Assembly: GCA_030613505.1 (NCBI GenBank)
Contig: JAUWLW010000015.1
Coordinates: forward strand, 1-57,878
Source of the DNA: Candidatus Zixiibacteriota bacterium
Lineage (GTDB): Bacteria; RBG-13-66-14; B26-G2; WVWN01
DNA length: 57,878 nt
Direction: 5' to 3'
Of the stretch, positions 1 to 57,878 are shown one piece after another. The stretch's first letter is position 1; each line of letters opens with the position of its first letter. The translations under genes were made by a program, and so were the position numbers. The notes below the pieces were generated by a model. It saw only the letters and a program-made list of their open reading frames with translations, was not told where the DNA came from and searched no databases.

Positions 1-654
1 AGGATAAGAGAATTGGGCCTGGGCGAGTCGGCCTCCTTCGGCCTTTTGGGGTATCCCGTCCTCCAGGCGGTGGACATAATTATCTACAAGGCGAACGCCG
101 TCCCGGTGGGCGAGGACCAACTCCCGCATCTGGAGCTCAGCCGCGAGATGGCGCGGCGTTTCAACCATCTCTTCGGCGAGGTCTTCGTGGAGCCGCAAGC
201 CCTGCTCACGACGACGGCGCGACTTCCGGGCACGGACGGCCGTAAGATGTCGAAGTCCTACGGCAACGCCGTCTTCATTAAAGACCCGCCGCGGGAGGTC
301 GAGAAGAAGATAAAGATGATGTTCACCGACCCCAAGCGCGTCTATCGCCGCGACCCGGGCCACCCCGACGAGTGCAACGTTTACTTCTATCGCCGGCTGT
401 ACGAGGCGGCGGATGCGGAAGGAGTTTACGAGGATTGCAAGCAAGCCCGCATCGGCTGTACCGACTGCAAGCTGGCGTTGGCCGTGGCGGTCAACGATTA
501 CCTCGAGCCCATCCGCGAGAAACGCGCGGCGTTCGAGCGACGGCCGGATTATCTACGCGAAGTGCTCGACGACGGCGCTCGGCGCGCGCGCGAAGTGGCG
601 AAGCGGACTTGCGACCGGGCGTACGACGCGGTGCGCCTTACCAGGGAGAGGTGA
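1..654 (+). CDS. trpS: Tryptophanyl-tRNA synthetase, C-terminal part (5' end outside window)
   Basis: Class I aminoacyl-tRNA synthetase that charges tRNA-Trp with tryptophan in the cytoplasm. The frame is open from base 1, so the N-terminal third, including the HIGH motif, lies upstream; 217 residues are visible and the family is usually about 330. The GEDQ segment that follows the Rossmann core is present (VGEDQLPHLELSREMARRFN), and the KMSKS loop sits at bases 244-258 within GRKMSKSYGN. The C-terminal helical domain is intact. It ends 9 bases before scpA, as the first visible member of a run of same-strand housekeeping genes. The family assignment is secure; the true start cannot be seen. 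Confidence 0.95.
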   Translation, partial: RIRELGLGESASFGLLGYPVLQAVDIIIYKANAVPVGEDQLPHLELSREMARRFNHLFGEVFVEPQALLTTTARLPGTDGRKMSKSYGNAVFIKDPPREVEKKIKMMFTDPKRVYRRDPGHPDECNVYFYRRLYEAADAEGVYEDCKQARIGCTDCKLALAVAVNDYLEPIREKRAAFERRPDYLREVLDDGARRAREVAKRTCDRAYDAVRLTRER

Positions 655-663
655 GGGTCAAAG

Positions 664-1371
664 GTGACGGATTACCGCGTACGGCTGCCCGTATACGAAG
701 GCCCCCTCGACTTGCTGTTGTTCCTCATCCAGAAGGATGAGATCGACATTTACGACATACCCATCTCGCGCGTAACCGAACAGTACATAACGTACCTCGA
801 GTTAATGCAAGAGCTCGACCTCGCCGTCGCGGGAGAGTTCTTCGTTATGGCCGCAACCCTGATGGAGATAAAATCGGCGATGCTTCTGCCGCGGGGGGAA
901 GCTCCCGCGGTCGAGGGCGCGGAAGACCCGCGCGCCGCCTTGATAGCGCAATTGCTCGAGTACCAGCGGTACAAGGGCGCCGCGGGCGAGCTGACGGTCC
1001 GCGAAGAGGAGCAGTCGTCGAAATATCCCGCCGGGGGGGACGGCCGCTTCAGCGGCGGGACGGCCTCCGGCGAGTCGATATTTATCCTCCTCGACGCGCT
1101 CCGGGGAGTGTTGGCCCGCGCCCCCGAAGCGCGCGACGTGGTCCCCGGACGCCGCGGCCCTACGCTCGATGAACGGCTGACGTACGTGCGGCGCCGCCTT
1201 AAGGACGCCGGCGGCCGCGTCCGCTTCGACGCGCTCTTCGAAGGGTCGCGTATCGTTATTATTGTTACTTTTCTCGCGTTGCTCGAACTTTTGCGGGCCG
1301 GCGAGTGCCGCGTCCGTCAGGACCGCACTTTCGACGAGATATGGGTATACCCGACGTTGGCGCTGGTATGA
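664..1371 (+). CDS. scpA: Segregation and condensation protein A
   Basis: Kleisin subunit of the bacterial SMC-ScpAB condensin, bridging the SMC heads during chromosome segregation. The N-terminal signature YEGPLDLLLFLIQKDEIDIY is present near residues 10-29, and the C-terminal winged-helix part (FLALLELLRAGECRVRQD) binds the second SMC head. Its 235 residues are in the usual range of 230-270. It starts with GTG at 664, since no ATG fits before the conserved motif. Its TGA stop overlaps the ATG of scpB (ATGA), so the two partners are translationally coupled, as in many genomes. Confidence 0.94.
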   Translation: MTDYRVRLPVYEGPLDLLLFLIQKDEIDIYDIPISRVTEQYITYLELMQELDLAVAGEFFVMAATLMEIKSAMLLPRGEAPAVEGAEDPRAALIAQLLEYQRYKGAAGELTVREEEQSSKYPAGGDGRFSGGTASGESIFILLDALRGVLARAPEARDVVPGRRGPTLDERLTYVRRRLKDAGGRVRFDALFEGSRIVIIVTFLALLELLRAGECRVRQDRTFDEIWVYPTLALV

Positions 1372-1904
1372 ACGCAAACGACGAAAGACAGGACTTACCT
1401 CTCAAGAACGTGGTCGAGGCGGTGCTGTTCGTCACGCCGGACCCGTTGCCCCTGAGGAAACTCGCCGCGGTAACGGGCGCCGCGCCGGACGAACTCAGGG
1501 CGGTGATTAGGGACCTTCAAGGGGAGTACGAAGGTCGCGGCGTCGAGCTGGCGTACGTGGGGGGCGGGTACCGGTTCTTCTCCCGGCCCGAGTACGCGCT
1601 GTGGGCCAAACAGGTGCTGCCCCTCGAGAAGGGGCCCCGCTTGAGCCGAGCCGCGGTCGAGACGCTGGCGATAATCGCGTACCGGCAACCTGTCACGCGC
1701 GTCGCCGTCGAGGAGGTCCGGGGCGTTAACAGCGACGCCGTTTTGAAGACTTTGCTCGAGAAGAAGCTGGTTACGACCGACGGCCGCGAGGACGCTCCCG
1801 GGCGCCCCTTCCGATATCGCACCACGAAGAAATTCCTCCAACATTTCGGCCTTGCCGCCCTGGATGACCTCCCGTCGTTGGAAGAGCCCGAGACGGAGGG
1901 TTAG
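1368..1904 (+). CDS. scpB: Segregation and condensation protein B
   Basis: Dimeric winged-helix protein that binds the central part of ScpA in the SMC complex. The family pattern is clear: an N-terminal winged helix (VVEAVLFVTPDPLPLRKLAA), then LSRAAVETLAIIAYRQPVTR at mid-protein and the EDAPGRPFRYRTTKKFLQHF segment near the end. I chose ATG 1368, which overlaps the scpA stop, over an upstream in-frame codon at 1305 that would lie inside scpA. The product is 178 residues. The short acidic tail (LEEPETEG) is typical. Confidence 0.94.
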   Translation: MNANDERQDLPLKNVVEAVLFVTPDPLPLRKLAAVTGAAPDELRAVIRDLQGEYEGRGVELAYVGGGYRFFSRPEYALWAKQVLPLEKGPRLSRAAVETLAIIAYRQPVTRVAVEEVRGVNSDAVLKTLLEKKLVTTDGREDAPGRPFRYRTTKKFLQHFGLAALDDLPSLEEPETEG

Positions 1905-1911
1905 CCGCGGA

Positions 1912-3327
1912 ATGAGGGACCAACGCGGCATCCGCATCAACCGCTACCTGGCGATGTGCGGCTTGGGCGCGCGAAGGGCCGTCGAACGGTTGGTGAAGGA
2001 AGGCCGCGTCGCGGTCGACGGCGCCGTCGTCGACGACCTGGCTTTTCGCGTTCCGCCCGACGCGGCAGTTTCGGTCGGTGGCAAGGAGGTAAGGCCGCGG
2101 CGACGCTTTCGGTACGTAGCGTATAATAAAAAGCGGGGCGTTTTGACGACGACGCGAGACCCGCACCGCCGCAGGACGGTCCGCGACGAGCTGCCGCGGC
2201 AGCTGCGCGACTTGAAGCCGGTGGGCCGGCTCGACGGCGATACCGAAGGCTTGCTTCTGTTGACCGATGACGGCTCGTTTGCCCATCGCGTGGCCCACCC
2301 CTCGTTCGGCGTCGTCAAGAAGTACGTCGTAGTAGTCGGGGGCCGCGTAACGAAAAAAGACGTAGCCGCGCTCGAGCGCGGCGTCGAATTAGAGGAGGGC
2401 CACATAGGTAAGGTGAACGTGGGTTCCGTAAAGCGGTCCGGGGCGGGGTCGACCGTTTCCGTCAGCGCCGTTTACGGCCGGAAGCGTATGATCCGTCAAA
2501 TGTTCGCGGTTTTGGGTCACAAGGTAAAGGCGCTACGCCGTGTCGCCGTGGGGCCGGTAAAGCTCAGCCGGTTACGGCCCGGCGAGTGGCGGGAGCTTAC
2601 GGAAGAGGAGGTTGCGGCCCTGGGGGTTAGTGACGCCCGCGACGTCGCCGTGGTGGTAACCATGGACGGGCCGGCCGGCGTGGGTAAGAGTACCGTGGGG
2701 AAGGCCGTTGCGCGCCGGCTCGGCTTTTCGTTCGTCGAAACCGGCAAACTGTACCGGGCTTTGGCGTTAAAAGCCCTCCGCGAAGAAATCCCGCTGGACG
2801 ACGGCCCGCGTTTGGCGGGCGCGTTTGAAAGAACGGAAGTGCGGTACGCCTTGACCGATGGTGAGCCGCTGGTTGCGTTGGACGGCGAAGACGTAACGGC
2901 CGAGCTCGCGGGCGGCGACGTCGCGGACGCGGCGTCGGCGATATCGGCGTTGCCGGCGGTGCGGGAGGTTTTATTGCCGCTGCAGCGACGTTTGGCGAAA
3001 CCGCCGGGCGTGGTTGTGGAGGGCCGGGACATCGGTACGGTCGTTTTTCCGGACGCGGCCTATAAATTCTACCTCGACGCGTCGCCGGGCGAGCGGGCGA
3101 GGCGTCGCGCGGGCGACTTCGCGGCGATGGGGAAGGCCGTCGCGGCCGAAGAGGTTGAGAAGGATTTGGCGGCGCGCGACGGTCGCGACGTTGCTCGCGA
3201 CGCGGCGCCGCTCCGACGCGCCGAAGACGCGGTATACGTCGATACGACGGCGATGGCGTTCGAGGAGGTAGTCGATTTTATTGTGGAATGCGTCGAGAGA
3301 GGTGAAGCGGCTCGTACCGCGGGATAG
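1912..3327 (+). CDS. Fused 23S rRNA pseudouridine synthase (RluB/RsuA family) and cytidylate kinase
   Basis: One 471-residue open frame joins two enzymes usually made separately. Residues 1 to about 235 are an RsuA/RluB pseudouridine synthase: an S4 RNA-binding domain (INRYLAMCGLGARRAVERLV) and the catalytic motif GRLDGDTEGLLLLTDDG with the nucleophilic Asp. From about residue 247 follows cytidylate kinase (CMP + ATP to CDP + ADP): P-loop MDGPAGVGKST, ETGKLYRA, EGRDIGTVVFPDA and the C-terminal APLRRAEDAVYVDTT. No stop or restart separates them; the linker is about ten residues. ATG 1912 lies 7 bases after scpB. In actinobacteria these genes are adjacent (scpA-scpB-rluB-cmk-der), so a fusion of neighbours is a natural explanation. 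Both active-site motif sets look intact, so both activities are likely retained. Confidence 0.93.
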   Translation: MRDQRGIRINRYLAMCGLGARRAVERLVKEGRVAVDGAVVDDLAFRVPPDAAVSVGGKEVRPRRRFRYVAYNKKRGVLTTTRDPHRRRTVRDELPRQLRDLKPVGRLDGDTEGLLLLTDDGSFAHRVAHPSFGVVKKYVVVVGGRVTKKDVAALERGVELEEGHIGKVNVGSVKRSGAGSTVSVSAVYGRKRMIRQMFAVLGHKVKALRRVAVGPVKLSRLRPGEWRELTEEEVAALGVSDARDVAVVVTMDGPAGVGKSTVGKAVARRLGFSFVETGKLYRALALKALREEIPLDDGPRLAGAFERTEVRYALTDGEPLVALDGEDVTAELAGGDVADAASAISALPAVREVLLPLQRRLAKPPGVVVEGRDIGTVVFPDAAYKFYLDASPGERARRRAGDFAAMGKAVAAEEVEKDLAARDGRDVARDAAPLRRAEDAVYVDTTAMAFEEVVDFIVECVERGEAARTAG

Positions 3328-3998
3328 TGCACGTTGACGTCGGACATCTCTTGCGCTGTGCGCTGTGGCGCGTTTCGCATTTCTTCGCCGCCTGGCCGTT
3401 GGGGAAAATTTATTTCGATTTTGAGACGAGGGGCCTGGAGCACCTGCCGTTGCGCGGGGGTGTCTTGGCCGCGGCCAACCACGCCTCCTACCTAGACCCG
3501 CCGCTACTGGGAAACGCTACGCCGCGCGTGATGTACTATATGGCGCGCGCGGATTTGTTCGGCGGCAAGTTCGGCGGCCCGTTTATAAAGGCATGGGGCG
3601 CGTTCCCCATCCGGCGCGATATGTGGGCCGCCGGAGGCTTGAAAGAAGCACTCCGCAAACTCGACGAGAGAAAGCTCGTGTTATATTTTCCCGAAGGTAC
3701 GCGTACGTACGACGGCGACCTCCGAAAGCCGATGGCGGGCGCGGGTTTGTTGGCGTACGCGGCCCGGGCGCCGGTAGTGCCGGTTTACATCGACGGTACG
3801 TTTCACGTACTGCCCCGCGGCGTTAAGGTTCCCCGGCGGGCTAAAGTTACGGTCTCGTTCGGGCCCCCGGTCGACATGGCGCGGTATCGAGCGATGCCCG
3901 CATCCAAAGAGACCTACAACGTTATAGCCGCCGAAATTATGGCCGGCATCGCGGCGTTGCGCGGCGAAGCCCGGGTCGTCGGGAAGGGGTCGGCGTGA
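3327..3998 (+). CDS. plsC: 1-acyl-sn-glycerol-3-phosphate acyltransferase (PlsC family)
   Basis: Transfers an acyl chain to the sn-2 position of lysophosphatidic acid, giving phosphatidic acid at the inner membrane. It has the acyltransferase motifs NHASYLD (the NHX4D catalytic motif) and FPEGTRT, and a substrate loop GAFPIRRD between them. A hydrophobic N-terminal region (ALWRVSHFFAAWPLGKIYF) can anchor it. At 223 residues it is normal size. The GTG start overlaps the last base of the rluB-cmk stop. The order cmk-plsC-ispH is common in bacteria. Together with plsY and gpsA near 49 kb it completes phosphatidate synthesis from glycerol-3-phosphate. Confidence 0.92.
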   Translation: MHVDVGHLLRCALWRVSHFFAAWPLGKIYFDFETRGLEHLPLRGGVLAAANHASYLDPPLLGNATPRVMYYMARADLFGGKFGGPFIKAWGAFPIRRDMWAAGGLKEALRKLDERKLVLYFPEGTRTYDGDLRKPMAGAGLLAYAARAPVVPVYIDGTFHVLPRGVKVPRRAKVTVSFGPPVDMARYRAMPASKETYNVIAAEIMAGIAALRGEARVVGKGSA

Positions 3999-4843
3999 GG
4001 ATAGTCGTAGCGTCGGACGCCGGTATTTGCTACGGCGTGAAACGTGCTACGACGGCGGCGTTCGCGGCCGCGGCCACGGCGCCCGGGCCGGTGTATACGT
4101 TGGGGGAGTTAATACACAACCCGCAAGTGGTTAAACAGCTCGAGCAAATGGGGGTGCGCGTCGCCGACGACGCAGCGAGCGTTGGTACAGGCACCGTAAT
4201 CATAAGGTCGCACGGGTTACCACCCGAGGTTCTGAAAGCGCTGGAGGCTCAGGGGGCGGGAGTACTGGACCTGACCTGCCCTACCGTTAAAGCGGTCCAA
4301 CAACGGGCCGCGACCCTCGCCCGCGAGGGTTACGAGGTGGTCATAATCGGCGACCGCGACCATCCGGAGGTCGAGGCTATAGCGGGGTACGCGGGCCCGG
4401 CCGCCATTATCGTCAACTCCGAGGAAGAAGCCGCGGCCGTCCCCCGCACCGAAAAGATGGGCATCGTGATACAGACAACTCACGACGTGACTACCTGCCG
4501 GCGCATCGTCGACGTTTTGTTCGACAAGGGACGTGAAATTCGCATCTTCAACACTTTGTGCGACGCTACGGCAAAACGCCAAAAGGGCGCGCTCGAGCTC
4601 GCACGCGACGTTGACGTGATGGTCGTAGTGGGTGGCCGCAAAAGCGCCAACACAGGCCGCCTGGCGGAAATATGCCGTCGCGCCGGCGCCGAAACCCACC
4701 ACGTCGAGACGGCCGCGGAGCTAAAGGCCGATTGGTTCGGCGCTGCTGAAGCTGTAGGAGTTACCGCCGGGACGTCGACGCCCGATTGGGTAATCGACGA
4801 AGTAGTCGCGAAATTGAAGGCGTTTACGCCTGGGGCGGGCTAA
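3995..4843 (+). CDS. ispH: 4-hydroxy-3-methylbut-2-enyl diphosphate reductase
   Basis: Last step of the MEP isoprenoid pathway: reduces HMBPP to IPP and DMAPP with an iron-sulfur cluster. The three cluster cysteines are at residues 12 (GICYGVKRA), 95 (LTCPTVK) and 189 (TLCDATAKRQ). Active-site histidines are visible in ELIHNPQV, RSHG and DHPE. The length of 282 residues is that of the compact family form. GTG 3995 overlaps the plsC stop, so it is translationally coupled. Its presence implies isoprenoids, hence quinones and undecaprenyl carriers, are made by the MEP route. Confidence 0.95.
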   Translation: MRIVVASDAGICYGVKRATTAAFAAAATAPGPVYTLGELIHNPQVVKQLEQMGVRVADDAASVGTGTVIIRSHGLPPEVLKALEAQGAGVLDLTCPTVKAVQQRAATLAREGYEVVIIGDRDHPEVEAIAGYAGPAAIIVNSEEEAAAVPRTEKMGIVIQTTHDVTTCRRIVDVLFDKGREIRIFNTLCDATAKRQKGALELARDVDVMVVVGGRKSANTGRLAEICRRAGAETHHVETAAELKADWFGAAEAVGVTAGTSTPDWVIDEVVAKLKAFTPGAG

Positions 4844-4851
4844 AGAGAATC

Positions 4852-5202
4852 GTGACGTACGCGGGTGTATATTTACCTTGCGTCCTAACGTATGCTTTTG
4901 TTAATATTCGCTGCCAGATGAGAGAAGCCGTCGCGCGAGGCGTATCGTACGTTGCTTTTCTCGGCCTGTTCACGTTCCTGTACGGGCGGGGCGACGTAGC
5001 GCGACACGGCCGCCGCGGCGTCACGGTATTCGCCTGGGAGGCCGTGGGTTTCGTTTTATTCGACGTCGTTCGCGTTAAGCTGGGTTGGCCTGCGGTAACT
5101 TTTACGCCGGTTATCGGCGTCGTGGCGGCGATAAAACTGGCGTTGATCGTGCTGGCGTACAGGGGCTCGCGCGATGAGCGTAGCGCGGTAAGAAGCGGAT
5201 AA
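4852..5202 (+). CDS. Small membrane protein of unknown function
   Basis: I do not recognise the family. The chosen GTG start follows AGAGA after the ispH stop, giving 116 residues; an in-frame ATG at 4918 is an alternative. Three or four hydrophobic stretches are visible (YLPCVLTYAFVNI, VSYVAFLGLFTFLYG, VFAWEAVGFVLFDVV, GVVAAIKLALIVLAY), suggesting a polytopic inner-membrane protein with a short charged tail. It ends 17 bases before a run of three related small membrane proteins that lack its sequence motifs. No function can be assigned. Confidence 0.6.
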   Translation: MTYAGVYLPCVLTYAFVNIRCQMREAVARGVSYVAFLGLFTFLYGRGDVARHGRRGVTVFAWEAVGFVLFDVVRVKLGWPAVTFTPVIGVVAAIKLALIVLAYRGSRDERSAVRSG

Positions 5203-5219
5203 TATTCCGGAGGTAAGAT

Positions 5220-5603
5220 ATGTCTAACGGCGAAGAGCAGGAAGAAAGAACGGCGTCACCGGCCGAAGTAGAAGAGGGGAAAACGCTCGCCGCCGTAGGG
5301 TACCTCGGCATCCTCTTCTTGGTGCCGTTGCTCGCCAAGAAAGAGAACAAGTTTTGCCAGTTCCACGGCAAGCAGGGCGCGGTCCTCTTCGGCCTGGAGG
5401 TCATCGGCGTTATAGTCTTGGTCATACTGAGCTTCGTCCTCGGTTTAGTACCTTGCGCCGGTCAGGCCATCAGCTTGGTTCTTTGGCTCGCGTTCTGGGT
5501 CTGCGCGGTGGGCTTGTCTATTTGGGGCCTCGTGATGGCCCTGAAAGGCGAATACTGGAAAATGCCCGTTATCGCACCGTTGGCCGAAAAACTGAATTTT
5601 TAA
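5220..5603 (+). CDS. Small membrane protein, first of three tandem paralogs (DUF4870-like)
   Basis: A 127-residue protein with a charged N-terminus and three hydrophobic stretches. It shares a pattern with the next two genes: E-x-x-E-x-G-K-x-x-A-x-x-G-Y-L, then LFLVPLLAKKENKFCQFHGKQ, then membrane spans and a closing MALKGEYWKMPVIAPLAEKL. The K-F-C-x-x-H-x-K-Q patch resembles the conserved H-x-x-Q region of DUF4870-type membrane proteins, but the match is by eye. A strong ribosome site (GGAGG) precedes ATG 5220. The role is unknown. Confidence 0.78.
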   Translation: MSNGEEQEERTASPAEVEEGKTLAAVGYLGILFLVPLLAKKENKFCQFHGKQGAVLFGLEVIGVIVLVILSFVLGLVPCAGQAISLVLWLAFWVCAVGLSIWGLVMALKGEYWKMPVIAPLAEKLNF

Positions 5604-5676
5604 TAACGTTTTCACAGATTGCGGCGTAAACGTACGGTTTTAGTACCGACCGTTAAAACGTAGGAGGTAAAGCGGT

Positions 5677-5991
5677 ATGGCGGAAACGACATCGCTGGAA
5701 TTTTCGGCAGAGGAAATCGAAGACGGAAAAACTTTCGCGGGGATAGGATACCTGGGGATATTGTTCCTTATCCCGCTCCTGGCGAAACCCGAAAATAAAT
5801 TCTGCCGCGCGCACGCGAAACAGGGGCTCGTTCTCTGTATTGCCTGGATACTCGCCGTTATCCCGTTCATCGGATGGCTTTGGGGTATCTTCGTCTTAGT
5901 ATGCATGATCATGGGCTTGATCGCGGCTTTCAACGGTAAATACCAAAAGTTGCCCCTCTTCGGCGCGATAGCTGAGAAGCTCACGTTCTAG
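5677..5991 (+). CDS. Small membrane protein, second of three tandem paralogs (DUF4870-like)
   Basis: A 104-residue paralog of the preceding gene. It opens with an acidic stretch (FSAEEIEDGKTFAGIGYLGI), followed by FLIPLLAKPENKFCRAHAKQ, one long hydrophobic region around IAWILAVIPFIGWLWGIFVL, and the end AFNGKYQKLPLFGAIAEKL. An AGGAGG ribosome site lies 7 bases before ATG 5677. Its stop TAG shares a base with the GTG of the third copy, so those two are coupled. The conserved Cys-His pair between spans could bind a ligand or metal, which is only a guess. Confidence 0.78.
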   Translation: MAETTSLEFSAEEIEDGKTFAGIGYLGILFLIPLLAKPENKFCRAHAKQGLVLCIAWILAVIPFIGWLWGIFVLVCMIMGLIAAFNGKYQKLPLFGAIAEKLTF

Positions 5992-6320
5992 TGGCGAACG
6001 ACGCCGAGTTTACGCCCGAAGAAGTAGAAGACGGCAAAGCGCTCGCGGCGATCGGTTACCTCTGGATGTTGTTCTTTATACCGCTCGTCGTAAAACCCCG
6101 GAACCGGTTCTGCCGCGCCCACGGCAAACAGGCGATGGTATTATTCATCGCCGGCGCGTTAGTGTCGACGTTTTCTTGTTTCATCAGCCCGTTATTCGGG
6201 GGCGGGCTGGTGGGGCTTCTCATCTTCGTCGTCCAAATAGTCGCGTTGGTCAAGACGTTGCAAGGCGAGTTTTGGAAAATCCCCGGCGCATGGGACTTGG
6301 CGTCGAGGATTAACCTTTAA
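5991..6320 (+). CDS. Small membrane protein, third of three tandem paralogs (DUF4870-like)
   Basis: A 109-residue protein with the same layout as its two upstream neighbours: FTPEEVEDGKALAAIGYLWM, then PLVVKPRNRFCRAHGKQ, two hydrophobic spans and the end TLQGEFWKIPGAWDLASRI. It uses GTG at 5991, overlapping the stop of the second copy. A clear hairpin terminator follows at 6344-6366, so this gene closes the operon. Divergence among the copies, with the Arg/Lys-Phe-Cys-x-x-His patch kept, suggests maintained but distinct roles. Confidence 0.76.
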   Translation: MANDAEFTPEEVEDGKALAAIGYLWMLFFIPLVVKPRNRFCRAHGKQAMVLFIAGALVSTFSCFISPLFGGGLVGLLIFVVQIVALVKTLQGEFWKIPGAWDLASRINL

Positions 6321-6343
6321 TCGGGAGACTTAAAAGCGTTTGC

Positions 6344-6366
6344 AAACCGGCCTTCGGGCCGGTTTT
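6344..6366 (+). terminator. Rho-independent terminator after the small membrane protein operon
   Basis: A GC-rich hairpin, AAACCGGCC-TTC-GGGCCGGTTTT, starts 23 bases after the last stop and ends in a short T run. It separates the housekeeping run from the lipid A operon. Confidence 0.85.
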
Positions 6367-6375
6367 ACGCATTTG

Positions 6376-6404
6376 TTGCGGCAAGTATTTAGATATGATA
6401 GTAT
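6376..6404 (+). promoter_or_regulatory. Probable sigma-70 promoter of the ltaE-lpx operon
   Basis: TTGCGG at 6376-6381 and TAGTAT at 6399-6404 are separated by 17 bases and lie just after a terminator, 22 bases before ltaE. The position and spacing fit a housekeeping promoter; the match to consensus is moderate. Confidence 0.55.
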
Positions 6405-6425
6405 TTCGTTCGGTGGCTTAAGGCG

Positions 6426-7466
6426 ATGGCGAATACGGTCGACTTACGTAGCGATACGGTTACTAAGCCCTCGCCCGCGATGCGGGAGGAGATGGCTCGG
6501 GCCGAGGTCGGCGACGACGTCTACCGCGAAGACCCGACCGTTAACCGTCTCCAGAAGCTAGTGGCCGAGCTATTGGGTAAAGAGGCCGGCCTTTTTATGC
6601 CCTCCGGCACGATGTCAAACCAGGTGGCGGTGAGGGCGGCTTGCCGCGGGGCCGAGGCGATTTGCGACGCGGAAGGGCATACCTTTCATTACGAGATGGC
6701 CGGCGCGGCGGCACGGTCCGGCATCCAGCTGTTCCCCGTCGCCGGCGAACGCGGCGTCTTGACGTGGGCTGACGTGGAAGGGGCGATACGCCCCGTCGCC
6801 GATTACTTTCCTCGCACCGGCCTTATATGTCTCGAGAACACGCATAACCGCGCGGGCGGTACCGTTTACCCGCTCGACGTTATGGCCGACGTCGGCGAGA
6901 AGGCCCGAGCGCGCGGCATCCCGGTGCACCTCGACGGCGCCCGTTTGTGGAACGCGGCCGTCGCCACCGGTGTCCCCTTGTCGGCGTACGCCGCCTGTGC
7001 CGATAGCGTATCGGTGTGCTTCTCCAAAGGGTTGGGGGCGCCGGTCGGATCCTGCCTGTGCGGCACGCGCGAGTTCGTCGAAGAGGCGATTATGGTGCGG
7101 CGTTCTTTCGGCGGCGCGATGAGGCAGGCCGGCGTATTAGCCGCCGCCGCCCTTTACGCCGTCGAACACAACGTGGACCGGCTTGCCGACGACCATCGCC
7201 GCGCCGGCGCCCTGGCGGAAGGGTTAGCCGACATAGCCGTCTTCGCCGTCGAGCCCCCGCAAACCAATATCGTAATGGTAGACGTCGTTAACGAGGCCGT
7301 CGCGGCCGCGGCCCTGACTGACTTCCTCGAGGAAGCCGGCATATTGGTCCACGCGGTCGGGCCCCGCCGCATACGCGCCGTCACGCATTTGGATTTGGAC
7401 GACGCCGACGTCGAGCGCGCCCTCCGTGCATTCGAGGATGCAGTCGCGAGGTTGCGGCCGAGCTGA
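6426..7466 (+). CDS. ltaE: Low-specificity L-threonine aldolase
   Basis: PLP enzyme splitting L-threonine or allo-threonine into glycine and acetaldehyde. The start VDLRSDTVTKPSPAMREEMA is the family hallmark, and the PLP lysine is K201 in VCFSKGLGAPVGS. The residues ENTHNRAGGTVYPL and HLDGARLWNA, which line the cofactor pocket, are present. Length 346 is typical. It is the first gene after the promoter at 6376 and ends 7 bases before lpxB. A threonine aldolase at the head of a lipid A operon has no obvious pathway reason and may simply share the promoter. Glycine production could feed one-carbon metabolism along with fhs at 30 kb. Confidence 0.93.
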   Translation: MANTVDLRSDTVTKPSPAMREEMARAEVGDDVYREDPTVNRLQKLVAELLGKEAGLFMPSGTMSNQVAVRAACRGAEAICDAEGHTFHYEMAGAAARSGIQLFPVAGERGVLTWADVEGAIRPVADYFPRTGLICLENTHNRAGGTVYPLDVMADVGEKARARGIPVHLDGARLWNAAVATGVPLSAYAACADSVSVCFSKGLGAPVGSCLCGTREFVEEAIMVRRSFGGAMRQAGVLAAAALYAVEHNVDRLADDHRRAGALAEGLADIAVFAVEPPQTNIVMVDVVNEAVAAAALTDFLEEAGILVHAVGPRRIRAVTHLDLDDADVERALRAFEDAVARLRPS

Positions 7467-7473
7467 TTACGTT

Positions 7474-8613
7474 ATGAAAATGTACCTGGCGGCGGGCGAG
7501 GAATCGGGCGACCTTCACGGCGCTCATCTCGCCCAAGCCTTTAAAAGGCTCGCTCCCGAGATCGAGCTGGCGGGGATGGCGGGGTCCCGGATGCGCGAGG
7601 CCGGCGTCGAGGCCGTGGTCGCGAGCGAAGGTCACGGCGTCGTAGGCTTTGTTGAAGTGCTTGGCCGGCTCGGCCGGTTCCGGCGGGATTTGGACCGGTT
7701 GGTGGGTGCGATGGCGGCCGACGGCGACGCGTTGGTCGCAATAGATTACGGCGGTTTCAACGCGCGCCTGGTGGCGCGGGCCAAAAGGGCCGGCCTGAAG
7801 ACGTTTTATTATATACCGCCTAAGTTGTGGGCGTGGGGCCGGCACCGCGGCAAGCGTTTGGCCCGGGACCTCGAGCTTGTGTTAACCGTTTTCCCTTTCG
7901 AAGTCGACTTTTGGCGCGGCGCCGGCGCGGCCGTAACTTTCGTGGGCCATCCGCTGCTCGACATCACGAAGCCGTCGGGTCGCGACGTAAGGGCGGCGCT
8001 GGACGTAGCGGAGGGCGAGAAGTTGTTATTGATCCTTCCGGGCAGCCGTCGCCAGGAGATTGCGGCGCTTTGGCCGCCGGTGGCAGAGGCGCTGCCGCGT
8101 ATAATGGAACGCGTGCCCGACGTTAGGCCGGTCGTCGCACCGGCGCGTTCGCTGGGCGCGGATATATTGACGACGTACGCGCCGCTGCCGGCGGGCGTGC
8201 GGACTACGGATGAGGCGGTAGTCGACTTGATGGCCGCCGCGGATGCTGCTATAGTCGCCTCCGGCACCGCTTCCTTGGAACTTGCTATTCTAGGTACGCC
8301 GGCCGTAATATTGTACAAAGTCAATCTTCTTACGTGGGAGCTGGGCCGGCGTCTCGTATACGTGACGCACCTGGGCTTACCTAATATAATCGCCCGTAAG
8401 CCTATAGTCCCGGAATTGCTGCAGGGAGACGTAAAGGCCGACTTGATCGCGCACGAAACGACTAGGGTTTTAACCGACGAGCCTCTGCGCAAGCAGATCG
8501 TAGCGGATTACGCCGCGGTCCGCGACGCGTTGCGGCCGCCGTCCGCTATCTCGGGTGACGGCGCCGGCGCGCCCGCGTACGCCGCGCGCTTAGTATTGGA
8601 CGCTATCGCCTAA
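7474..8613 (+). CDS. lpxB: Lipid-A-disaccharide synthase
   Basis: GT19 glycosyltransferase that joins UDP-2,3-diacylglucosamine and lipid X into the lipid A disaccharide. Family motifs appear in order: AAGEESGDLHG at the N-terminus, GHGVVGFVEVL, YYIPPKLWAWG, FVGHPLLD, LLILPGSRRQE, and ASGTASLELAI near the donor site. I chose ATG 7474, directly before the family's usual first residues, over an upstream codon overlapping ltaE. The product is 379 residues, as expected. The stop TAA overlaps the ATG of the exporter gene. Confidence 0.95.
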   Translation: MKMYLAAGEESGDLHGAHLAQAFKRLAPEIELAGMAGSRMREAGVEAVVASEGHGVVGFVEVLGRLGRFRRDLDRLVGAMAADGDALVAIDYGGFNARLVARAKRAGLKTFYYIPPKLWAWGRHRGKRLARDLELVLTVFPFEVDFWRGAGAAVTFVGHPLLDITKPSGRDVRAALDVAEGEKLLLILPGSRRQEIAALWPPVAEALPRIMERVPDVRPVVAPARSLGADILTTYAPLPAGVRTTDEAVVDLMAAADAAIVASGTASLELAILGTPAVILYKVNLLTWELGRRLVYVTHLGLPNIIARKPIVPELLQGDVKADLIAHETTRVLTDEPLRKQIVADYAAVRDALRPPSAISGDGAGAPAYAARLVLDAIA

Positions 8614-10424
8614 TGGTTAGCGACCTGCAACCGAAGGAACCCCGCCAGCCCGGCGTCGCGCGCCGCCTCTTCGCCGCCGCGGCGCGGTATTGGCACCTTT
8701 TGCTGGTGGGGATGGTCGCGTCCGCGCTGGCCTCTTCTTTCGAAGCGTCGCTCCCCATTATTATCGGCCAGATCATAGACGTGCTGGCGGGGAAAAAAGA
8801 CCAATTGTTGTTCAACCTGTTATTGCTCGGTTTCGAAAAGCCGCGCCTGGTCGTGGTGAACTTCTTGCCGTTGTGGGTCCTCGTCGTTATCCTCTTATCG
8901 GGCGCGTTCATATTCCTGAGGTCTTACCTAATCTCGTACGCCGGCCAGCGCGTCGTCTTCAACATCCGGGAGAAAGTCTTTAACCACCTCTTAATGTTGC
9001 CCCTTCGCTTTTACGACGTGCGGCGATCGGGCGACGTCGTCTCGCGCGTCACCAACGACGTCAACGTCCTCCAGGATACGGCGAACGCGCTGAAGGATAT
9101 CACCTCCGCCTTAACGACGCTCGTCATAGTACTGGTGGTGATGTTCGCGCGCTCGTGGAAGCTTACGTTGCTCGTTTTAATAACCTTCCCGGCGTTGGGT
9201 TGGATTATCAACAATCTCGGCAGCAAGAGCCGTAAGGCGGGGAAACGTTTCCAGACCGAGCTCGGTTCGCTGACGGCGTTGTTATCCGAGACGCTGCAGA
9301 ACATAAAATTGATAAAATCCTTCCGGCGCGAGGAATTCGAGCGGATGCGTTTCCTGCGCCGCAACTGGGAGACGTTCAAGGCCTGGATGTACGGCGTCAA
9401 GATCGAGTCCATACTCCGTCCGTTGATGGAGGTCGTGAGCGGTCTGGGCATCGCCGGGTTCTTCTGGGTAGGTTGCCATCTAGTCTTGTCCGGCCGCATG
9501 ACCACCGGGACCCTTCTCGGCTTCACCGGCTTGGTCGTCATTCTCTATCAACCGGTAAAGGTCCTCGGCCGGGTGACGGCGCTCGTCCAACGCGCGCTCG
9601 CCGCGGCCAGCCGCGTCTACGAGGTGATAGACGAACCTGAGGAGCGGCGACTCTGGCGCACCGGCGATTTGAAGCGCCGCGTCGACGGGGCGGTCGGTTT
9701 CGACGACGTTTCGTTTACGTACGACAGTAAGACCTACGTTCTGGAGGGCGTGACGCTCGGCATCCGCCCGAGCGAAGTCATCGCGGTCGTGGGGCCTTCC
9801 GGGGCGGGGAAAACGACGCTGGTCAGCCTTCTCCCGCGTTTCTACGACTTCACCAGCGGGTCGCTAACGATCGACGGGTATGATATCCGCGACTACGACC
9901 TCGACTCCCTCCGGGATCAGATCAGCCTCGTTCCTCAAGAGTCGATACTTTTTGCCGATACCGTTTTGAATAATATAAGGTACGGCAAGTTGGACGCCGG
10001 CGTAGACGACGTGCGGGCCGCGGCGCGCGCCGCCAACGCCGACGACTTTATAATGGCTTTTCCCGATGGTTACGATTCGTACATCGGCGAACGGGGCGTT
10101 CAGATATCGGGCGGCCAACGGCAGCGTCTCGCGATAGCGCGGGCCCTCATCAAAAACCCGCGCATCCTGATATTGGACGAGGCGACGTCCCACCTCGACG
10201 CTGAGTCGGAAGCGCTCATCCGCGAGGCGCTGGAGCGGCTGATGGCCGGGCGGACGACTTTCATAGTCGCCCACCGCCTATCGACCGTCCGCCGCGCCGA
10301 CCGCATCGTCGTGCTCGACCGGGGGCGCGTCGTCGAGGTGGGGAACCACCACGAACTGATAAGGCGAGACGGCGTCTACGCCCGTCTCCTGCACGCCCAG
10401 CTCGCGGGCGATCGCGAGAGTTAA
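8613..10424 (+). CDS. msbA: Lipid A / ABC exporter, MsbA-type half transporter
   Basis: A 603-residue fusion of a six-span membrane domain (residues 1 to about 330) with an ATPase domain. The nucleotide-binding motifs are complete: Walker A GPSGAGKTT, Q-loop LVPQESILFAD, signature SGGQRQRLAIARAL, Walker B ILILDEATSHLD and H-loop AHRLS. The location between lpxB and waaA supports flipping of lipid A-core across the inner membrane rather than drug export. It overlaps lpxB by one base, and waaA starts immediately after its stop. An unusually long first periplasmic loop (about residues 55-90, with FEKPRLVVVNFLPLWVL) differs from E. coli MsbA. Confidence 0.9.
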   Translation: MVSDLQPKEPRQPGVARRLFAAAARYWHLLLVGMVASALASSFEASLPIIIGQIIDVLAGKKDQLLFNLLLLGFEKPRLVVVNFLPLWVLVVILLSGAFIFLRSYLISYAGQRVVFNIREKVFNHLLMLPLRFYDVRRSGDVVSRVTNDVNVLQDTANALKDITSALTTLVIVLVVMFARSWKLTLLVLITFPALGWIINNLGSKSRKAGKRFQTELGSLTALLSETLQNIKLIKSFRREEFERMRFLRRNWETFKAWMYGVKIESILRPLMEVVSGLGIAGFFWVGCHLVLSGRMTTGTLLGFTGLVVILYQPVKVLGRVTALVQRALAAASRVYEVIDEPEERRLWRTGDLKRRVDGAVGFDDVSFTYDSKTYVLEGVTLGIRPSEVIAVVGPSGAGKTTLVSLLPRFYDFTSGSLTIDGYDIRDYDLDSLRDQISLVPQESILFADTVLNNIRYGKLDAGVDDVRAAARAANADDFIMAFPDGYDSYIGERGVQISGGQRQRLAIARALIKNPRILILDEATSHLDAESEALIREALERLMAGRTTFIVAHRLSTVRRADRIVVLDRGRVVEVGNHHELIRRDGVYARLLHAQLAGDRES

Positions 10425-11747
10425 GTGGCCGGGCTTCACCAATCATCCGGGGGCGGAGGAGAAGGGGCGCGGTGGGGCGGGCGGTTCTGGCTCGCGTTCT
10501 TATTTTATAACCTACTGCTTCACGTTTCGTTCGCCATTTTGTGGTTGCCGGCGTTGGCCCTGCGTGAGTTTCGCGGGCGGTTCTTCAAACGCCTCGGCTT
10601 TCGCCTTCCGCGCCTCAATAAGTCTATTTGGCTTCACGCTCCCTCGGTCGGAGAGGCGTTCGCCGTACGCGCGTTCGCGGAGGAACTCCGGCGCGGTTTT
10701 CCCGGCTTCGAAATCGTGCTCACTACGTTTACTTCCGGCGGGCGACAGGTCGCCAAGCAAGTAGCCGCCGACCACCACCTCGCTTTGCCTTTCGACCTTT
10801 ATCCTAGCGTAGCGGCGACGGTACACAGGCTTAAGCCCGCGCTCGTCTTGTTAGTAGAGGGCGACTATTGGCCTAACCTATTATTCGTATTGGCGCGGCG
10901 AGGCGTGCCGGTAGGGGTAGTCAACGGCCGCTTCACGCCGCGGAGCTTGAGACGGTATCGGCGGACGGCCTGGCTTTTCGGGCCGTTGTTCCGAAATTTT
11001 AAGTTCGTTTGCGCCGCGGAAGAGGAGTATCGCGGCCGCTACGAAGCGATGGGCGTGGATTCTGGGGATGTAGCCGTCACCGGCAACTTGAAATACGACA
11101 ATTACGAGACGGCGGCGCGCCCCGACGTTGCCGAATTGATCGCCGAAGCCCTGGGTAATCCGCAGCGCGACGACGTTTTGATAGCGGCCAGTACGCACGC
11201 CGGCGAAGAGGGAATGCTTTCGGACGTATACCTTCGGTTACGCCAGGAGCGGGAAAGCCTTAAGTTGTTCGTCGCGCCCCGTTACCCGGAACGCGCCGGC
11301 GAGATCGCGGCGTTGCTTGCGCGTAAAGGTATCGACGCGTCCCGTAGGGGCCAACTGCCGGTTAAGAGGCCGGTGGACGCCGTCGTACTCGATACCCTGG
11401 GCGAGTTAGGAGGCCTTTATCCTTTGGGCGCGGTAGCGGTTATAGGAGGTTCATTCGTTCCGCGCGGCGGCCAAAATATGATGGAAGCGGCGTACCACGG
11501 GTGCGTTACGTTGTGGGGGCCGCACGTTGAGAACTTCCCGCTCGAGACGGCGCGGTTGGCGGGGCGGGGGGGCGTCCAGGTCCGGGACGAGACGGAACTA
11601 CTAGGCGCGTTGAGGGAGATCTATGCCAGCGCGCAAGTACGAAACGTATTGGGCGACGAAGCGGCCGGCGTGGCGCGCGAGATGATAGGAGCGTCGAAGA
11701 GGTCGATAGCCGTTTTACGGCGTTATTTGAAGGGGCCGAGGGCGTAA
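10425..11747 (+). CDS. waaA: 3-deoxy-D-manno-octulosonic acid (Kdo) transferase
   Basis: Adds Kdo from CMP-Kdo to the lipid A precursor at the inner membrane face. A single N-terminal membrane anchor (about residues 20-45) is followed by the family's HAPSVGEAFAV motif with the catalytic Glu, then LVEGDYWPNLLF and VNGRFTPRSLRRYRR, and near the C-terminus GGSFVPRGGQNMMEAA. The second motif is usually E-x-E-x-W-P-N; here the second acid is Asp and is shifted (E-G-D-Y-W-P-N), a small deviation worth noting. GTG 10425 directly follows the msbA stop. Length 440 is normal. Confidence 0.93.
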   Translation: MAGLHQSSGGGGEGARWGGRFWLAFLFYNLLLHVSFAILWLPALALREFRGRFFKRLGFRLPRLNKSIWLHAPSVGEAFAVRAFAEELRRGFPGFEIVLTTFTSGGRQVAKQVAADHHLALPFDLYPSVAATVHRLKPALVLLVEGDYWPNLLFVLARRGVPVGVVNGRFTPRSLRRYRRTAWLFGPLFRNFKFVCAAEEEYRGRYEAMGVDSGDVAVTGNLKYDNYETAARPDVAELIAEALGNPQRDDVLIAASTHAGEEGMLSDVYLRLRQERESLKLFVAPRYPERAGEIAALLARKGIDASRRGQLPVKRPVDAVVLDTLGELGGLYPLGAVAVIGGSFVPRGGQNMMEAAYHGCVTLWGPHVENFPLETARLAGRGGVQVRDETELLGALREIYASAQVRNVLGDEAAGVAREMIGASKRSIAVLRRYLKGPRA

Positions 11748-12862
11748 TGGTTCGAGCGCCGGCACTCTACGAGACGCACCGCGCTTTGACTCGCAACGCG
11801 TTGGCAGGTTTTTTACTCAGGCCGCTGGCGTGGCTTTGGCAGGGGGGCGCCGCGGCGCGTCGTTTCTTGTACCGCAAGAACGTTTTCAATGTGCGCAGGT
11901 TGTCCCGGCCCGTTATCGGCGTCGGCAACCTCGCGTTGGGGGGCGCCGGTAAAACCCCCTTCGTAATATTCCTAGCTCAGTACCTCGTAAACCACGGCGC
12001 CAACGTGGCGGTTATATCGCGCGGTTACGGCCGCGACTCGAAGGGGCGCGTCGTCGTTCGCCGCGGCGGCGACGTTATCAAGGTGGGGGAGAGCCGGGCG
12101 GGCGACGAAGCGCTCATGACGGCGCGGGCCCTCCCCCAGGTTACGGTTGTCGTGGACGAGGACCGCGCGGCGGCGGCGGAGTGGGCCATCCAGACTTTCG
12201 CCGCTCAGATAATACTGCTCGACGACGCGTTCCAAAACCCCGGCGTTAAAAAGGATTTAAATTTCCTTTTGCTCGAGGCGAGGCGGCCGCCCGGGCCGAC
12301 CTTCCCGGCGGGTTATTATCGGGAGGGGGCCGCGGCGGCGGCGGAAGCGGACCTTATCGTGTTTACCAAGTGCCGCGAGGATGACTACCGTAACCGTTGG
12401 CGGAAGCTGTTAAGCAGATTGGGCGTAACCGCGCCTCAGGTGGAGGTACAATTCTCGCCGGCGCACCTAAGGCCTTTGAACCGCGAGGAACGCCTTTCGT
12501 TGAACAGGCTGGAGGGCGCTAAAGTCCTGGCCTTCGCCGGCATCGCTGATTTCGATTCCTTCGCCGAAGACCTCGCCGAGGCGGGGGCGGTTGTCGCGCG
12601 GCGCAGGCCTTTCCCCGACCACCACCGCTTCACGCACGCCGACCTCGCCGACGCGGAGGGTACGGCGCTGGTGGCCGGGTGCGACTTCCTTGTTACGACG
12701 GCCAAGGATGAGGCCCGGCTTGAGGGTTGGCGGCCGTCCGTCCTGACGTACGTTCTCGAGCAATCCGTGGAGATACTGGATAACTTCGACGTGCTCAACG
12801 ACTTTTTAGACCGTATAATTTCGTCTTTGCGGCTCCGAGGAAACCACGGTGACGAAGCGTAA
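11747..12862 (+). CDS. lpxK: Tetraacyldisaccharide 4'-kinase
   Basis: Phosphorylates the 4' position of the lipid A disaccharide. The N-terminal hydrophobic region is followed by the P-loop GVGNLALGGAGKTP, the SRGYGRDSKG motif, DEALMTARALP and LLDDAFQNPGVKKDLNFLLL, all standard for LpxK. It is 371 residues; its ATG overlaps the waaA stop and its end overlaps the start of the next acyltransferase by 14 bases. All neighbours are lipid A genes, so the assignment is strongly supported. Confidence 0.94.
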   Translation: MVRAPALYETHRALTRNALAGFLLRPLAWLWQGGAAARRFLYRKNVFNVRRLSRPVIGVGNLALGGAGKTPFVIFLAQYLVNHGANVAVISRGYGRDSKGRVVVRRGGDVIKVGESRAGDEALMTARALPQVTVVVDEDRAAAAEWAIQTFAAQIILLDDAFQNPGVKKDLNFLLLEARRPPGPTFPAGYYREGAAAAAEADLIVFTKCREDDYRNRWRKLLSRLGVTAPQVEVQFSPAHLRPLNREERLSLNRLEGAKVLAFAGIADFDSFAEDLAEAGAVVARRRPFPDHHRFTHADLADAEGTALVAGCDFLVTTAKDEARLEGWRPSVLTYVLEQSVEILDNFDVLNDFLDRIISSLRLRGNHGDEA

Positions 12863-13757
12863 GAAGTTGAAGTATTTGCTCGAGTACGCGTTCGTTGTAT
12901 GCACGTACGCGTGGGCCAGTATATTACCGGCGGCGTGGGCGGTGGCGTTGGGCGGCCTAACGGGCCGGCTCGTATACGCGTTGTGGGGCCGCCGCCGGCG
13001 CATAGCGCAAGCGAATCTCCGGCTGTGTTTTCCGGAGGCCGACGAGCGTTGGGTGAAGCGCGTGGCCCGGCGATCGTTCGTTAATTTCGGCAAGGCCATG
13101 ATCGATTACGGACGCATACCTAGGCTTAATCCCCGCAATTTGGAAAAGTACAATACCATCGTGAACCGTAGGTCGTTCGACAACGCGTTGGCGGCGGGGA
13201 AGGGGGCGTTGCTCTTTACCGGCCACTTCGGCTCGTGGGAGCAGATGGGTGCCGCCATCCGCCTTTCGGGGTACCCGATTAACTACCTAGTGGGCGAACA
13301 GCACAATAAACGCGTAGACGACTTTATGAATAAAATCCGTGCCGGCGCCGGCATCGGCCTGATCCACACCGGCGCAGCGGCGAAAGGGGTATTCAGGGTC
13401 CTCAAGGCGAACGGTATGGTAGCGCTACTATCGGATCAGGACGCCGGCGCGGACGGCGTAGTAGTAAAATTTTTCGGCCACCCGGCGTCGACGCCCAAGG
13501 GGCCGGCGGCATTCGTCGCCAGGACGGGCGCCGCTATCTGCGCCGGTTTTACGGTCCGCGATTCCAACCGCCACAATACTCTTTATATGCAGGACGCCAT
13601 CGAGCCGACGCTGACCGGCGATGCGGAAACTGATATCGCGAATATAACTCAATTGTATACCGACTTACTCGAAAAGTACTGCCGGCAATACCCCGACCAT
13701 TATCACTGGATGCACCGTCGGTTCAGAACCACTCATCCTGAGCTTTATGAATTCTGA
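12849..13757 (+). CDS. lpxL: Lipid A late acyltransferase (LpxL/HtrB family)
   Basis: Acyl-ACP-dependent enzyme that adds a secondary acyl chain to Kdo-lipid A. An N-terminal membrane anchor (about residues 8-45) precedes the HX4E catalytic pair H126/E131 in GHFGSWE. LLSDQDAG and the end YHWMHRRFRT match the family. GTG 12849 overlaps lpxK. At 302 residues it is normal. Only one such gene is present here, so a second acyl addition, if any, is encoded elsewhere. The name LpxL is by family and does not imply which position is acylated. Confidence 0.9.
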   Translation: MTKRKKLKYLLEYAFVVCTYAWASILPAAWAVALGGLTGRLVYALWGRRRRIAQANLRLCFPEADERWVKRVARRSFVNFGKAMIDYGRIPRLNPRNLEKYNTIVNRRSFDNALAAGKGALLFTGHFGSWEQMGAAIRLSGYPINYLVGEQHNKRVDDFMNKIRAGAGIGLIHTGAAAKGVFRVLKANGMVALLSDQDAGADGVVVKFFGHPASTPKGPAAFVARTGAAICAGFTVRDSNRHNTLYMQDAIEPTLTGDAETDIANITQLYTDLLEKYCRQYPDHYHWMHRRFRTTHPELYEF

Positions 13758-13798
13758 ACGAGTGACGGTCCCCTGTGAAGGATGGCCCCCGTTCGGTC

Positions 13799-13827
13799 TT
13801 GCAAATCTCGGGCGTATCTTTTATAAT
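13799..13827 (+). promoter_or_regulatory. Sigma-70 promoter of the zinc-ribbon lipoprotein gene
   Basis: TTGCAA (13799-13804), a 17-base spacer and a perfect TATAAT (13822-13827) lie 47 bases ahead of the start at 13875, with a GGAG ribosome site downstream. This is one of several consensus-like promoters in the window. Confidence 0.7.
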
Positions 13828-13874
13828 AGGATGTAGGGATGCCTAGGCCGTAAGCTTAATCGAGGAGAAAGAAT

Positions 13875-14471
13875 ATGACCAAGTACGTTAAGCTTTTTAT
13901 GGTGATCGCGGCTGTCGCGGCGCTTTGCCTCTCGTGTTCGAGTAAAAAGAAAGTCGTTACCGGGACGCAGTACAAATGTAAAGAGTGCGGCAAAGTTTAC
14001 CGGGACGATACGCGCGAGATGGAAGTCGACCGCGACCTGGCCGAACAGCTCGGCGTCGAAGTGGTCGACGGTTATTGCCCCAAGTGCGGCGTTGAAATCG
14101 TTACCGTTGAACAGGTCCAAAACCAGAAATGCCCCGCGTGTTTAGCCGATCGCGGCGCCGTTACTAAAATAATCAAGATCGAACGAAAACTCGCGGATAC
14201 GGTGCCGGGCGAAATCGAAGTCGCGGTGACGTGTCCTACCGGGAAATGCGCTCGCGTGGGACGTTTGCACGAACAATATAATTGGGATTGGGGGTCCTGC
14301 AGCGCCATCGTGGACGAAAAGATAGGTCTCGGTTTCAATGAGGAGATGGTGCGCGAGGCGTGGGGGCCGCCGATGCGCGTTGAAAAAATCGGCAACGCGA
14401 AGAAGTGGTACTACGACACCGGCAACGTAACTATCGGCGCCTCGGGTAAAGTCGTCGATATCAAACAATAG
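13875..14471 (+). CDS. Lipoprotein with a three-knuckle zinc-ribbon-like region
   Basis: A 198-residue protein with a signal sequence ending in a lipobox-like site (CLSCSSKKK, Cys21). Next come three C-x-x-C knuckles: CKEC, CPKC and CPAC, the pattern of zinc ribbons, which is unusual outside the cytoplasm. The C-terminal part (MVREAWGPPMRVEKIG, then KKWYYDTGNVTI) resembles the W-G-x-P repeat of SmpA/BamE-like lipoproteins. I do not recognise the full architecture. It stands alone, with its own promoter and a terminator after it. Zinc storage or a structural role in the envelope is possible but unproven. Confidence 0.75.
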   Translation: MTKYVKLFMVIAAVAALCLSCSSKKKVVTGTQYKCKECGKVYRDDTREMEVDRDLAEQLGVEVVDGYCPKCGVEIVTVEQVQNQKCPACLADRGAVTKIIKIERKLADTVPGEIEVAVTCPTGKCARVGRLHEQYNWDWGSCSAIVDEKIGLGFNEEMVREAWGPPMRVEKIGNAKKWYYDTGNVTIGASGKVVDIKQ

Positions 14472-14521
14472 CGGCGCCGCCCTATAAGGCGGCGGCCCTC
14501 CAGGGGGCGCCGTAAAAAGCC

Positions 14522-14548
14522 AAACCCTCCCTGGCGGGAGGGTTTTTT
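14522..14548. terminator. Bidirectional terminator between the lipoprotein gene and tRNA-Glu
   Basis: AACCCTCC-CTGGC-GGGAGGGTTTTTT reads as a hairpin with a T run on the plus strand. On the minus strand the same stem is followed by TTTGGCTTTTT, so it can end both the lipoprotein transcript and the tRNA transcript. Confidence 0.85.
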
Positions 14549-14622
14549 GACCCCGGCGGGATTTGAACCCGCGTCGCCGCCGTGAAAGGGCGGTGTCCTG
14601 GGCCAGGCTAGACGACGGGGCC
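14548..14622 (-). tRNA. tRNA-Glu (anticodon UUC)
   Basis: Reading the minus strand, the acceptor arms GGCCCCG and CGGGGTC pair over 7 bases with one G-U. The anticodon stem CCGCC/GGCGG encloses the loop CTTTCAC with TTC at 14586-14584. The T arm is GCGGG-TTCAAAT-CCCGC and the discriminator base is A. The D-arm sequence GTCTAGCCTGGCCCAGGAC is that of tRNA-Glu. CCA is not encoded in the gene. Length is 75 bases. Confidence 0.96.
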
Positions 14623-14636
14623 AGCTGACGACGGCG

Positions 14637-14665
14637 TTTATATCATAAAAGGGTACGTTTGTAAA
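14637..14665 (-). promoter_or_regulatory. Promoter of tRNA-Glu
   Basis: On the minus strand, TTTACA (14665-14660), a 17-base spacer and TATAAA (14642-14637) sit 14 bases upstream of the tRNA 5' end, the right distance for a stable-RNA promoter. Confidence 0.7.
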
Positions 14666-14714
14666 GGTTTACCGCCGGTTACCTGGTCGCGGCGCGATTC
14701 CGTGACGAGGCGGA

Positions 14715-14743
14715 TTGACTTCGCGCCGTCACCCGAGTTTAAT
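14715..14743 (+). promoter_or_regulatory. Sigma-70 promoter giving a very short leader
   Basis: TTGACT (14715-14720), a 17-base spacer and TTTAAT (14738-14743) precede ATG 14757. Transcription would be expected to start around 14750, leaving only some 6-8 bases of leader and no usual ribosome site. Confidence 0.55.
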
Positions 14744-14756
14744 TGCCCGAAAGAGT

Positions 14757-15767
14757 ATGCGTTTGCGTAAAGAGATAGTGCTTTTATCGGTGCTGGCTTC
14801 GGCGACGGCTTCTTTAGGCCAATCCAAGCCCGAGCATTACGCCAGCCGCGAGTTCGGCATCTACTTCGACGTTCCCGCAGGCTGGAAGCTCGAGCGTAGG
14901 CCCAAGGACGGGCTCGTGGCCCTTAGCGATTCGTTGGGCCTTTTGAAAATTACGGTCACGGCCCAAATAATGCCGAAGAAAAAAGACGTACGCGAATTCG
15001 CGGACAAGGTCGAGCGGACGCGGGGCCTCGCGGCCAGGGGAGTGACCGTGGCCGGCCTCGTCGACGACCCGGCGTTTGCCGAGGCGAAACGCGACGTTTT
15101 GAAGCCTTTCGTTTACGACGACGCCGAAGGGGTGGATAGAGCGCGCGAGGAATACGAAAAGGCCAAAGCCCAAAGGCCGGTCGATCTAGCCGGCGGCGAA
15201 GGCGACGAATCGGGTGCGATACCGGAGGAACGGGAGTTCCTGGCGGAGATGACCACGAGGCTTTACGAGGCCGAGGACAGTCCCGTTACGCGACTGGTGT
15301 TTTACGTTATCGGCGGCGGCGTCGGTTATACCGCTACCGTTGCCGCGGCGCAGGATGATTTTTTTGCCGCGCTGCCGCTGGCCCACGACGCCGTGGCGGC
15401 CATGAAGCTCGATAAACTCTCCGGCGGACGATACGCCCTTCCCGATGCCAAGGTGCTGGCGGCTGCCAAAAAGGGGATCATTATGGGGAAGGTGCTGAGG
15501 AACGGCCGCGCCGTCGGCGGCGCTGCGGTAAACTTGTATGCCGACGCCGCCTCCCACGCCAAGGGGGTGCCGTCCCATCGCGCCCGCTCGAACGGTTACG
15601 GCGAATATTCTTTTGCACAGCTCCAGGCCGGCCGTTATTATCTTCTCGAGGTCTACGGCGTCTCCGACGAGGGCGAGCGCGTGCGTTCGGTACAACCGAT
15701 AGTTAATATCGACGTCGTCGAAGGGAGAATTATTTTCGTGAATATCGAGGTTTCGCGAACACAATAA
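14757..15767 (+). CDS. Secreted protein with C-terminal carboxypeptidase-regulatory-like domain
   Basis: A 336-residue protein starting at ATG 14757 with a Sec signal peptide (LRKEIVLLSVLASATASLGQ). The middle part, about residues 25-235, is an unrecognised alpha/beta region that opens YASREFGIYFDVPAGWKLER, a form seen in secreted proteins with a PsbP/DUF-like core. The last 90 residues (GKVLRNGRAVGGAAVNLYAD, then RSNGYGEYSFAQLQAGRYYL) form a beta-sandwich of the carboxypeptidase regulatory type, often found in periplasmic or surface proteins. Function is unknown. Two TonB-like genes follow. Confidence 0.7.
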   Translation: MRLRKEIVLLSVLASATASLGQSKPEHYASREFGIYFDVPAGWKLERRPKDGLVALSDSLGLLKITVTAQIMPKKKDVREFADKVERTRGLAARGVTVAGLVDDPAFAEAKRDVLKPFVYDDAEGVDRAREEYEKAKAQRPVDLAGGEGDESGAIPEEREFLAEMTTRLYEAEDSPVTRLVFYVIGGGVGYTATVAAAQDDFFAALPLAHDAVAAMKLDKLSGGRYALPDAKVLAAAKKGIIMGKVLRNGRAVGGAAVNLYADAASHAKGVPSHRARSNGYGEYSFAQLQAGRYYLLEVYGVSDEGERVRSVQPIVNIDVVEGRIIFVNIEVSRTQ

Positions 15768-15822
15768 AGTCCAGACGGTATTAAAACCCCTCGCGCGGCC
15801 GGGCGTCTAATTGAAGGAGAAG

Positions 15823-15897
15823 GTGATTGGCGCCCGGCTAATGTTGTACCTAAATTTCGATGCGTTAGCTGGCGATTTACGGGAGATATGGAGGTGA
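15823..15897 (+). other. Possible 24-codon leader ORF upstream of the first TonB-like gene
   Basis: A GTG at 15823, preceded by AAGGAG, opens a 24-codon frame whose TGA (15895-15897) lies inside the ribosome site of the TonB-like gene. The ORF starts inside a long inverted repeat (GCCGGGCG at 15798-15805, CGCCCGGC at 15831-15838). The gap between AAGGAG and GTG is short, so translation is uncertain. Confidence 0.25.
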
Positions 15898-15901
15898 TAC
15901 C

Positions 15902-16630
15902 GTGGCAAACGAGACGAAGGAAACGGGCGAGAAGTTAAAACGCCGCCTCTCCGGCAAATTATTCCGCTACACATTCGCGTTCTCGTTGGCGCTGCACTTC
16001 GGCGTATGGGCTCTGGTAGGATGGCCGGGCGGCCCCGCGGCAGGCCGCGCCGTCGTCGGGCCCGAAGAAGACCGCACGATTATATCGGTAACGTGGCCTT
16101 ACGAGGAGCTACCGCCGCCGCCCTCGGTTGAGTACGCCGAGCCGCCGCGGATGCCCGAGGGAGCGTCGGCTGAGGGCGACGTGGGCGAAATACCGATGCC
16201 GGTGCCCGACAGATACGCCGAGGCCAATACCATCCCCGATGCGCACGCGCGTAGCGGCAACGCGTTCGTAGATGCCGGACGCCGTATAATCGTCGAAACG
16301 CCGGGTGTGGTCGTAGCGGGACCCGTGTCGGCGTCGCCCGACCGCGTAGAATTCGTACCCGTCTCTAAGGCCCCCTCGTTAGTCTACCAAAGCCGCCCCG
16401 AGTATCCGGACATAGCACGCGATTCCGGCATGGAGGGCGATGTCGTGCTTCTGGTCTATATCGACGAGAGAGGCGACGTCCGGAACGCCATCGTACAGTC
16501 GTCGCCGGGCCTGCCGGCGTTGGAGGAAGCGGCGACAGAAGCCGCGTACAAGTGCAAGTTCAGGGCCGCGGAACAACAAGGTACCCCGGTAGGCGTCTGG
16601 TATAGCCTGGTAATGCAATTCCGGCTTTAG
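15902..16630 (+). CDS. TonB-like energy transducer family protein, first paralog
   Basis: A 242-residue protein with one N-terminal membrane span (about residues 20-38, RYTFAFSLALHFGVWALVGW), a Pro/Glu-rich periplasmic stretch (YEELPPPPSVEYAEPPRMPE) and a C-terminal TonB domain. The TonB domain runs from YQSRPEYPDIARDSGMEGDV to the end, with the motif V-x-L-x-V-Y-I-D-x-x-G-x-V-R-N. Such proteins carry energy from an inner-membrane proton motor to outer-membrane receptors. The GTG start has a strong GGAGGTGAT site. No exbB or exbD is nearby. It is closely similar to the next gene throughout, a tandem duplication. Confidence 0.85.
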   Translation: MANETKETGEKLKRRLSGKLFRYTFAFSLALHFGVWALVGWPGGPAAGRAVVGPEEDRTIISVTWPYEELPPPPSVEYAEPPRMPEGASAEGDVGEIPMPVPDRYAEANTIPDAHARSGNAFVDAGRRIIVETPGVVVAGPVSASPDRVEFVPVSKAPSLVYQSRPEYPDIARDSGMEGDVVLLVYIDERGDVRNAIVQSSPGLPALEEAATEAAYKCKFRAAEQQGTPVGVWYSLVMQFRL

Positions 16631-16646
16631 GACGGAGTGGGGAATC

Positions 16647-16671
16647 GGGCCGGGTTAAACGCCGGCCTTTT
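16647..16671 (+). terminator. Terminator after the first TonB-like gene
   Basis: The hairpin GGCCGG-GTTAAACG-CCGGCC is followed by TTTT. It separates the two TonB-like genes into independent transcripts. Confidence 0.7.
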
Positions 16672-16727
16672 CGAAAGTTAAACCAGAAGGCGTATAATCA
16701 CGTCGAAGTAAAGGGAGAGGTTTGAAC

Positions 16728-16756
16728 TTGACACCCGTGGCGACTTGGGTTAGAAT
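16728..16756 (+). promoter_or_regulatory. Promoter of the second TonB-like gene
   Basis: TTGACA (16728-16733), a 17-base spacer and TAGAAT (16751-16756) lie 43 bases before the GTG start at 16800. Only one base departs from the sigma-70 consensus. Confidence 0.75.
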
Positions 16757-16799
16757 CTAAAAGTAAGAAAAGAACTTTCGAATATTAGGAGGCTAAGCC

Positions 16800-17528
16800 G
16801 TGGCGAAAAAAGTAGAGGATCCTCAAGCGAAGTTAAAAAGTAGGCTCGCCGGCGGCCTGTTCCGCTATACCTTTATGATATCAGTCGCTTTCCATTTCGG
16901 CATCTGGGGTGTGGCTGAGATGCCTAAGGACGTTCTCGGCAAGAGAGGCGACGTTAAGATGGGCGGCGGGAAGCTGAACTTAAAAGTCGTCAAGAAAACT
17001 TACGAAGACTTACCGCCGCCGCCCTCCATCGAGCAGCTGGAACCCGAACAAGCTCCCAAGGGTTTGGAAGCCAAGGGTGCGGTGGGCGAGGTGCCGTTGC
17101 CGGTTCCCGACGAGTTGGCGGAAGCCGATACGATGTCCGACGCCATCGGCGCAAGCGACGGCGAGGGGTTCGGCGAAGGCACCGAGATCATCGTAGAGGA
17201 AAACATCGAGGTCGAGGACACCGGGAAGAACCCGTGGGACGAGGTAAGGATAGTCGAATATTCGGAGCCGCCCGTCATCGTTTACGAACAACGACCCGTA
17301 TATCCGGATATCGCGCGCGACTCCAAGGTCGAGGGCGACGTCGTCCTATTGGTCTATATCGACACCTCGGGTAACGTGCGTAACGCTATCGTCCAGTCGT
17401 CGCCGGGCCTACCCGCCCTGGACAAGGCCGCCAAGAAGGCGGCGATGAAGTGTAAGTTCAAACCGGCAAAGCAACAGGGCGTACCGGTAGGCGTGTGGTA
17501 TAGTATCGTAATGCAGTTCCGTATATAG
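16800..17528 (+). CDS. TonB-like energy transducer family protein, second paralog
   Basis: Same length (242 residues) and layout as the preceding paralog: basic N-terminus, one membrane span (RYTFMISVAFHFGIWGVAEM), a Pro-rich and acidic linker (TYEDLPPPPSIEQLEPEQAP), then a TonB C-terminal domain (YEQRPVYPDIARDSKVEGDV onward). Large parts of the last 80 residues are nearly identical to the first copy, while the linkers differ (an acidic Glu/Gly-rich stretch here). This suggests a shared motor partner but distinct reach or receptors. It has its own promoter and terminator, so it is expressed independently of the first copy. Confidence 0.85.
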   Translation: MAKKVEDPQAKLKSRLAGGLFRYTFMISVAFHFGIWGVAEMPKDVLGKRGDVKMGGGKLNLKVVKKTYEDLPPPPSIEQLEPEQAPKGLEAKGAVGEVPLPVPDELAEADTMSDAIGASDGEGFGEGTEIIVEENIEVEDTGKNPWDEVRIVEYSEPPVIVYEQRPVYPDIARDSKVEGDVVLLVYIDTSGNVRNAIVQSSPGLPALDKAAKKAAMKCKFKPAKQQGVPVGVWYSIVMQFRI

Positions 17529-17547
17529 GCCTCTAAAACGAGGTTCG

Positions 17548-17572
17548 GCCGGGGATTACCCCGGCTTTTTTT
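17548..17572 (+). terminator. Terminator after the second TonB-like gene
   Basis: GCCGGGG-ATTA-CCCCGGC followed by seven T residues is a textbook intrinsic terminator, 20 bases after the stop. Confidence 0.92.
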
Positions 17573-17627
17573 ATGCCGATCGCCGGCCGGTACGCGGGGC
17601 GGCGCGCGGGAGACTATTGATTTGTTT

Positions 17628-17656
17628 TTGACAAAATTCGCCCAGCTATTTATAAT
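17628..17656 (+). promoter_or_regulatory. Consensus sigma-70 promoter
   Basis: TTGACA (17628-17633) and TATAAT (17651-17656) with exactly 17 bases between them match the sigma-70 consensus at all 12 positions. They lie 22 bases before the ATG at 17678, which has its own GGAGG site. This is the strongest-looking promoter in the window. Confidence 0.85.
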
Positions 17657-17677
17657 AGGGCGAAGGAGGCGAGCACG

Positions 17678-18184
17678 ATGCGGTTAAGGGTCTATCCTTG
17701 GGTGTTCGTTTTCGTGGCTTTTTTGACGTGTGGCGCGTCCGGTTTCGCGGCCGACGTCGAGGGGTGTGTCGTAGCCCAACTGGCCTGTCCGGTTCGAGTG
17801 ACGAAGCTCGTCGCCGTTTACGGGGCCGCCGGCGCAAAGTATAAACCCGCCGACTATGCTAATATAAACCCCGAGGGCGCGGAAAAACTGTGGGTCTTCG
17901 CCGTCTTCGAAAACGCGACCGACGATCCGATTATGTCGTTTGCGTTCGACGTTTTGGTCTGGGATGCTGCGGGTAATGAATTGTTTCGGGATAGTGAGGA
18001 GTTCCACTTCCCGCTCCGCGATAACGCTAGGAGTTGGGAGTGGAGTTGGACCTTCGACGGCGCGGCCTCGGCGGCCGAGGTAGTCTTTATCCCGCGTGTC
18101 ATAAACTTCCCGGCCAGCCGGAAGTGGGAAGCCGACGGAAAATTCGTCGAGATTAAATTGGACGAGATGCGTAAGGCGGAATGA
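17678..18184 (+). CDS. Secreted protein of unknown function
   Basis: A 168-residue protein with a signal peptide (YPWVFVFVAFLTCGASGFAA). The mature part has two early cysteines (EGCVVAQLACPVRV), which could form a disulfide. An immunoglobulin-like beta pattern follows (KLWVFAVFENATDDPIMSFA, then WDAAGNELFRDSEEFHFPLR), like the DUF-type domains that describe intrinsic beta-sandwich envelope proteins. I do not recognise the family. A consensus promoter drives it, so expression is probably high, and the next gene (a secreted TonB-C domain) starts 3 bases after its stop. Confidence 0.72.
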   Translation: MRLRVYPWVFVFVAFLTCGASGFAADVEGCVVAQLACPVRVTKLVAVYGAAGAKYKPADYANINPEGAEKLWVFAVFENATDDPIMSFAFDVLVWDAAGNELFRDSEEFHFPLRDNARSWEWSWTFDGAASAAEVVFIPRVINFPASRKWEADGKFVEIKLDEMRKAE

Positions 18185-18187
18185 GAA

Positions 18188-18619
18188 GTGCGGTTTCCGC
18201 GCAGCGTGATTATTTTATCGCTCGGCGCGGCGGCCGCGGTTTGGGCCGCGGACCTGCCCACGACGTTGGCGGAGGCGATTGCCCTCGGCGACTTCGACCG
18301 TCTGCTGGTAGAAGTAAACAAACAATTCGATATGCCGCCCGTATTGCTTTCCGAACCGGAAGCAGTTTATCCGAAGATAGCCGGCGAGGCCGGGGCGCAG
18401 GGGACGGTAAAGGTTGTGCTTCGCATAGACGAGTACGGCGACGTGCGCGACGTAGTCGTTGCGGATTCGCCCGGTTGGCTCGCCCTCGAGGAGGCGGCCC
18501 GTAAGGCGGCGCATACTATCCGTTACAAGCCGGCGACTCGCGACGACGAGCCGGTTGCCGCCTGGTACGTGGCGGATATTATATTTTATATACCCCCACC
18601 GGACGACTGGTATCGATAA
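18188..18619 (+). CDS. Secreted stand-alone TonB C-terminal domain protein
   Basis: A 143-residue product with a cleavable-looking signal peptide (VIILSLGAAAAVWAADLP) and then only a TonB-type C-terminal domain (LLSEPEAVYPKIAGEAGAQG, VVLRIDEYGDVRDVVVADSP). The Pro-rich spacer of true TonB is missing. With no membrane anchor after cleavage it cannot be a normal energy transducer. It may bind TonB-box partners or act as a structural periplasmic module. It starts at GTG 18188, 3 bases after the previous stop, so the pair is an operon. Confidence 0.75.
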   Translation: MRFPRSVIILSLGAAAAVWAADLPTTLAEAIALGDFDRLLVEVNKQFDMPPVLLSEPEAVYPKIAGEAGAQGTVKVVLRIDEYGDVRDVVVADSPGWLALEEAARKAAHTIRYKPATRDDEPVAAWYVADIIFYIPPPDDWYR

Positions 18620-18634
18620 CCATATTGCTTTCGT

Positions 18635-19549
18635 ATGACTACGCCCGCGATTAATTTACCGCCCGGTATCTCGGAGGAGTATAAGGAAGACATCCTCGAC
18701 GTCCTCCGCGGGTGGGCCGCGGACGAACGAATCGAGGGTGTATTGTTACTCGGTAGGGCTTGCGGTCTTCCGTACTTCGCCCCCGAAGCGGACGTCGTCG
18801 TCGTAACCGGGGAGGCCGACGCCGCGGGCAGCCCGGTCTTCCGCGCGGCCTGTGGCCGGACGTGGTTCCGCGTGCGCGTTGCTTCGCGCAAGGAGTTTCT
18901 GGAGGAGTTAACGACCGGCGCGGTGACGCCGTTTAAAATAGCTTTAAGGGAATCTTTTATAGCGCTCGACCGGCATGGTAGGTTGGCAGATGCCCTTCGG
19001 GCGCTCGAGCCGATGTTTAACCGCGACTTACCGCGGGCGAAGTTGGCCGCCGCGGCCGAAGCCGCAGCCGCGTTGCGGGACGTGGAGGTAGCGTTAGCGG
19101 ATGCCAATCCGTCCGACGCCGGCGAAGCCCTCGCGCGGGCATGTGTCAAGCTGGCCGAACTCGAGCTTTTAAACGATGGCGTACGCCCCCCGTTTATATG
19201 TACGCTGGCGGCTTGTGGAGGGGGCGACGCCCGGCGGGTATACGCGTCGATTTGGCGGGCCCGCGACGACGCAGATGAATTAGCCCGGGTTACGGCGGAG
19301 GCCTCCGCCCTGTTTAAACGTCTACTACCCGCCGCCGCGTCGTCCGTCTTCGATTTCCTGATCAAGCGTGGAGGCAGCGCGTTGGCGGCGTCGGTAATCG
19401 AGGCCTTGGATTTGGGCGACGTCGCCGATATCGATTTAGTGCTGGCAGCGCTCGACGCGTACGGCCTCTTGAAGGTGGGCCGCGAGGAGCGGCAGGTTCC
19501 GGGGCTGGCGGGTTTAACTTATAACGAACCGGTACTAACGTTATCCTGA
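18635..19549 (+). CDS. Putative degenerate nucleotidyltransferase-fold protein
   Basis: A 304-residue cytoplasmic protein. The N-terminal segment (IEGVLLLGRACGLPYFAPEA, then DVVVV) has the order of a small nucleotidyltransferase (G-S, then a D-x-D on the next strand), but the acidic pair appears reduced to single acids. The middle is Ala/Glu-rich and helical, like HEPN or substrate-binding helical domains. The last 60 residues (IKRGGSALAASVIEALDLGD, AALDAYGLLKVGRE) look like a winged helix. The assignment rests on pattern only. It follows the TonB-C gene by 15 bases with no visible ribosome site. Confidence 0.5.
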   Translation: MTTPAINLPPGISEEYKEDILDVLRGWAADERIEGVLLLGRACGLPYFAPEADVVVVTGEADAAGSPVFRAACGRTWFRVRVASRKEFLEELTTGAVTPFKIALRESFIALDRHGRLADALRALEPMFNRDLPRAKLAAAAEAAAALRDVEVALADANPSDAGEALARACVKLAELELLNDGVRPPFICTLAACGGGDARRVYASIWRARDDADELARVTAEASALFKRLLPAAASSVFDFLIKRGGSALAASVIEALDLGDVADIDLVLAALDAYGLLKVGREERQVPGLAGLTYNEPVLTLS

Positions 19550-19598
19550 GGACTTGTAGCGTTAACCTCATAACGAGCTAGTCGCCAAAGGGAAAGAT

Positions 19599-21686
19599 AT
19601 GGAGGCTAATATTAATTCGGTCGGCAAGAAAGCGGTTTGCGTAGTTGTGATATCCGCGTTAGCGGCGTCCGCGGTTTTTGGTGCACGCGAGGCTTCGTTG
19701 TCGACGGCGCGGCGAGTAACGGTCCAGGCCGACGGAGGTGAGTTGACCGTTAACCTGGACGACCGAAGCGCGACGTTCACCGTTTCGGCTCCGGCGAGGT
19801 CCGCGGTGAAAGCCGAGCCCGGCGTGACCGTCTCGACGGCTATCTATCCGTCGTTCGGCGCGGCACCGGGGCCGTCTTTACCTTCGCTCGAGCTTGCACG
19901 GTGGCGCGGCCTCGCCTTCGAAGAGGGTGCTTTGGCCGCGGTCGAGCTGAAATTGGAAGAGGCGGTGGGCCCGCTGGTGGCGGGCAGGGGCGGTTTTTTG
20001 AAAGCGCTCGCGTTGAAATTGAAAGCGGCCTACGAGGTCGAAGACCGTACCGCTTCCCGCGTGGCTTTCGCCGACGCTCAGGCTTTCGTGGGAACCGCCA
20101 TCGCGCTCTCTAGGGCCGACGGCAAGGTCCCGCCGGAGCTCGGCCTGGCGAGCGAGGCCGCCAGCAAGGCGGCCCAGGATAAAGAGCGGTTTATAAAAGA
20201 GAACGTTTTGGCGCAGGTCCCGGGAGGGCGTTACGGTTGGGGCGAGGATTTGAAGCGGATATATCTTACCAGCCTGTGGTTGGGCCGCGGCTTCGAACGA
20301 ACCGACGAGCGAGAATTTAAAGCGGCTTTAGCGTTGGTTTGGGCCGTCGAGAACGACTCAGAGCTGGCGCGCCAATATCGGGCGCTGGCCGGATTATGCG
20401 ACGCGCTCGCCGGCGTGCCGGCGGGAACGGCATCGGTTGCCGATTACGTAGCCCTTCTCGCTGGGCGGGACGCCGTCACGGTCCTCAAGGAACTCGGTAC
20501 CGTCCGGGCACTACTGCTCGAGGCCAAAGATAAGGGCGAATTCTTCGTCTTCTTACCCGCCCTCGGCCAACCGGAGGTGGAGTTAATACGCCGTTGGGTA
20601 GCTCGCGGTGAGGTGCCGGAGGGGTCGTGGGCGGAGGCGTACGCCGCGGCGACGTCGGAAGGGGAGGGCGCGCCGGCGCCGGCTCGAAACGCTCCCTGGC
20701 CGGATTATATGGCATACGCCTGGGAGGTCTTGCTGAAGCCGGAGGCGACGCCCGAGGCCGCGAAGATGACCTGGGACGAAGGCTATAAGGTGCGCCTTAG
20801 CGAATCCTTCGTCACTTCTTTCGACCAGGTGCGGGGCCGCGCGCCGGCCGCGCCGCCGCCGGCTGCCGGCGGCGAGGGCGTAGCGGTAGACGTAACTCCC
20901 GATTTACGCCTGGAGCCTTTACCCGAATATTACGTACGTATGGCCCGGGCGTACGCCCGGTTGGGGGATATCCTCACGGCTGAGCTTACGCCCGCTGTTT
21001 TGGAAGGTATACGCGGCCGGCGCGAGCGAGGCGCCGCGGCCACGGAGTCGGTCGCCGCGGAAGCGGCCGACATAAGCGAGTTATTCTTCGGCCTGTACTT
21101 ACTCTCGTGCGCCGACGTCGGCATGGCGCCTTCGCTCCGGTACGCCGAGGTAGCCGACCGGGCCGCGGCGGCGACGCGGGCCCACGAGTGGCTCGCGAAC
21201 TGGCGCGCGGACCAGGATATGGCGACGGACGTACGAGAGGCCTGGCCGCTCGGGCCGGCGGACCCCTCCAATCCTGGGAAGGGGACCGTCTACCGCTGCG
21301 TTCTCGGCGTACGCGCCGTTGACGTGGAGGTAAAATACGACCGGAAGCCGTCGTTCTCCGTCTCCGGTACAACGCGGACGGCGGACTTGCACTTCAAGCC
21401 GGCGAAATATACTGTATACGTACCGGTAATCGTTGAAGTCGTCGTACCCGGGTCCAAACCTTTAACCAAGACGCAATTTCGTAATATTTGTAACGAACAC
21501 AAGGCCGAAGGGGCCATCGTCGCTGCTTTGAAAGAGTATGGTAAACGGGAAGAGCCGCCGCCCGAGGAACCTGAACCGGAGGCTGATAAAAAGGTCGACA
21601 CCGGGATGGTAGTGCTCGTCGTCGTATTGGCCGTATTCGCTTTGATAGCTATTATCGCCCTCGCCGCCAGCCGGCAGCGTTACTGA
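19599..21686 (+). CDS. Large envelope protein of unknown function with N- and C-terminal membrane segments
   Basis: A 695-residue protein with an N-terminal signal or anchor (KAVCVVVISALAASAVFGA) and a C-terminal span (MVVLVVVLAVFALIAIIALA) ending in a short basic tail. Between them is a long Ala/Glu-rich, probably helical region, a Pro/Ala linker near residues 410-425 (RAPAAPPPAAGG) and a Pro/Glu stretch just before the last span (EEPPPEEPEPEADKK). It is therefore likely a periplasmic protein tethered to the inner membrane. I recognise no family. It directly precedes bamA, so a role in the envelope is reasonable, but this is context only. Confidence 0.7.
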   Translation: MEANINSVGKKAVCVVVISALAASAVFGAREASLSTARRVTVQADGGELTVNLDDRSATFTVSAPARSAVKAEPGVTVSTAIYPSFGAAPGPSLPSLELARWRGLAFEEGALAAVELKLEEAVGPLVAGRGGFLKALALKLKAAYEVEDRTASRVAFADAQAFVGTAIALSRADGKVPPELGLASEAASKAAQDKERFIKENVLAQVPGGRYGWGEDLKRIYLTSLWLGRGFERTDEREFKAALALVWAVENDSELARQYRALAGLCDALAGVPAGTASVADYVALLAGRDAVTVLKELGTVRALLLEAKDKGEFFVFLPALGQPEVELIRRWVARGEVPEGSWAEAYAAATSEGEGAPAPARNAPWPDYMAYAWEVLLKPEATPEAAKMTWDEGYKVRLSESFVTSFDQVRGRAPAAPPPAAGGEGVAVDVTPDLRLEPLPEYYVRMARAYARLGDILTAELTPAVLEGIRGRRERGAAATESVAAEAADISELFFGLYLLSCADVGMAPSLRYAEVADRAAAATRAHEWLANWRADQDMATDVREAWPLGPADPSNPGKGTVYRCVLGVRAVDVEVKYDRKPSFSVSGTTRTADLHFKPAKYTVYVPVIVEVVVPGSKPLTKTQFRNICNEHKAEGAIVAALKEYGKREEPPPEEPEPEADKKVDTGMVVLVVVLAVFALIAIIALAASRQRY

Positions 21687-21706
21687 TATACGGAATTCCT
21701 TTCGCC

Positions 21707-21735
21707 TTGACTTGCGTTTGGGCCTGTGGTAGCAT
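21707..21735 (+). promoter_or_regulatory. Probable promoter upstream of bamA
   Basis: TTGACT (21707-21712), a 17-base spacer and TAGCAT (21730-21735) precede bamA. A terminator-like hairpin follows between this promoter and the start codon. Confidence 0.5.
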
Positions 21736-21747
21736 TTCGCGCCGGAA

Positions 21748-21773
21748 CGGAGGAGTTTCCCCTCCGCTTTTTT
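21748..21773 (+). terminator. Terminator-like hairpin in the bamA leader
   Basis: CGGAGG-AGTTTCC-CCTCCG followed by C and six T residues looks like an intrinsic terminator. It either ends the 19599 gene's transcript or acts as an attenuator within the bamA leader, since a promoter-like site lies just upstream at 21707. Confidence 0.6.
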
Positions 21774-21778
21774 ATATC

Positions 21779-24106
21779 GTGACTTTGTTAAAATACCGTA
21801 ATTCCACACCATTATTATTCGCAGTTTTCGCCTTAGGGACTTTCGGCGTAATCGAATCCGCTTACGGCCAAAGTCCGGGCGAAGTTACGGTAGACGACGT
21901 CAAATTCGAGGGATTGGTCAGTATCGACGACGCCGCCGTCAAAACGGCCATAAGGCTGGCTCCCGGGTTACTCGTCACCGAAGCCGAGCTTAAGACTATC
22001 GTCCGCGACGACATTAAGAGGATATATCGCCTCGGCTATTTCGACAGGGTGGACGCGTACTTCGAAGAGACTTCGCCCGGGCATATCGATGTCATCTTCG
22101 ATATCGAAGAAAGGCCGCGTGTGAGGGAGGTCAACTTCGAGGGGCGTAAGAGGATAAAGCGTAAGGCGCTCGAGGAAGTCGTGAAAGTCGAAGCGGGGGA
22201 ACGGCTTTCGCTGTCGCGATTGAACGGCGACGTCGAAGCGATAAAGAAGCTGTACTTCGAGAAAGGGTACAGGTTCGCGGACGTATCGTATCGTTTGGAG
22301 GAAGTGAAGGGCGGCGTTAATGTAACGTACGTTATAACCGAAGGGCCGAAAGCAGTTATTCGCGGGATCGTTGTCGAGGGCAATAAAGTTCTCTCCGACT
22401 GGTACATTTTGAATAAGGTGCTGAAGACCAAGATAGACCGTTTTTATAATACGAAAGTTTTAGACGAAAAGGTATTGGAGGAAGATTTCCGCCGCATCGT
22501 GGAAGCGTACGCGAACCGCGGGTACGTCCGGGCCGAGGTCGTCGACCACGAGGTAGAATATAGGAAGAAGCGTTCCGCGATTTACATCGTAATAAGGGTC
22601 GAAGAGGGCAAGTTATATCTGACGGGAGAGCTGCGTTTCGTAGGCAACGAGAATTTCGACGACGACGAATTGTGGGAGCGCGTAGACTGGCGCCCAGGCA
22701 AACCTTTCTCGGAGAAGAAGCTCGGCGACGGTGCCGATAACGTTAGAGCCCTCTACAAGAACAACGGCTATTTATTCGCCACCGTCGAAGCCGCGGAAGA
22801 GGTCGACGACGCCGACGCCGTCGTGAACGCCGCGATCCGCATAGATGAAGACCGGCCGGCGTACGTGCGGCTTATAGATATTTACGGAAACGTTTCGACG
22901 CGCGATAAGGTCATACGGCGCGAGATGCGGCTCCAGCCGGGCGACATCTACAAGGAAAACAAATTGATTCGGTCCGTGCAGCGGCTCCACAACCTCGGTT
23001 ATTTCGACGAGATAAGGCCCGACATCCACGTCGCCGACCGCGAGCGAGGATTGGTTGACCTCGAATTGGACGTCGTCGAGAAAGCCAATACCGCCAAGGT
23101 CAACTTTGGCGCAGGCTACAGCACCCTCGACGGCTTAGTCGGGACGTTCAGCCTGACTTGGGCGAATTTCGACGCGTCGAAGTTGCCCCGGATCTGGAGG
23201 TGCAAGGGGGCGGGGCAGGAGTTGAGATTGTCGACGGAATTCGGCCGGCGCCGTTCGCAGTATTCGATGGGGTTCACCGAACCGTACCTATTCGATACGA
23301 AAACGTTAGGTTCTTTCGACATATATAATATAGCGCGCATAAGGCCTTATTACGATGAGGAGCGATTCGGTTGGAACGTTACCTTAGGCAGGCCGCTGAC
23401 GGAATACGTTCGCGGCCGGTCGACCTATAAGTTCGAATCCGTTGAGGTCGCTTCTAATTACTACGACCCGAGTAGGCTGCCGATTTGGGTCGCGAGCGAA
23501 ATCGGTCGGAAGAATACTTCCTCCGTCTCGTGGGCGGTGGAACGCGACAGCCGCGACAGCGTGTTCTTTCCTCAGGCGGGTTCGGACAACGAGGTTTCGT
23601 TGGAAGTAGCCGGTTCCGTCTTCGGCGGAGACGTTGAATTCTGGCGATTTACGACGGGTTCGAATTGGTACTTCAAACATATTTGGGAGACGGTGCTCGC
23701 AATTCGGGCGCGGGGAGGTTATATCGACCGCTACGGCGCGACGAAGACGGTCCCGCTTTACGAGAGGTTCTATTTAGGGGGCGCCAATACGGTACGGGGT
23801 TACGACGAGTGGGAGGTGGGGCCCAAGGATAAATTTGGAAATCCCGAGGGCGGCAAGACGATGTTCTATACCAACTTCGAATATCGCATACCTATATCGA
23901 AAGAGTTCTTCCATTTGATCGCGTTTTGGGATTCCGGTTATTGTTGGCGGGAATTAAAGGATATAAATTTACAAGACCTGCAGTCGGGCGTGGGAGGCGG
24001 CATCCGCATTAACATCCCGATGATGGGCCTTTTGGGAATCGACTACGGGTACGGCCTGGAGGCCCATTCAGGCCAGATACACTTCAACATCGGCAGCATG
24101 TTCTAG
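21779..24106 (+). CDS. bamA: Outer membrane protein assembly factor BamA (Omp85)
   Basis: Inserts beta-barrel proteins into the outer membrane. A signal sequence (PLLFAVFALGTFGVIESAYG) leads into five POTRA-type repeats (about residues 30-370: DDVKFEGLVSIDD, REVNFEGRKRIKR, RGIVVEGNKVLSD, GELRFVGNENFDD, RLIDIYGNVSTRD). A C-terminal barrel of about 400 residues carries the GANTVRGYDEWEVGP motif of barrel loop 6 and ends in Phe, as outer-membrane barrels do. It is 775 residues from GTG 21779, which is the best start that keeps the signal peptide, although no ribosome site is visible. No skp or lpxD follows. Confidence 0.93.
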   Translation: MTLLKYRNSTPLLFAVFALGTFGVIESAYGQSPGEVTVDDVKFEGLVSIDDAAVKTAIRLAPGLLVTEAELKTIVRDDIKRIYRLGYFDRVDAYFEETSPGHIDVIFDIEERPRVREVNFEGRKRIKRKALEEVVKVEAGERLSLSRLNGDVEAIKKLYFEKGYRFADVSYRLEEVKGGVNVTYVITEGPKAVIRGIVVEGNKVLSDWYILNKVLKTKIDRFYNTKVLDEKVLEEDFRRIVEAYANRGYVRAEVVDHEVEYRKKRSAIYIVIRVEEGKLYLTGELRFVGNENFDDDELWERVDWRPGKPFSEKKLGDGADNVRALYKNNGYLFATVEAAEEVDDADAVVNAAIRIDEDRPAYVRLIDIYGNVSTRDKVIRREMRLQPGDIYKENKLIRSVQRLHNLGYFDEIRPDIHVADRERGLVDLELDVVEKANTAKVNFGAGYSTLDGLVGTFSLTWANFDASKLPRIWRCKGAGQELRLSTEFGRRRSQYSMGFTEPYLFDTKTLGSFDIYNIARIRPYYDEERFGWNVTLGRPLTEYVRGRSTYKFESVEVASNYYDPSRLPIWVASEIGRKNTSSVSWAVERDSRDSVFFPQAGSDNEVSLEVAGSVFGGDVEFWRFTTGSNWYFKHIWETVLAIRARGGYIDRYGATKTVPLYERFYLGGANTVRGYDEWEVGPKDKFGNPEGGKTMFYTNFEYRIPISKEFFHLIAFWDSGYCWRELKDINLQDLQSGVGGGIRINIPMMGLLGIDYGYGLEAHSGQIHFNIGSMF

Positions 24107-24186
24107 CGTTTTCGGCCCGCGGCGTCGGGCGCATCCGTCGCATTCCGGGACAACCCACGGCGGCTCTAATTCCGCAGGAGGACGCG

Positions 24187-25659
24187 TTGCGAGGAGCCGA
24201 TTGGCGAAGCGCCGTGTGGAATATCGTCGGCGCCGGCGCGCTGACGTTGGTGGCGGCCGGGTTTTTGGATATCCCGGCCGTGTTGGCGGCTTTTACGCCG
24301 CGCCCAGAACCCACGGGCGCGGCCTTCGTCGTCGCCGGCCAGCTCAGGTGGGGTGCGGGCGTAGCCGCAGCGTTTCTCGTTTTGCGCGCCGCGGGCCTGT
24401 TCAAATTTAAGGCCGTACGGGACCTATTATCGCTTTTAGGCCGCGGGAACGCCGTGACGTGGGCGTTGGTTATCTTCGGCGTCGCGTTGGCTTTACGATT
24501 GGGGTACGCCTTTTTCGCGGAGCCGCCCCCCATATCGGATGAACGGCACTACGACGAGCTAGCGAGGAATTTGGCGGCCGGGAAGGGTTACACCTCCGGG
24601 GGCTTTCCCGTCGCCTATTGGCCCGTGGGTTACTCAGCTTTCGTCGCCGCGTTTTACCTGGTTTTCGGGCATTATTACCTTCCGGTTATAATATTCCAAA
24701 TCGTGTTGGGCGCGGCTACGGCCGCGCTTTTACTGTTATTGGCGCGGGAGTTCTTGCCGGCCGCCGCGGCGCACGCGGCCGGGTTAATCGTTGCCTTTTG
24801 GCCCAACCATATCGCGTACGCGTCGCGCCTTTTCCCCGCGGCGTTATTGACGTTCGCCGTTGTAGCTGTAGCTTTGGTGGTTGTAAAGGTAAACGGGTAC
24901 CGGGGGGCGATATTAGCCGGCGTATTAACCGGCGTCGCCGCGCTCGCGGCGCCGGTCGCGCTCATTTTGCCGGGCGCGGCTTTGGCCAGCGATCTGTTTC
25001 GCCGGGTTGGTTTTAAAAAGGCGTTAACACGGGCGGCGGTCGTAGCGGCCGTCGCCGTTTTGGCGGTCGCGCCGTGGGCCGTGCGCAACTGGCGGGTCTA
25101 CGACGCGTTCGTACCTATATCTACGAACGGCGGCGTGAATTTGTGGATAGGCAACAACCCCAAGGCTACCGGCGCGTACAATTACCCTACGTCGCGTACT
25201 AACCCGCTATTTATGACGGAGGGCGAACTCGAGCGCGACCGGCTGGGCCGCGAGTTGGCGTGGTACTTTATCCGAAACGAAAGGGCTCAATTTCTAACGC
25301 TTACGGTCCCCAAGTTCGTATACACGTACGGAAGCGACGTCTCGGCTTTCCAACTCGAGGGAATAGCGCGGGGGGTAGAGCCGGCGGTTTCCGCGCGCCG
25401 TTTCGCCGCGCGCCTGGCGCAAAGTTGTTACGCGTTAATATGGGTAGGCTTCGTCTTAGGACTCGTTAAACTTAAGGGTCGCGTATTTGCGGCGTCGCCC
25501 GACGGCGGAGCGCCGTTGGCGGCGCTGCTCGTTTGGCCCGTAGCGTTAACGTTGGTGTATATGGTATTCTTTGGCGCGGGGCGGTTTCATTTGCCGATGG
25601 TACCGTTTATGGCGGTATTGGCGGGCGCGGCGGCGGTTAACCTAAAGGAAAACCCTTAA
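24187..25659 (+). CDS. GT39/ArnT-like membrane glycosyltransferase, first tandem copy
   Basis: A 490-residue protein with about ten membrane spans. The first large periplasmic loop begins ISDERHYDELARNLAAGKGY, with the Asp-Glu pair typical of GT-C enzymes that take sugar from a polyprenyl phosphate. A second conserved element is PISTNGGVNLWIGNNPKATG. These enzymes add sugars to lipids or proteins on the outer face of the inner membrane. The TTG start 24187 follows a GGAGG site. The next gene is a paralog with the same two motifs, so the pair arose by duplication. Donor and acceptor are unknown. Confidence 0.8.
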   Translation: MRGADWRSAVWNIVGAGALTLVAAGFLDIPAVLAAFTPRPEPTGAAFVVAGQLRWGAGVAAAFLVLRAAGLFKFKAVRDLLSLLGRGNAVTWALVIFGVALALRLGYAFFAEPPPISDERHYDELARNLAAGKGYTSGGFPVAYWPVGYSAFVAAFYLVFGHYYLPVIIFQIVLGAATAALLLLLAREFLPAAAAHAAGLIVAFWPNHIAYASRLFPAALLTFAVVAVALVVVKVNGYRGAILAGVLTGVAALAAPVALILPGAALASDLFRRVGFKKALTRAAVVAAVAVLAVAPWAVRNWRVYDAFVPISTNGGVNLWIGNNPKATGAYNYPTSRTNPLFMTEGELERDRLGRELAWYFIRNERAQFLTLTVPKFVYTYGSDVSAFQLEGIARGVEPAVSARRFAARLAQSCYALIWVGFVLGLVKLKGRVFAASPDGGAPLAALLVWPVALTLVYMVFFGAGRFHLPMVPFMAVLAGAAAVNLKENP

Positions 25660-25734
25660 CGGCTCCGCAATTGTTTCGTCAAGCCGCCGCTTTGATTTGG
25701 TTTCACCTCGACCGATTTTCAGGGATATCAATAG

Positions 25735-27258
25735 GTGAGGAAAGGCAGTTTGCCGGTGGTACGAATGAAAGAGGGATATCCAGAGGAGTTCGATTGGCGT
25801 GCCCTGTTGTACAACGGCGTCGGCGCCGCAGCGCTGGCCGTCGTAGCGGCAGGGTGGATTAACATCTCGGCGTTTTTAGCGGCGTTAACGCCGTACGCGG
25901 AGCCGCCGGGCGAGGTTTCGATAATCGAAGATCAGGTCCGGTGGGGCGCGGGGGTAGCCGCGGCCTTTTTGGTTTTGCGGGGCTTCGGCGTCTTCCGCTT
26001 GCCTTGGTTCCGCGGCCTTACGTCGCTTTTGGGCCGGGGGGACAATAGAATTTGGCTGCTTGTTATTTTCGGCGTTGCTTTGGCCTTACGGCTGGGCTAC
26101 GCCGCGGTAGCGCCGCCGCCACCAGTTGCGGACGAAACGTGTTATGACGCGTTAGCGCGGAGTTTAGCGGCGGGTAAAGGTTACGTCGAAGGCGGGGTCC
26201 CCACGGCTTACTGGACGGTGGGTTGCTCCGGTCTTATCGCCGGTTTTTACGTCGTATTCGGCTTCCATTATTTACCTATTATAGTATTCCAGGCGGCGCT
26301 CGGCGCAGCGACGGCGGTATTTACGTGGCGTTTGGCGTCATTATTTTTAAACGAAAGCTCAGCGCGTGCCGCCGGCCTTATAATAGCCGTCCTACCGAGC
26401 CAGGTCGCGTACGCGGCTCGGCTATACCCTGCCGTTGTTTTCGGGTTCATTACCGTAATCGCGGCGTATTTGATTTTAAAGAGTGGCCGCCTAGGTACCG
26501 CAGCGGCCGCCGGGTTGTTTACAGGGGCGGGTGCGTTGGGCGCGCCGGTGGCTTTAACGTTGCCCGTACCCTTTTTAGCGATAGACGTGCTATTGCGCCG
26601 GAGATGGAAGCGCGCAATAGTTAGGGTTTTATTAGTCGGCGTCGCGGCCGCGGCGGTCGTAGCGCCTTGGACTTACCGTAATTGGCGCGCCCTGGGCGCT
26701 TTCGTACCGGTCTCGACGAACGGCGGCGTAAACCTATGGATGGGGAATAACGCTGACGCGGACGGATCTTACAATTTCCCCACGTCCCCGGCTAATCCGC
26801 TATATGTGGTTCGCGATGAAGTGCAGCGCGACCGCCTAGGCCGAAAGCTGGCGTGGGATTATATTCGCCGCCACCCGGCAACGTTCGTCAAGCTAACCAT
26901 CCCTAAGTTCGCGAGCCTATACGCGACGGACACCTCCGCCTTCCAATACGGCGAAAAGAGGTACGGCGTGGACGTGGCCGTCTCGGCCCGGCGTTTCCCG
27001 GCCCGCTTCGCACAAGGCTTGTACGCGTTGCTTTGGGTCGGTTTTATCGTGGGGTTGTTTAAGAAACGCCGTCAAATTTTTTCTTCAATCGAAGGGAAAT
27101 TACCGCTCGCGGCCGCATTAGCAGTTCCCGTTTTTTTGACCGCGGCATATCTCGTGTTCGTCAGTCTCGACCGTTACCATTTCCCTATGTTGCCGTTTAT
27201 GGCCGTCGTAGCCGCGGGCGGCATAGGGGACGAGCCGGGGGACGGTCCCTTCGAGTAG
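25735..27258 (+). CDS. GT39/ArnT-like membrane glycosyltransferase, second tandem copy
   Basis: A 507-residue paralog of the previous gene with the same order: an N-terminal span pair, FGVALALRLGYA, the catalytic-loop motif VADETCYDALARSLAAGKGY, and FVPVSTNGGVNLWMGNNADA. The Asp-Glu pair is kept. It differs at many loop positions, so it may use another acceptor. The GTG at 25735 gives the longest frame; ATG 25765 is a possible alternative. The gene after it also encodes a polytopic membrane protein but is broken. Confidence 0.78.
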   Translation: MRKGSLPVVRMKEGYPEEFDWRALLYNGVGAAALAVVAAGWINISAFLAALTPYAEPPGEVSIIEDQVRWGAGVAAAFLVLRGFGVFRLPWFRGLTSLLGRGDNRIWLLVIFGVALALRLGYAAVAPPPPVADETCYDALARSLAAGKGYVEGGVPTAYWTVGCSGLIAGFYVVFGFHYLPIIVFQAALGAATAVFTWRLASLFLNESSARAAGLIIAVLPSQVAYAARLYPAVVFGFITVIAAYLILKSGRLGTAAAAGLFTGAGALGAPVALTLPVPFLAIDVLLRRRWKRAIVRVLLVGVAAAAVVAPWTYRNWRALGAFVPVSTNGGVNLWMGNNADADGSYNFPTSPANPLYVVRDEVQRDRLGRKLAWDYIRRHPATFVKLTIPKFASLYATDTSAFQYGEKRYGVDVAVSARRFPARFAQGLYALLWVGFIVGLFKKRRQIFSSIEGKLPLAAALAVPVFLTAAYLVFVSLDRYHFPMLPFMAVVAAGGIGDEPGDGPFE

Positions 27259-27310
27259 GTAGGATTATGAATTAGCAAGGGAGCCCTTTTGCGACTCGGG
27301 AGGTCGCGTC

Positions 27311-28778
27311 TTGAACCGGCGACGGGTAACGTCGTTGTTTAAAAGTGGCGTCGGCGAGAAGGTACTATTCACGCTACTAGTATGCCTGTACATAGCGCCG
27401 TTGTGGGCGTTCCGCTACGTGCCCACGGCCGACGGTCCATCCCACCTCGCCAACGCGGCAATAATTAAGGATTACCGCGACCCGGGCGCGACAACGCTCC
27501 GAGAGTACTACGTCATAAGCGGGAGACCTTCGCCGAACCTCATGTACCACCTGAGTTTGGTCGGTTTGATGTACGTCTTCCCGCCGTTGATCGCGGAGAA
27601 GGTTCTCCTGTCGTTGTACGTCGTATTGTTCGCGGCGGCGGGGCGGGTTTAGCGTCCGGACGGTGGTAACGCTAAACGTTTTGGGGTTCGCCATCTACCT
27701 CGCTCACCTTTTAGGGTGGGCGATATTCGTGGGGACGACCGTTGTGCTTGCCTTGTCGGAGGGCGTGTGGCTTTGGGCAAAGGCTAGGCGGAGCGGCTGG
27801 AGTGCCGGGGAGGCCTTCCGCGCCCTATGGTCCAAAGTCGCCGTCGTCGTATATGTCGCGCCGGCCGCGGCGGTAGGGCTTGGGTATTGCATTAAGTACC
27901 CCAGCGATTATCCGGTTTCGCATACACCTTTTCCGGAGTTGGCGCAAAACCTCCTGCGACTGGAGTGGTTAATTTCGTTTAATTTATGGCAGCGCGCGGC
28001 GGCTTACGCTACGGCCGCGACTTTCGGGGTTCTCGTCCTCTCGATTATTGCCTACAAGGTTTACGTAACGCTGGTCTGCCGTTCGTTTAGGGTGCCGGGG
28101 GGTTGGACGCGGCGCGACGTTATTTGGGGGGTGGCGATAGCGTTTGTAGTTTTTTATTTCCTATGTCCGTGGGGCGGCCCGGCGGGCGGGAGTTACGTAA
28201 GCCCTCGGTTAGCGTTGATCCCGTTTTTGGTAATTGGGGTGTGGTTGTCGACGGTGCCCTGGCGTATCGTCCGCCGTACCTTGTTTATACTGGCGCCGGC
28301 TTTGGCGGTAATAAATCTTTACGGCGTAGTTTTGGGGTACGCTAAGGCTAACCGCGACCTCAACGAATACAATACCGGCCTCCCCTACGTAACCGAGGGT
28401 GCGACGGTGCTTCCGGTGCATTATATCTCCGCTACCGGTAGAGATAAAAAAGCGGACTATATGTGCAACGCCGCGAGTTATTACGTCTTGACGAACTACG
28501 GCGTTAACCTCTTGAATTACGAGGCCGATTTCAGTTACTTCCCTGTGAATTGGCGCCACGGCGCGCCGGTGGGCGAGCGAGTGGGCGAGTCGCGCGGCAC
28601 GCCGATATACGAAGCCGAGGCGGTTCGCAGCCACGCCGATTATATCGTATGCTGGAAGGTGAACCCTTTATGTGGCGGCATGCGTACCATACTGTCGCGG
28701 TACGACTTGGTCCATGGTACGACCCACCTTATGGTGTTCAGCCGTCGTGGCGACGAGTTTGAGTTTATCGACGGCTGA
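27311..28778 (+). pseudogene. Broken polytopic membrane protein gene (two frames, internal deletion)
   Basis: Two adjacent frames look like pieces of one protein. The first (27311-27652, 113 residues) has a signal-anchor and the luminal motif TADGPSHLANAAIIKDYRDP, then FPPLIAEKVLLSLYVVLFAA, and stops. The second (27663-28778, 371 residues, another frame) begins abruptly in a membrane span (VLGFAIYLAHLLGWAIFVGT), carries further spans, and ends in a soluble domain with several Cys and His. Only 10 bases separate them. I infer that an internal stretch of several spans was lost along with the reading frame. It could also be an assembly error. The family is a large GT-C-like or unknown membrane enzyme. 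Confidence 0.6.
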
Positions 28779-28820
28779 GTAGTCAACCGGTTAGGGTCAC
28801 CTTCCAAATGATAGAAAAAT

Positions 28821-28844
28821 AGCCGGCCTGGAGCCGGCTTTTTC
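28821..28844. terminator. Bidirectional terminator between the broken membrane gene and thiC
   Basis: AGCCGGC-CTGGA-GCCGGCTTTTTC has a T run on the plus strand, and the minus strand stem is followed by ATTTTTC, so both convergent transcripts can end here. Confidence 0.85.
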
Positions 28845-28864
28845 TCGGCGTTAAGACTCGGCCG

Positions 28865-30154
28865 CTAATCCGCCAAAGCCTTTTCGGAAAGTTTAATCGC
28901 GCACAGATTAGAACACATAGTGCACGTGTCGGCTTCGACCTGGGGCGCGTTTTCGCGGCGGCGGCGGGCCGCTTCGGCCGGGTCGACGGCGAGGTCGGAT
29001 TGCCGCTGCCAATCGAAGCTCCTCCGCGCCCGCGACATCTCCAGGTCCCATTCGGCGGCGCCGGCCACGCCCTTGGCAACGTCGCCGGCGTGCGCGGCGA
29101 TGCGGGAGGCGATTACGCCCAACCGCACGTCTTCCGGGCCCGGTAGGCTCAGGTGCTCGGCCGGCGTAACGTAGCATAGGAAATCAACGCCGGCGGCGGC
29201 CGCTACCGCGCCGCCGATGGCCGCGGTAATATGGTCGTAGCCGGGTGCGACGTCCGTTACCAGCGGCCCGAGGGTATAGAAGGGCGCACCGCCGCTGACG
29301 GCTTTTTGGAAGCGGATGTGCTCGGCTACGGCGTTGAGTGGCACGTGGCCCGGGCCCTCGAGCATAACCTGCGCGCCTCGCTGCCGTGCGCGCTTCGCCA
29401 GCTCGGCCAAAGTGAGGAGTTCGGTTATTTGGGCGCGGTCGTTCGCGTCGGCTAGGCAGCCGGGTCGAAGGCCGTCGCCGAGCGAGAACGTGAAGTCATG
29501 TGTTAGGGCGAGGTCTATAAGTCGCTCGAAATGCTCGAAGAACGGGTTCTCCGCTTTGCGGCGCGCCATCCACCCGGCCATGAGGGCGCCCCCGCGCGAG
29601 ACGATGTCGAGCTCGCGGCCCTGGCTCTTCAATCGCTCGATCGCGTGGCGCGTGACGCCGGCGTGGAGCGTCATAAAGGAGACGCCGTCGCGGGCGTGTC
29701 CCTCGACGATGTCGAACATCTCGTCTACCGAGGTATCTTCGAACTCGCGGCCTTCGTCCTCGACTCGAGCCGCCACTTCGTACACCGGCACCGTCCCGAG
29801 CGGCAGCGACGTCTCGGCCAAAATAGCTTTTCGGATGGCGTGGAGGTCGCCGCCGGTAGACAAGTCCATCAACGCGTCGGCGCCCGCCTCCTCGGCGACG
29901 CGGGCTTTACAGAGCTCGAGGCTGACGTCGGCGTGGTCCCGACTCGACCCTATGTTGGCGTTAACCTTGGTGCGTAAACCTTTGCCGATGGCGACGGCCC
30001 GTACGCGCTCGCTTAATTTATTATTGAAAGGGAGGACCGTAACGCCTTCGGCGATGTCGGCGCGGAGGGTTTCGGCGGGTAACTTTTCGGCCGCCGCGGC
30101 CCGCTCCATTTCAGTAGTTATGCAGCCTTCTGCGGCCGCTTTGAGCTGCGTCAT
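28865..30154 (-). CDS. thiC: ThiC-family radical SAM enzyme (phosphomethylpyrimidine synthase, or its 5-hydroxybenzimidazole-forming relative)
   Basis: Converts aminoimidazole ribotide to hydroxymethylpyrimidine phosphate for thiamine, or, in the BzaF subgroup, to 5-hydroxybenzimidazole for cobamides. The 429-residue product has VNANIGSSRDHADV, DALMDLSTGGDLH, GTVPVYE, SFMTLHAGVTRHAIE, VSRGGALMAGWM and EGPGHVPLNAV. The cluster cysteines at the C-terminus are C411, C414 and C418 (CTMCSNLC), that is CX2CX3C rather than the CX2CX4C of long ThiC proteins. Long ThiC has an extra N-terminal domain that is absent here. ATG 30154 has GGAGATGG upstream. No thiamine riboswitch is visible in the leader. 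ThiC is the default name; the short form and cluster spacing leave BzaF open. Confidence 0.85.
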   Translation of the reverse strand: MTQLKAAAEGCITTEMERAAAAEKLPAETLRADIAEGVTVLPFNNKLSERVRAVAIGKGLRTKVNANIGSSRDHADVSLELCKARVAEEAGADALMDLSTGGDLHAIRKAILAETSLPLGTVPVYEVAARVEDEGREFEDTSVDEMFDIVEGHARDGVSFMTLHAGVTRHAIERLKSQGRELDIVSRGGALMAGWMARRKAENPFFEHFERLIDLALTHDFTFSLGDGLRPGCLADANDRAQITELLTLAELAKRARQRGAQVMLEGPGHVPLNAVAEHIRFQKAVSGGAPFYTLGPLVTDVAPGYDHITAAIGGAVAAAAGVDFLCYVTPAEHLSLPGPEDVRLGVIASRIAAHAGDVAKGVAGAAEWDLEMSRARRSFDWQRQSDLAVDPAEAARRRRENAPQVEADTCTMCSNLCAIKLSEKALAD

Positions 30155-30177
30155 AAAAGAACCATCTCCGTATCGAA

Positions 30178-30206
30178 ATTCTATTAAATAATCACTTGAA
30201 AGTCAA
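30178..30206 (-). promoter_or_regulatory. Promoter of the thiC-like gene
   Basis: On the minus strand, TTGACT (30206-30201), a 17-base spacer and TAGAAT (30183-30178) precede the GGAGATGG site and ATG 30154. The leader is too short for a TPP riboswitch. Confidence 0.75.
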
Positions 30207-30273
30207 GGATATTCCCGTATTCGGCCTTTAGCGGCGTTAGTAACTCCCCACCAGTGATCCCGCATCCTCTAGC

Positions 30274-30302
30274 TTGATTGACGCGGTCGATAACATTATA
30301 AT
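30274..30302 (+). promoter_or_regulatory. Promoter of fhs
   Basis: TTGATT (30274-30279), 17 bases, then a perfect TATAAT (30297-30302), about 60 bases before the fhs start, whose ribosome site is AAGGAG. Confidence 0.7.
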
Positions 30303-30363
30303 CGGACTCGAGCGGATTCTTCCTACTCAGTATTCCAACGACCGGTTTTATTAAGGAGTCGAT

Positions 30364-32031
30364 ATGCCAACCGACCTCGAGATCGCGCGCGCGGCGACGA
30401 TGCGGCCTATTGTGGACGTCGCCGCCGATTTGGGCTTGACCGAAGACGACATAGAACTCTACGGCCGTTACAAGGCCAAGGTGAAGCTAGACGTCCTCGA
30501 CGCCCGCCGCGATAAGCTGAGCGATAAGCTCGTCCTCGTCTCGGCCATCACGCCCACGGCGGCGGGTGAGGGTAAGACGACGACTTCCATCGGCCTTGCT
30601 ATGGGCCTGGCTAAGCTCGGCGAGCGCGCCTGCCTGGCGCTCCGGGAGCCCAGCCTGGGGCCGGCGCTCGGGATGAAGGGCGGTGCCACCGGCGGCGGTC
30701 GAAGCCAGGTCCTGCCGATGCAGGATATCAACCTTCATTTCACGGGCGACATCCACGCCGTGGGCGCCGCGCATAACCTTTTAACGGCGATGGTCGACAA
30801 CCACATCTACCGGCGCCTCGAGCCCATGCTCGACCCGCGACGCGTGCGGTGGGGTAGGGTTTTGGACGTCAACGACCGCGAGCTCCGCGACATCGTCGTC
30901 GGCCTGGGCGCGCCCACCGACGGCGTGCCGCACGAGTCCTTCTTCGACATCACCGCCGCGTCCGAGGTTATGGCAATACTTTGCTTGGCCGAGCATTTGG
31001 ACGACCTCAAGGGCCGCCTGGGCAACGTCCTCGTCGGCTTCACGTACAAACGCGAGCCTGTATACGCTCGCGACCTCGGCGCGGCGGGCGCGATGACGGC
31101 CTTGTTGCGCGACGCGCTCAAGCCCAACCTCGTCCAGACCATCGAGGGGACGCCGGCCTTCGTTCACGGCGGCCCGTTTGCTAACATTGCTCAGGGGACT
31201 AACTCCGTCGTCGCGACGAAGATGGCGCTCGCGCTGAGCGACTGGTGCATCACGGAGGCCGGCTTCGGCTTCGACCTGGGGGCGGAAAAATTCTTCGATA
31301 TAAAGTGTGTCTCCGCGGGCCTCGAGCCGTGCGCCGTGGTGCTCGTGGCCACGGTGCGGGCCCTCAAGATGCACGGCGGCCGTGATATCGACGAGTTAAC
31401 AGAACCCGATGCGGCTGCGGTCGAGCGGGGGCTGCCGAACCTCGCAAAACACCTCGAGAGCATCGGCTATTTCAAAGAGTCACCGGTCGTTGCGCTGAAC
31501 AAGTTTACGAGCGATACGGCGGAGGAGATCGACATCGTGCGGCGCTTCTGCGCGGAACGCGACACGCCGTTCGCCGTGTGCGACGGTTGGGCCGGGGGCG
31601 GCGAGGGCGCGCTCGAGCTGGCCGAGGTGGTGCGGGATTCCATATCGTGCAATACGCCGTTCGAGCCGATGTACCAGCTCGAGGATTCCGTAGAGGATAA
31701 AATATTCGCGGTAGCGAGGAAGGTATACGGCGCGGAGGCGGTGGACTTTACGCTCGAGGCGAGGCGGGACCTCCGGCGGATAAAAAAGCTCGGCTACGAC
31801 AAGCTACCGGTGTGCATCGCCAAGACGCAGAAGTCGCTTTCCGACAATCCTAAGCTGCTCGGCCGGCCTGAAGATTTCCTCGTGACGGTGCGCCGGATAA
31901 TCATAAACGCGGGGGCGGGATTCCTCGTACCGCTCACCGGCGAGATCATCCGAATGCCGGGGTTGCCGGCCGAACCGGCGGCTAAGAGACTTGACGTTGA
32001 TGCGGAAGGTAATATCATAGGCCTCGAGTGA
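30364..32031 (+). CDS. fhs: Formate--tetrahydrofolate ligase
   Basis: ATP-dependent entry of formate into the folate one-carbon pool (10-formyl-THF). The P-loop is TPTAAGEGKTTT at residues 63-74; also present are REPSLGPALGMKGGATGGGR, FTGDIHAVGAAHNLL and EAGFGFDLGAEKFFDIKCV, all Fhs signatures. Its 555 residues match the family. It is transcribed away from thiC, each with its own promoter. Fhs is found in acetogens, fermenters and purine-synthesising bacteria alike, so its presence alone does not show a Wood-Ljungdahl pathway. The adjacency to a THF-independent one-carbon enzyme (ThiC releases formate and CO) may be meaningful. Confidence 0.97.
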   Translation: MPTDLEIARAATMRPIVDVAADLGLTEDDIELYGRYKAKVKLDVLDARRDKLSDKLVLVSAITPTAAGEGKTTTSIGLAMGLAKLGERACLALREPSLGPALGMKGGATGGGRSQVLPMQDINLHFTGDIHAVGAAHNLLTAMVDNHIYRRLEPMLDPRRVRWGRVLDVNDRELRDIVVGLGAPTDGVPHESFFDITAASEVMAILCLAEHLDDLKGRLGNVLVGFTYKREPVYARDLGAAGAMTALLRDALKPNLVQTIEGTPAFVHGGPFANIAQGTNSVVATKMALALSDWCITEAGFGFDLGAEKFFDIKCVSAGLEPCAVVLVATVRALKMHGGRDIDELTEPDAAAVERGLPNLAKHLESIGYFKESPVVALNKFTSDTAEEIDIVRRFCAERDTPFAVCDGWAGGGEGALELAEVVRDSISCNTPFEPMYQLEDSVEDKIFAVARKVYGAEAVDFTLEARRDLRRIKKLGYDKLPVCIAKTQKSLSDNPKLLGRPEDFLVTVRRIIINAGAGFLVPLTGEIIRMPGLPAEPAAKRLDVDAEGNIIGLE

Positions 32032-32116
32032 AGAAAGGACCCGTTTTATTATTATGGGTCCAAGCCCGGAAAAATCTTCTATCGGGGGTAGACTCTAAGC
32101 CACTAGAGAAACAATA

Positions 32117-32145
32117 TTGATTTTTTGGGGTTATGGGTTTATATT
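32117..32145 (+). promoter_or_regulatory. Promoter of the propeller-like protein gene
   Basis: TTGATT (32117-32122), 17 bases, TATATT (32140-32145). It lies 36 bases before GTG 32182, which has a GGGGGA ribosome site. Confidence 0.65.
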
Positions 32146-32181
32146 AGTGTGAATAAGCTACTAACGGAAAGGGGGACTACT

Positions 32182-33009
32182 GTGACATTTAGAGGGATTA
32201 AAGCAGGGGTATTTATTTCGCTCATAGCGGCGGGGCCCGCGTTAGCAAAGATGGGGGACCTGGTCGCATCGTTCCCCGCCCCCGGTACAAACCAACACTA
32301 CGGCCTGGCGGCGGATCGCAATTACCTGTATACCCATCACAGCAGCAGCGTGGGCAGTTGGCCCATTTTTATTATTAGGCGGACAAGCGGGTCTTTCGTC
32401 GGTTCGTACCGCAGCCCTTTTTACGGCGTTACGCCGGGGAACTATAATTGTTTCCGCGGCATGAGTTACCAAGGGGGCGGGTACATTTGGGCGACCAACT
32501 TCGCGTACGACATCGTGGTCAAGTTCCGCGCGTCCGACGGGAGTTTTATAAGTTCGTGGGGCACGGGCTTCGGCAAGAAAAGAACCTACGGCATCTGCGC
32601 CCGAAATTACAAATCAGGAACCGGGACGCTGCGCGGGTTCAATATCTCCGAGTATCACGCGCCGCGCCGTATCTGGAACTTTAGCACTTCCGGCAGCCTC
32701 GTATCCTCTTTTCAGGGCTGCGCCGCGGCTGACTTAGCCTGGGATGTCTGGGACCAGTTAGTATGGGCGGCCGACGTATCTGACGGCTATGTGTACGGTT
32801 ACTCATCCACCGGCCGGCTCTTGTCAAGCTGGGCCTGGCGGGTACGGCCGACTATTAATAACGCCTTCGGCGTCGCGCATTACGGAAGTTACCTTTACGT
32901 CCTAACGACGTCGGGCGCGCCGGACGAATATATCTGGGTTTTCCATTGTTTCATTCCTGGGGCCGTAGAACCGGCTACGCTCGGGCGCGTAAAGGCGCTC
33001 TACCGTTGA
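32182..33009 (+). CDS. Secreted beta-propeller-like protein
   Basis: A 275-residue secreted protein. The GTG start follows a purine-rich ribosome site; a signal peptide (FRGIKAGVFISLIAAGPALA) is clear. The mature part is a series of four-stranded repeats with recurring pieces such as YGLAADRNYLYTHH, SSGSLVSSFQG-like and YVYGYSSTGRLLSSWAW, the rhythm of NHL or YVTN-type propellers. The C-terminus ends in a short EPATLGRVKALYR segment that may be a sorting or anchor element rather than a blade. No catalytic residues are visible. It is transcribed alone with a hairpin after it. Confidence 0.7.
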   Translation: MTFRGIKAGVFISLIAAGPALAKMGDLVASFPAPGTNQHYGLAADRNYLYTHHSSSVGSWPIFIIRRTSGSFVGSYRSPFYGVTPGNYNCFRGMSYQGGGYIWATNFAYDIVVKFRASDGSFISSWGTGFGKKRTYGICARNYKSGTGTLRGFNISEYHAPRRIWNFSTSGSLVSSFQGCAAADLAWDVWDQLVWAADVSDGYVYGYSSTGRLLSSWAWRVRPTINNAFGVAHYGSYLYVLTTSGAPDEYIWVFHCFIPGAVEPATLGRVKALYR

Positions 33010-33032
33010 ACGTAATCCTGACTCCTAATTAA

Positions 33033-33055
33033 AAAGCCGCCCCGTGGGCGGCTTT
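33033..33055 (+). terminator. Terminator after the propeller-like gene
   Basis: AAAGCCGCCC-CGT-GGGCGGCTTT is a strong stem with a short T run (TTTCGTTATTT). Confidence 0.7.
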
Positions 33056-33140
33056 CGTTATTTAGAAAAAGGTAAATAAAAGCCGGCCCGCGGGGCCCTG
33101 GTGCCGGGCGGCGGCCGCGGCCGATACGTTTTTTGGGCGC

Positions 33141-33169
33141 TTGACTTTTTTATGTGCCGCGTTTAAGAT
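33141..33169 (+). promoter_or_regulatory. Promoter of the large GT-C-like gene
   Basis: TTGACT (33141-33146), 17 bases, TAAGAT (33164-33169), 30-45 bases before the two possible starts of the next gene. Confidence 0.65.
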
Positions 33170-33199
33170 GTAAATTGGGTATATTCGGCGCGGCTCGAA

Positions 33200-35257
33200 G
33201 TGCGAGCGGAACTGATGAACAGGTCTCTCTTCCCGGTAACGTCCGTTAAGGCCGCGGCGCAGGGCGCTTTCCGTGCGTTGCGCGCGGCATTAATCCGGCG
33301 GCCTGCGGCGTTCGCGGCGGCGGCCGTCGTTGCGGCGGCCGCGGTCGTCCGCCTCGTCCACGTCAACTACGGCCTTCCGCACCTGTATTTTTGGGACGAG
33401 GAAATGGTCATCAACGCGGCCCGGGAGATGATTATAGCCGGGCGGCTCTGGCCCGAATCGTTCTATCGTTACCCTTCGCTTTTAATCGACTTGCAAGTCC
33501 TCGTATCGGTGCCCGCGTATTTTAACGCGTTAAAATCGTACTCGGCCTTCGTAGATTTCGGCGATATCCCGATACACTATTTCGTTTTAAACGGGCGGCT
33601 GGTTACGGTCGCCTTCGGCGTCGCCGGCGTCATCTTGACCTACTTATTCGCCTCCCGTATTTGGCGAAAGCCGTGGTGGGGAGTAGCGGGCGCGGCCCTG
33701 CTGGCGATCGCCGGGTACAACGTTATGAAGTCAAGGATAATCGCGGTCGATGCGCCGATGGCTACGCTGGCCTTGGCTGCTTGTTATTTTCTGTTTCGGT
33801 TTCGAGCCAAGGGAAGCTTAAAGCACCTTTTGTGGAGCGGGGCCTTCTTGGGGATGGCCATAGGGGCGAAGTACAACGCGGCATATTTCGTTCCCGCGGT
33901 GGTTCTCGCGCTTGCCTGTTGGCGGAGGCCGGCTCGCGAATTCGGCCTGTGGGGTTTGATGGTCGCGGGCGTCTTCTTGCTCACGACGCCGGGGGCGTTG
34001 TTCCGGTTGAACGATCTCGTAACTTCCCTCGGCGGAAACTATTACCATTACAAAGTAGAGGGCCACGAATTATTCGTTTCCGCTACCCCCTTACTTTCCG
34101 CGGGTCGTTTTCTCTTATCACGCGAATTTACGTATCTACCGACGGTATTCGCCGCGCTCGGCCTCGGCGTCGTCGTATGGCGATGGCGCCTCGACGGCCT
34201 CCTCCTCGTCGCTTTTCTGGCTTCCTTCGAGTTTGCGATCGCGGGTATGGCGATATGGACGCCGGAACTGGTAGTCAACGTACTTCCTTTCGTCGCGTTG
34301 TTCGCCGCGGCCGGGTTTGGGGCTTTTACCGAGTTCGTCGGGGCGAAGATGCCGCAGAGAGGGCGGGCCGTCGCGGTGGCCGTCGTTATCGCGGGCTTTT
34401 TTGCGCTCCCCGTTATTGAATTAATATTGGACCTGCGGGCTTGGAGTCTGGAGGACCCTCGTACGAAGGGAGCGGCGTGGGTTAGTGAAAACGTTCCTTG
34501 GCCGAGCGCGATCGTGAAAGAGGTATGGAACGAAAGACCTTTGGAGGAGGGAGGAGAAACTGACGCCGCGCCTATCGACGAAGCGAAGTACGCCATTATT
34601 CGGACGGACCACATTATGAGAGAAACGCCGGGGCGTTGGGCTTCGGATGGTGCGATTTACTATGTGGGCCACTTCCCGCGGGGCCGTTTCGCGCTGCGCG
34701 GGAGGTTGGTGGAGGGGGCGTTGGCGGGACTCGGCGGCGACCGTGACGGTTTTTGGCGCCATTTCGAGCGCGTGGCGTATTTCCCAATCGACGACCGAAA
34801 TAGCACGGGGGAACCCGTTACGATATATAGGCTCGACGACCGTTTATTGGTTCAGGCTCATCCCTATCGTCGGGTAATACCATTAAGAAAATGCCTGGCC
34901 GTGCAAGAGGAGCCGCCCCACGAGTCTTTCGCCTTCGGAGGTGGGTGGTTCCGCCTATTTCACAACGGCCGCGTCGGTTGTTTTTTTACGGCGCCGGCGG
35001 AGCCTTACCGCCTGGGCTTTAAACTCATAGGGCAACCCGCCAACGGTATACCGCCGCGCGTACGGGTTAGGGTAGATAATGAAAAAGTCGCCGATTTCGC
35101 CGTCACGAAGGCCAAGGTCTATTGGACGAAACCTATCGCGCCGTACGCCCGCCGCTACCGCCACGTGATAGCGCAGTACTACAACGATACGGTGGATTTG
35201 GCGGGAGCGGATCGGAAAGTATCCCTGGGCGGTATCTACGTGGAGGCCGCAAAGTAA
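33200..35257 (+). CDS. Large GT-C-type membrane glycosyltransferase (PMT/ArnT-like)
   Basis: A 685-residue protein from GTG 33200 (ATG 33215 is an equally good start). Around ten membrane spans occupy residues 20-415. The first loop has HVNYGLPHLYFWDEEMVINA, whose Asp-Glu pair (D-E-E) is typical of GT39-like enzymes using lipid-linked sugars. The remaining 270 residues are soluble and probably periplasmic (FFTAPAEPYRLGFKLIGQPA, RVRVDNEKVADFAVTKAKVY), resembling a beta-sandwich domain that may bind acceptor. It differs from the pair at 24-27 kb in having this soluble tail. It is monocistronic between a promoter and a terminator. Confidence 0.8.
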   Translation: MRAELMNRSLFPVTSVKAAAQGAFRALRAALIRRPAAFAAAAVVAAAAVVRLVHVNYGLPHLYFWDEEMVINAAREMIIAGRLWPESFYRYPSLLIDLQVLVSVPAYFNALKSYSAFVDFGDIPIHYFVLNGRLVTVAFGVAGVILTYLFASRIWRKPWWGVAGAALLAIAGYNVMKSRIIAVDAPMATLALAACYFLFRFRAKGSLKHLLWSGAFLGMAIGAKYNAAYFVPAVVLALACWRRPAREFGLWGLMVAGVFLLTTPGALFRLNDLVTSLGGNYYHYKVEGHELFVSATPLLSAGRFLLSREFTYLPTVFAALGLGVVVWRWRLDGLLLVAFLASFEFAIAGMAIWTPELVVNVLPFVALFAAAGFGAFTEFVGAKMPQRGRAVAVAVVIAGFFALPVIELILDLRAWSLEDPRTKGAAWVSENVPWPSAIVKEVWNERPLEEGGETDAAPIDEAKYAIIRTDHIMRETPGRWASDGAIYYVGHFPRGRFALRGRLVEGALAGLGGDRDGFWRHFERVAYFPIDDRNSTGEPVTIYRLDDRLLVQAHPYRRVIPLRKCLAVQEEPPHESFAFGGGWFRLFHNGRVGCFFTAPAEPYRLGFKLIGQPANGIPPRVRVRVDNEKVADFAVTKAKVYWTKPIAPYARRYRHVIAQYYNDTVDLAGADRKVSLGGIYVEAAK

Positions 35258-35280
35258 ATTCGCAACCGCCCCGCGAAAGT

Positions 35281-35302
35281 GCCGCCCTGGGGGCGGCGTT
35301 TT
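35281..35302 (+). terminator. Terminator after the large GT-C-like gene
   Basis: GCCGCCC-TGG-GGGCGGC then G and five T residues, 24 bases after the stop. It lies between this gene and the convergent radical SAM gene. Confidence 0.85.
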
Positions 35303-35392
35303 TATCGCTTAATTCGATTGAAATCGCCGGATTTTAACCCTTCCCGAAACTTAACGTAATTTATGAGGTCGCGGGCGTAATCCCCTAATATA

Positions 35393-36877
35393 TCAATCCG
35401 AAGGGTTCGCCCGCGTCGCCAATTCCTGGGGCGCCACGCGGGGCGAGTGCGCGCCGCAGCTTTCGGCGTCGGCCTCCTCCTCGCCCTCCGGCGTCGGGTA
35501 GAAGCCGAACTGGCGGAGCGCCGCCAGCTTCGGGAGGACGTTGTTCTCCAAGTCAATATGGAAGAAGCCGGGGAAGAGGTCCGGATTACCGACGATGAGG
35601 TCGAAGTACGGCGCGTAGCGCTCCGGCATCTCGACCTCGCCGCCGACGCAGACCTCGTGGCCGGTGAAGACGAATTCCGGCAGCAGATACGGGCAGAACT
35701 CGAGCGTGACCTTGGGCGCCCATTCCTCGTAGATAGGCGTCTGCGGTAGCAGGGACAACAGGCTTGGGAGGATTCGCGCGCCCATCATCCGGAACGAGAC
35801 CATCTGGAAGAGCGACTGGTTGAAATCCTCCTCGGTCTCGAATGGAAAGCCCCAGACGTAGAAGGCGTCGACGCGGGGGAAGAGCTCGATGGCTTGCGGG
35901 ATGAGGTCCAACGTCTCCTGGGCCGTAAAACCCTTCTTGATAATTTCGAGGACGCGGTCGGAGCCGGACTCGACGCCGAAGCGGAGCTCGAGGCAGCCGC
36001 TGTCGGCCATCGCCTTCATCATCTCGACGTCGCACAGGTTGACGCGGCCGAAAGCCTTCCAGTTGACGTCAAGGCCGGACTTCTCCAATTCCCGGCAGAA
36101 CGCCATAACCTGTTTCTTGCCCGAGACGAAGAATTCATCCTGGAAGAGGAAGAGGTCGACGCCGGCCTCGTCATGCAGGACTTTCATTTCGGCGACGATG
36201 TTTTCGGGGCTGCGGGAATAACTTTTATAATCCCACACCGGCGCGACGGAGCAGAACGTGCAGGGGTAGGGGCAACCGCGACTCGTCATAATGCCGTAGC
36301 CGGCGTATTTTGGGAGATCTATCTTGTCCCACGCGGGAAAGGGGATGGCGTTGAGGTCGGCGAGGCGTTCGCGGCCCGGGTTGCGGACGACGCGGCCGTC
36401 GTCGCGGTACGAGATACCGCCGACTTGCGATAAATCGCCGCCGCCGTTTAACGCGGCCATTAATTCCGGGCCGGCAACTTCGGCCTCGCCCCGGCACACG
36501 ACGTCGACCCACGGGAATTTTTCCAGGACCTTATCCTCTACCGAGTTGGCGCCGACGCCTCCCAGGACCAGTTTGCGGTAGGGGTAACGCTCGCGTAACG
36601 CCTTCATCGCGAGGAGGGAGAACGGCAAGAGGTTGGCCATACACGACAGGCCGATAACGGGCGCCGGGTCCTTCAGGAACTCGAGGAATACCTCCATATC
36701 GAACGGGTCGTCGGACGGGCAACATTGGTAGTCGCGGAAGTCGACGTCGACGCCGGCGTCTTCCAGCGCCCGGGTGAGGTACAGCGGCCCGAGCGGCACG
36801 TGCAGCTCGCGCTCGACCTCCTCGCCGTAACGGATGAAGAGCATATTGAGATTAACGAGCGTTATGTCGCCGGGCAT
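35393..36877 (-). CDS. B12-binding-type radical SAM enzyme at the end of the paralog operon
   Basis: A 494-residue protein. Residues 1 to about 150 resemble a cobalamin-binding Rossmann domain (PLGPLYLTRALEDAGVDVDF, LVLGGVGAN), without an obvious DxHxxG motif. A radical SAM core follows with the cluster cysteines C202, C206 and C209 in RGCPYPCTFCS; the SAM-binding pieces FGVESGSDRVLEIIKKGFT and AFYVWGFPFETEED are present. Such proteins (BchE/P-methylase/Elp3-like class B relatives) carry out methylations and other radical changes. I chose ATG 36877, 16 bases after the stop of the last paralog; longer starts overlap that gene. It closes a minus-strand operon of five small paralogs, so modification of those products is the likely role, but no substrate is shown. 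Confidence 0.88.
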   Translation of the reverse strand: MPGDITLVNLNMLFIRYGEEVERELHVPLGPLYLTRALEDAGVDVDFRDYQCCPSDDPFDMEVFLEFLKDPAPVIGLSCMANLLPFSLLAMKALRERYPYRKLVLGGVGANSVEDKVLEKFPWVDVVCRGEAEVAGPELMAALNGGGDLSQVGGISYRDDGRVVRNPGRERLADLNAIPFPAWDKIDLPKYAGYGIMTSRGCPYPCTFCSVAPVWDYKSYSRSPENIVAEMKVLHDEAGVDLFLFQDEFFVSGKKQVMAFCRELEKSGLDVNWKAFGRVNLCDVEMMKAMADSGCLELRFGVESGSDRVLEIIKKGFTAQETLDLIPQAIELFPRVDAFYVWGFPFETEEDFNQSLFQMVSFRMMGARILPSLLSLLPQTPIYEEWAPKVTLEFCPYLLPEFVFTGHEVCVGGEVEMPERYAPYFDLIVGNPDLFPGFFHIDLENNVLPKLAALRQFGFYPTPEGEEEADAESCGAHSPRVAPQELATRANPSD

Positions 36878-36893
36878 ATTACTCGCCTGCCTT

Positions 36894-37574
36894 TTAGGGG
36901 AGGTCGGGGCGGGTGCCGGTGATATACGTGGTACCCGGTTTATTTTCAACTAGTCGGAATTTTAAACTAGTTATCGTCTGTACGGTGATTTCGACGTTCT
37001 CTAAGATATGTTCGTCGTAACCCACACGGGAAGCTTTGATTAAATAAGTCCCCGGGGGAACGTTACTGATTACGAACGAACCGTCCTCTACTGTGGAAGC
37101 GTAAACGTTCGCTCCTTTTATGACCACGAGAACGCCTTTGATAGGTTGGTTATTGTCGTCAAACACGAACCCCGTAACTACGCCGGCGTCGTCCGGGACG
37201 TCGATTTCCTGGGGGTCGTCAATGTCGCGGTCGTAGGTTTTCGGGGGGATTTCCGGGTCGATGCCGACCGTGCGTATCTCCCATTCGTCTTGATCCGCCG
37301 CGTAAGCCCCTGTCCCCAGCGCCGCCAACATCACGGCCGCGGCGTAGCCGAGGAACGCGGGCCGTAAGGAGGGGTTGACCTTTGTGTTCGCGACGGTGGC
37401 TTCGAGTTGTTTTGCCGGGACGGCGCGGAGCATTGCCGCCTCCGCCGGCTCGAGCTTGAGGACGATGGTTTCCGCGGCCTCGGCGCGTTTTTCCAACAGC
37501 ATCTTCTTGAACGCCGGGTCGACCGCGGCCTTTTTAACGAGAACCTCGATTCCGCGTGAGATAGAATTCGCCAT
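36894..37574 (-). CDS. Paralog 1 of the five-member family: shared helical domain plus carboxypeptidase-regulatory-like domain
   Basis: At 226 residues the longest member, and the one next to the radical SAM gene. It lacks the first 34 or so residues of its neighbours and starts directly at the shared helical domain (SRGIEVLVKKAAVDPAFKKM). The fixed block RPAFLGYAA lies at residues 71-79 and the hydrophobic segment ends in AYA-AD, a signal-peptidase-I-like site, instead of the Cys seen in the others. The rest has VGIDPEIPP, then a carboxypeptidase-regulatory-like beta domain (about 131-205: GFVFDDNNQPIKGVLVVIKG, FVISNVPPGTYLIKASRVGY) and the C-terminal GTRPDLP. It is thus a fusion of a family leader to an adhesin-type module. 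Function unknown. Confidence 0.85.
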   Translation of the reverse strand: MANSISRGIEVLVKKAAVDPAFKKMLLEKRAEAAETIVLKLEPAEAAMLRAVPAKQLEATVANTKVNPSLRPAFLGYAAAVMLAALGTGAYAADQDEWEIRTVGIDPEIPPKTYDRDIDDPQEIDVPDDAGVVTGFVFDDNNQPIKGVLVVIKGANVYASTVEDGSFVISNVPPGTYLIKASRVGYDEHILENVEITVQTITSLKFRLVENKPGTTYITGTRPDLP

Positions 37575-37588
37575 AAACTCGCGCTCCT

Positions 37589-38110
37589 TTATGGTCGGCC
37601 GGGCCTAATCCCGCGCGTGACAGGCTCGTCTCCTATTTCCGGTTTCTTTGCCGCGTCCTGGGCACGGTCAGTTACGCCAGGCGGCGGGTCGGGCCTGATG
37701 CCTTCAACCGACGGTCCTGTTGGAGTATCGTCACAGCCGGATGTCGTTGCGGCGAGCGCCGCCAACATCACGGCCGCGGCGTAGCCGAGGAACGCGGGCC
37801 GGAGGCCCGGGCTGACCTTCGTCTTCGCGACGATGGCCTTAAGTTGTTTTACCGGGACGGCGTTGAGTATTGCCTCCTCCTCCGCCTCGAGTTTGAGGGA
37901 GATGGAATCGGCGGCCCCGGCCCGTTTTTCAAGGAGCAGCTTTTTAAACGCCGGGGCGACCGCGGCCTTCTTGACTAATACCTCGAGGCCGCGGGGGACG
38001 TCGCCGACGTTCGCGCCTCCGCCCGGCGGCCTACCGCCCACGATGGTCGTACGGACGGCCTCGGGTTCGCCGGGGCGAGCCATTTTTATCCGTTCCGAGT
38101 TTATACTCAT
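37589..38110 (-). CDS. Paralog 2 of the five-member family
   Basis: A 173-residue protein. Layout: a variable N-terminus, then EAVRTTIVGGRPPGGGANVG (17-36), PRG at 39-41, a helical domain of about 65 residues with LVKKAAVAPAFKKLLLEKRA, RPAFLGYAA at 104-112, a hydrophobic segment ending at Cys126 (TTSGC), then an acidic, Pro-rich tail with GIRPDPPP (137-144) and a C-terminal TRGIRPGRP (165-173). Tails of the family differ but the domain and spacing are kept. It sits 12 bases after paralog 3 and 14 before paralog 1. I do not recognise a named family. Confidence 0.85.
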   Translation of the reverse strand: MSINSERIKMARPGEPEAVRTTIVGGRPPGGGANVGDVPRGLEVLVKKAAVAPAFKKLLLEKRAGAADSISLKLEAEEEAILNAVPVKQLKAIVAKTKVSPGLRPAFLGYAAAVMLAALAATTSGCDDTPTGPSVEGIRPDPPPGVTDRAQDAAKKPEIGDEPVTRGIRPGRP

Positions 38111-38121
38111 CGTTTCCTCCG

Positions 38122-38649
38122 TTAAGGCCGACCGGGCCTAATCCCGCGGGTAACGGGTTCGTCCGCTTTTTCTCCCTGTTTTACAGCGTTCTCAGAATCG
38201 TCAACGACCCAGGGGGGTGTTTTCGGGGGAGGATCCGGCCGGGAACCTAGAGTAGCGTCGAAGGGGCCGTCGCAAGCGGATATCGTCGCCCCTAACGCCG
38301 CCAACATAACCCCGGCGGCGTAGCCGAGAAACGCGGGCCGGAGGGAGGGGTTGACCTTTGTGTTGGCCACTATGGCGTCGAGCTGCGTCTCCGGAACGGC
38401 CTCGAGCATCGCCGCTTCCGCCGGCTCGAGCTTGAGGGCGATGGCTTCCGCGGCCTCGGCGCGTTTTCCTAAGAGTAGCTTCTTGAACTTCGGGTCAACG
38501 GCGGCCTTCTTGATTAAGACTTCGACGCCGCGGGGGACGTCGCCGACGTTCGCGCCGCCGCCCGGCGGCCTGCCGCCCACGATGGTCGTGCGGACGGCCT
38601 CGGCTTCGCTGGGCCGCGCCATTTTCACTGTATCGTTGCGCTTAACCAT
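38122..38649 (-). CDS. Paralog 3 of the five-member family
   Basis: A 175-residue copy. It repeats the EAVRTTIVGGRPPGGGANVG block, PRG at 39-41, the helical domain (IKKAAVDPKFKKLLLGKRAE) and RPAFLGYAA at 104-112. The hydrophobic segment ends in ISAC with Cys126, which fits a lipobox (I-S-A-C). The tail has GSRPDPPP at 135-142 and ends TRGIRPGRP, identical in its last nine residues to paralog 2. The tail is acidic and Pro-rich between the two elements. Spacing to both neighbours is 11-12 bases, so one transcript is likely. Confidence 0.85.
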   Translation of the reverse strand: MVKRNDTVKMARPSEAEAVRTTIVGGRPPGGGANVGDVPRGVEVLIKKAAVDPKFKKLLLGKRAEAAEAIALKLEPAEAAMLEAVPETQLDAIVANTKVNPSLRPAFLGYAAGVMLAALGATISACDGPFDATLGSRPDPPPKTPPWVVDDSENAVKQGEKADEPVTRGIRPGRP

Positions 38650-38661
38650 AACGCTCCTTAT

Positions 38662-39261
38662 CTACGGTCGGTCGGGGCTAGTGGCCATTGTCCCGCCGCC
38701 GAGGCCGCTACCACCAGGCAAGCTGTTATCGTCGCGTTCTTGTTCCTCGGTTTTCGCCGCCTTCGCGGTTTCGGCATTTTCTCCTTCGGCCGGTGGTAAT
38801 TTTCCGCTGGCGTCCGCCGTCGCCGGGAAATCCGGTTGTATGCCGCGCGTTGCGCCGGGGTCATCCGGGCTCGTGCCCGCATCTCCGCATCCCGTCGTTG
38901 CGGCGAGCGCCGCCAACATCACGCCGGCGGCGTAGCCGAGGAACGCGGGTCTAACGCTCGCGTTGACCCTCGTGTTCGCGACGGTGGCTTCGAGTTGTTT
39001 TACCGGGACGGCGTTGAGCATCGCTGCCTCCGCCGGCTCGAGCTTGAGGGCGATGGCTTCCGCGGCCTCGGCGCGGTTTTCCAACAGCATCTTCTTGAAC
39101 GCCGGGTCGACGGCGGCCTTCTTGACCAAAACCTCGACGCCGCGGGGGATGTCGCCTACGTTCGCGCCGCCGCCCCGCGGCCTGCCGCCCACTATAGTCG
39201 TGCGGACGGCCTCGGCTTCGCCGGGGCGCGCCATTTTTATATGACTAGGGGTTTTGCTCAT
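38662..39261 (-). CDS. Paralog 4 of the five-member family
   Basis: A 199-residue copy with the same head (EAVRTTIVGGRPRGGGANVG), PRG at 39-41, helical domain (LVKKAAVDPAFKKMLLENRA) and RPAFLGYAA at 104-112. The Cys is at 125 (TTGC). The tail is longer: TRGIQPDFP at 138-146, a charged Glu/Lys stretch, a Gly-rich end and the final TSPDRP. It therefore carries a variant of each element rather than exact copies, which suggests selection for a loose motif, or ongoing divergence. Twelve bases separate it from each neighbour. Confidence 0.84.
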   Translation of the reverse strand: MSKTPSHIKMARPGEAEAVRTTIVGGRPRGGGANVGDIPRGVEVLVKKAAVDPAFKKMLLENRAEAAEAIALKLEPAEAAMLNAVPVKQLEATVANTRVNASVRPAFLGYAAGVMLAALAATTGCGDAGTSPDDPGATRGIQPDFPATADASGKLPPAEGENAETAKAAKTEEQERDDNSLPGGSGLGGGTMATSPDRP

Positions 39262-39273
39262 ATTAGCATTCTC

Positions 39274-39828
39274 CTAGGCTTGCGGATTGTCTTTTTTACT
39301 TAGAGAGCTTTTTTCGATGGTCCGTTTAACGCCTTTGGCCGAGGCGTCCTGGCTGGCCCCTCCGGCTACCGGCTCTGCCGTACCCGGCGGCGGTGCGGGG
39401 GGGCCGGGGCGCGTACCTACCGGGGTAGGGGGTTCGAAAGGGCCGCCGTCGCAAGCAGTGCTTACCGTGCTCAACGCCGCCAACATAGCCCCCGCGGCGT
39501 AGCCGAGGAACGCGGGCCGGAATTTCGGGCTTATGCGAGTGTGGGCGACTATGCCCTCGAGTTGGGGGAGGGGGACCGCGGCGAGCATTGCCTCCTCAGC
39601 GGCGGTAAGATTAAGGCCGATCGCCGTTGCGGCGTCGGCCCTTTTTTCGAAGAGGATTTTTTTGAAAGCGGCGTCCACCGCGGCCTTTTTTATGAGGACC
39701 TCCAGGCCGCGGGGAATATGGCGGTCGATTACTTCACCTTCCAGTAGCGTAGCCCCGACGTCGGCGACGCGGGTGATCGCGTCTTCCCCTTCGACGCGGT
39801 CGTTTCGCCGAATTTTCTTTTTTCCCAC
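39274..39828 (-). CDS. Paralog 5 of the five-member family (first gene of the operon)
   Basis: A 184-residue, most divergent copy, first after the promoter. The head differs (basic KKKIRRNDRVEG, then TRVADVGATLLEGEVIDRHI), but PRG falls again at 39-41 and the helical domain (IKKAAVDAAFKKILFEKRAD), RPAFLGYAA (104-112) and Cys126 (VSTAC) are in register with the others. The tail has GTRPGPPAPPP at 138-148 and ends in KKDNPQA, without the final G-x-R-P-x-x-P. It starts at GTG 39828 with AGGGA upstream. Divergence at the operon head suggests it may have a distinct role, for example in assembly or recognition. Confidence 0.82.
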   Translation of the reverse strand: MGKKKIRRNDRVEGEDAITRVADVGATLLEGEVIDRHIPRGLEVLIKKAAVDAAFKKILFEKRADAATAIGLNLTAAEEAMLAAVPLPQLEGIVAHTRISPKFRPAFLGYAAGAMLAALSTVSTACDGGPFEPPTPVGTRPGPPAPPPGTAEPVAGGASQDASAKGVKRTIEKSSLSKKDNPQA

Positions 39829-40184
39829 AACGGTTCCCTATTAAAAAGACTTGGCGAAGCCTCTTCCCGAATACCACATTTACATTATATACGTATTTTC
39901 CGGTACGTGCAAGTTACAAAAGTTTTCGCTGGCAGTTTCGGCTACGTTGGGCCGGCGCGGCTTTCGCCGTTGTTAGTGTCTCTCAATTAACTTGAGGTTT
40001 AGAACCTTATATTCAGGTAGTTACATTATTTGTTTAAAGTCAATTATAAATATATAAATTGTATTACTCGCGGCTTGTGTGGGGGTTGGCCAGGTTCATT
40101 AGGTCGTCAAGATGAGGTGAAAAGAACTTCTGGCGGACGAGGTGGCTGTCACCCCGCCGAATAATCTGTGGTTTCGGCGTGCCG
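39829..40184. other. 356-base gene-free stretch, AT-rich in part
   Basis: It contains the operon promoter near 39884-39912 and a 48-base leader for the paralog operon. The rest, notably 40010-40070, is AT-rich with short runs such as TATAAATATATAAATTG. I see no gene, RNA or strong hairpin. It also holds the 3' flank of corA (which ends at 40185), with no terminator I can defend. Confidence 0.55.
39884..39912 (-). promoter_or_regulatory. Promoter of the paralog/radical SAM operon
   Basis: On the minus strand, TTGCAC (39912-39907), a 17-base spacer and a perfect TATAAT (39889-39884) precede paralog 5. No other promoter-like pair of this quality is seen between the six genes, which are separated by only 11-16 bases, so one transcript is expected. 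Confidence 0.75.
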
Positions 40185-41252
40185 TTAAAGCCACTTCTTC
40201 CGTCTAAAAAACGCCACCATCGACAAGGCGACAATAACCATGACCAACCATAAGAGGGGGTAGCTCCAGTGCCACCCGAGCTCCGGCATGAATTGAAAGT
40301 TCATGCCGTAGATTCCGGCGACGAAGGTAAGCGGTATGAATATCGTCGCGATAATCGTGAGGACCTTCATCACCTCGTTCATCCTGTTGCTCACGGTGGA
40401 GAGGTAAAGGTCTAACATCCCGGAGAGGACGTCGCGGTACGTCTCGACGGCGTCTATGACCTGGATCGTGTGGTCGTAGACGTCTTTGAGGAAAACGCGG
40501 GTTGATTCTCGGACGAGGGGCGGGCCCCTTCTTTCGAAACCGTTGACCACCTCTCGCAACGGCCACACCGATTTGCGTAAGATAATCATCTCCCGTTTCA
40601 TCTCGTGGATGCTCTGCAGCGTCTCCGGCTTCGGGTCTTCGATGAGGTCCTCTTCCAAAGAACCGACTTCCTCGCCGATTTGCTCGAGTGTTACGAAGTA
40701 ATTATCCACGACGGCGTCGACCAGAGCGTACGCCAGGTAGTCCGATTGCAATTTGCGGATGCGACCTTTCGAATTCCTAATCCTGTCCCGGACGGCGTCG
40801 AAGACGCCCCCCTCACGTTCCTGAAAAGACAACACGTAGTTCGGGCCGAGTACCAAGCTGATTTGTCCGGTGCTCAAATCGCCGGTGTCGCGGTCGTAGT
40901 CCAATATTTTAAGGACGACGAAGAGGTAGTCGCCGAAGTCCTCGGTCTTGGGGCGTTGGTCGGTATTGGCGATGTCCTCTAATACCAGCGGGTGGAGGCC
41001 GAAGCATTCGCCGAGGTCCGTGAGGACGTCTACTTGATGTACGCCGTCGACGTTAACCCACGTTACGGTGGGTTTGTCGCGGAGAGGGCGGCAATCGGTT
41101 GACGCCTGGGCGGTCCTTTCTTCGTAAGATTTTTCGTCGTAGTCGATGACGGTAATCTTTACCGGCGCCGTATCTTTTTCGACTTCCCCGACGAGCGTGC
41201 CCGGCGGAAGCCCCGCTTTTTTCGACATCTTTTTAAAGAACCGTACCATATC
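40185..41252 (-). CDS. corA: Magnesium/cobalt transporter CorA
   Basis: Pentameric inner-membrane Mg2+ channel. The N-terminal cytoplasmic domain contains WVNVDGVHQVDVLTDLGECF and LVLEDIANTDQRPKTEDFGD. The C-terminal two spans follow a long helix and carry the signature GMN (in IYGMNFQFMPELGWHWSYPL) and a basic end (RRKKWL). ATG 41252 is taken as start (an in-frame GTG lies 9 bases upstream), giving 355 residues. It lies 27 bases after the symporter gene on the same strand, so they may share a transcript. Confidence 0.94.
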   Translation of the reverse strand, partial: DMVRFFKKMSKKAGLPPGTLVGEVEKDTAPVKITVIDYDEKSYEERTAQASTDCRPLRDKPTVTWVNVDGVHQVDVLTDLGECFGLHPLVLEDIANTDQRPKTEDFGDYLFVVLKILDYDRDTGDLSTGQISLVLGPNYVLSFQEREGGVFDAVRDRIRNSKGRIRKLQSDYLAYALVDAVVDNYFVTLEQIGEEVGSLEEDLIEDPKPETLQSIHEMKREMIILRKSVWPLREVVNGFERRGPPLVRESTRVFLKDVYDHTIQVIDAVETYRDVLSGMLDLYLSTVSNRMNEVMKVLTIIATIFIPLTFVAGIYGMNFQFMPELGWHWSYPLLWLVMVIVALSMVAFFRRKKWL

Positions 41253-41279
41253 GATCACCACTGACCCAGGGGTTGAGTG

Positions 41280-42623
41280 TTAGGGTGTGCTCTTACCTCC
41301 CACCCAGCGGTCCATAACGGTACAGGCGGTTAGGTCGCCGGTTACGTTTATGGCGGTGCGGCTCATATCGAGGATGCGGTCGACGCCTATGATAAGGGCG
41401 ATGCCGCTCGCCGGGATGCCGACGGTCCCCAATACCGTGGCCAGGATGACGATGCCGACGCCGGGCGTCGCGGGCGAACCAATCGAAGCCCCAACCGTCG
41501 TTACGACGACTAGTACGAGCGCGCCGAGGCTCAGGTCGATGCCGAACACTTGCGCCAGGAAAACGGTCGCGGCGCCCTGGTAAAGGGCCGTGCCGTCCAT
41601 ATTAACGGTTGTGCCCAACGGCACGAGAAACTGCGCTATCGACGACCTTACGCCCAACCGTTCTTCCGCGGTTTTGATCGTTAGCGGCATAACAGCCGCC
41701 GAGCTGGAGGTCGAAAAGGCTAATAATTGTACGTCGCGGGCGCTTTTTAAAAAGCGCCACGGCGTTATACCGGACACGACGAATACGATTACGAGGTAAA
41801 CGCACAGCATGCAGAATAACCCTAAGAAAACAGTGCCCACGTATATACCCATACCCACTAAAACGTCCACGCCCACGCGGGCCGTTATTTGGGCCAGCAT
41901 GCCGAAGACGGCGACCGGCGCGAGTAACATGGCCCATCGGACAATTTTCATACAGACTTCTTGGACCGAACTTAACAAATCGAGTAAGGGGCGGGATTGC
42001 TCGGGAGCGAGGGTTACGAGGGCTAGGCCTATTATGAGGGCAAACAATACGATTTGGAGCATCTCTTTTCCGACCATCGCGGCAAAAGGGTTTTGGGGTA
42101 GGATTTCGACGAGTTTTTCCGGTAAATCTCCAAGCGAAGGCGTTTCCGTAAGGGCGCCGTCGACCTTAGGGATTTCCGTTTCCATCGCCGCGGTGACCAG
42201 GCCGCTTTCGATATATTCGCCGGGCCTAACGACTAGCGAAACCCCTATCCCTATCGTAATCGCCAAGGCGGTCGTAACGACGAAGTAGGGGGCGAGCCGC
42301 AATCCTAATCGTTTAAGCTGCGCCAAATTTTCGCTCGCGGCAAGGCCTAATATTACGGACGAGAATACCAAGGGAATGACGATCATTTGGATTAGGATGA
42401 GGAATATTTTGCCCGGGACCGCCAACCAGTCGCCGATTGCGTTGGCAGTTTCCCGTTCGACTAAACCGGCCGTGGGGCCTAAAATTAAGCCGACGACCAC
42501 GCCGAGCGCTAAGCCGATAAAGATTTGCAGCCAAAGACGGCTCTTGATTAGTACTTGAAGATTTCCGGCGAGCCGTTTTAAATTATCCGGCTGTATAAGT
42601 TCCAGCGGGTGAGTAGGTTGCAT
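41280..42623 (-). CDS. Dicarboxylate/amino acid:cation symporter (DAACS family)
   Basis: A 447-residue inner-membrane transporter of the GltP/DctA type. Signatures: the serine-rich reentrant loop FSTSSSAAVMPLTIK, the VNMDGTALYQGAATVFLAQV element, and the substrate-binding segment DRILDMSRTAINVTGDLTAC. Substrate could be glutamate, aspartate or C4-dicarboxylate; the Arg in DRxxDMxRT fits a dicarboxylate. It starts at ATG 42623, and corA follows on the same strand. Confidence 0.93.
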   Translation of the reverse strand: MQPTHPLELIQPDNLKRLAGNLQVLIKSRLWLQIFIGLALGVVVGLILGPTAGLVERETANAIGDWLAVPGKIFLILIQMIVIPLVFSSVILGLAASENLAQLKRLGLRLAPYFVVTTALAITIGIGVSLVVRPGEYIESGLVTAAMETEIPKVDGALTETPSLGDLPEKLVEILPQNPFAAMVGKEMLQIVLFALIIGLALVTLAPEQSRPLLDLLSSVQEVCMKIVRWAMLLAPVAVFGMLAQITARVGVDVLVGMGIYVGTVFLGLFCMLCVYLVIVFVVSGITPWRFLKSARDVQLLAFSTSSSAAVMPLTIKTAEERLGVRSSIAQFLVPLGTTVNMDGTALYQGAATVFLAQVFGIDLSLGALVLVVVTTVGASIGSPATPGVGIVILATVLGTVGIPASGIALIIGVDRILDMSRTAINVTGDLTACTVMDRWVGGKSTP

Positions 42624-42672
42624 AATGAATGTTAATAATATTTATAGCTATGTATGGAGCGCCATTTTGCAG

Positions 42673-43131
42673 TTAAACGTCGTCGGATTTCCTTTTGGTG
42701 AAGTAGGAGACGCCGCGAAAAGGCTTGTAACCGATCTTTTCAAAGAACGCTTTGGAGCCCTCGTTCCAATCTTCGACCAGGCAGGCGAAAATGCCGATAC
42801 CTCGGGCCGCGAGCCGCCGCTCGACGTCGGCGACGAGCATTGCGCCGACGTTACGCCTACTATAGTCGGGGTGGACCACGAGCCGGTTTATCCAACCTTT
42901 GTGGCCGTCGTGAGAGCCCAGTACGGCGCCGACGAACGTCCCTCCGGCCTCAGCCACCAGGTAAACAGCGGTGTCCTCTTTTAGTTGGCGGGCGAGAGCT
43001 TCCCGGCCGTCTCGGCCCTGAGGCCGATAGGGCAAGCCGCCTTCGCGCCAGAGTGCGACGAGCGCGCCGTAGTCCTCTTCGCGAAGCTCTCGTATAAAAA
43101 CTTCAGCGTCGGCGAATTCTTCTTTCATCAC
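42673..43131 (-). CDS. GNAT-family acetyltransferase
   Basis: A 152-residue protein with the GNAT acetyl-CoA core: LVVHPDYSRRNVGAMLVADV (the R/Q-x-x-G-x-G/A-type pyrophosphate loop, here R-R-N-V-G-A) and the closing FFEKIGYKPFRGVSYFTKRK. The substrate is unknown. An in-frame ATG at 43128 directly follows the GTG start. No ribosome site is obvious. It lies between the symporter and the tspO gene. Confidence 0.85.
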   Translation of the reverse strand: MMKEEFADAEVFIRELREEDYGALVALWREGGLPYRPQGRDGREALARQLKEDTAVYLVAEAGGTFVGAVLGSHDGHKGWINRLVVHPDYSRRNVGAMLVADVERRLAARGIGIFACLVEDWNEGSKAFFEKIGYKPFRGVSYFTKRKSDDV

Positions 43132-43187
43132 GGTAGGGATTTTTCGGAATGCATTGGTTAGATTGCGAGCTTATTCCCTTGGCTTCC

Positions 43188-43667
43188 CTACGTGTTAAGT
43201 CTAAAAATCGCGAAGCTGAGCGTTGCGGTAAAGGTTACCCAAAGGAGATAGGGGACAAGCATAAAAGCGGCCGGCTTAGATACGCGGTAAAAAGTTAATA
43301 TCGTAACCGCTATCGCGAGCCATAACGTGACTATTTCGACGAGAGCGAGGAACGGAGAGCGGCAACCGAAGAAGAGAATGGACCATAGAACGTTTAATAA
43401 TAATTGGATGCCGAAAAAGGCTAACGCCGTCTTCACGCCTTTGGTTGAGAAACCTTTATTCCAGACCAGGAAAGCCGCGACCGCCATCAACACAAAAAGG
43501 CCTATCCAAACCGGCGAGAATACCCAGTTGGGCGGCGTAAAACCGGGTTTTTCCAAAGCGGCGTACCAACCGGCGAGCGCGGGCGTCGTGAATAGAGAGC
43601 CTACGAGGCCGGCGATTTGGCATACCGCTAGAGCTACTATCAATTTAATAACACGGCGCAGGGTCAT
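43188..43667 (-). CDS. tspO: TspO/MBR-family tryptophan-rich sensory protein
   Basis: A five-span membrane protein of 159 residues. The hallmark GWYAALEKPGFTPPNWVFSP, with W-Y-x-x-L-x-K-P and P-x-W-x-F-x-P, is intact, and five hydrophobic stretches are visible. TspO proteins bind porphyrins and related ligands. ATG 43667 has a GGAGGTACC site. The family is also found in bacteria without obvious haem regulation, so no pathway is implied. Confidence 0.93.
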   Translation of the reverse strand: MTLRRVIKLIVALAVCQIAGLVGSLFTTPALAGWYAALEKPGFTPPNWVFSPVWIGLFVLMAVAAFLVWNKGFSTKGVKTALAFFGIQLLLNVLWSILFFGCRSPFLALVEIVTLWLAIAVTILTFYRVSKPAAFMLVPYLLWVTFTATLSFAIFRLNT

Positions 43668-43693
43668 GAGAGGTACCTCCGACGTATTGTGTA

Positions 43694-44482
43694 TTATTTA
43701 CGCTCTTGCGTCAACGCCTGAGAAATCGCATCGCGGATACCTTCTCGCGGCGCCTCGTGCCCCCAGAATATCTCTTCGCCGTTCACGAAGATCCCGCGGC
43801 TGCGGCCGTGACGCTCGCGCACCTCTCGGTCGCCGGCGTCGTATTCGCGCAACGTAACGGCGTCGCCGAATTCCGCGGCTACCTCCCGAACGCGCTCCGC
43901 CTCGACGTCGCTAGTAAGGCAGAACGTATTGAAGAAGAGGTCCACGATTACTTTACCTGGTATCGGCTCGAGCCGGTGTTTTCTTTCCGAGAAAGAAGGG
44001 GGTTCCGCCGACGAGTCGAAAACTTTCCACAAAATAGCCTCGTCCCCCCGACGGGCCGCGACCTCGAAACCCAACTTCTCGAAATACGGCGCGGGCATAA
44101 ACCAGAAGTCGTGGTAGTAACCGTACGTGACGAGACCTTTTTTCCCTTGCCTTTCGGCCTCCGCCTCGGCCGCGGCGACCAACGCCCGGCCTATCCCTTG
44201 TCCTTTTACCTTGCTGTGGGCGACGAGGCACGGGAAGACCGCGAGGTCGCGGCCCAGCGGTCCCCACGGGCAGATCTCGACCGGCATGACGTAGATAAAG
44301 CCGGCCGGCTCGCCGTTCATCGTCGCGATTTTTATTCTCAAGCTGCGCCCGTACATTTTTTTGAACCACGATAGGCGACGCCTGGACGACGCGTCTATTT
44401 CAGCCGATTCGTTTACGTGCGTGCACGTGGAGACGAAATATTCGTCGCCGTTTGTCATATCACGTACGGTTATACTATTCAT
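43694..44482 (-). CDS. GNAT acetyltransferase fused to a YoaP-like thioredoxin-fold domain
   Basis: A 262-residue protein. The first 165 residues are a GNAT domain with a VAHSKVKGQGIGRALVAAAE acetyl-CoA loop. The remaining part (VDLFFNTFCLTSDVEAERVR, REYDAGDREVRERHGRSRGI, FVNGEEIFWGHEAP) matches the YoaP-type C-terminal domain; its FCLTS replaces the redox C-x-x-C of thioredoxins by a single Cys. Such fusions are found in many bacteria with unknown substrate. Confidence 0.88.
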   Translation of the reverse strand: MNSITVRDMTNGDEYFVSTCTHVNESAEIDASSRRRLSWFKKMYGRSLRIKIATMNGEPAGFIYVMPVEICPWGPLGRDLAVFPCLVAHSKVKGQGIGRALVAAAEAEAERQGKKGLVTYGYYHDFWFMPAPYFEKLGFEVAARRGDEAILWKVFDSSAEPPSFSERKHRLEPIPGKVIVDLFFNTFCLTSDVEAERVREVAAEFGDAVTLREYDAGDREVRERHGRSRGIFVNGEEIFWGHEAPREGIRDAISQALTQERK

Positions 44483-44913
44483 AGATTTCTATGTATTACG
44501 GTAAGCCACTTCAAGTTATTTGTTAATATATAATCGATTACATAATACATCGATTTTTAACGTAGCGCCGCCGTAATATTCCGGCCGGGGGCTGTGTCCA
44601 CTGTTGCCGTCGCGGGGGTAACTTTTTTTCGAATAGGTTTGCGAATCTCGTTGCCGCCTACGCGGGACGAGCCGCAACCCGATTCGTAGCTATATTATGA
44701 ATAAGAGGCGGCGTTATCAACAATAAAGGGCATTACGGCTCGGGCGAACGCGGCCGCGTTTTAAGCGGTTCTTGAACCGTGGGGAAAAGAGTATATGTAT
44801 AGAACCAGCCGCAATTAGTTATTGACAATTTACTCATTTATATGTTATTAGTTCGGCTCGAAATAGAGCTCTACGAGCTCTAAAAATTTATCGACGAGAG
44901 GAAGATTTGATTA
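44483..44913 (+). other. 431-base gene-free stretch ahead of rpsA
   Basis: The 44483-44913 region holds the rpsA promoter near its right end and the upstream region of the acetyltransferase at its left. It has a palindrome TAATCGATTA (44531-44540), a 12-base self-complementary ACGCGGCCGCGT and a hairpin CGGTTC-TT-GAACCG (44766-44779). No gene or known RNA is visible. It is long for an upstream region and could hold S1 autoregulatory signals. Confidence 0.5.
44822..44850 (+). promoter_or_regulatory. Probable promoter of rpsA
   Basis: A perfect TTGACA (44822-44827), 17 bases, then TTATTA (44845-44850), which is a weak -10 element. The leader to ATG 44914 is then some 57 bases, with GAGGAAG as ribosome site. 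Confidence 0.55.
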
Positions 44914-47292
44914 ATGGTAAAAGGAACGGACTCGGCTCCTAAAACCGAAAACGAAGACGGAGAGAGCGCGGCCGCGAAGGCGCGCCCCGAACACCGCATG
45001 GAACCGGTGCTCGAAGACGCTGAGCTCTTCGACGCCGAGGAATTTGAAGAGCAAGCGGGATTGTACGAAGAATCGTTCCGGGATATCGAAGAGAACGAAA
45101 TAATAACCGGGACCGTTGTCGCCGTCACGGACGACGAGGTCTTAGTCGATATCGGTTACAAATCGGAGGGGACCATCAACCTCGGCGAATTCGCCGAAGA
45201 GGGATCGGTAGCTGTCGGCGATAGGGTGGATGTCTACCTGGAGAAGAAAGAAGACCAAGACGGGATCATCGTCCTCTCCAAAGAGAAAGCAGATTTCTAC
45301 CGCGCGTGGGACCAAGTCCGAGACGTCTACGAAACCGGCGGCGACATAGAGGGAAAGATAATGAACCGCGTTCGCGGCGGCTTCATCGTGGATATCGGCG
45401 TCAAAGCTTTTTTACCGGCTTCGCAGTTGGACCTCAGGCCGGTGCGGGACTTCGAACCGTACATGGGCGGTAGTTTTAGCATGAAGATCATAAAGGTTAA
45501 CAAGCGCCGCCGGAATATCGTTTTGTCCCGCAAGGCGTTGCTGCTGGAGGAACGGGAGGAAAAGAGGAAGCTTTTACTTGAGACTATCGAGGTCGGCGCC
45601 GTATTGGACGGAGAAGTTAAGAATATTACCGACTTCGGCGCTTTCGTTGACCTCGACGGCCTCGACGGCCTATTGCATATAACCGACCTTTCGCGCGGTC
45701 GCGTCAACCATCCCTCGGAGGTAGTATCGGTTGGGCAACAGCTCCAGGTTCTGGTTACGGATTTCGACCGGGATACGGGGCGAGTATCGCTTAGCCTCAA
45801 GGATTTGCTGGAAGACCCCTGGGAGACGGTGAGCGAACGGTACAACGAGGGGGACCGCGTTATCGGCAAGGTCGTCTCGATCGTGGATTACGGCGCTTTC
45901 GTAGAACTCGAGCCCGGCGTCGAGGGTTTAGTTCACGTTTCCGAGATGTCCTGGACGCAACGGGTTAAACATCCTTCCAAAGTGTTGTCCGTCGGCGACG
46001 AGATCGGCATCGTCATACTCAAGATCGACGAAAAAAACCGGCGAATATCTTTGGGTTTACGGCAGACGATGCCTAACCCCTGGGACACCATCGAAGAGCG
46101 TTACCCGCCCAGTAGCAGGATAAAGGGCGTCATAAAGAATATCACCGAGTTCGGCGTATTTGTGGAGCTTGAGGAAGGTATCGACGGCTTGATCCACATA
46201 TCGGATATATCGTGGACCAAGCGCGTTCGCCACCCCTCGGAAGCTTTCCAAAAAGGCCAAACCGTAGAGGCTGTGGTTTTAACCATCGATTCCGTAAACC
46301 GCCGCATCTCGTTGGGCGTTAAGCAGCTCGAGCGCGACCCGTGGGTCAAAGTCGAGGAGAAATACCCGGTCGGCGAATACGTCGAAGGCGACGTCATTCG
46401 AGTAACGTCGTACGGTGCAATCGTAAAATTGGAGGACGATATCGAGGGCTTGCTCCATATCTCCGAGATAGCGGGCCGGAGGATTAACCGCGTCGAGGAT
46501 GTATTGGACCCCGGCGACCGCATCAAAATCAAAATTATAAATATTTCGTCCAGAGAGCGGCGTATAAATTTAAGTCTTTGGCAGTACCAAAACGAGACGG
46601 GCGACAAAGGAATTGATAAAGGCGCGGGCCTGGCTGCTTTAGCGGCGGAAGAAGCTAAGGCAGAAGCGGCGGCGGCGCTGAAAGAGCAGAAGGAAGAAAA
46701 GGTGGAAGGGGAGGAGGCGGCGCAAGTTGCCGCCCAGGAAGCGGATGGGCCTTCCGGCGACGTTGAGGAAAGCCGACCTGCCGACGAAGCGGCCGAAGCC
46801 GAGACCGCCACCGCCGAAGAAGTTGAGGAAGCCGAAGCAGAGGCCCCCGCCGTTACTGAAGAGGTTGAGGGAGCCGAAGTTGCGGTTGAGGTAAAGGAAG
46901 AGGTTTTAGAGGCTGAGGCGGAAGCGTCCGGAGAGGAAGAGGAAGAGGAAACCGCCGCGGCGCTAAAGGAGCATGTAGAAGAAGTAACGGACGCCCCGGA
47001 GACGGCGCCGGAGAAGGTCGGCGGAGAAGCGGATGCGCCTTCCGGCGACGCCGAGGGAAGCCGGCCTGCGGACGAAGCGGCCGAAGCCGAGACCGCCACC
47101 GCCGACGAAGTTGAGGAAGCCGAAACCACGGCCGAAGTCGCGGAAGAGGCTTCGGAGGCTAAGGCGGAAGCGCCGGCGTCGGGAGAAAAAGAGGGCGAGG
47201 AAGCCGAAGAAACGTCGGCTGAGGAAGCGGCAACGGGTGGCGAGGAAACCGCCGAAGCGCCGGTTGAAGAAGAAGAGCCGAAAAAAGAGTAA
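44914..47292 (+). CDS. rpsA: Ribosomal protein S1 with six S1 domains and a long acidic tail
   Basis: Binds mRNA at the 30S subunit for initiation. Six S1 repeats are visible (about residues 62, 145, 230, 315, 402 and 489 onward; e.g. EVKNITDFGAFVDLDGLDGL and VIKNITEFGVFVELEEGIDG). The 792-residue protein has an additional Glu/Ala-rich tail of some 215 residues after the sixth domain. The tail contains a 96-codon tandem duplication (see repeat entry). Standard S1 has about 550 residues, so the tail is a clear addition. ATG 44914 follows GAGGAAG. Confidence 0.95.
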   Translation: MVKGTDSAPKTENEDGESAAAKARPEHRMEPVLEDAELFDAEEFEEQAGLYEESFRDIEENEIITGTVVAVTDDEVLVDIGYKSEGTINLGEFAEEGSVAVGDRVDVYLEKKEDQDGIIVLSKEKADFYRAWDQVRDVYETGGDIEGKIMNRVRGGFIVDIGVKAFLPASQLDLRPVRDFEPYMGGSFSMKIIKVNKRRRNIVLSRKALLLEEREEKRKLLLETIEVGAVLDGEVKNITDFGAFVDLDGLDGLLHITDLSRGRVNHPSEVVSVGQQLQVLVTDFDRDTGRVSLSLKDLLEDPWETVSERYNEGDRVIGKVVSIVDYGAFVELEPGVEGLVHVSEMSWTQRVKHPSKVLSVGDEIGIVILKIDEKNRRISLGLRQTMPNPWDTIEERYPPSSRIKGVIKNITEFGVFVELEEGIDGLIHISDISWTKRVRHPSEAFQKGQTVEAVVLTIDSVNRRISLGVKQLERDPWVKVEEKYPVGEYVEGDVIRVTSYGAIVKLEDDIEGLLHISEIAGRRINRVEDVLDPGDRIKIKIINISSRERRINLSLWQYQNETGDKGIDKGAGLAALAAEEAKAEAAAALKEQKEEKVEGEEAAQVAAQEADGPSGDVEESRPADEAAEAETATAEEVEEAEAEAPAVTEEVEGAEVAVEVKEEVLEAEAEASGEEEEEETAAALKEHVEEVTDAPETAPEKVGGEADAPSGDAEGSRPADEAAEAETATADEVEEAETTAEVAEEASEAKAEAPASGEKEGEEAEETSAEEAATGGEETAEAPVEEEEPKKE
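46741..47124 (+). repeat. 96-base repeat, two copies 288 bases apart, in the S1 tail
   Basis: Bases 46741-46836 and 47029-47124 are near-identical and code for the same Glu/Ala/Arg pattern (SRPADEAAEAETATA, EVEEAE). They are offset by exactly 288 bases, 96 codons, so a unit of that size was duplicated in frame; between them the sequence has diverged more. Confidence 0.85.
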
Positions 47293-47314
47293 ACGTGGAC
47301 GGCTGTGGAATCGC

Positions 47315-47342
47315 GGCGGCTTCTATCGGGAAGCCGCCTTTT
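47315..47342 (+). terminator. Terminator after rpsA
   Basis: GGCGGCTT-CTATCGGG-AAGCCGCC followed by TTTT, about 23 bases after the rpsA stop. It lies just ahead of the der start. Confidence 0.8.
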
Positions 47343-47359
47343 AACTGTGAAGGTCCGCG

Positions 47360-48715
47360 GTGTCCCGGGAAGGAAATCTTAAGCGGGTAATAATACTCGG
47401 CCGGCCCAACGTCGGCAAATCCACGCTCTTCAACCGGCTTGTGGGGCGTGGCATCGCCATGACCGATCCCGAGCCTCACACTACGCGTGACATACTGGCG
47501 GGGGTTTGCCGCTTCGGCGACGTTCATTTCGAATTGGTGGACGCCGCGGGTTTTCTAGTCTCCTCCGACGATACGTTGAAGCAAAGCGTGAAGAGAGGCC
47601 TCGACGCCGCCGCGGCTTCGGCGGACGTCGTCGTTTTAATGTTCGACGGCCGGGAGGGGTTGTTGCCTCTGGACCGCGATTTGGCCCACTTCGTCCGCCG
47701 TTTGGGGAAGCCCGTAGTTTCTGTCGTCAATAAAATAGATTCGCCGTCTTTGACGGATGCCGTCGCGGACTTCTACGAGCTCGGCTTCGACCGCGATCCC
47801 TTGCCCGTAAGTGCCGCTAACGGTTTCAATTGCCGCGAGCTCCTCGCCGCGGTCGCCGAAGAACTCGGGCCATTGGCTGACGCCGGGGAGGCGCCAACCG
47901 GCGAGGGGTTATGCGTGGCCATCGTTGGGAGGCCCAATGTAGGGAAGTCGTCGGTGCTGAACCGCTTCGCCCGGGCCGAAAGGGTCGTCGTCCACGAAAG
48001 CCCGGGGACGACTCGCGACGCCGTCGACGTCGAGATAGCCCACGGCGACGACAAATATTTATTCGTCGACACGGCGGGCATTCGGCGTAAGACCCGCGCT
48101 AAAGAAAGGCTCGAGCTTTGGGGCTTGGGGAAATCGTTGGCGGCGATTAAAAGGGCGTCGGTGGTAGTGCTCGTGCTCGACGGCGCCGAGGGGCCGACGT
48201 CGCAAGACGCCAAGATCGCCGGTTACGCCGACCGCAACGGCCGCGGCCTTATCTTGTTCTTGAACAAGACGGACCTTCTGGAAGATGACGTCGCGGAGGG
48301 CCGTTTAGATGAGAGGATGAAAGGCGTACGGTCCGATTTAAGCTTCGCTTCGTACGCTCCCCTGTTAGCGGGTTCTGCTCTCGAAGGGTTCGACACGGCG
48401 TCGTTATTCCGGACGATACGCGAGGTCGACGCAAACCGTAACGTCCGCGTCGGAACGGGGGAATTGAACCGTTTTCTCCAGGACGCTTTAACCAGGCGGA
48501 GTTTCAGAGTTGGGAAGAAAGAGTTTCGCCTCTTATACGCGGTCCAGGCCGCCGTCGCGCCGCCGACATTCCATTTATTCGTGAACTTTTCCCAAAAGCC
48601 GCCCTTGCTTCTACATCGTTTTTTGGAGAACCGCCTGCGCGAAAACTTTAATTTCGTCGGAACGCCGATTAGAGTCCTCTTCCGCCTGCGTGCCGCAAGA
48701 GAAAGAAAAAAATAG
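47360..48715 (+). CDS. der: Ribosome biogenesis GTPase Der (EngA)
   Basis: Essential 50S assembly factor with two GTPase domains and a C-terminal KH-like domain. First domain: GRPNVGKSTLFNRL (residues 10-23) and TTRD. Second: GRPNVGKSSVLNRFARAERV with the same TTRD switch, then DTAGIRRK and the C-terminal FVNFSQKPPLLLHRFLENRL. It has 451 residues, the usual size. The most likely start is GTG 47360. It is the first gene of the der-plsY-gpsA series. Confidence 0.95.
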   Translation: MSREGNLKRVIILGRPNVGKSTLFNRLVGRGIAMTDPEPHTTRDILAGVCRFGDVHFELVDAAGFLVSSDDTLKQSVKRGLDAAAASADVVVLMFDGREGLLPLDRDLAHFVRRLGKPVVSVVNKIDSPSLTDAVADFYELGFDRDPLPVSAANGFNCRELLAAVAEELGPLADAGEAPTGEGLCVAIVGRPNVGKSSVLNRFARAERVVVHESPGTTRDAVDVEIAHGDDKYLFVDTAGIRRKTRAKERLELWGLGKSLAAIKRASVVVLVLDGAEGPTSQDAKIAGYADRNGRGLILFLNKTDLLEDDVAEGRLDERMKGVRSDLSFASYAPLLAGSALEGFDTASLFRTIREVDANRNVRVGTGELNRFLQDALTRRSFRVGKKEFRLLYAVQAAVAPPTFHLFVNFSQKPPLLLHRFLENRLRENFNFVGTPIRVLFRLRAARERKK

Positions 48716-48750
48716 TTGTTTGCAGTCGGAGGCGATGTTATTTTTTAGCG

Positions 48751-49380
48751 ATGAAGGTCTTTATATACGTAGGCATTGTGGCCGCTTCGTTTTTAATCGG
48801 GGCGTTACCGTTTTCCTGGGTTTTAGGTAGGATAGCCGGTATCGACCTACGCCGGGTAGGGTCCGGCAACCCGGGCGCGACGAATTTGTACCGCGCCGCG
48901 GGGGCGCGGTGGGGCGTGCCGGGGCTTCTGTTGGACGTGGCGAAGGGGGCCGTCCCCGCGGCGGTGGTGCTGTGGCTCTTCCCGCATTTGACCGCGGCGG
49001 CGATTTTAGCCGGGGCCGCGGCGATATCAGGCCACATATGGACTCCGTTCCTCGCTTTCCGGGGCGGGAAGGGCGTCGCCACCGCGGCCGGCGCGTTCTT
49101 GGCTCTCAACCCGGTTTTGATTCTGATAGCATTAGCCGTTTTCTTCGTCGTCGTGGCCGCGACGCGTTACGTTTCATTGGGCTCGTTGAGCGCGGCGGTC
49201 GCGGCCCTCGTCGGCTCGTTCACGCTGCCGCTCGCTGCGGGGCGGCCGGTGGACCCGTTTTTCGTAATTTTCTGCGGCGTGTGCGCCGCGGCCATCGTTT
49301 ATTCCCACCGCAAGAACATTTCGCGCCTTTTAGCGGGTACGGAGAGTAAGCTGGGAGAACGAAAAAGGGATGGCGGGTAA
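48751..49380 (+). CDS. plsY: Glycerol-3-phosphate acyltransferase PlsY
   Basis: Acylates glycerol-3-phosphate with acyl phosphate at the inner membrane. The three motifs GSGNPGATNLYRAAGARWG, FRGGKGVATAAGAFL and a closing YSHRKNISRLLAGTE are clear, with about five spans. Its 209 residues are typical. Its stop overlaps the gpsA start, giving a pair that makes G3P and then lysophosphatidate, to be completed by PlsC at 3.3 kb. Confidence 0.95.
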   Translation: MKVFIYVGIVAASFLIGALPFSWVLGRIAGIDLRRVGSGNPGATNLYRAAGARWGVPGLLLDVAKGAVPAAVVLWLFPHLTAAAILAGAAAISGHIWTPFLAFRGGKGVATAAGAFLALNPVLILIALAVFFVVVAATRYVSLGSLSAAVAALVGSFTLPLAAGRPVDPFFVIFCGVCAAAIVYSHRKNISRLLAGTESKLGERKRDGG

Positions 49381-50383
49381 AGGTTCTAAAAAAGTCGCGG
49401 TCTTAGGGGCCGGTTCTTGGGGAGTTACGCTCGCGCGCCTTCTGGCTGAGAACGGCAACTACGTACGGCTTTGGTGTTATTTGCGCGAAGAATACGAGAT
49501 GTTGTGCGAGACGCGCGAGCGGCGCGACATCTTGCCGGGCGTAGTATTACCTGCGGAAGTAGAAATCTCGGCCGACGCCGCCGCCGTAGCGTCGGGGGCC
49601 GAAGTAGTTTTCTTCGTCGTACCTTCTTTCGGCGTTCGTTCGACGGCGAAGTTGATACGCGACGTGTGCGACGGCTCACAGCTTGCGGTTTCGGCGGCCA
49701 AGGGGTTGGAAGAAGGTACTACTTCCCGCATGACGGAGGTGCTGGAGGAGGAGCTCGCAGAGGGTGTGAGGGGTTACGTATCGTTCTCCGGCCCGAGCCA
49801 CGCCGAAGAAGTGTCCCGGCGCGTACCTACCACTATAGTCGCGGCGTGTCGGGAAGAGGGGTGTGCGCGCGAGATCCAAGAATTGACTATCACGCCGTAT
49901 TTAAGGGTCTATACCAACGACGACGTCGCCGGCGTCGAGTACGGCGCGGCCCTTAAAAACGTCATCGCCATCGCGGCCGGTACCGCGGACGGCCTGGGGT
50001 ACGGCGATAACACCAAGGCCGCGTTGCTGACGCGGGGGCTGGTCGAAATAGCGCGCCTCGGCGTTGCGCGGGGGGCGAAGCCGTTAACTTTCGCCGGCCT
50101 TTCGGGGTTGGGCGACCTGGTGGTAACGTGCACCAGCCGGCATAGCCGGAACCGGTACGTGGGCGAAGAGCTGGGCAGGGGGCGGTCTCTCGACGACATT
50201 CTCGCGTCCATGAAGATGGTCGCCGAGGGGGTTCGTACGACGAGAGCGGCGCACGAGCTCGCCCAAAAAGAGGGCGTGGACATGCCCATCACGGCCGAGA
50301 TGTACGCCGTTATGTTCGAGGGGAAGGACCCCGGCGCCGCGGTCTTCGATTTGATGACCCGGGAACCGAGATCCGAAGAATAA
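49370..50383 (+). CDS. gpsA: NAD(P)-dependent glycerol-3-phosphate dehydrogenase
   Basis: Reduces dihydroxyacetone phosphate to sn-glycerol-3-phosphate for phospholipid synthesis. Rossmann motif GAGSWGVTLARLL at the N-terminus; the catalytic Lys lies in EYGAALKNVIAIAAGTADGL, and TFAGLSGLGDLVVTCTSRHS is the family's C-terminal element. It has 337 residues. It overlaps plsY by 11 bases, so the two are coupled. Confidence 0.96.
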   Translation: MAGKGSKKVAVLGAGSWGVTLARLLAENGNYVRLWCYLREEYEMLCETRERRDILPGVVLPAEVEISADAAAVASGAEVVFFVVPSFGVRSTAKLIRDVCDGSQLAVSAAKGLEEGTTSRMTEVLEEELAEGVRGYVSFSGPSHAEEVSRRVPTTIVAACREEGCAREIQELTITPYLRVYTNDDVAGVEYGAALKNVIAIAAGTADGLGYGDNTKAALLTRGLVEIARLGVARGAKPLTFAGLSGLGDLVVTCTSRHSRNRYVGEELGRGRSLDDILASMKMVAEGVRTTRAAHELAQKEGVDMPITAEMYAVMFEGKDPGAAVFDLMTREPRSEE

Positions 50384-50404
50384 GGTCCTTTCGTTTAAAA
50401 AGTC

Positions 50405-50432
50405 TTGATATGTTAAAATAAAATGATAATAT
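50405..50432 (+). promoter_or_regulatory. Promoter of the vertex-protein cluster (leaderless)
   Basis: TTGATA (50405-50410), a 16-base spacer and TAATAT (50427-50432). Transcription should begin near 50439, exactly at the GTG start of the first vertex gene, and no ribosome site is visible. Confidence 0.5.
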
Positions 50433-50438
50433 TTAAAC

Positions 50439-50753
50439 GTGCGTATCGGCAACGTAGTCGGCATGGTAGTATCTACCGTTAAGGACGAAAGCCTCGGGGG
50501 GCTAAAGCTACTCGTGGTCGAAGACGCCGACGTTTACGGCCGAGGTAAGGGGACGCACTACGTAGCCGTCGACGCCGTGGGGGCTGGAAAAGGCGAGCTG
50601 GTGTTAACCGCGGCCGGCTCGTCGGCTCGCCAAACGACGTTGACGAAAGACCGGCCGGTGGATGCGGTCGTGATGGCCATCGTCGAAACCGTGGAAGCGG
50701 ACGGCGAGGTCACCTACCGAAAAACGGCGCGAGGTGGCGATGAGGGCCGGTAG
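50439..50753 (+). CDS. Bacterial microcompartment vertex protein (EutN/CcmL family), copy 1
   Basis: A BMC-P type shell subunit that forms pentamers capping the vertices of polyhedral microcompartments. The family pattern is clear: G-x-V-V-S-T-x-K at the start (VVGMVVSTVKDESLGGLKLL), AVDAVGAGKGELVLTAAGSS in the middle and RPVDAVVMAIVETVE toward the end. At 104 residues it is normal. GTG 50439 is close to the predicted transcript start, so it may be leaderless. Two more copies follow. Shell hexamer (BMC-H) genes are not in this window. Confidence 0.92.
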   Translation: MRIGNVVGMVVSTVKDESLGGLKLLVVEDADVYGRGKGTHYVAVDAVGAGKGELVLTAAGSSARQTTLTKDRPVDAVVMAIVETVEADGEVTYRKTARGGDEGR

Positions 50754-51018
50754 AGTCATCGGGTCGGTGGTGGCCGCGCGCGTCGCTGAAGGGCTCGAGG
50801 GAAAGAAGTTCCTCGTAACCGTGCCCGTTGACGAAGACGACCAAACGGCGGGGGAGGAGTTCGTGGCCTGTGACGTGGTAGGCGCGGGCCGTGGTTCTCG
50901 CGTAATCTGGATAGGCGGGAAGGAAGCCGCGTTGGCCTTCGGGCGGGGCGACATACCGGTGGACGCGGCGTGCGTCGCGATATTGGAACGGCACGGGCGG
51001 TATAAGGACGTGATATAA
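50740..51018 (+). CDS. Bacterial microcompartment vertex protein (EutN/CcmL family), copy 2
   Basis: A second EutN/CcmL protein of 92 residues from ATG 50740 (GAGG upstream). It has RAGRVIGSVVAARVAEGLEG, KKFLVTVPVD and CDVVGAGRGSRVIWIGGKEA, and closes on PVDAACVAILERHGR, the fold's last strand. It overlaps the end of copy 1 by 14 bases and copy 3 by one base. The copies differ enough to form different vertex types. Confidence 0.9.
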   Translation: MRAGRVIGSVVAARVAEGLEGKKFLVTVPVDEDDQTAGEEFVACDVVGAGRGSRVIWIGGKEAALAFGRGDIPVDAACVAILERHGRYKDVI

Positions 51019-51275
51019 TGGAGCTGGGTCGCGTCGTAGGGCCGGCACCTTCTAACGTCAAGCATCCGGCGCTTGCCGATTTGAAGCTGGTCTTCGTGGA
51101 AACCGAAGGGAAGGGTAAGGACGGCGTAGTAATAGCTTGGGATTTAGTGGACGCCGGCGCCGGCGACCAGGTCCTGATTATGAGGGAGGGCGGCGCGGCA
51201 GCGCGAATTTTGGGTCGGGGCGCGGCACCCGTACGAACCGTACTCGTGGCTCAGGTGGATAGGATCGATGGTTGA
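51018..51275 (+). CDS. Bacterial microcompartment vertex protein (EutN/CcmL family), copy 3
   Basis: A third, shortest copy at 85 residues: MELGRVVGPAPSNVKHPALA, LKLVFVETEG, WDLVDAGAGDQVLIMREGGA and PVRTVLVAQVDRID. It starts at ATG 51018, overlapping copy 2, and its stop overlaps the ATG of the STAS-TPR protein, so four genes are coupled. Three BMC-P copies are typical of the PVM-type microcompartments used for sugars such as fucose and rhamnose. Confidence 0.88.
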   Translation: MELGRVVGPAPSNVKHPALADLKLVFVETEGKGKDGVVIAWDLVDAGAGDQVLIMREGGAAARILGRGAAPVRTVLVAQVDRIDG

Positions 51276-52995
51276 CGGTAAGACAACGGCGAGCGGCGTT
51301 ACTTTGGACCGTAACGTGGGCGGCGGCGCGACGATGGCCACGATTACGGGCCGCGTTGGAATAGGGGAAGCGAACGAACTGCAACGCCGTTTCGACGAGG
51401 TTTTTAAAGCCGGCCGGCCGTGGGTAATTATTAGATTGAAGGACGTGGATTTCATATGCTCCGCCGGGATGGGTACGTTGCTTTCGGCGGTCGGTGAGGC
51501 CCGCAAACGGGGAGGGGAAGTAATTTTTACCGACGTATCGCTCAAGGTGCGCACCATCTTCGAGTTCCTCGACATTTGGGATTATATTACGACGGCCGCG
51601 GATAAGGCCGCGGCACTCGAAATGGTAGCCTCGGGGGAGCGTATTAAGGCTAGTAGCACCCCCGCCGCCGTCGCGCCTTCGTTTATCGTCGACGACGTTA
51701 AAACCAAACTTAGCGAGGGGATCCGGTTAAGTAAAGACGGTAAGGTAAAAGACGCGCTGGCTTACTTCAACGCCGTCATCAAAGCTGATAAAAATAATAT
51801 TACGGCCCTCGTCTGGAAAGCGAGCGTGCTGGAGAGGTTGGGGCAATTCGACGAACCCCGGGGCCTATATAAAAGAGTTTCCGACTTGGGGCGCGGCGAC
51901 CCGCGGTTGTTGGCTTACGCCCGCGCCCGCCGAGAAAAACTCGAGCAGAAGCCGCGCGTCACGTCGGACCGGGAAAAGGCGTTCCAACAGCTAAGAGCCG
52001 CGGCCCGCAATTTGGCCCAAGCCCCCGTGCGTACTTCTGACTTCTTCGTCCCCGAAAGCACGATAGACGAGGGTAAGGTCTCCTTCCTGGAGTGTTTCCG
52101 TACGTGGGACGACGGCGGCTTTTTAGGCGCCCGAAGTTCGGATCGCTCATATGTGCAGGGAGGTGGTTATTTCGTCTGGATCGGCGGCCGCGGCATCGTT
52201 ATAGACCCGGGCAAGAATTTCGTCGTACGTTTTGCGGAGGCCGGACGCCGGCTGGCGGATATAGAGGCCGTGGTCGTTACCAACGTCGCGTGGGAATACG
52301 GCGCCGATTTGGAACCGCTTTTGGATGCCTTGAGCCATTACAATAAAGCCGGGCTGGGGCCGGCTAAAAAAGTCGAGGCATTGGTTAACGGCCAAGTATA
52401 TAAAAAGAACTATTCCTGGTTTTCGGCACTGAGCGAAGAGGTTGTGAAGCTTACTGTTCTTTATCCCGGCCACGCGTACCGGGTGGGCGAAGTTGCCATA
52501 GACGTCAAGCCGGCCGACGCCGCGGGGGGTCGGGCCGACGACGCCCTCGGCGTGACGTTCGCTACCGGACGCACGAATTTCGCGTACGTCGCGCCCGTAA
52601 CCGGGCGTGATTTGGAAGCTTTGACGGCTCAATACCGGGCGGCGCGGGGGCACGTCTTACTAACCGAAGTCGGCGACGTTTATGTAGATGAAAGCGGTTC
52701 TTCGGAATCGGAGCGGCCGGCCGGCTACCGCGGCGTGGAAGCGGTCGGGCGATTGCTCTCCGAAATCCGCCCCTCGATTGCTCTACTTAGTAAAATGTCG
52801 AACGTGGCCGACCCCGTGGCGTTGAGCGAAGCCGTTTCACGAGCTACCAACGTCCGTTGTTTGCCGGTCGACGTCGGCTTGACGGTAAATCTTGAAACGT
52901 CGGAGGTGTTTACGACCGCGGGCCTCGTGCCCGTGACGGCGCTAACGGTTTATAAAGGGGAAGACGGACGTTTGCGCTACAATCCGACCGGGTAA
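51268..52995 (+). CDS. STAS-TPR protein with a degenerate metallo-beta-lactamase-like domain
   Basis: A 575-residue protein. Residues 20-120 are a STAS (anti-anti-sigma) domain with FICSAGMGTLLSAVGEARKR; the Ser of the phospho-site D-S-S-G is kept in C-S-A-G. Then TPR-like helices (about 150-225: LSKDGKVKDALAYFNAVIKA) and a C-terminal part with the rhythm of a metallo-beta-lactamase fold (YFVWIGGRGIVIDPGKNF). At the position of the H-x-H-x-D-H metal site it reads TNVAWEYGADLEPLLDAL, so the metal ligands are missing and no hydrolase activity is expected. Its ATG overlaps the stop of BMC-P copy 3. Confidence 0.82.
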   Translation: MVDGKTTASGVTLDRNVGGGATMATITGRVGIGEANELQRRFDEVFKAGRPWVIIRLKDVDFICSAGMGTLLSAVGEARKRGGEVIFTDVSLKVRTIFEFLDIWDYITTAADKAAALEMVASGERIKASSTPAAVAPSFIVDDVKTKLSEGIRLSKDGKVKDALAYFNAVIKADKNNITALVWKASVLERLGQFDEPRGLYKRVSDLGRGDPRLLAYARARREKLEQKPRVTSDREKAFQQLRAAARNLAQAPVRTSDFFVPESTIDEGKVSFLECFRTWDDGGFLGARSSDRSYVQGGGYFVWIGGRGIVIDPGKNFVVRFAEAGRRLADIEAVVVTNVAWEYGADLEPLLDALSHYNKAGLGPAKKVEALVNGQVYKKNYSWFSALSEEVVKLTVLYPGHAYRVGEVAIDVKPADAAGGRADDALGVTFATGRTNFAYVAPVTGRDLEALTAQYRAARGHVLLTEVGDVYVDESGSSESERPAGYRGVEAVGRLLSEIRPSIALLSKMSNVADPVALSEAVSRATNVRCLPVDVGLTVNLETSEVFTTAGLVPVTALTVYKGEDGRLRYNPTG

Positions 52996-53054
52996 AGCAG
53001 GAGCTGAGGAACGTTATAAACCCGCCGTGAATGCGGGTTTACGGGAAGGTTAGT

Positions 53055-53438
53055 ATGAAGGATTTTAAGATCACAAAGGTCGAGGAGAGTAAAGACGGCG
53101 TCGTCGTCGTGGCCGTAGAGGGCCAGGTCGGCATAGAGGAAGCCGCCCAGGTATCGAAGTTCTTCGAGGAGACAGAGAACGAAGGAATCGTTTGGGTTAT
53201 CGTGAGCCTCGAGGGCGTCGATTTCATTAGCACCGCCGGCGTAGGGGCGCTGTTGTACGCCGTCGGCGGCGCGCGGAAACGGGGCGGCGAAATTGTCTTT
53301 ATCGAATTTTCGCCTAAGACGAAGGCCGTCTTCGAGTTCCTCGACCTCCACGACTTCATCGTTACCGCGACCGACAAGGAAAGCGGCCTGCAAGTCGTCA
53401 AGGAAATAAAAAGCGGCGCCCGGCCGGCTGAAGCCTAG
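53055..53438 (+). CDS. STAS-domain protein (anti-anti-sigma factor-like)
   Basis: A single STAS domain of 127 residues. VDFISTAGVGALLYAVGGAR is the phospho-site region, with Thr at the place of the phosphorylated Ser. I chose ATG 53055 (GGGAAGG upstream); an earlier ATG at 53031 lies in a hairpin (AAACCCGC-CGTGAAT-GCGGGTTT). It closely resembles the STAS part of the previous protein, suggesting duplication. No kinase or phosphatase partner is in the window. Confidence 0.85.
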   Translation: MKDFKITKVEESKDGVVVVAVEGQVGIEEAAQVSKFFEETENEGIVWVIVSLEGVDFISTAGVGALLYAVGGARKRGGEIVFIEFSPKTKAVFEFLDLHDFIVTATDKESGLQVVKEIKSGARPAEA

Positions 53439-53499
53439 CCCGCGAGCGCCGCGGGACGAACGCGCCGTTGGTGCGGCGGCGGCGTACGCTAATAGTATT

Positions 53500-55695
53500 T
53501 CACAGCTTAACGCGGTACGTTACCCCTCCGAACGACACCTCGACCTTTTCGCCCAAAGCAAAGTACGGGGCGAGGCCGGGGTGTTCCTGCAATAGGTCGA
53601 AGTACTCCTTGCTGGCGAATTCCACCTCAACGACGCTTTGGCTCGGTTCGTCGTCGAGGGCGAGTTCGCGCCAGGTACCAGCGGCCAGCCGGAAGCTTTT
53701 GCCTTCCACGTAGCGCGCGGCGCCGCCGCCGTACGGCGACGGTGCCACCGCGGCGCGCTTGAGGTCGCCGATAGCCTTCGATTCCCGGACCGAGAGTTCC
53801 GCCGCGCTAGCGGGCGCGCGTAGGCCGTCTCTGCCCTTCATCCACGCGCCGGCGGCCGCTAAATCCTCTCCGCCGGCGAGGGCGCCCCAAACCGCGGGGG
53901 CGGGATGCTTAACGGCCGGCCCCGTTTCCTCCACCAGGTACGACGTGTACGGCGTCGGAATCCCGTAGCGTTTGGAGAGTTTTACGATGGCGTCGATCAA
54001 TTCCTTATCTTCGCCCTCCAACTTGATCTGTTCCAGGAGAAAACCTATCTTGCGTGTGGCCCATAGCGCCGGGATGTACTTGTTGTCGCGGCTTTCGCCG
54101 GCGACGGTGCCGAGTTCGTACCGATACGATTCCGCTTTGCCGGCGCGTTCGCCCGAAACGCCCAAGGTGCCGTCGGCCAGTTCGCCCTTGTACCGTCCGA
54201 GGATCGTAAGCTGCGTCCCGGCGAAGATGTCCGGGACCGATGACGGGTACGAATCGTAGAATTTAACTTTTTCCCAGGCGAGCTCGACGTTGGTAAGGAC
54301 CGGCTTCGAGATCTTGTCGTAGAATGACGTTACGGCCAGTTCGATGTCCTCGTTCGGCTCGACGTAGTGAGTTGTGCCGCCGTTTTTACGTCCCAAGCCG
54401 TCGAGGAGCTCGGCCTTGACGTTATAACCGACGCCGAAGGAGAACAGACGCGCGTTTGCGGTCTCGTTGGCGGCGACGGCGTTAGCGACGATGTCGGCCA
54501 CGTTACGCTCGCCGACCGTCGGTTTGCCGTCCGTGAGGAAGACCACCATCGTGGGTCCGACCGGCTCGGCGGAAGCCGACGCCAGGCCCTTGGCCAGTGC
54601 ACCGTCGATATTCGTGCCGCCGCCGGCCGCTAACTTCCCGACGAAATCCAGGCCCGCCGATACGTTGGCCGCCGTTGCGGCGACAGCTCTGTCGCTAAAT
54701 AGCGTCGGCTGCTCGTTGAACGCGACTATGTTGAAGCGGTCGGCGGGCGCCAGTTGGTTCAGGCAGTATTTAACGGCCCCTTTGACCTGTTCGATTTTTT
54801 CGCCCGCCATCGAGCCCGATATATCCAAGACGAAGATCAGCTCTTTGGGCTCGGGCGCGGCTCGCGTAGCCGCCGGCGGCGTAATGATGAGGATGGCGAA
54901 GCCGTCTTCGCCGCCCTCTTTGTGGGCAAGGACGCTCGCTCCCATTTCGGCGTCGCCGACGCGGTAGTAAAGGATCAGGTCTTCCGCGGGCTTCGCGTTT
55001 TTAACGTGGTATTTTACCTCGGCCGTAGTTGGGCTTTTACGCTCGAGCTGGATTTTGTGAGAGGGCGAGAATACGCTCTCGACGGCGCCGGCGGCTTTTA
55101 TGTTTACCTTAACGTCGACGTCTTCTATCGGCTCGCGGCTGAAACGTTCGGTGTCTAGGGGATATACGAATTTGACGAGGCCGCCGTCGTAGCGCAGAAG
55201 CTCGGAATACGTGATCTCGACGCGTTTTTCGCTTTTCGCCGGTATGGGATAAATACGCGCTTTGACGGCGCCGCGGCCTATGTACTCCAATAGCGCCGGG
55301 TCCTTGTTTTGGCTGACCAATTTGAGGTATTCGGCCGCGGCCTCGTCGGCTTCGAGCATCGTCCCTTCCACCGGTTTCCCGTCTACTTTGAGCGAGAAGC
55401 GGTCGACGGCCGCGCCCTTCGGTAACGGGAATATATATACGCCCTCGACGTCGAAGTTGTACGGGTTTTTGAACACCTCGTCGACGTGGGTCGTCGCGAC
55501 CTGGTCCTCGATTACCGTTTCGACGTGGTGGTATTTAATGTCGAGGCTGTAGCGTTCTTGAGGGGGCGGTGGCTTAGGCCAGGGCGGGATGGGGTAGGGG
55601 TAAGGTATGATTATGCCGTCGGCACCGGCGCCGCCGGCCAGTAATACCGATAGCGCCGCCAACGCAACCGCGGCGTAACATAGCTTTTGTCGCAT
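53500..55695 (-). CDS. Secreted VIT and von Willebrand factor A domain protein
   Basis: A 731-residue secreted protein related to inter-alpha-trypsin inhibitor heavy chains. Signal peptide (CYAAVALAALSVLLAGGAGA), then a Pro-rich stretch (PYPYPIPPWPKPPPPQ), a VIT domain (about 45-180, EGVYIFPLPKGAAVDRFSLK) and a vWA domain with the MIDAS motif in LIFVLDISGSMAGEK. The C-terminal 200 residues are less conserved. ATG 55695 has GAGGTAG. Such proteins bind extracellular matrix or surface partners through the metal site. It converges with the STAS gene 61 bases away. Confidence 0.87.
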   Translation of the reverse strand: MRQKLCYAAVALAALSVLLAGGAGADGIIIPYPYPIPPWPKPPPPQERYSLDIKYHHVETVIEDQVATTHVDEVFKNPYNFDVEGVYIFPLPKGAAVDRFSLKVDGKPVEGTMLEADEAAAEYLKLVSQNKDPALLEYIGRGAVKARIYPIPAKSEKRVEITYSELLRYDGGLVKFVYPLDTERFSREPIEDVDVKVNIKAAGAVESVFSPSHKIQLERKSPTTAEVKYHVKNAKPAEDLILYYRVGDAEMGASVLAHKEGGEDGFAILIITPPAATRAAPEPKELIFVLDISGSMAGEKIEQVKGAVKYCLNQLAPADRFNIVAFNEQPTLFSDRAVAATAANVSAGLDFVGKLAAGGGTNIDGALAKGLASASAEPVGPTMVVFLTDGKPTVGERNVADIVANAVAANETANARLFSFGVGYNVKAELLDGLGRKNGGTTHYVEPNEDIELAVTSFYDKISKPVLTNVELAWEKVKFYDSYPSSVPDIFAGTQLTILGRYKGELADGTLGVSGERAGKAESYRYELGTVAGESRDNKYIPALWATRKIGFLLEQIKLEGEDKELIDAIVKLSKRYGIPTPYTSYLVEETGPAVKHPAPAVWGALAGGEDLAAAGAWMKGRDGLRAPASAAELSVRESKAIGDLKRAAVAPSPYGGGAARYVEGKSFRLAAGTWRELALDDEPSQSVVEVEFASKEYFDLLQEHPGLAPYFALGEKVEVSFGGVTYRVKL

Positions 55696-55795
55696 AATAA
55701 CTACCTCGGTTTAAGTTGAATGAATTTCTTTCGAAGGTTTTGACGGTTTGGCCGAGGCGTTCGTTTAACGTTTTACTTCGGGCGACGCACGGCGC

Positions 55796-56554
55796 TCAAT
55801 CCTTTTGGTCCCGTAGGCGCTCGAGGACGCGACGGACTGCGTCGCTTACCAGCGCGTCGTCTTCACACGCGAGGGTTTCTTCTTGCGGAATGTCGCACGC
55901 TTCGCAGGGGATGTTTAGGGGGGCTTTGCCGGGGGCTATGGTCGTGAGTTTTTTTACGTCGTCGGCGGTGAGTACTGATACGCGGCCGAGCTGCCGCGCG
56001 ACCAACACGACGCGGGCGAATTGCTCTACCTTCTCGAGCGTAAAGTAGGCCTCCAACAACGTCGCGCCCAGCGTCACGGTGCCGTGGTTGGCGAGGAGGA
56101 ATGCGTTGTGGTCGCGGAGCTTGGGCCGTATGCTCTCGGGGACCTCGGTCGTGGACGGCGTCGCGTACGGCGCCAGCGGCACGTTTCCGAGGGTCGTTAT
56201 GACCTCGGGCAGTACGCACTCGGCCAGCGGCATGCGGGCGACGGCGAAGCCTGTCGCCGTCGGCGGGTGGGCGTGGACGACGCCGCCGACGTCGGGACGC
56301 TCTTTATATATCTCGAGGTGGAGGAGAATTTCGCTCGAGGCCTCGCGGTTCCCTTCGACACGTCGGCCCGCGGCGTCCAGGACGACTATATCGTTGACGG
56401 CGAGCATACCTTTGCAGAGGCCCGCCGGCGTCGCGGCTATAAGGTCGCCTGCTACGCGGCAGCTCATGTTGCCGTCCGTCGCGGCGACGAAGCCGCGTTC
56501 GTAACAGCGGCGGCCTATCTCCACTATCTCTTTTCGCGCTTGCCAGATATTCAT
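55796..56554 (-). CDS. Class II aldolase (L-fuculose-phosphate aldolase-like)
   Basis: A 252-residue zinc aldolase of the FucA/AraD family, cutting sugar phosphates into a C3 unit and lactaldehyde or similar. Zinc ligands are seen in VVHAHPPTATG (H-x-H) and LLANHGTVTLGA; the active-site Glu is in EASSEILLHLEIYK. The last 45 residues go beyond the usual end: CEACDIPQEETLACEDD, then a predicted amphipathic helix (VSDAVRRVLERLRDQ). Such tails in microcompartment-associated aldolases act as encapsulation peptides. ATG 56554 has GAGGGA upstream. Confidence 0.85.
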   Translation of the reverse strand: MNIWQARKEIVEIGRRCYERGFVAATDGNMSCRVAGDLIAATPAGLCKGMLAVNDIVVLDAAGRRVEGNREASSEILLHLEIYKERPDVGGVVHAHPPTATGFAVARMPLAECVLPEVITTLGNVPLAPYATPSTTEVPESIRPKLRDHNAFLLANHGTVTLGATLLEAYFTLEKVEQFARVVLVARQLGRVSVLTADDVKKLTTIAPGKAPLNIPCEACDIPQEETLACEDDALVSDAVRRVLERLRDQKD

Positions 56555-56721
56555 ATTTATCCCTCAGCGGGCTTAGCGTACCAAGTGTTATCTATATATA
56601 AACGAGGCCGTTCGGCTATAGATTTATATAAATTACTTCAACTATAAACGGCGTGAGTTAAATAGGTAGTACGTAATATACATCGTATCCCAATATAACA
56701 TCCCGAGCGGAAGTTGGCAAA

Positions 56722-56750
56722 GAAAAACCCGCCCTTGCCGGGGCGGGTTT
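56722..56750 (-). terminator. Terminator downstream of the last gene
   Basis: On the minus strand AACCCGCCC-CGGCAA-GGGCGGGTTTTTC, with a T run, lies 20 bases after the stop of the 56771 gene. Confidence 0.85.
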
Positions 56751-56770
56751 ATAGCCTTTTGTATCTGTTT

Positions 56771-57878
56771 TTAACGCGCGACGACCATTGCCCTCACGAA
56801 CCGCTCGTTCACCGCTTCCAGCGTATACAAGTAAACGCCCGGCGCGACGTTTTGCGGCCGCCACTCGACTTCGTAGACGCCGGGTTGGTAGATTTTATCT
56901 GCCAGCGTCGCGACGCGGCGGCCGGCGAGGTCGTATACGGCGACCTTTACTTTGGCCGAAACCCGGCAGGAGAACCTGATTTTGGTCGCCGTTTTTACCG
57001 GGTTAGGTCGGTTTTGGGCGAGGTTGAAAGCGGCGGGCACGGCGCGTTCGGGCGGCGGCCCGAGCTTGAACGCCGCCAGCGCCGTATCGGCGTTCTCCTG
57101 AAGCGCGTCGAGGTCGGCGCCGGCTACCACCGCGAACGTTACTATTTCCGTTAGGCCGGCGGGAATCTCGTACGGGCCGGTGCTAAGCATCACGCGCCAG
57201 TCGTACGGTTTGGTCCGTTCGCAATCGAAGCTGGGATCCTCCATATAGGCGTACAGGTATCGGTCGTTCTCCGGGTCGTTCATTATGTCCCACGCGTGGG
57301 CGCCGCGGACCGGGCCCTCGACGCATACCAGCCCCAGGTAAGGGTTGGCGGGGTCGCCGTCGTACATATACGGCATCTTTCGCTCGTCGTCGAAGCCGAC
57401 GTAGTCGTCGATATAAGAGAACGAGCCGCCTATGTCGAAGTCGTACGCGAGGGCGAAGTAAGTTTTTTCGAGAGTTTGAGAAGAGTCGTTTTTGACGTGG
57501 TACCGGAAGGCTATGAAGTCGTCGTAGTCGTCGAGGTACCAGCTTACGCCGTGTACGTCGCACGTCACGGGGATGGGGCCGCCTTCCCCGGCGTCGCTAT
57601 CGTCCATCTGGTAATACGAGTCAAGCGTGCCCTCGCGCTTGATATACGAGGGGACTTGCGCCCACTCGGGGTCGCGGGACATTATTACCGGCGTGAGGCC
57701 GTGCCATTCGGGACCCTTTCCGCTTCCGACGGCGGAACCCCCGATAACGCACATTTTGTTTCCGGCATAGCCGCCGACCATGAAATAGCCGGCGTAAATA
57801 TTCGCCGGCCCATTCGGCGCTGGGTATATGCCGGTACCTTCGAGATCGTGTACGTATCCGCGGTTCCAAACTTTAAGC
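56771..57878 (-). CDS. Secreted protein with a FlgD-like/T9SS-type C-terminal domain (5' end outside window)
   Basis: The frame remains open to the window edge, so the N-terminus is missing; 369 residues are visible. The visible body has GVSWYLDDYDDFIAFRYHVK and ALAYDFDIGGSFSYIDDYVG, Asp-rich and reminiscent of Ca-binding or beta-helical secreted modules. The last 85 residues form the type A tail pattern: FNLAQNRPNPVKTATKIRFS, then KVAVYDLAGRRVATLADKIY and PGVYLYTLEAVNERFVRAMV. In FCB-group bacteria such tails serve secretion or cell attachment. Strand and frame are unambiguous; family is by pattern. Confidence 0.85.
   Translation of the reverse strand, partial: LKVWNRGYVHDLEGTGIYPAPNGPANIYAGYFMVGGYAGNKMCVIGGSAVGSGKGPEWHGLTPVIMSRDPEWAQVPSYIKREGTLDSYYQMDDSDAGEGGPIPVTCDVHGVSWYLDDYDDFIAFRYHVKNDSSQTLEKTYFALAYDFDIGGSFSYIDDYVGFDDERKMPYMYDGDPANPYLGLVCVEGPVRGAHAWDIMNDPENDRYLYAYMEDPSFDCERTKPYDWRVMLSTGPYEIPAGLTEIVTFAVVAGADLDALQENADTALAAFKLGPPPERAVPAAFNLAQNRPNPVKTATKIRFSCRVSAKVKVAVYDLAGRRVATLADKIYQPGVYEVEWRPQNVAPGVYLYTLEAVNERFVRAMVVAR

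Follow-up and report, generated by a model that had tools for sequence, protein, structure and literature searches.

What would a bacterium do with five paralogous small proteins encoded just ahead of a radical SAM enzyme that also has a B12-binding-type domain? The question is raised by an operon of a Coatesbacteria-like genome, in the stretch of 57,878 nucleotides analysed here as a whole (the window). An earlier note on this DNA had seen in it a RiPP-like or other peptide-modification system. One part of that idea, that precursors with a leader go together with a modifying radical SAM enzyme, is strongly supported, whereas the other, peptide cores of the RiPP type, has to be given up. We think it probable that the locus encodes a leader-guided modification and export system for whole proteins, and the enzyme very probably modifies the exported precursor proteins before they leave the cell. 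It looks like surface-protein modification rather than a route to a small-peptide natural product.

All six open reading frames reported previously are present on the minus strand, and the gaps that separate them, said to be of 11 to 16 bases, are of 12, 12, 11, 14 and 16 bases from the first precursor gene to the enzyme gene. A candidate promoter, TTGCAC-17-TATAAT, can be read from the sequence upstream of them on the same strand (39884..39913, approximate to a few bases); its TATAAT −10 box is perfect, but TTGCAC keeps only three of the six positions of TTGACA and was rejected by a consensus scan. The first precursor-like protein, P1 (39274..39828, 184 residues, GTG start, 141 bits with the family HMM), has its leader at about 39520-39711, a signal-peptide-like segment at 39451-39519 running to Cys126, and the element GTRPGPP at 39397-39417, as placed by a motif and lipobox scan. 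P2 (38662..39261, 199 residues, 166 bits) has in addition a TTIVGGRP block (39172-39201), followed by the leader (about 38953-39144), the signal-like segment (38887-38952, to Cys125), GTSPDDP (38857-38877) and GIQPDFP (38824-38844). The same order recurs in P3 (38122..38649, 175 residues, 171 bits), with the block at 38560-38589, the leader at about 38341-38532, the segment at 38272-38340 to Cys126, GSRPDPP at 38227-38247 and a C-terminal GIRPGRP at 38125-38145, and in P4 (37589..38110, 173 residues, 163 bits), with the block at 38021-38050, the leader at about 37802-37993, the segment at 37733-37801 to Cys126, GIRPDPP at 37682-37702, also caught by a genome-wide pattern scan, and a C-terminal GIRPGRP at 37592-37612. 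P5 (36894..37574, 226 residues, 144 bits) is without the N-terminal block; its leader (about 37365-37556) is followed by a signal-like segment with an AYA/AD site (37299-37364), by GIDPEIP (37245-37265), by a CarboxypepD_reg domain (residues 133-208; PF13620, 5.8e-16) and by a C-terminal GTRPDLP (36897-36917).

The earlier description of a common domain with variable tails agrees with the comparison of these paralogs: the shared block is 67-87% identical, the tails 9-26%, except for P3 and P4 (52%), and in the leader dN is well below dS (P2-P5 pairs). RPAFLGYAA does stand at residues 104-112 in four copies, P1-P4, and at 71-79 in P5, and the tail elements then listed (GTRPGPP, GIQPDFP, GSRPDPP, GIRPDPP and GTRPDLP) were all found. 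Overlooked at that time were the CarboxypepD_reg domain that makes the P5 tail, the cysteine immediately past the hydrophobic segment in most copies, and the RTTIVGGRP block near the N-terminus, common to P2-P4.

The sixth gene (35393..36877, minus strand, ATG at 36877) encodes 494 residues. It had been described as a radical SAM enzyme with a B12-binding-like domain, and indeed both Radical_SAM (PF04055, 67.5 bits) and the N-terminal B12-binding domain (PF02310, 46.7 bits) score above their gathering scores; a cluster-binding CPYPCTFC of the CxxxCxxC type is present, as is, in the family alignment, a conserved C-terminal ESCGAHSPRxAPQELATR. By sequence it belongs to the B12-binding class of the superfamily. 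Its predicted fold is closest to the B12 radical SAM methylases TokK, CysS, TsrM, OxsB and MgmA; AprD4, with the same domain arrangement, ranks 16th among the fold matches, so the fold does not prove cobalamin binding. We propose that it is a cobalamin-type radical SAM protein. None of the curated equivalog models was matched, the best being that of ApyD (NF050148), with 166 bits against a cut-off of 750.

For the precursors no known family had been named, a view that can now be corrected. The leader matches NF038399 (the Os1348/NHLP clan) with E-values between 1e-9 and 7e-3, the lowest being 1.3e-9; the best family members reach 38.0 and 37.9 bits and the copies in the window 16-33, below the curated cut-off of 40, which means kinship within the clan and not membership of the Os1348 family. 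Profile matches to solved structures were nitrile hydratase alpha (6e-5) and Os1348 (0.01). Os1348 (6lk7) is also the best and only clear fold match to the predicted leader (Z 5.0, 63 of 66 residues), though by the Foldseek and VIA lists the leader may have another fold. The leader model is of moderate confidence, as are the AlphaFold models of this analysis in general (pLDDT 71 and 69). Judged by sequence and model together, the leader belongs to the nitrile-hydratase-leader clan, nearest to Os1348 and below its curated cut-off. The TIGR03793 cut-off is not reached either: P2, the sole copy among the matches listed, has 13.1 bits against 50.9. A conserved Gly-Gly ending the leader is absent from the 30-member alignment, where MLAALGxxx is followed by the lipobox or AxA.

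These parts suggest a route. The NHLP-clan helical leader would bind its cognate enzyme in the cytoplasm, and the enzyme would act on sites in the tail, C-methylation of one motif residue being our best guess as to the chemistry. The internal signal-peptide-like segment would then guide the modified tail across the membrane, and a cut by signal peptidase II (at the lipobox Cys) or I (at AxA) would remove the leader, giving a modified lipoprotein or secreted protein. The putative site is G-[IAS]-R-P-D-x-P, the only feature common to the tails across phyla: 111 copies, matching at least 5 of 6 positions, occur in 49 of 55 tails (shuffles gave 0.3), and the Gly is invariant in all 111. In its most specific form our reading is a tentative one, namely that a folded and cleavable NHLP-clan leader, standing ahead of an internal signal peptide, brings whole surface proteins to a dedicated B12 radical SAM enzyme, which modifies every GIRPDxP site before export, with a new side-chain or backbone modification, in a previously undescribed modification-secretion pathway. 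A scan of the window's genome for GI/VRPDxP-type codons gave one additional match, which we take as chance, and a literature search for GIRPD gave only an unrelated podoplanin paper.

The motif might also have nothing to do with the enzyme's action. It is conceivable, if rather unlikely, that enzyme and precursors do belong together while GIRPDxP is an independent extracytoplasmic motif for assembly, sorting or partner binding, another part of the precursor being modified, such as the TTIVGGRPPG block near the N-terminus or the segment where the leader ends. The TIVGGRP block, very uniform in 36 of the 55 precursors, would fit, as would the five tails without even a loose motif, which include the sole precursor found in each of two genomes that retain the enzyme (G077 and G243). 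The block, however, is absent from about one third of the precursors, P1, P5 and those of L007/G002 among them, while the tail motif is missing from few; moreover, a modification lying ahead of the leader would not survive on the product if the leader is cleaved away.

Returning to the motif as the modified site, we must consider what the tails are. The precursors are built of a helical leader, an internal segment that resembles a signal peptide (ending with a lipobox Cys or, under a loosely applied rule, an AxA site) and a tail, between 39 and 671 residues long, which in some cases comprises whole domains (CarboxypepD_reg, TonB_C, ACP, LRR). The segment has a mean best 17-residue hydropathy of 1.84. 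It starts at residue 104 (P1-P4) or 71 (P5) and not at the protein N-terminus; an N-terminal extension of 70-100 residues is unusually long for a signal peptide. Near its end a lipobox-type Cys is found in about 31 of 55 precursors (4 of 5 in the window), and Cys makes up 5.2% of the first 12 positions against about 0.3% later, the pattern of bacterial lipoproteins and DAG-RiPP-like substrates. A twin-arginine reading of the segment was discarded, RRx[FL] occurring in only 9 of 55. Could the tails nevertheless yield short bioactive peptides, GIRPDxP being the core or a protease recognition sequence in multi-core tails, as in a classic RiPP pathway? An NHLP-clan leader, paralogous precursors with variable C-termini and the tandem motifs of several tails that are short and rich in Pro (L121/L016 and L129) speak for it, but the length and folded domains of other tails, the missing double-Gly site, the want of any conserved peptidase-transporter or immunity gene, and an anchoring suggested by hydrophobic segment and lipobox make it improbable. 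As far as their sequences tell, the precursors do not have the build of classic leader-core RiPP peptides, and their 'cores' are predicted to be exported, often lipoprotein-like tails.

How tightly precursor and enzyme go together is best seen from their distribution. The pair occurs in 31 sampled genomes with strong precursor matches, from Coatesbacteria, several Planctomycetota groups, Verrucomicrobia, unnamed groups and, by record label, Chloroflexota and Desulfomonile (weak leader matches of 20-26 bits in Chloroflexota and Verrucomicrobia samples, and one of 54 bits in G157, a genome without the enzyme, were not counted as family). The enzyme gene, whose homologues are 53-79% identical to that of the window, directly follows the precursors in 28 of the 31; the exceptions are two contig ends (G001 and G153) and one genome with the enzyme on another contig (G155). 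Conversely, among 298 genomes of one class, seven had the enzyme, six of them with an adjoining precursor, while in the seventh the contig ends about 100 bases away from the enzyme; in the sampled relatives without precursors the enzyme was not found. The possibility, foreseen from the start, that precursor homologues regularly occur without a radical SAM neighbour was not borne out: wherever this could be judged, the family came with the enzyme. Two genomes have a second, unlinked precursor locus and a single enzyme, as expected of an enzyme acting in trans. An all-against-all comparison of the flanks gave no conserved third gene, exporter, protease or partner, and no linked peptidase or ABC transporter genes: the large clusters shared between flanks consist of reading frames that overlap the precursor and enzyme genes or run antisense to them, and other recurrent neighbours are signalling proteins of common type (sensor kinases, cyclases). 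That the substrate is a small metabolite or lipid and the linkage incidental, as might be imagined from the many superfamily enzymes that take small molecules (BchE, HpnJ and TokK are among the matches), is scarcely credible, because in several phyla precursors and enzyme are found together, and adjacent, almost without exception, and no other gene is conserved beside them.

If the enzyme modifies the precursors, this would be an undescribed form of protein modification. Radical SAM chemistry guided by a leader would then reach complete surface proteins and lipoproteins and not small peptides alone, and unrelated proteins would have one short target motif in common. It would also go against PMC12636315, where lipidated products of the RiPP type are expected to be independent of a leader. 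Were every motif site modified as we tentatively suppose, tail domains of unrelated kinds would share a single enzyme, so that any protein might be routed through it by adding leader and motif. The patchy occurrence of the system across phyla of mostly uncultured bacteria points to a trait that is both mobile and useful. No match came from plasmids searched with the enzyme (E <= 1e-50) or from viral contigs searched with the leader. A literature search on radical SAM, RiPP and Coatesbacteria gave no paper. With enzyme family, target motif and association defined to this degree, the system can be put to an experimental test.

Several known systems share features with this one. In polytheonamide-type pathways the modifying enzymes can include B12 radical SAM methylases. 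Proteusins and NHLP-leader RiPPs (TIGR03793; Haft et al. 2010, PMC2887384) likewise have a leader that is long, folded and akin to nitrile hydratase alpha, then a variable region, and precursor genes adjoining modifying enzymes; here, by contrast, the sequence is far under the TIGR03793 cut-off, a signal-like segment and lipobox replace the double-Gly, the tails appear to be whole exported proteins and there is no transporter. Among the B12 radical SAM methylases of peptides or proteins, ApyD (PMC10635010), MgmA (PMC11796369), TokK, CysS and TsrM resemble our enzyme in domain order, predicted fold and best curated-model matches. ApyD, however, is an RRE-containing peptide C-methylase (PMC10635010), whereas our enzyme is well short of its cut-off, shows no RRE-type domain in a Pfam scan and has an unrelated substrate family. 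The Os1348 family (NF038399; PDB 6lk7, PMC7726476) has the closest leader by sequence and predicted fold. Os1348 itself, from Pseudomonas Os17, is an 85-residue protein whose gene neighbours encode an acetyltransferase and a HEXXH protein, the paper mentioning no radical SAM gene (PMC7726476); our leader is just under the curated cut-off, and Os1348 is without a comparable export segment. The pfl/pos clusters (PMC12636437) look similar to the Os1348 family. Finally, DAG-RiPPs, which are RiPP-lipoprotein hybrids, differ in their MNIO enzymes, in recognition by a C-terminal motif and in a normal N-terminal signal peptide, in place of which our precursors have an internal signal segment behind a folded leader; yet they resemble the system proposed here in being modified exported substrates with a lipobox, some above 30 kDa, and in a recognition motif common to otherwise different proteins (PMC12636315).

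The operon in the window is laid out as the earlier note had described it in gene order, strand and spacing, with all reported genes found in the sequence: five precursor-like paralogs (P1-P5), whose RPAFLGYAA block falls at the residues first assigned to it, are followed by a radical SAM protein of 494 residues (35393-36877, minus strand). The proposed promoter stands in part: TATAAT is perfect, whereas TTGCAC agrees with TTGACA at 3 of 6 positions and was rejected by a consensus scan. Identity among the paralogs is 67-87% in the common block, where dN stays well under dS for the P2-P5 pairs, and 9-26% in the tails, except P3-P4 at 52%. A PMT-type mannosyltransferase-like membrane protein is encoded convergently to the enzyme (33200-35257, plus strand), adjoining the gene of a 294-residue protein without Pfam match (32125-33009).

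The same note had taken precursors regularly lacking a radical SAM neighbour as grounds for abandoning its peptide-modification reading. Searched both ways, this failed to refute it, because the enzyme gene (716-1005 bits against the family model) lies directly 3' of the precursors in 28 of the 31 genomes with strong precursor matches after removal of duplicates, counting two partly seen enzymes, at a contig end (G148) and before an N run (G002); and because, in one class, the enzyme occurs in 7 of 298 genomes and adjoins a precursor in six, the seventh gene having a contig end some 100 bases from its start. Two of the 31 (G001, G153) have precursor operons cut by the contig end; in G155 the enzyme is on a different contig from the precursors, its upstream 1.9 kb being free of them. 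Genomes G147 and G452 each carry a single enzyme plus an extra precursor locus away from it. In several genomes of phylum f124 (L109:3-2645, L112:9184-15559, L113, L114), the gene immediately 5' of the precursor encodes a HAMP plus adenylate/guanylate cyclase protein; at other loci, sensor kinases or GGDEF proteins are encoded in the vicinity.

The genome of the window (2.86 Mb, 93% complete) shares the system with same-genus and same-order genomes (G002, G004). A leader-domain profile retrieved 12 loci from species genomes, labelled Coatesbacteria (Candidatus; L007, L006), Planctomycetota (including Phycisphaerae and Pirellulales), Verrucomicrobiia, 'Nealsonbacteria', Desulfomonile and Chloroflexota, MAG labels of which some may reflect misbinning. 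Whole-genome searches added carriers, in particular 11 of 40 genomes of one phylum; the sampled genomes of the Pirellulales class, Verrucomicrobia, Chloroflexota and Desulfobacterota had the precursor family seldom or not at all. The enzyme family is very uniform (53-79% identity to the window copy); its tree leaves phyla outside one clade unresolved (16 rows), which, with the patchy distribution, suggests that the system may have spread horizontally.

NF038399 (Os1348 family, NHLP clan) recognises the leader domain at E-values as low as 1.3e-9, though with scores under the curated cut-off; Pfam adds weak matches to nitrile hydratase alpha and Frankia_peptide. Among solved structures, the domain's profile hits nitrile hydratase alpha at 6e-5 and Os1348 at 0.01, and an NHLP leader weakly at 0.14. 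The domain is modelled as a helical bundle (pLDDT 71), with Os1348 as best fold match (63/66 residues, Z 5.0). Protein-protein contact is the reported means by which NHLP leaders recruit modifying enzymes (PMC12455567, PMC10858898). For pfl/pos leaders a related role has been put forward (PMC12636437); by homology, the present leader would recruit its modifying enzyme.

That enzyme carries a B12-binding-type domain and is a candidate user of cobalamin. It reaches none of the curated equivalog models, the best being ApyD (166 vs 750 bits cut-off), a peptide C-methylase (PMC10635010). Since its predicted fold is also nearest TokK, CysS, TsrM, OxsB and MgmA, our best guess is C-methylation, other B12 radical SAM reactions being possible. 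Most members end, behind a variable linker, in a conserved ESCGAHSPRxAPQELATR (A3 alignment columns about 485-512; window about 35393-35480), modelled with low confidence and possibly a metal or precursor contact.

Directly after the leader comes RxAFLGKAAAxMLAALG (hydropathy about 1.8), followed by Cys or an AxA-type site: xxC in four of the five window copies, AYA/AD in P5. Cys makes up 5.2% of the first 12 positions vs about 0.3% further on. Because lipobox and AxA ends, called from rough automatic tags, alternate among one operon's paralogs, a signal peptide appears a better fit than a plain membrane anchor, although its N-terminal extension would be unusually long.

The tails (39 to 671 residues) are entirely unlike one another: CarboxypepD_reg in P5 (Pfam), TonB_C at loci L006 and L117, acyl-carrier-like at L131, LRR at L120, and no named domain in others. 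All that they have in common is [TS][RK]-G-[IAS]-R-P-D-x-P: counted at five or more of six positions, 49 of the 55 tails together contain 111 copies, vs 0.3 in composition-preserving shuffles. The motif's Gly is unchanged in 111/111 copies, an invariance to be taken cautiously with a threshold biased toward consensus. Five tails have no copy, and two enzyme-bearing genomes (G077, G243) have, as sole precursor found, one with a motif-less tail. Further short genes adjoin the enzyme at L115:7205-8190 (minus), L124:8771-10131 (minus) and L116:8321-9256 (plus); they combine a divergent NHLP-clan domain, a hydrophobic segment and a pilin-like tail (weak Pilin_GH/ComP matches at L115), and lack the usual GIRPDxP motif.

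We propose that the leader would recruit the enzyme to motif sites in the tail as its targets, the tail being exported via the signal-like segment and the leader cut off by signal peptidase. The main rival would make the motif a separate extracytoplasmic element. A classic small-RiPP pathway is disfavoured, as the tails carry folded domains and both a transporter and a double-Gly site are missing. A search of the open-access literature found no description of this system; the closest published idea is that of RiPP-lipoprotein hybrids, which involve MNIO enzymes and are expected to be leader-independent (PMC12636315).
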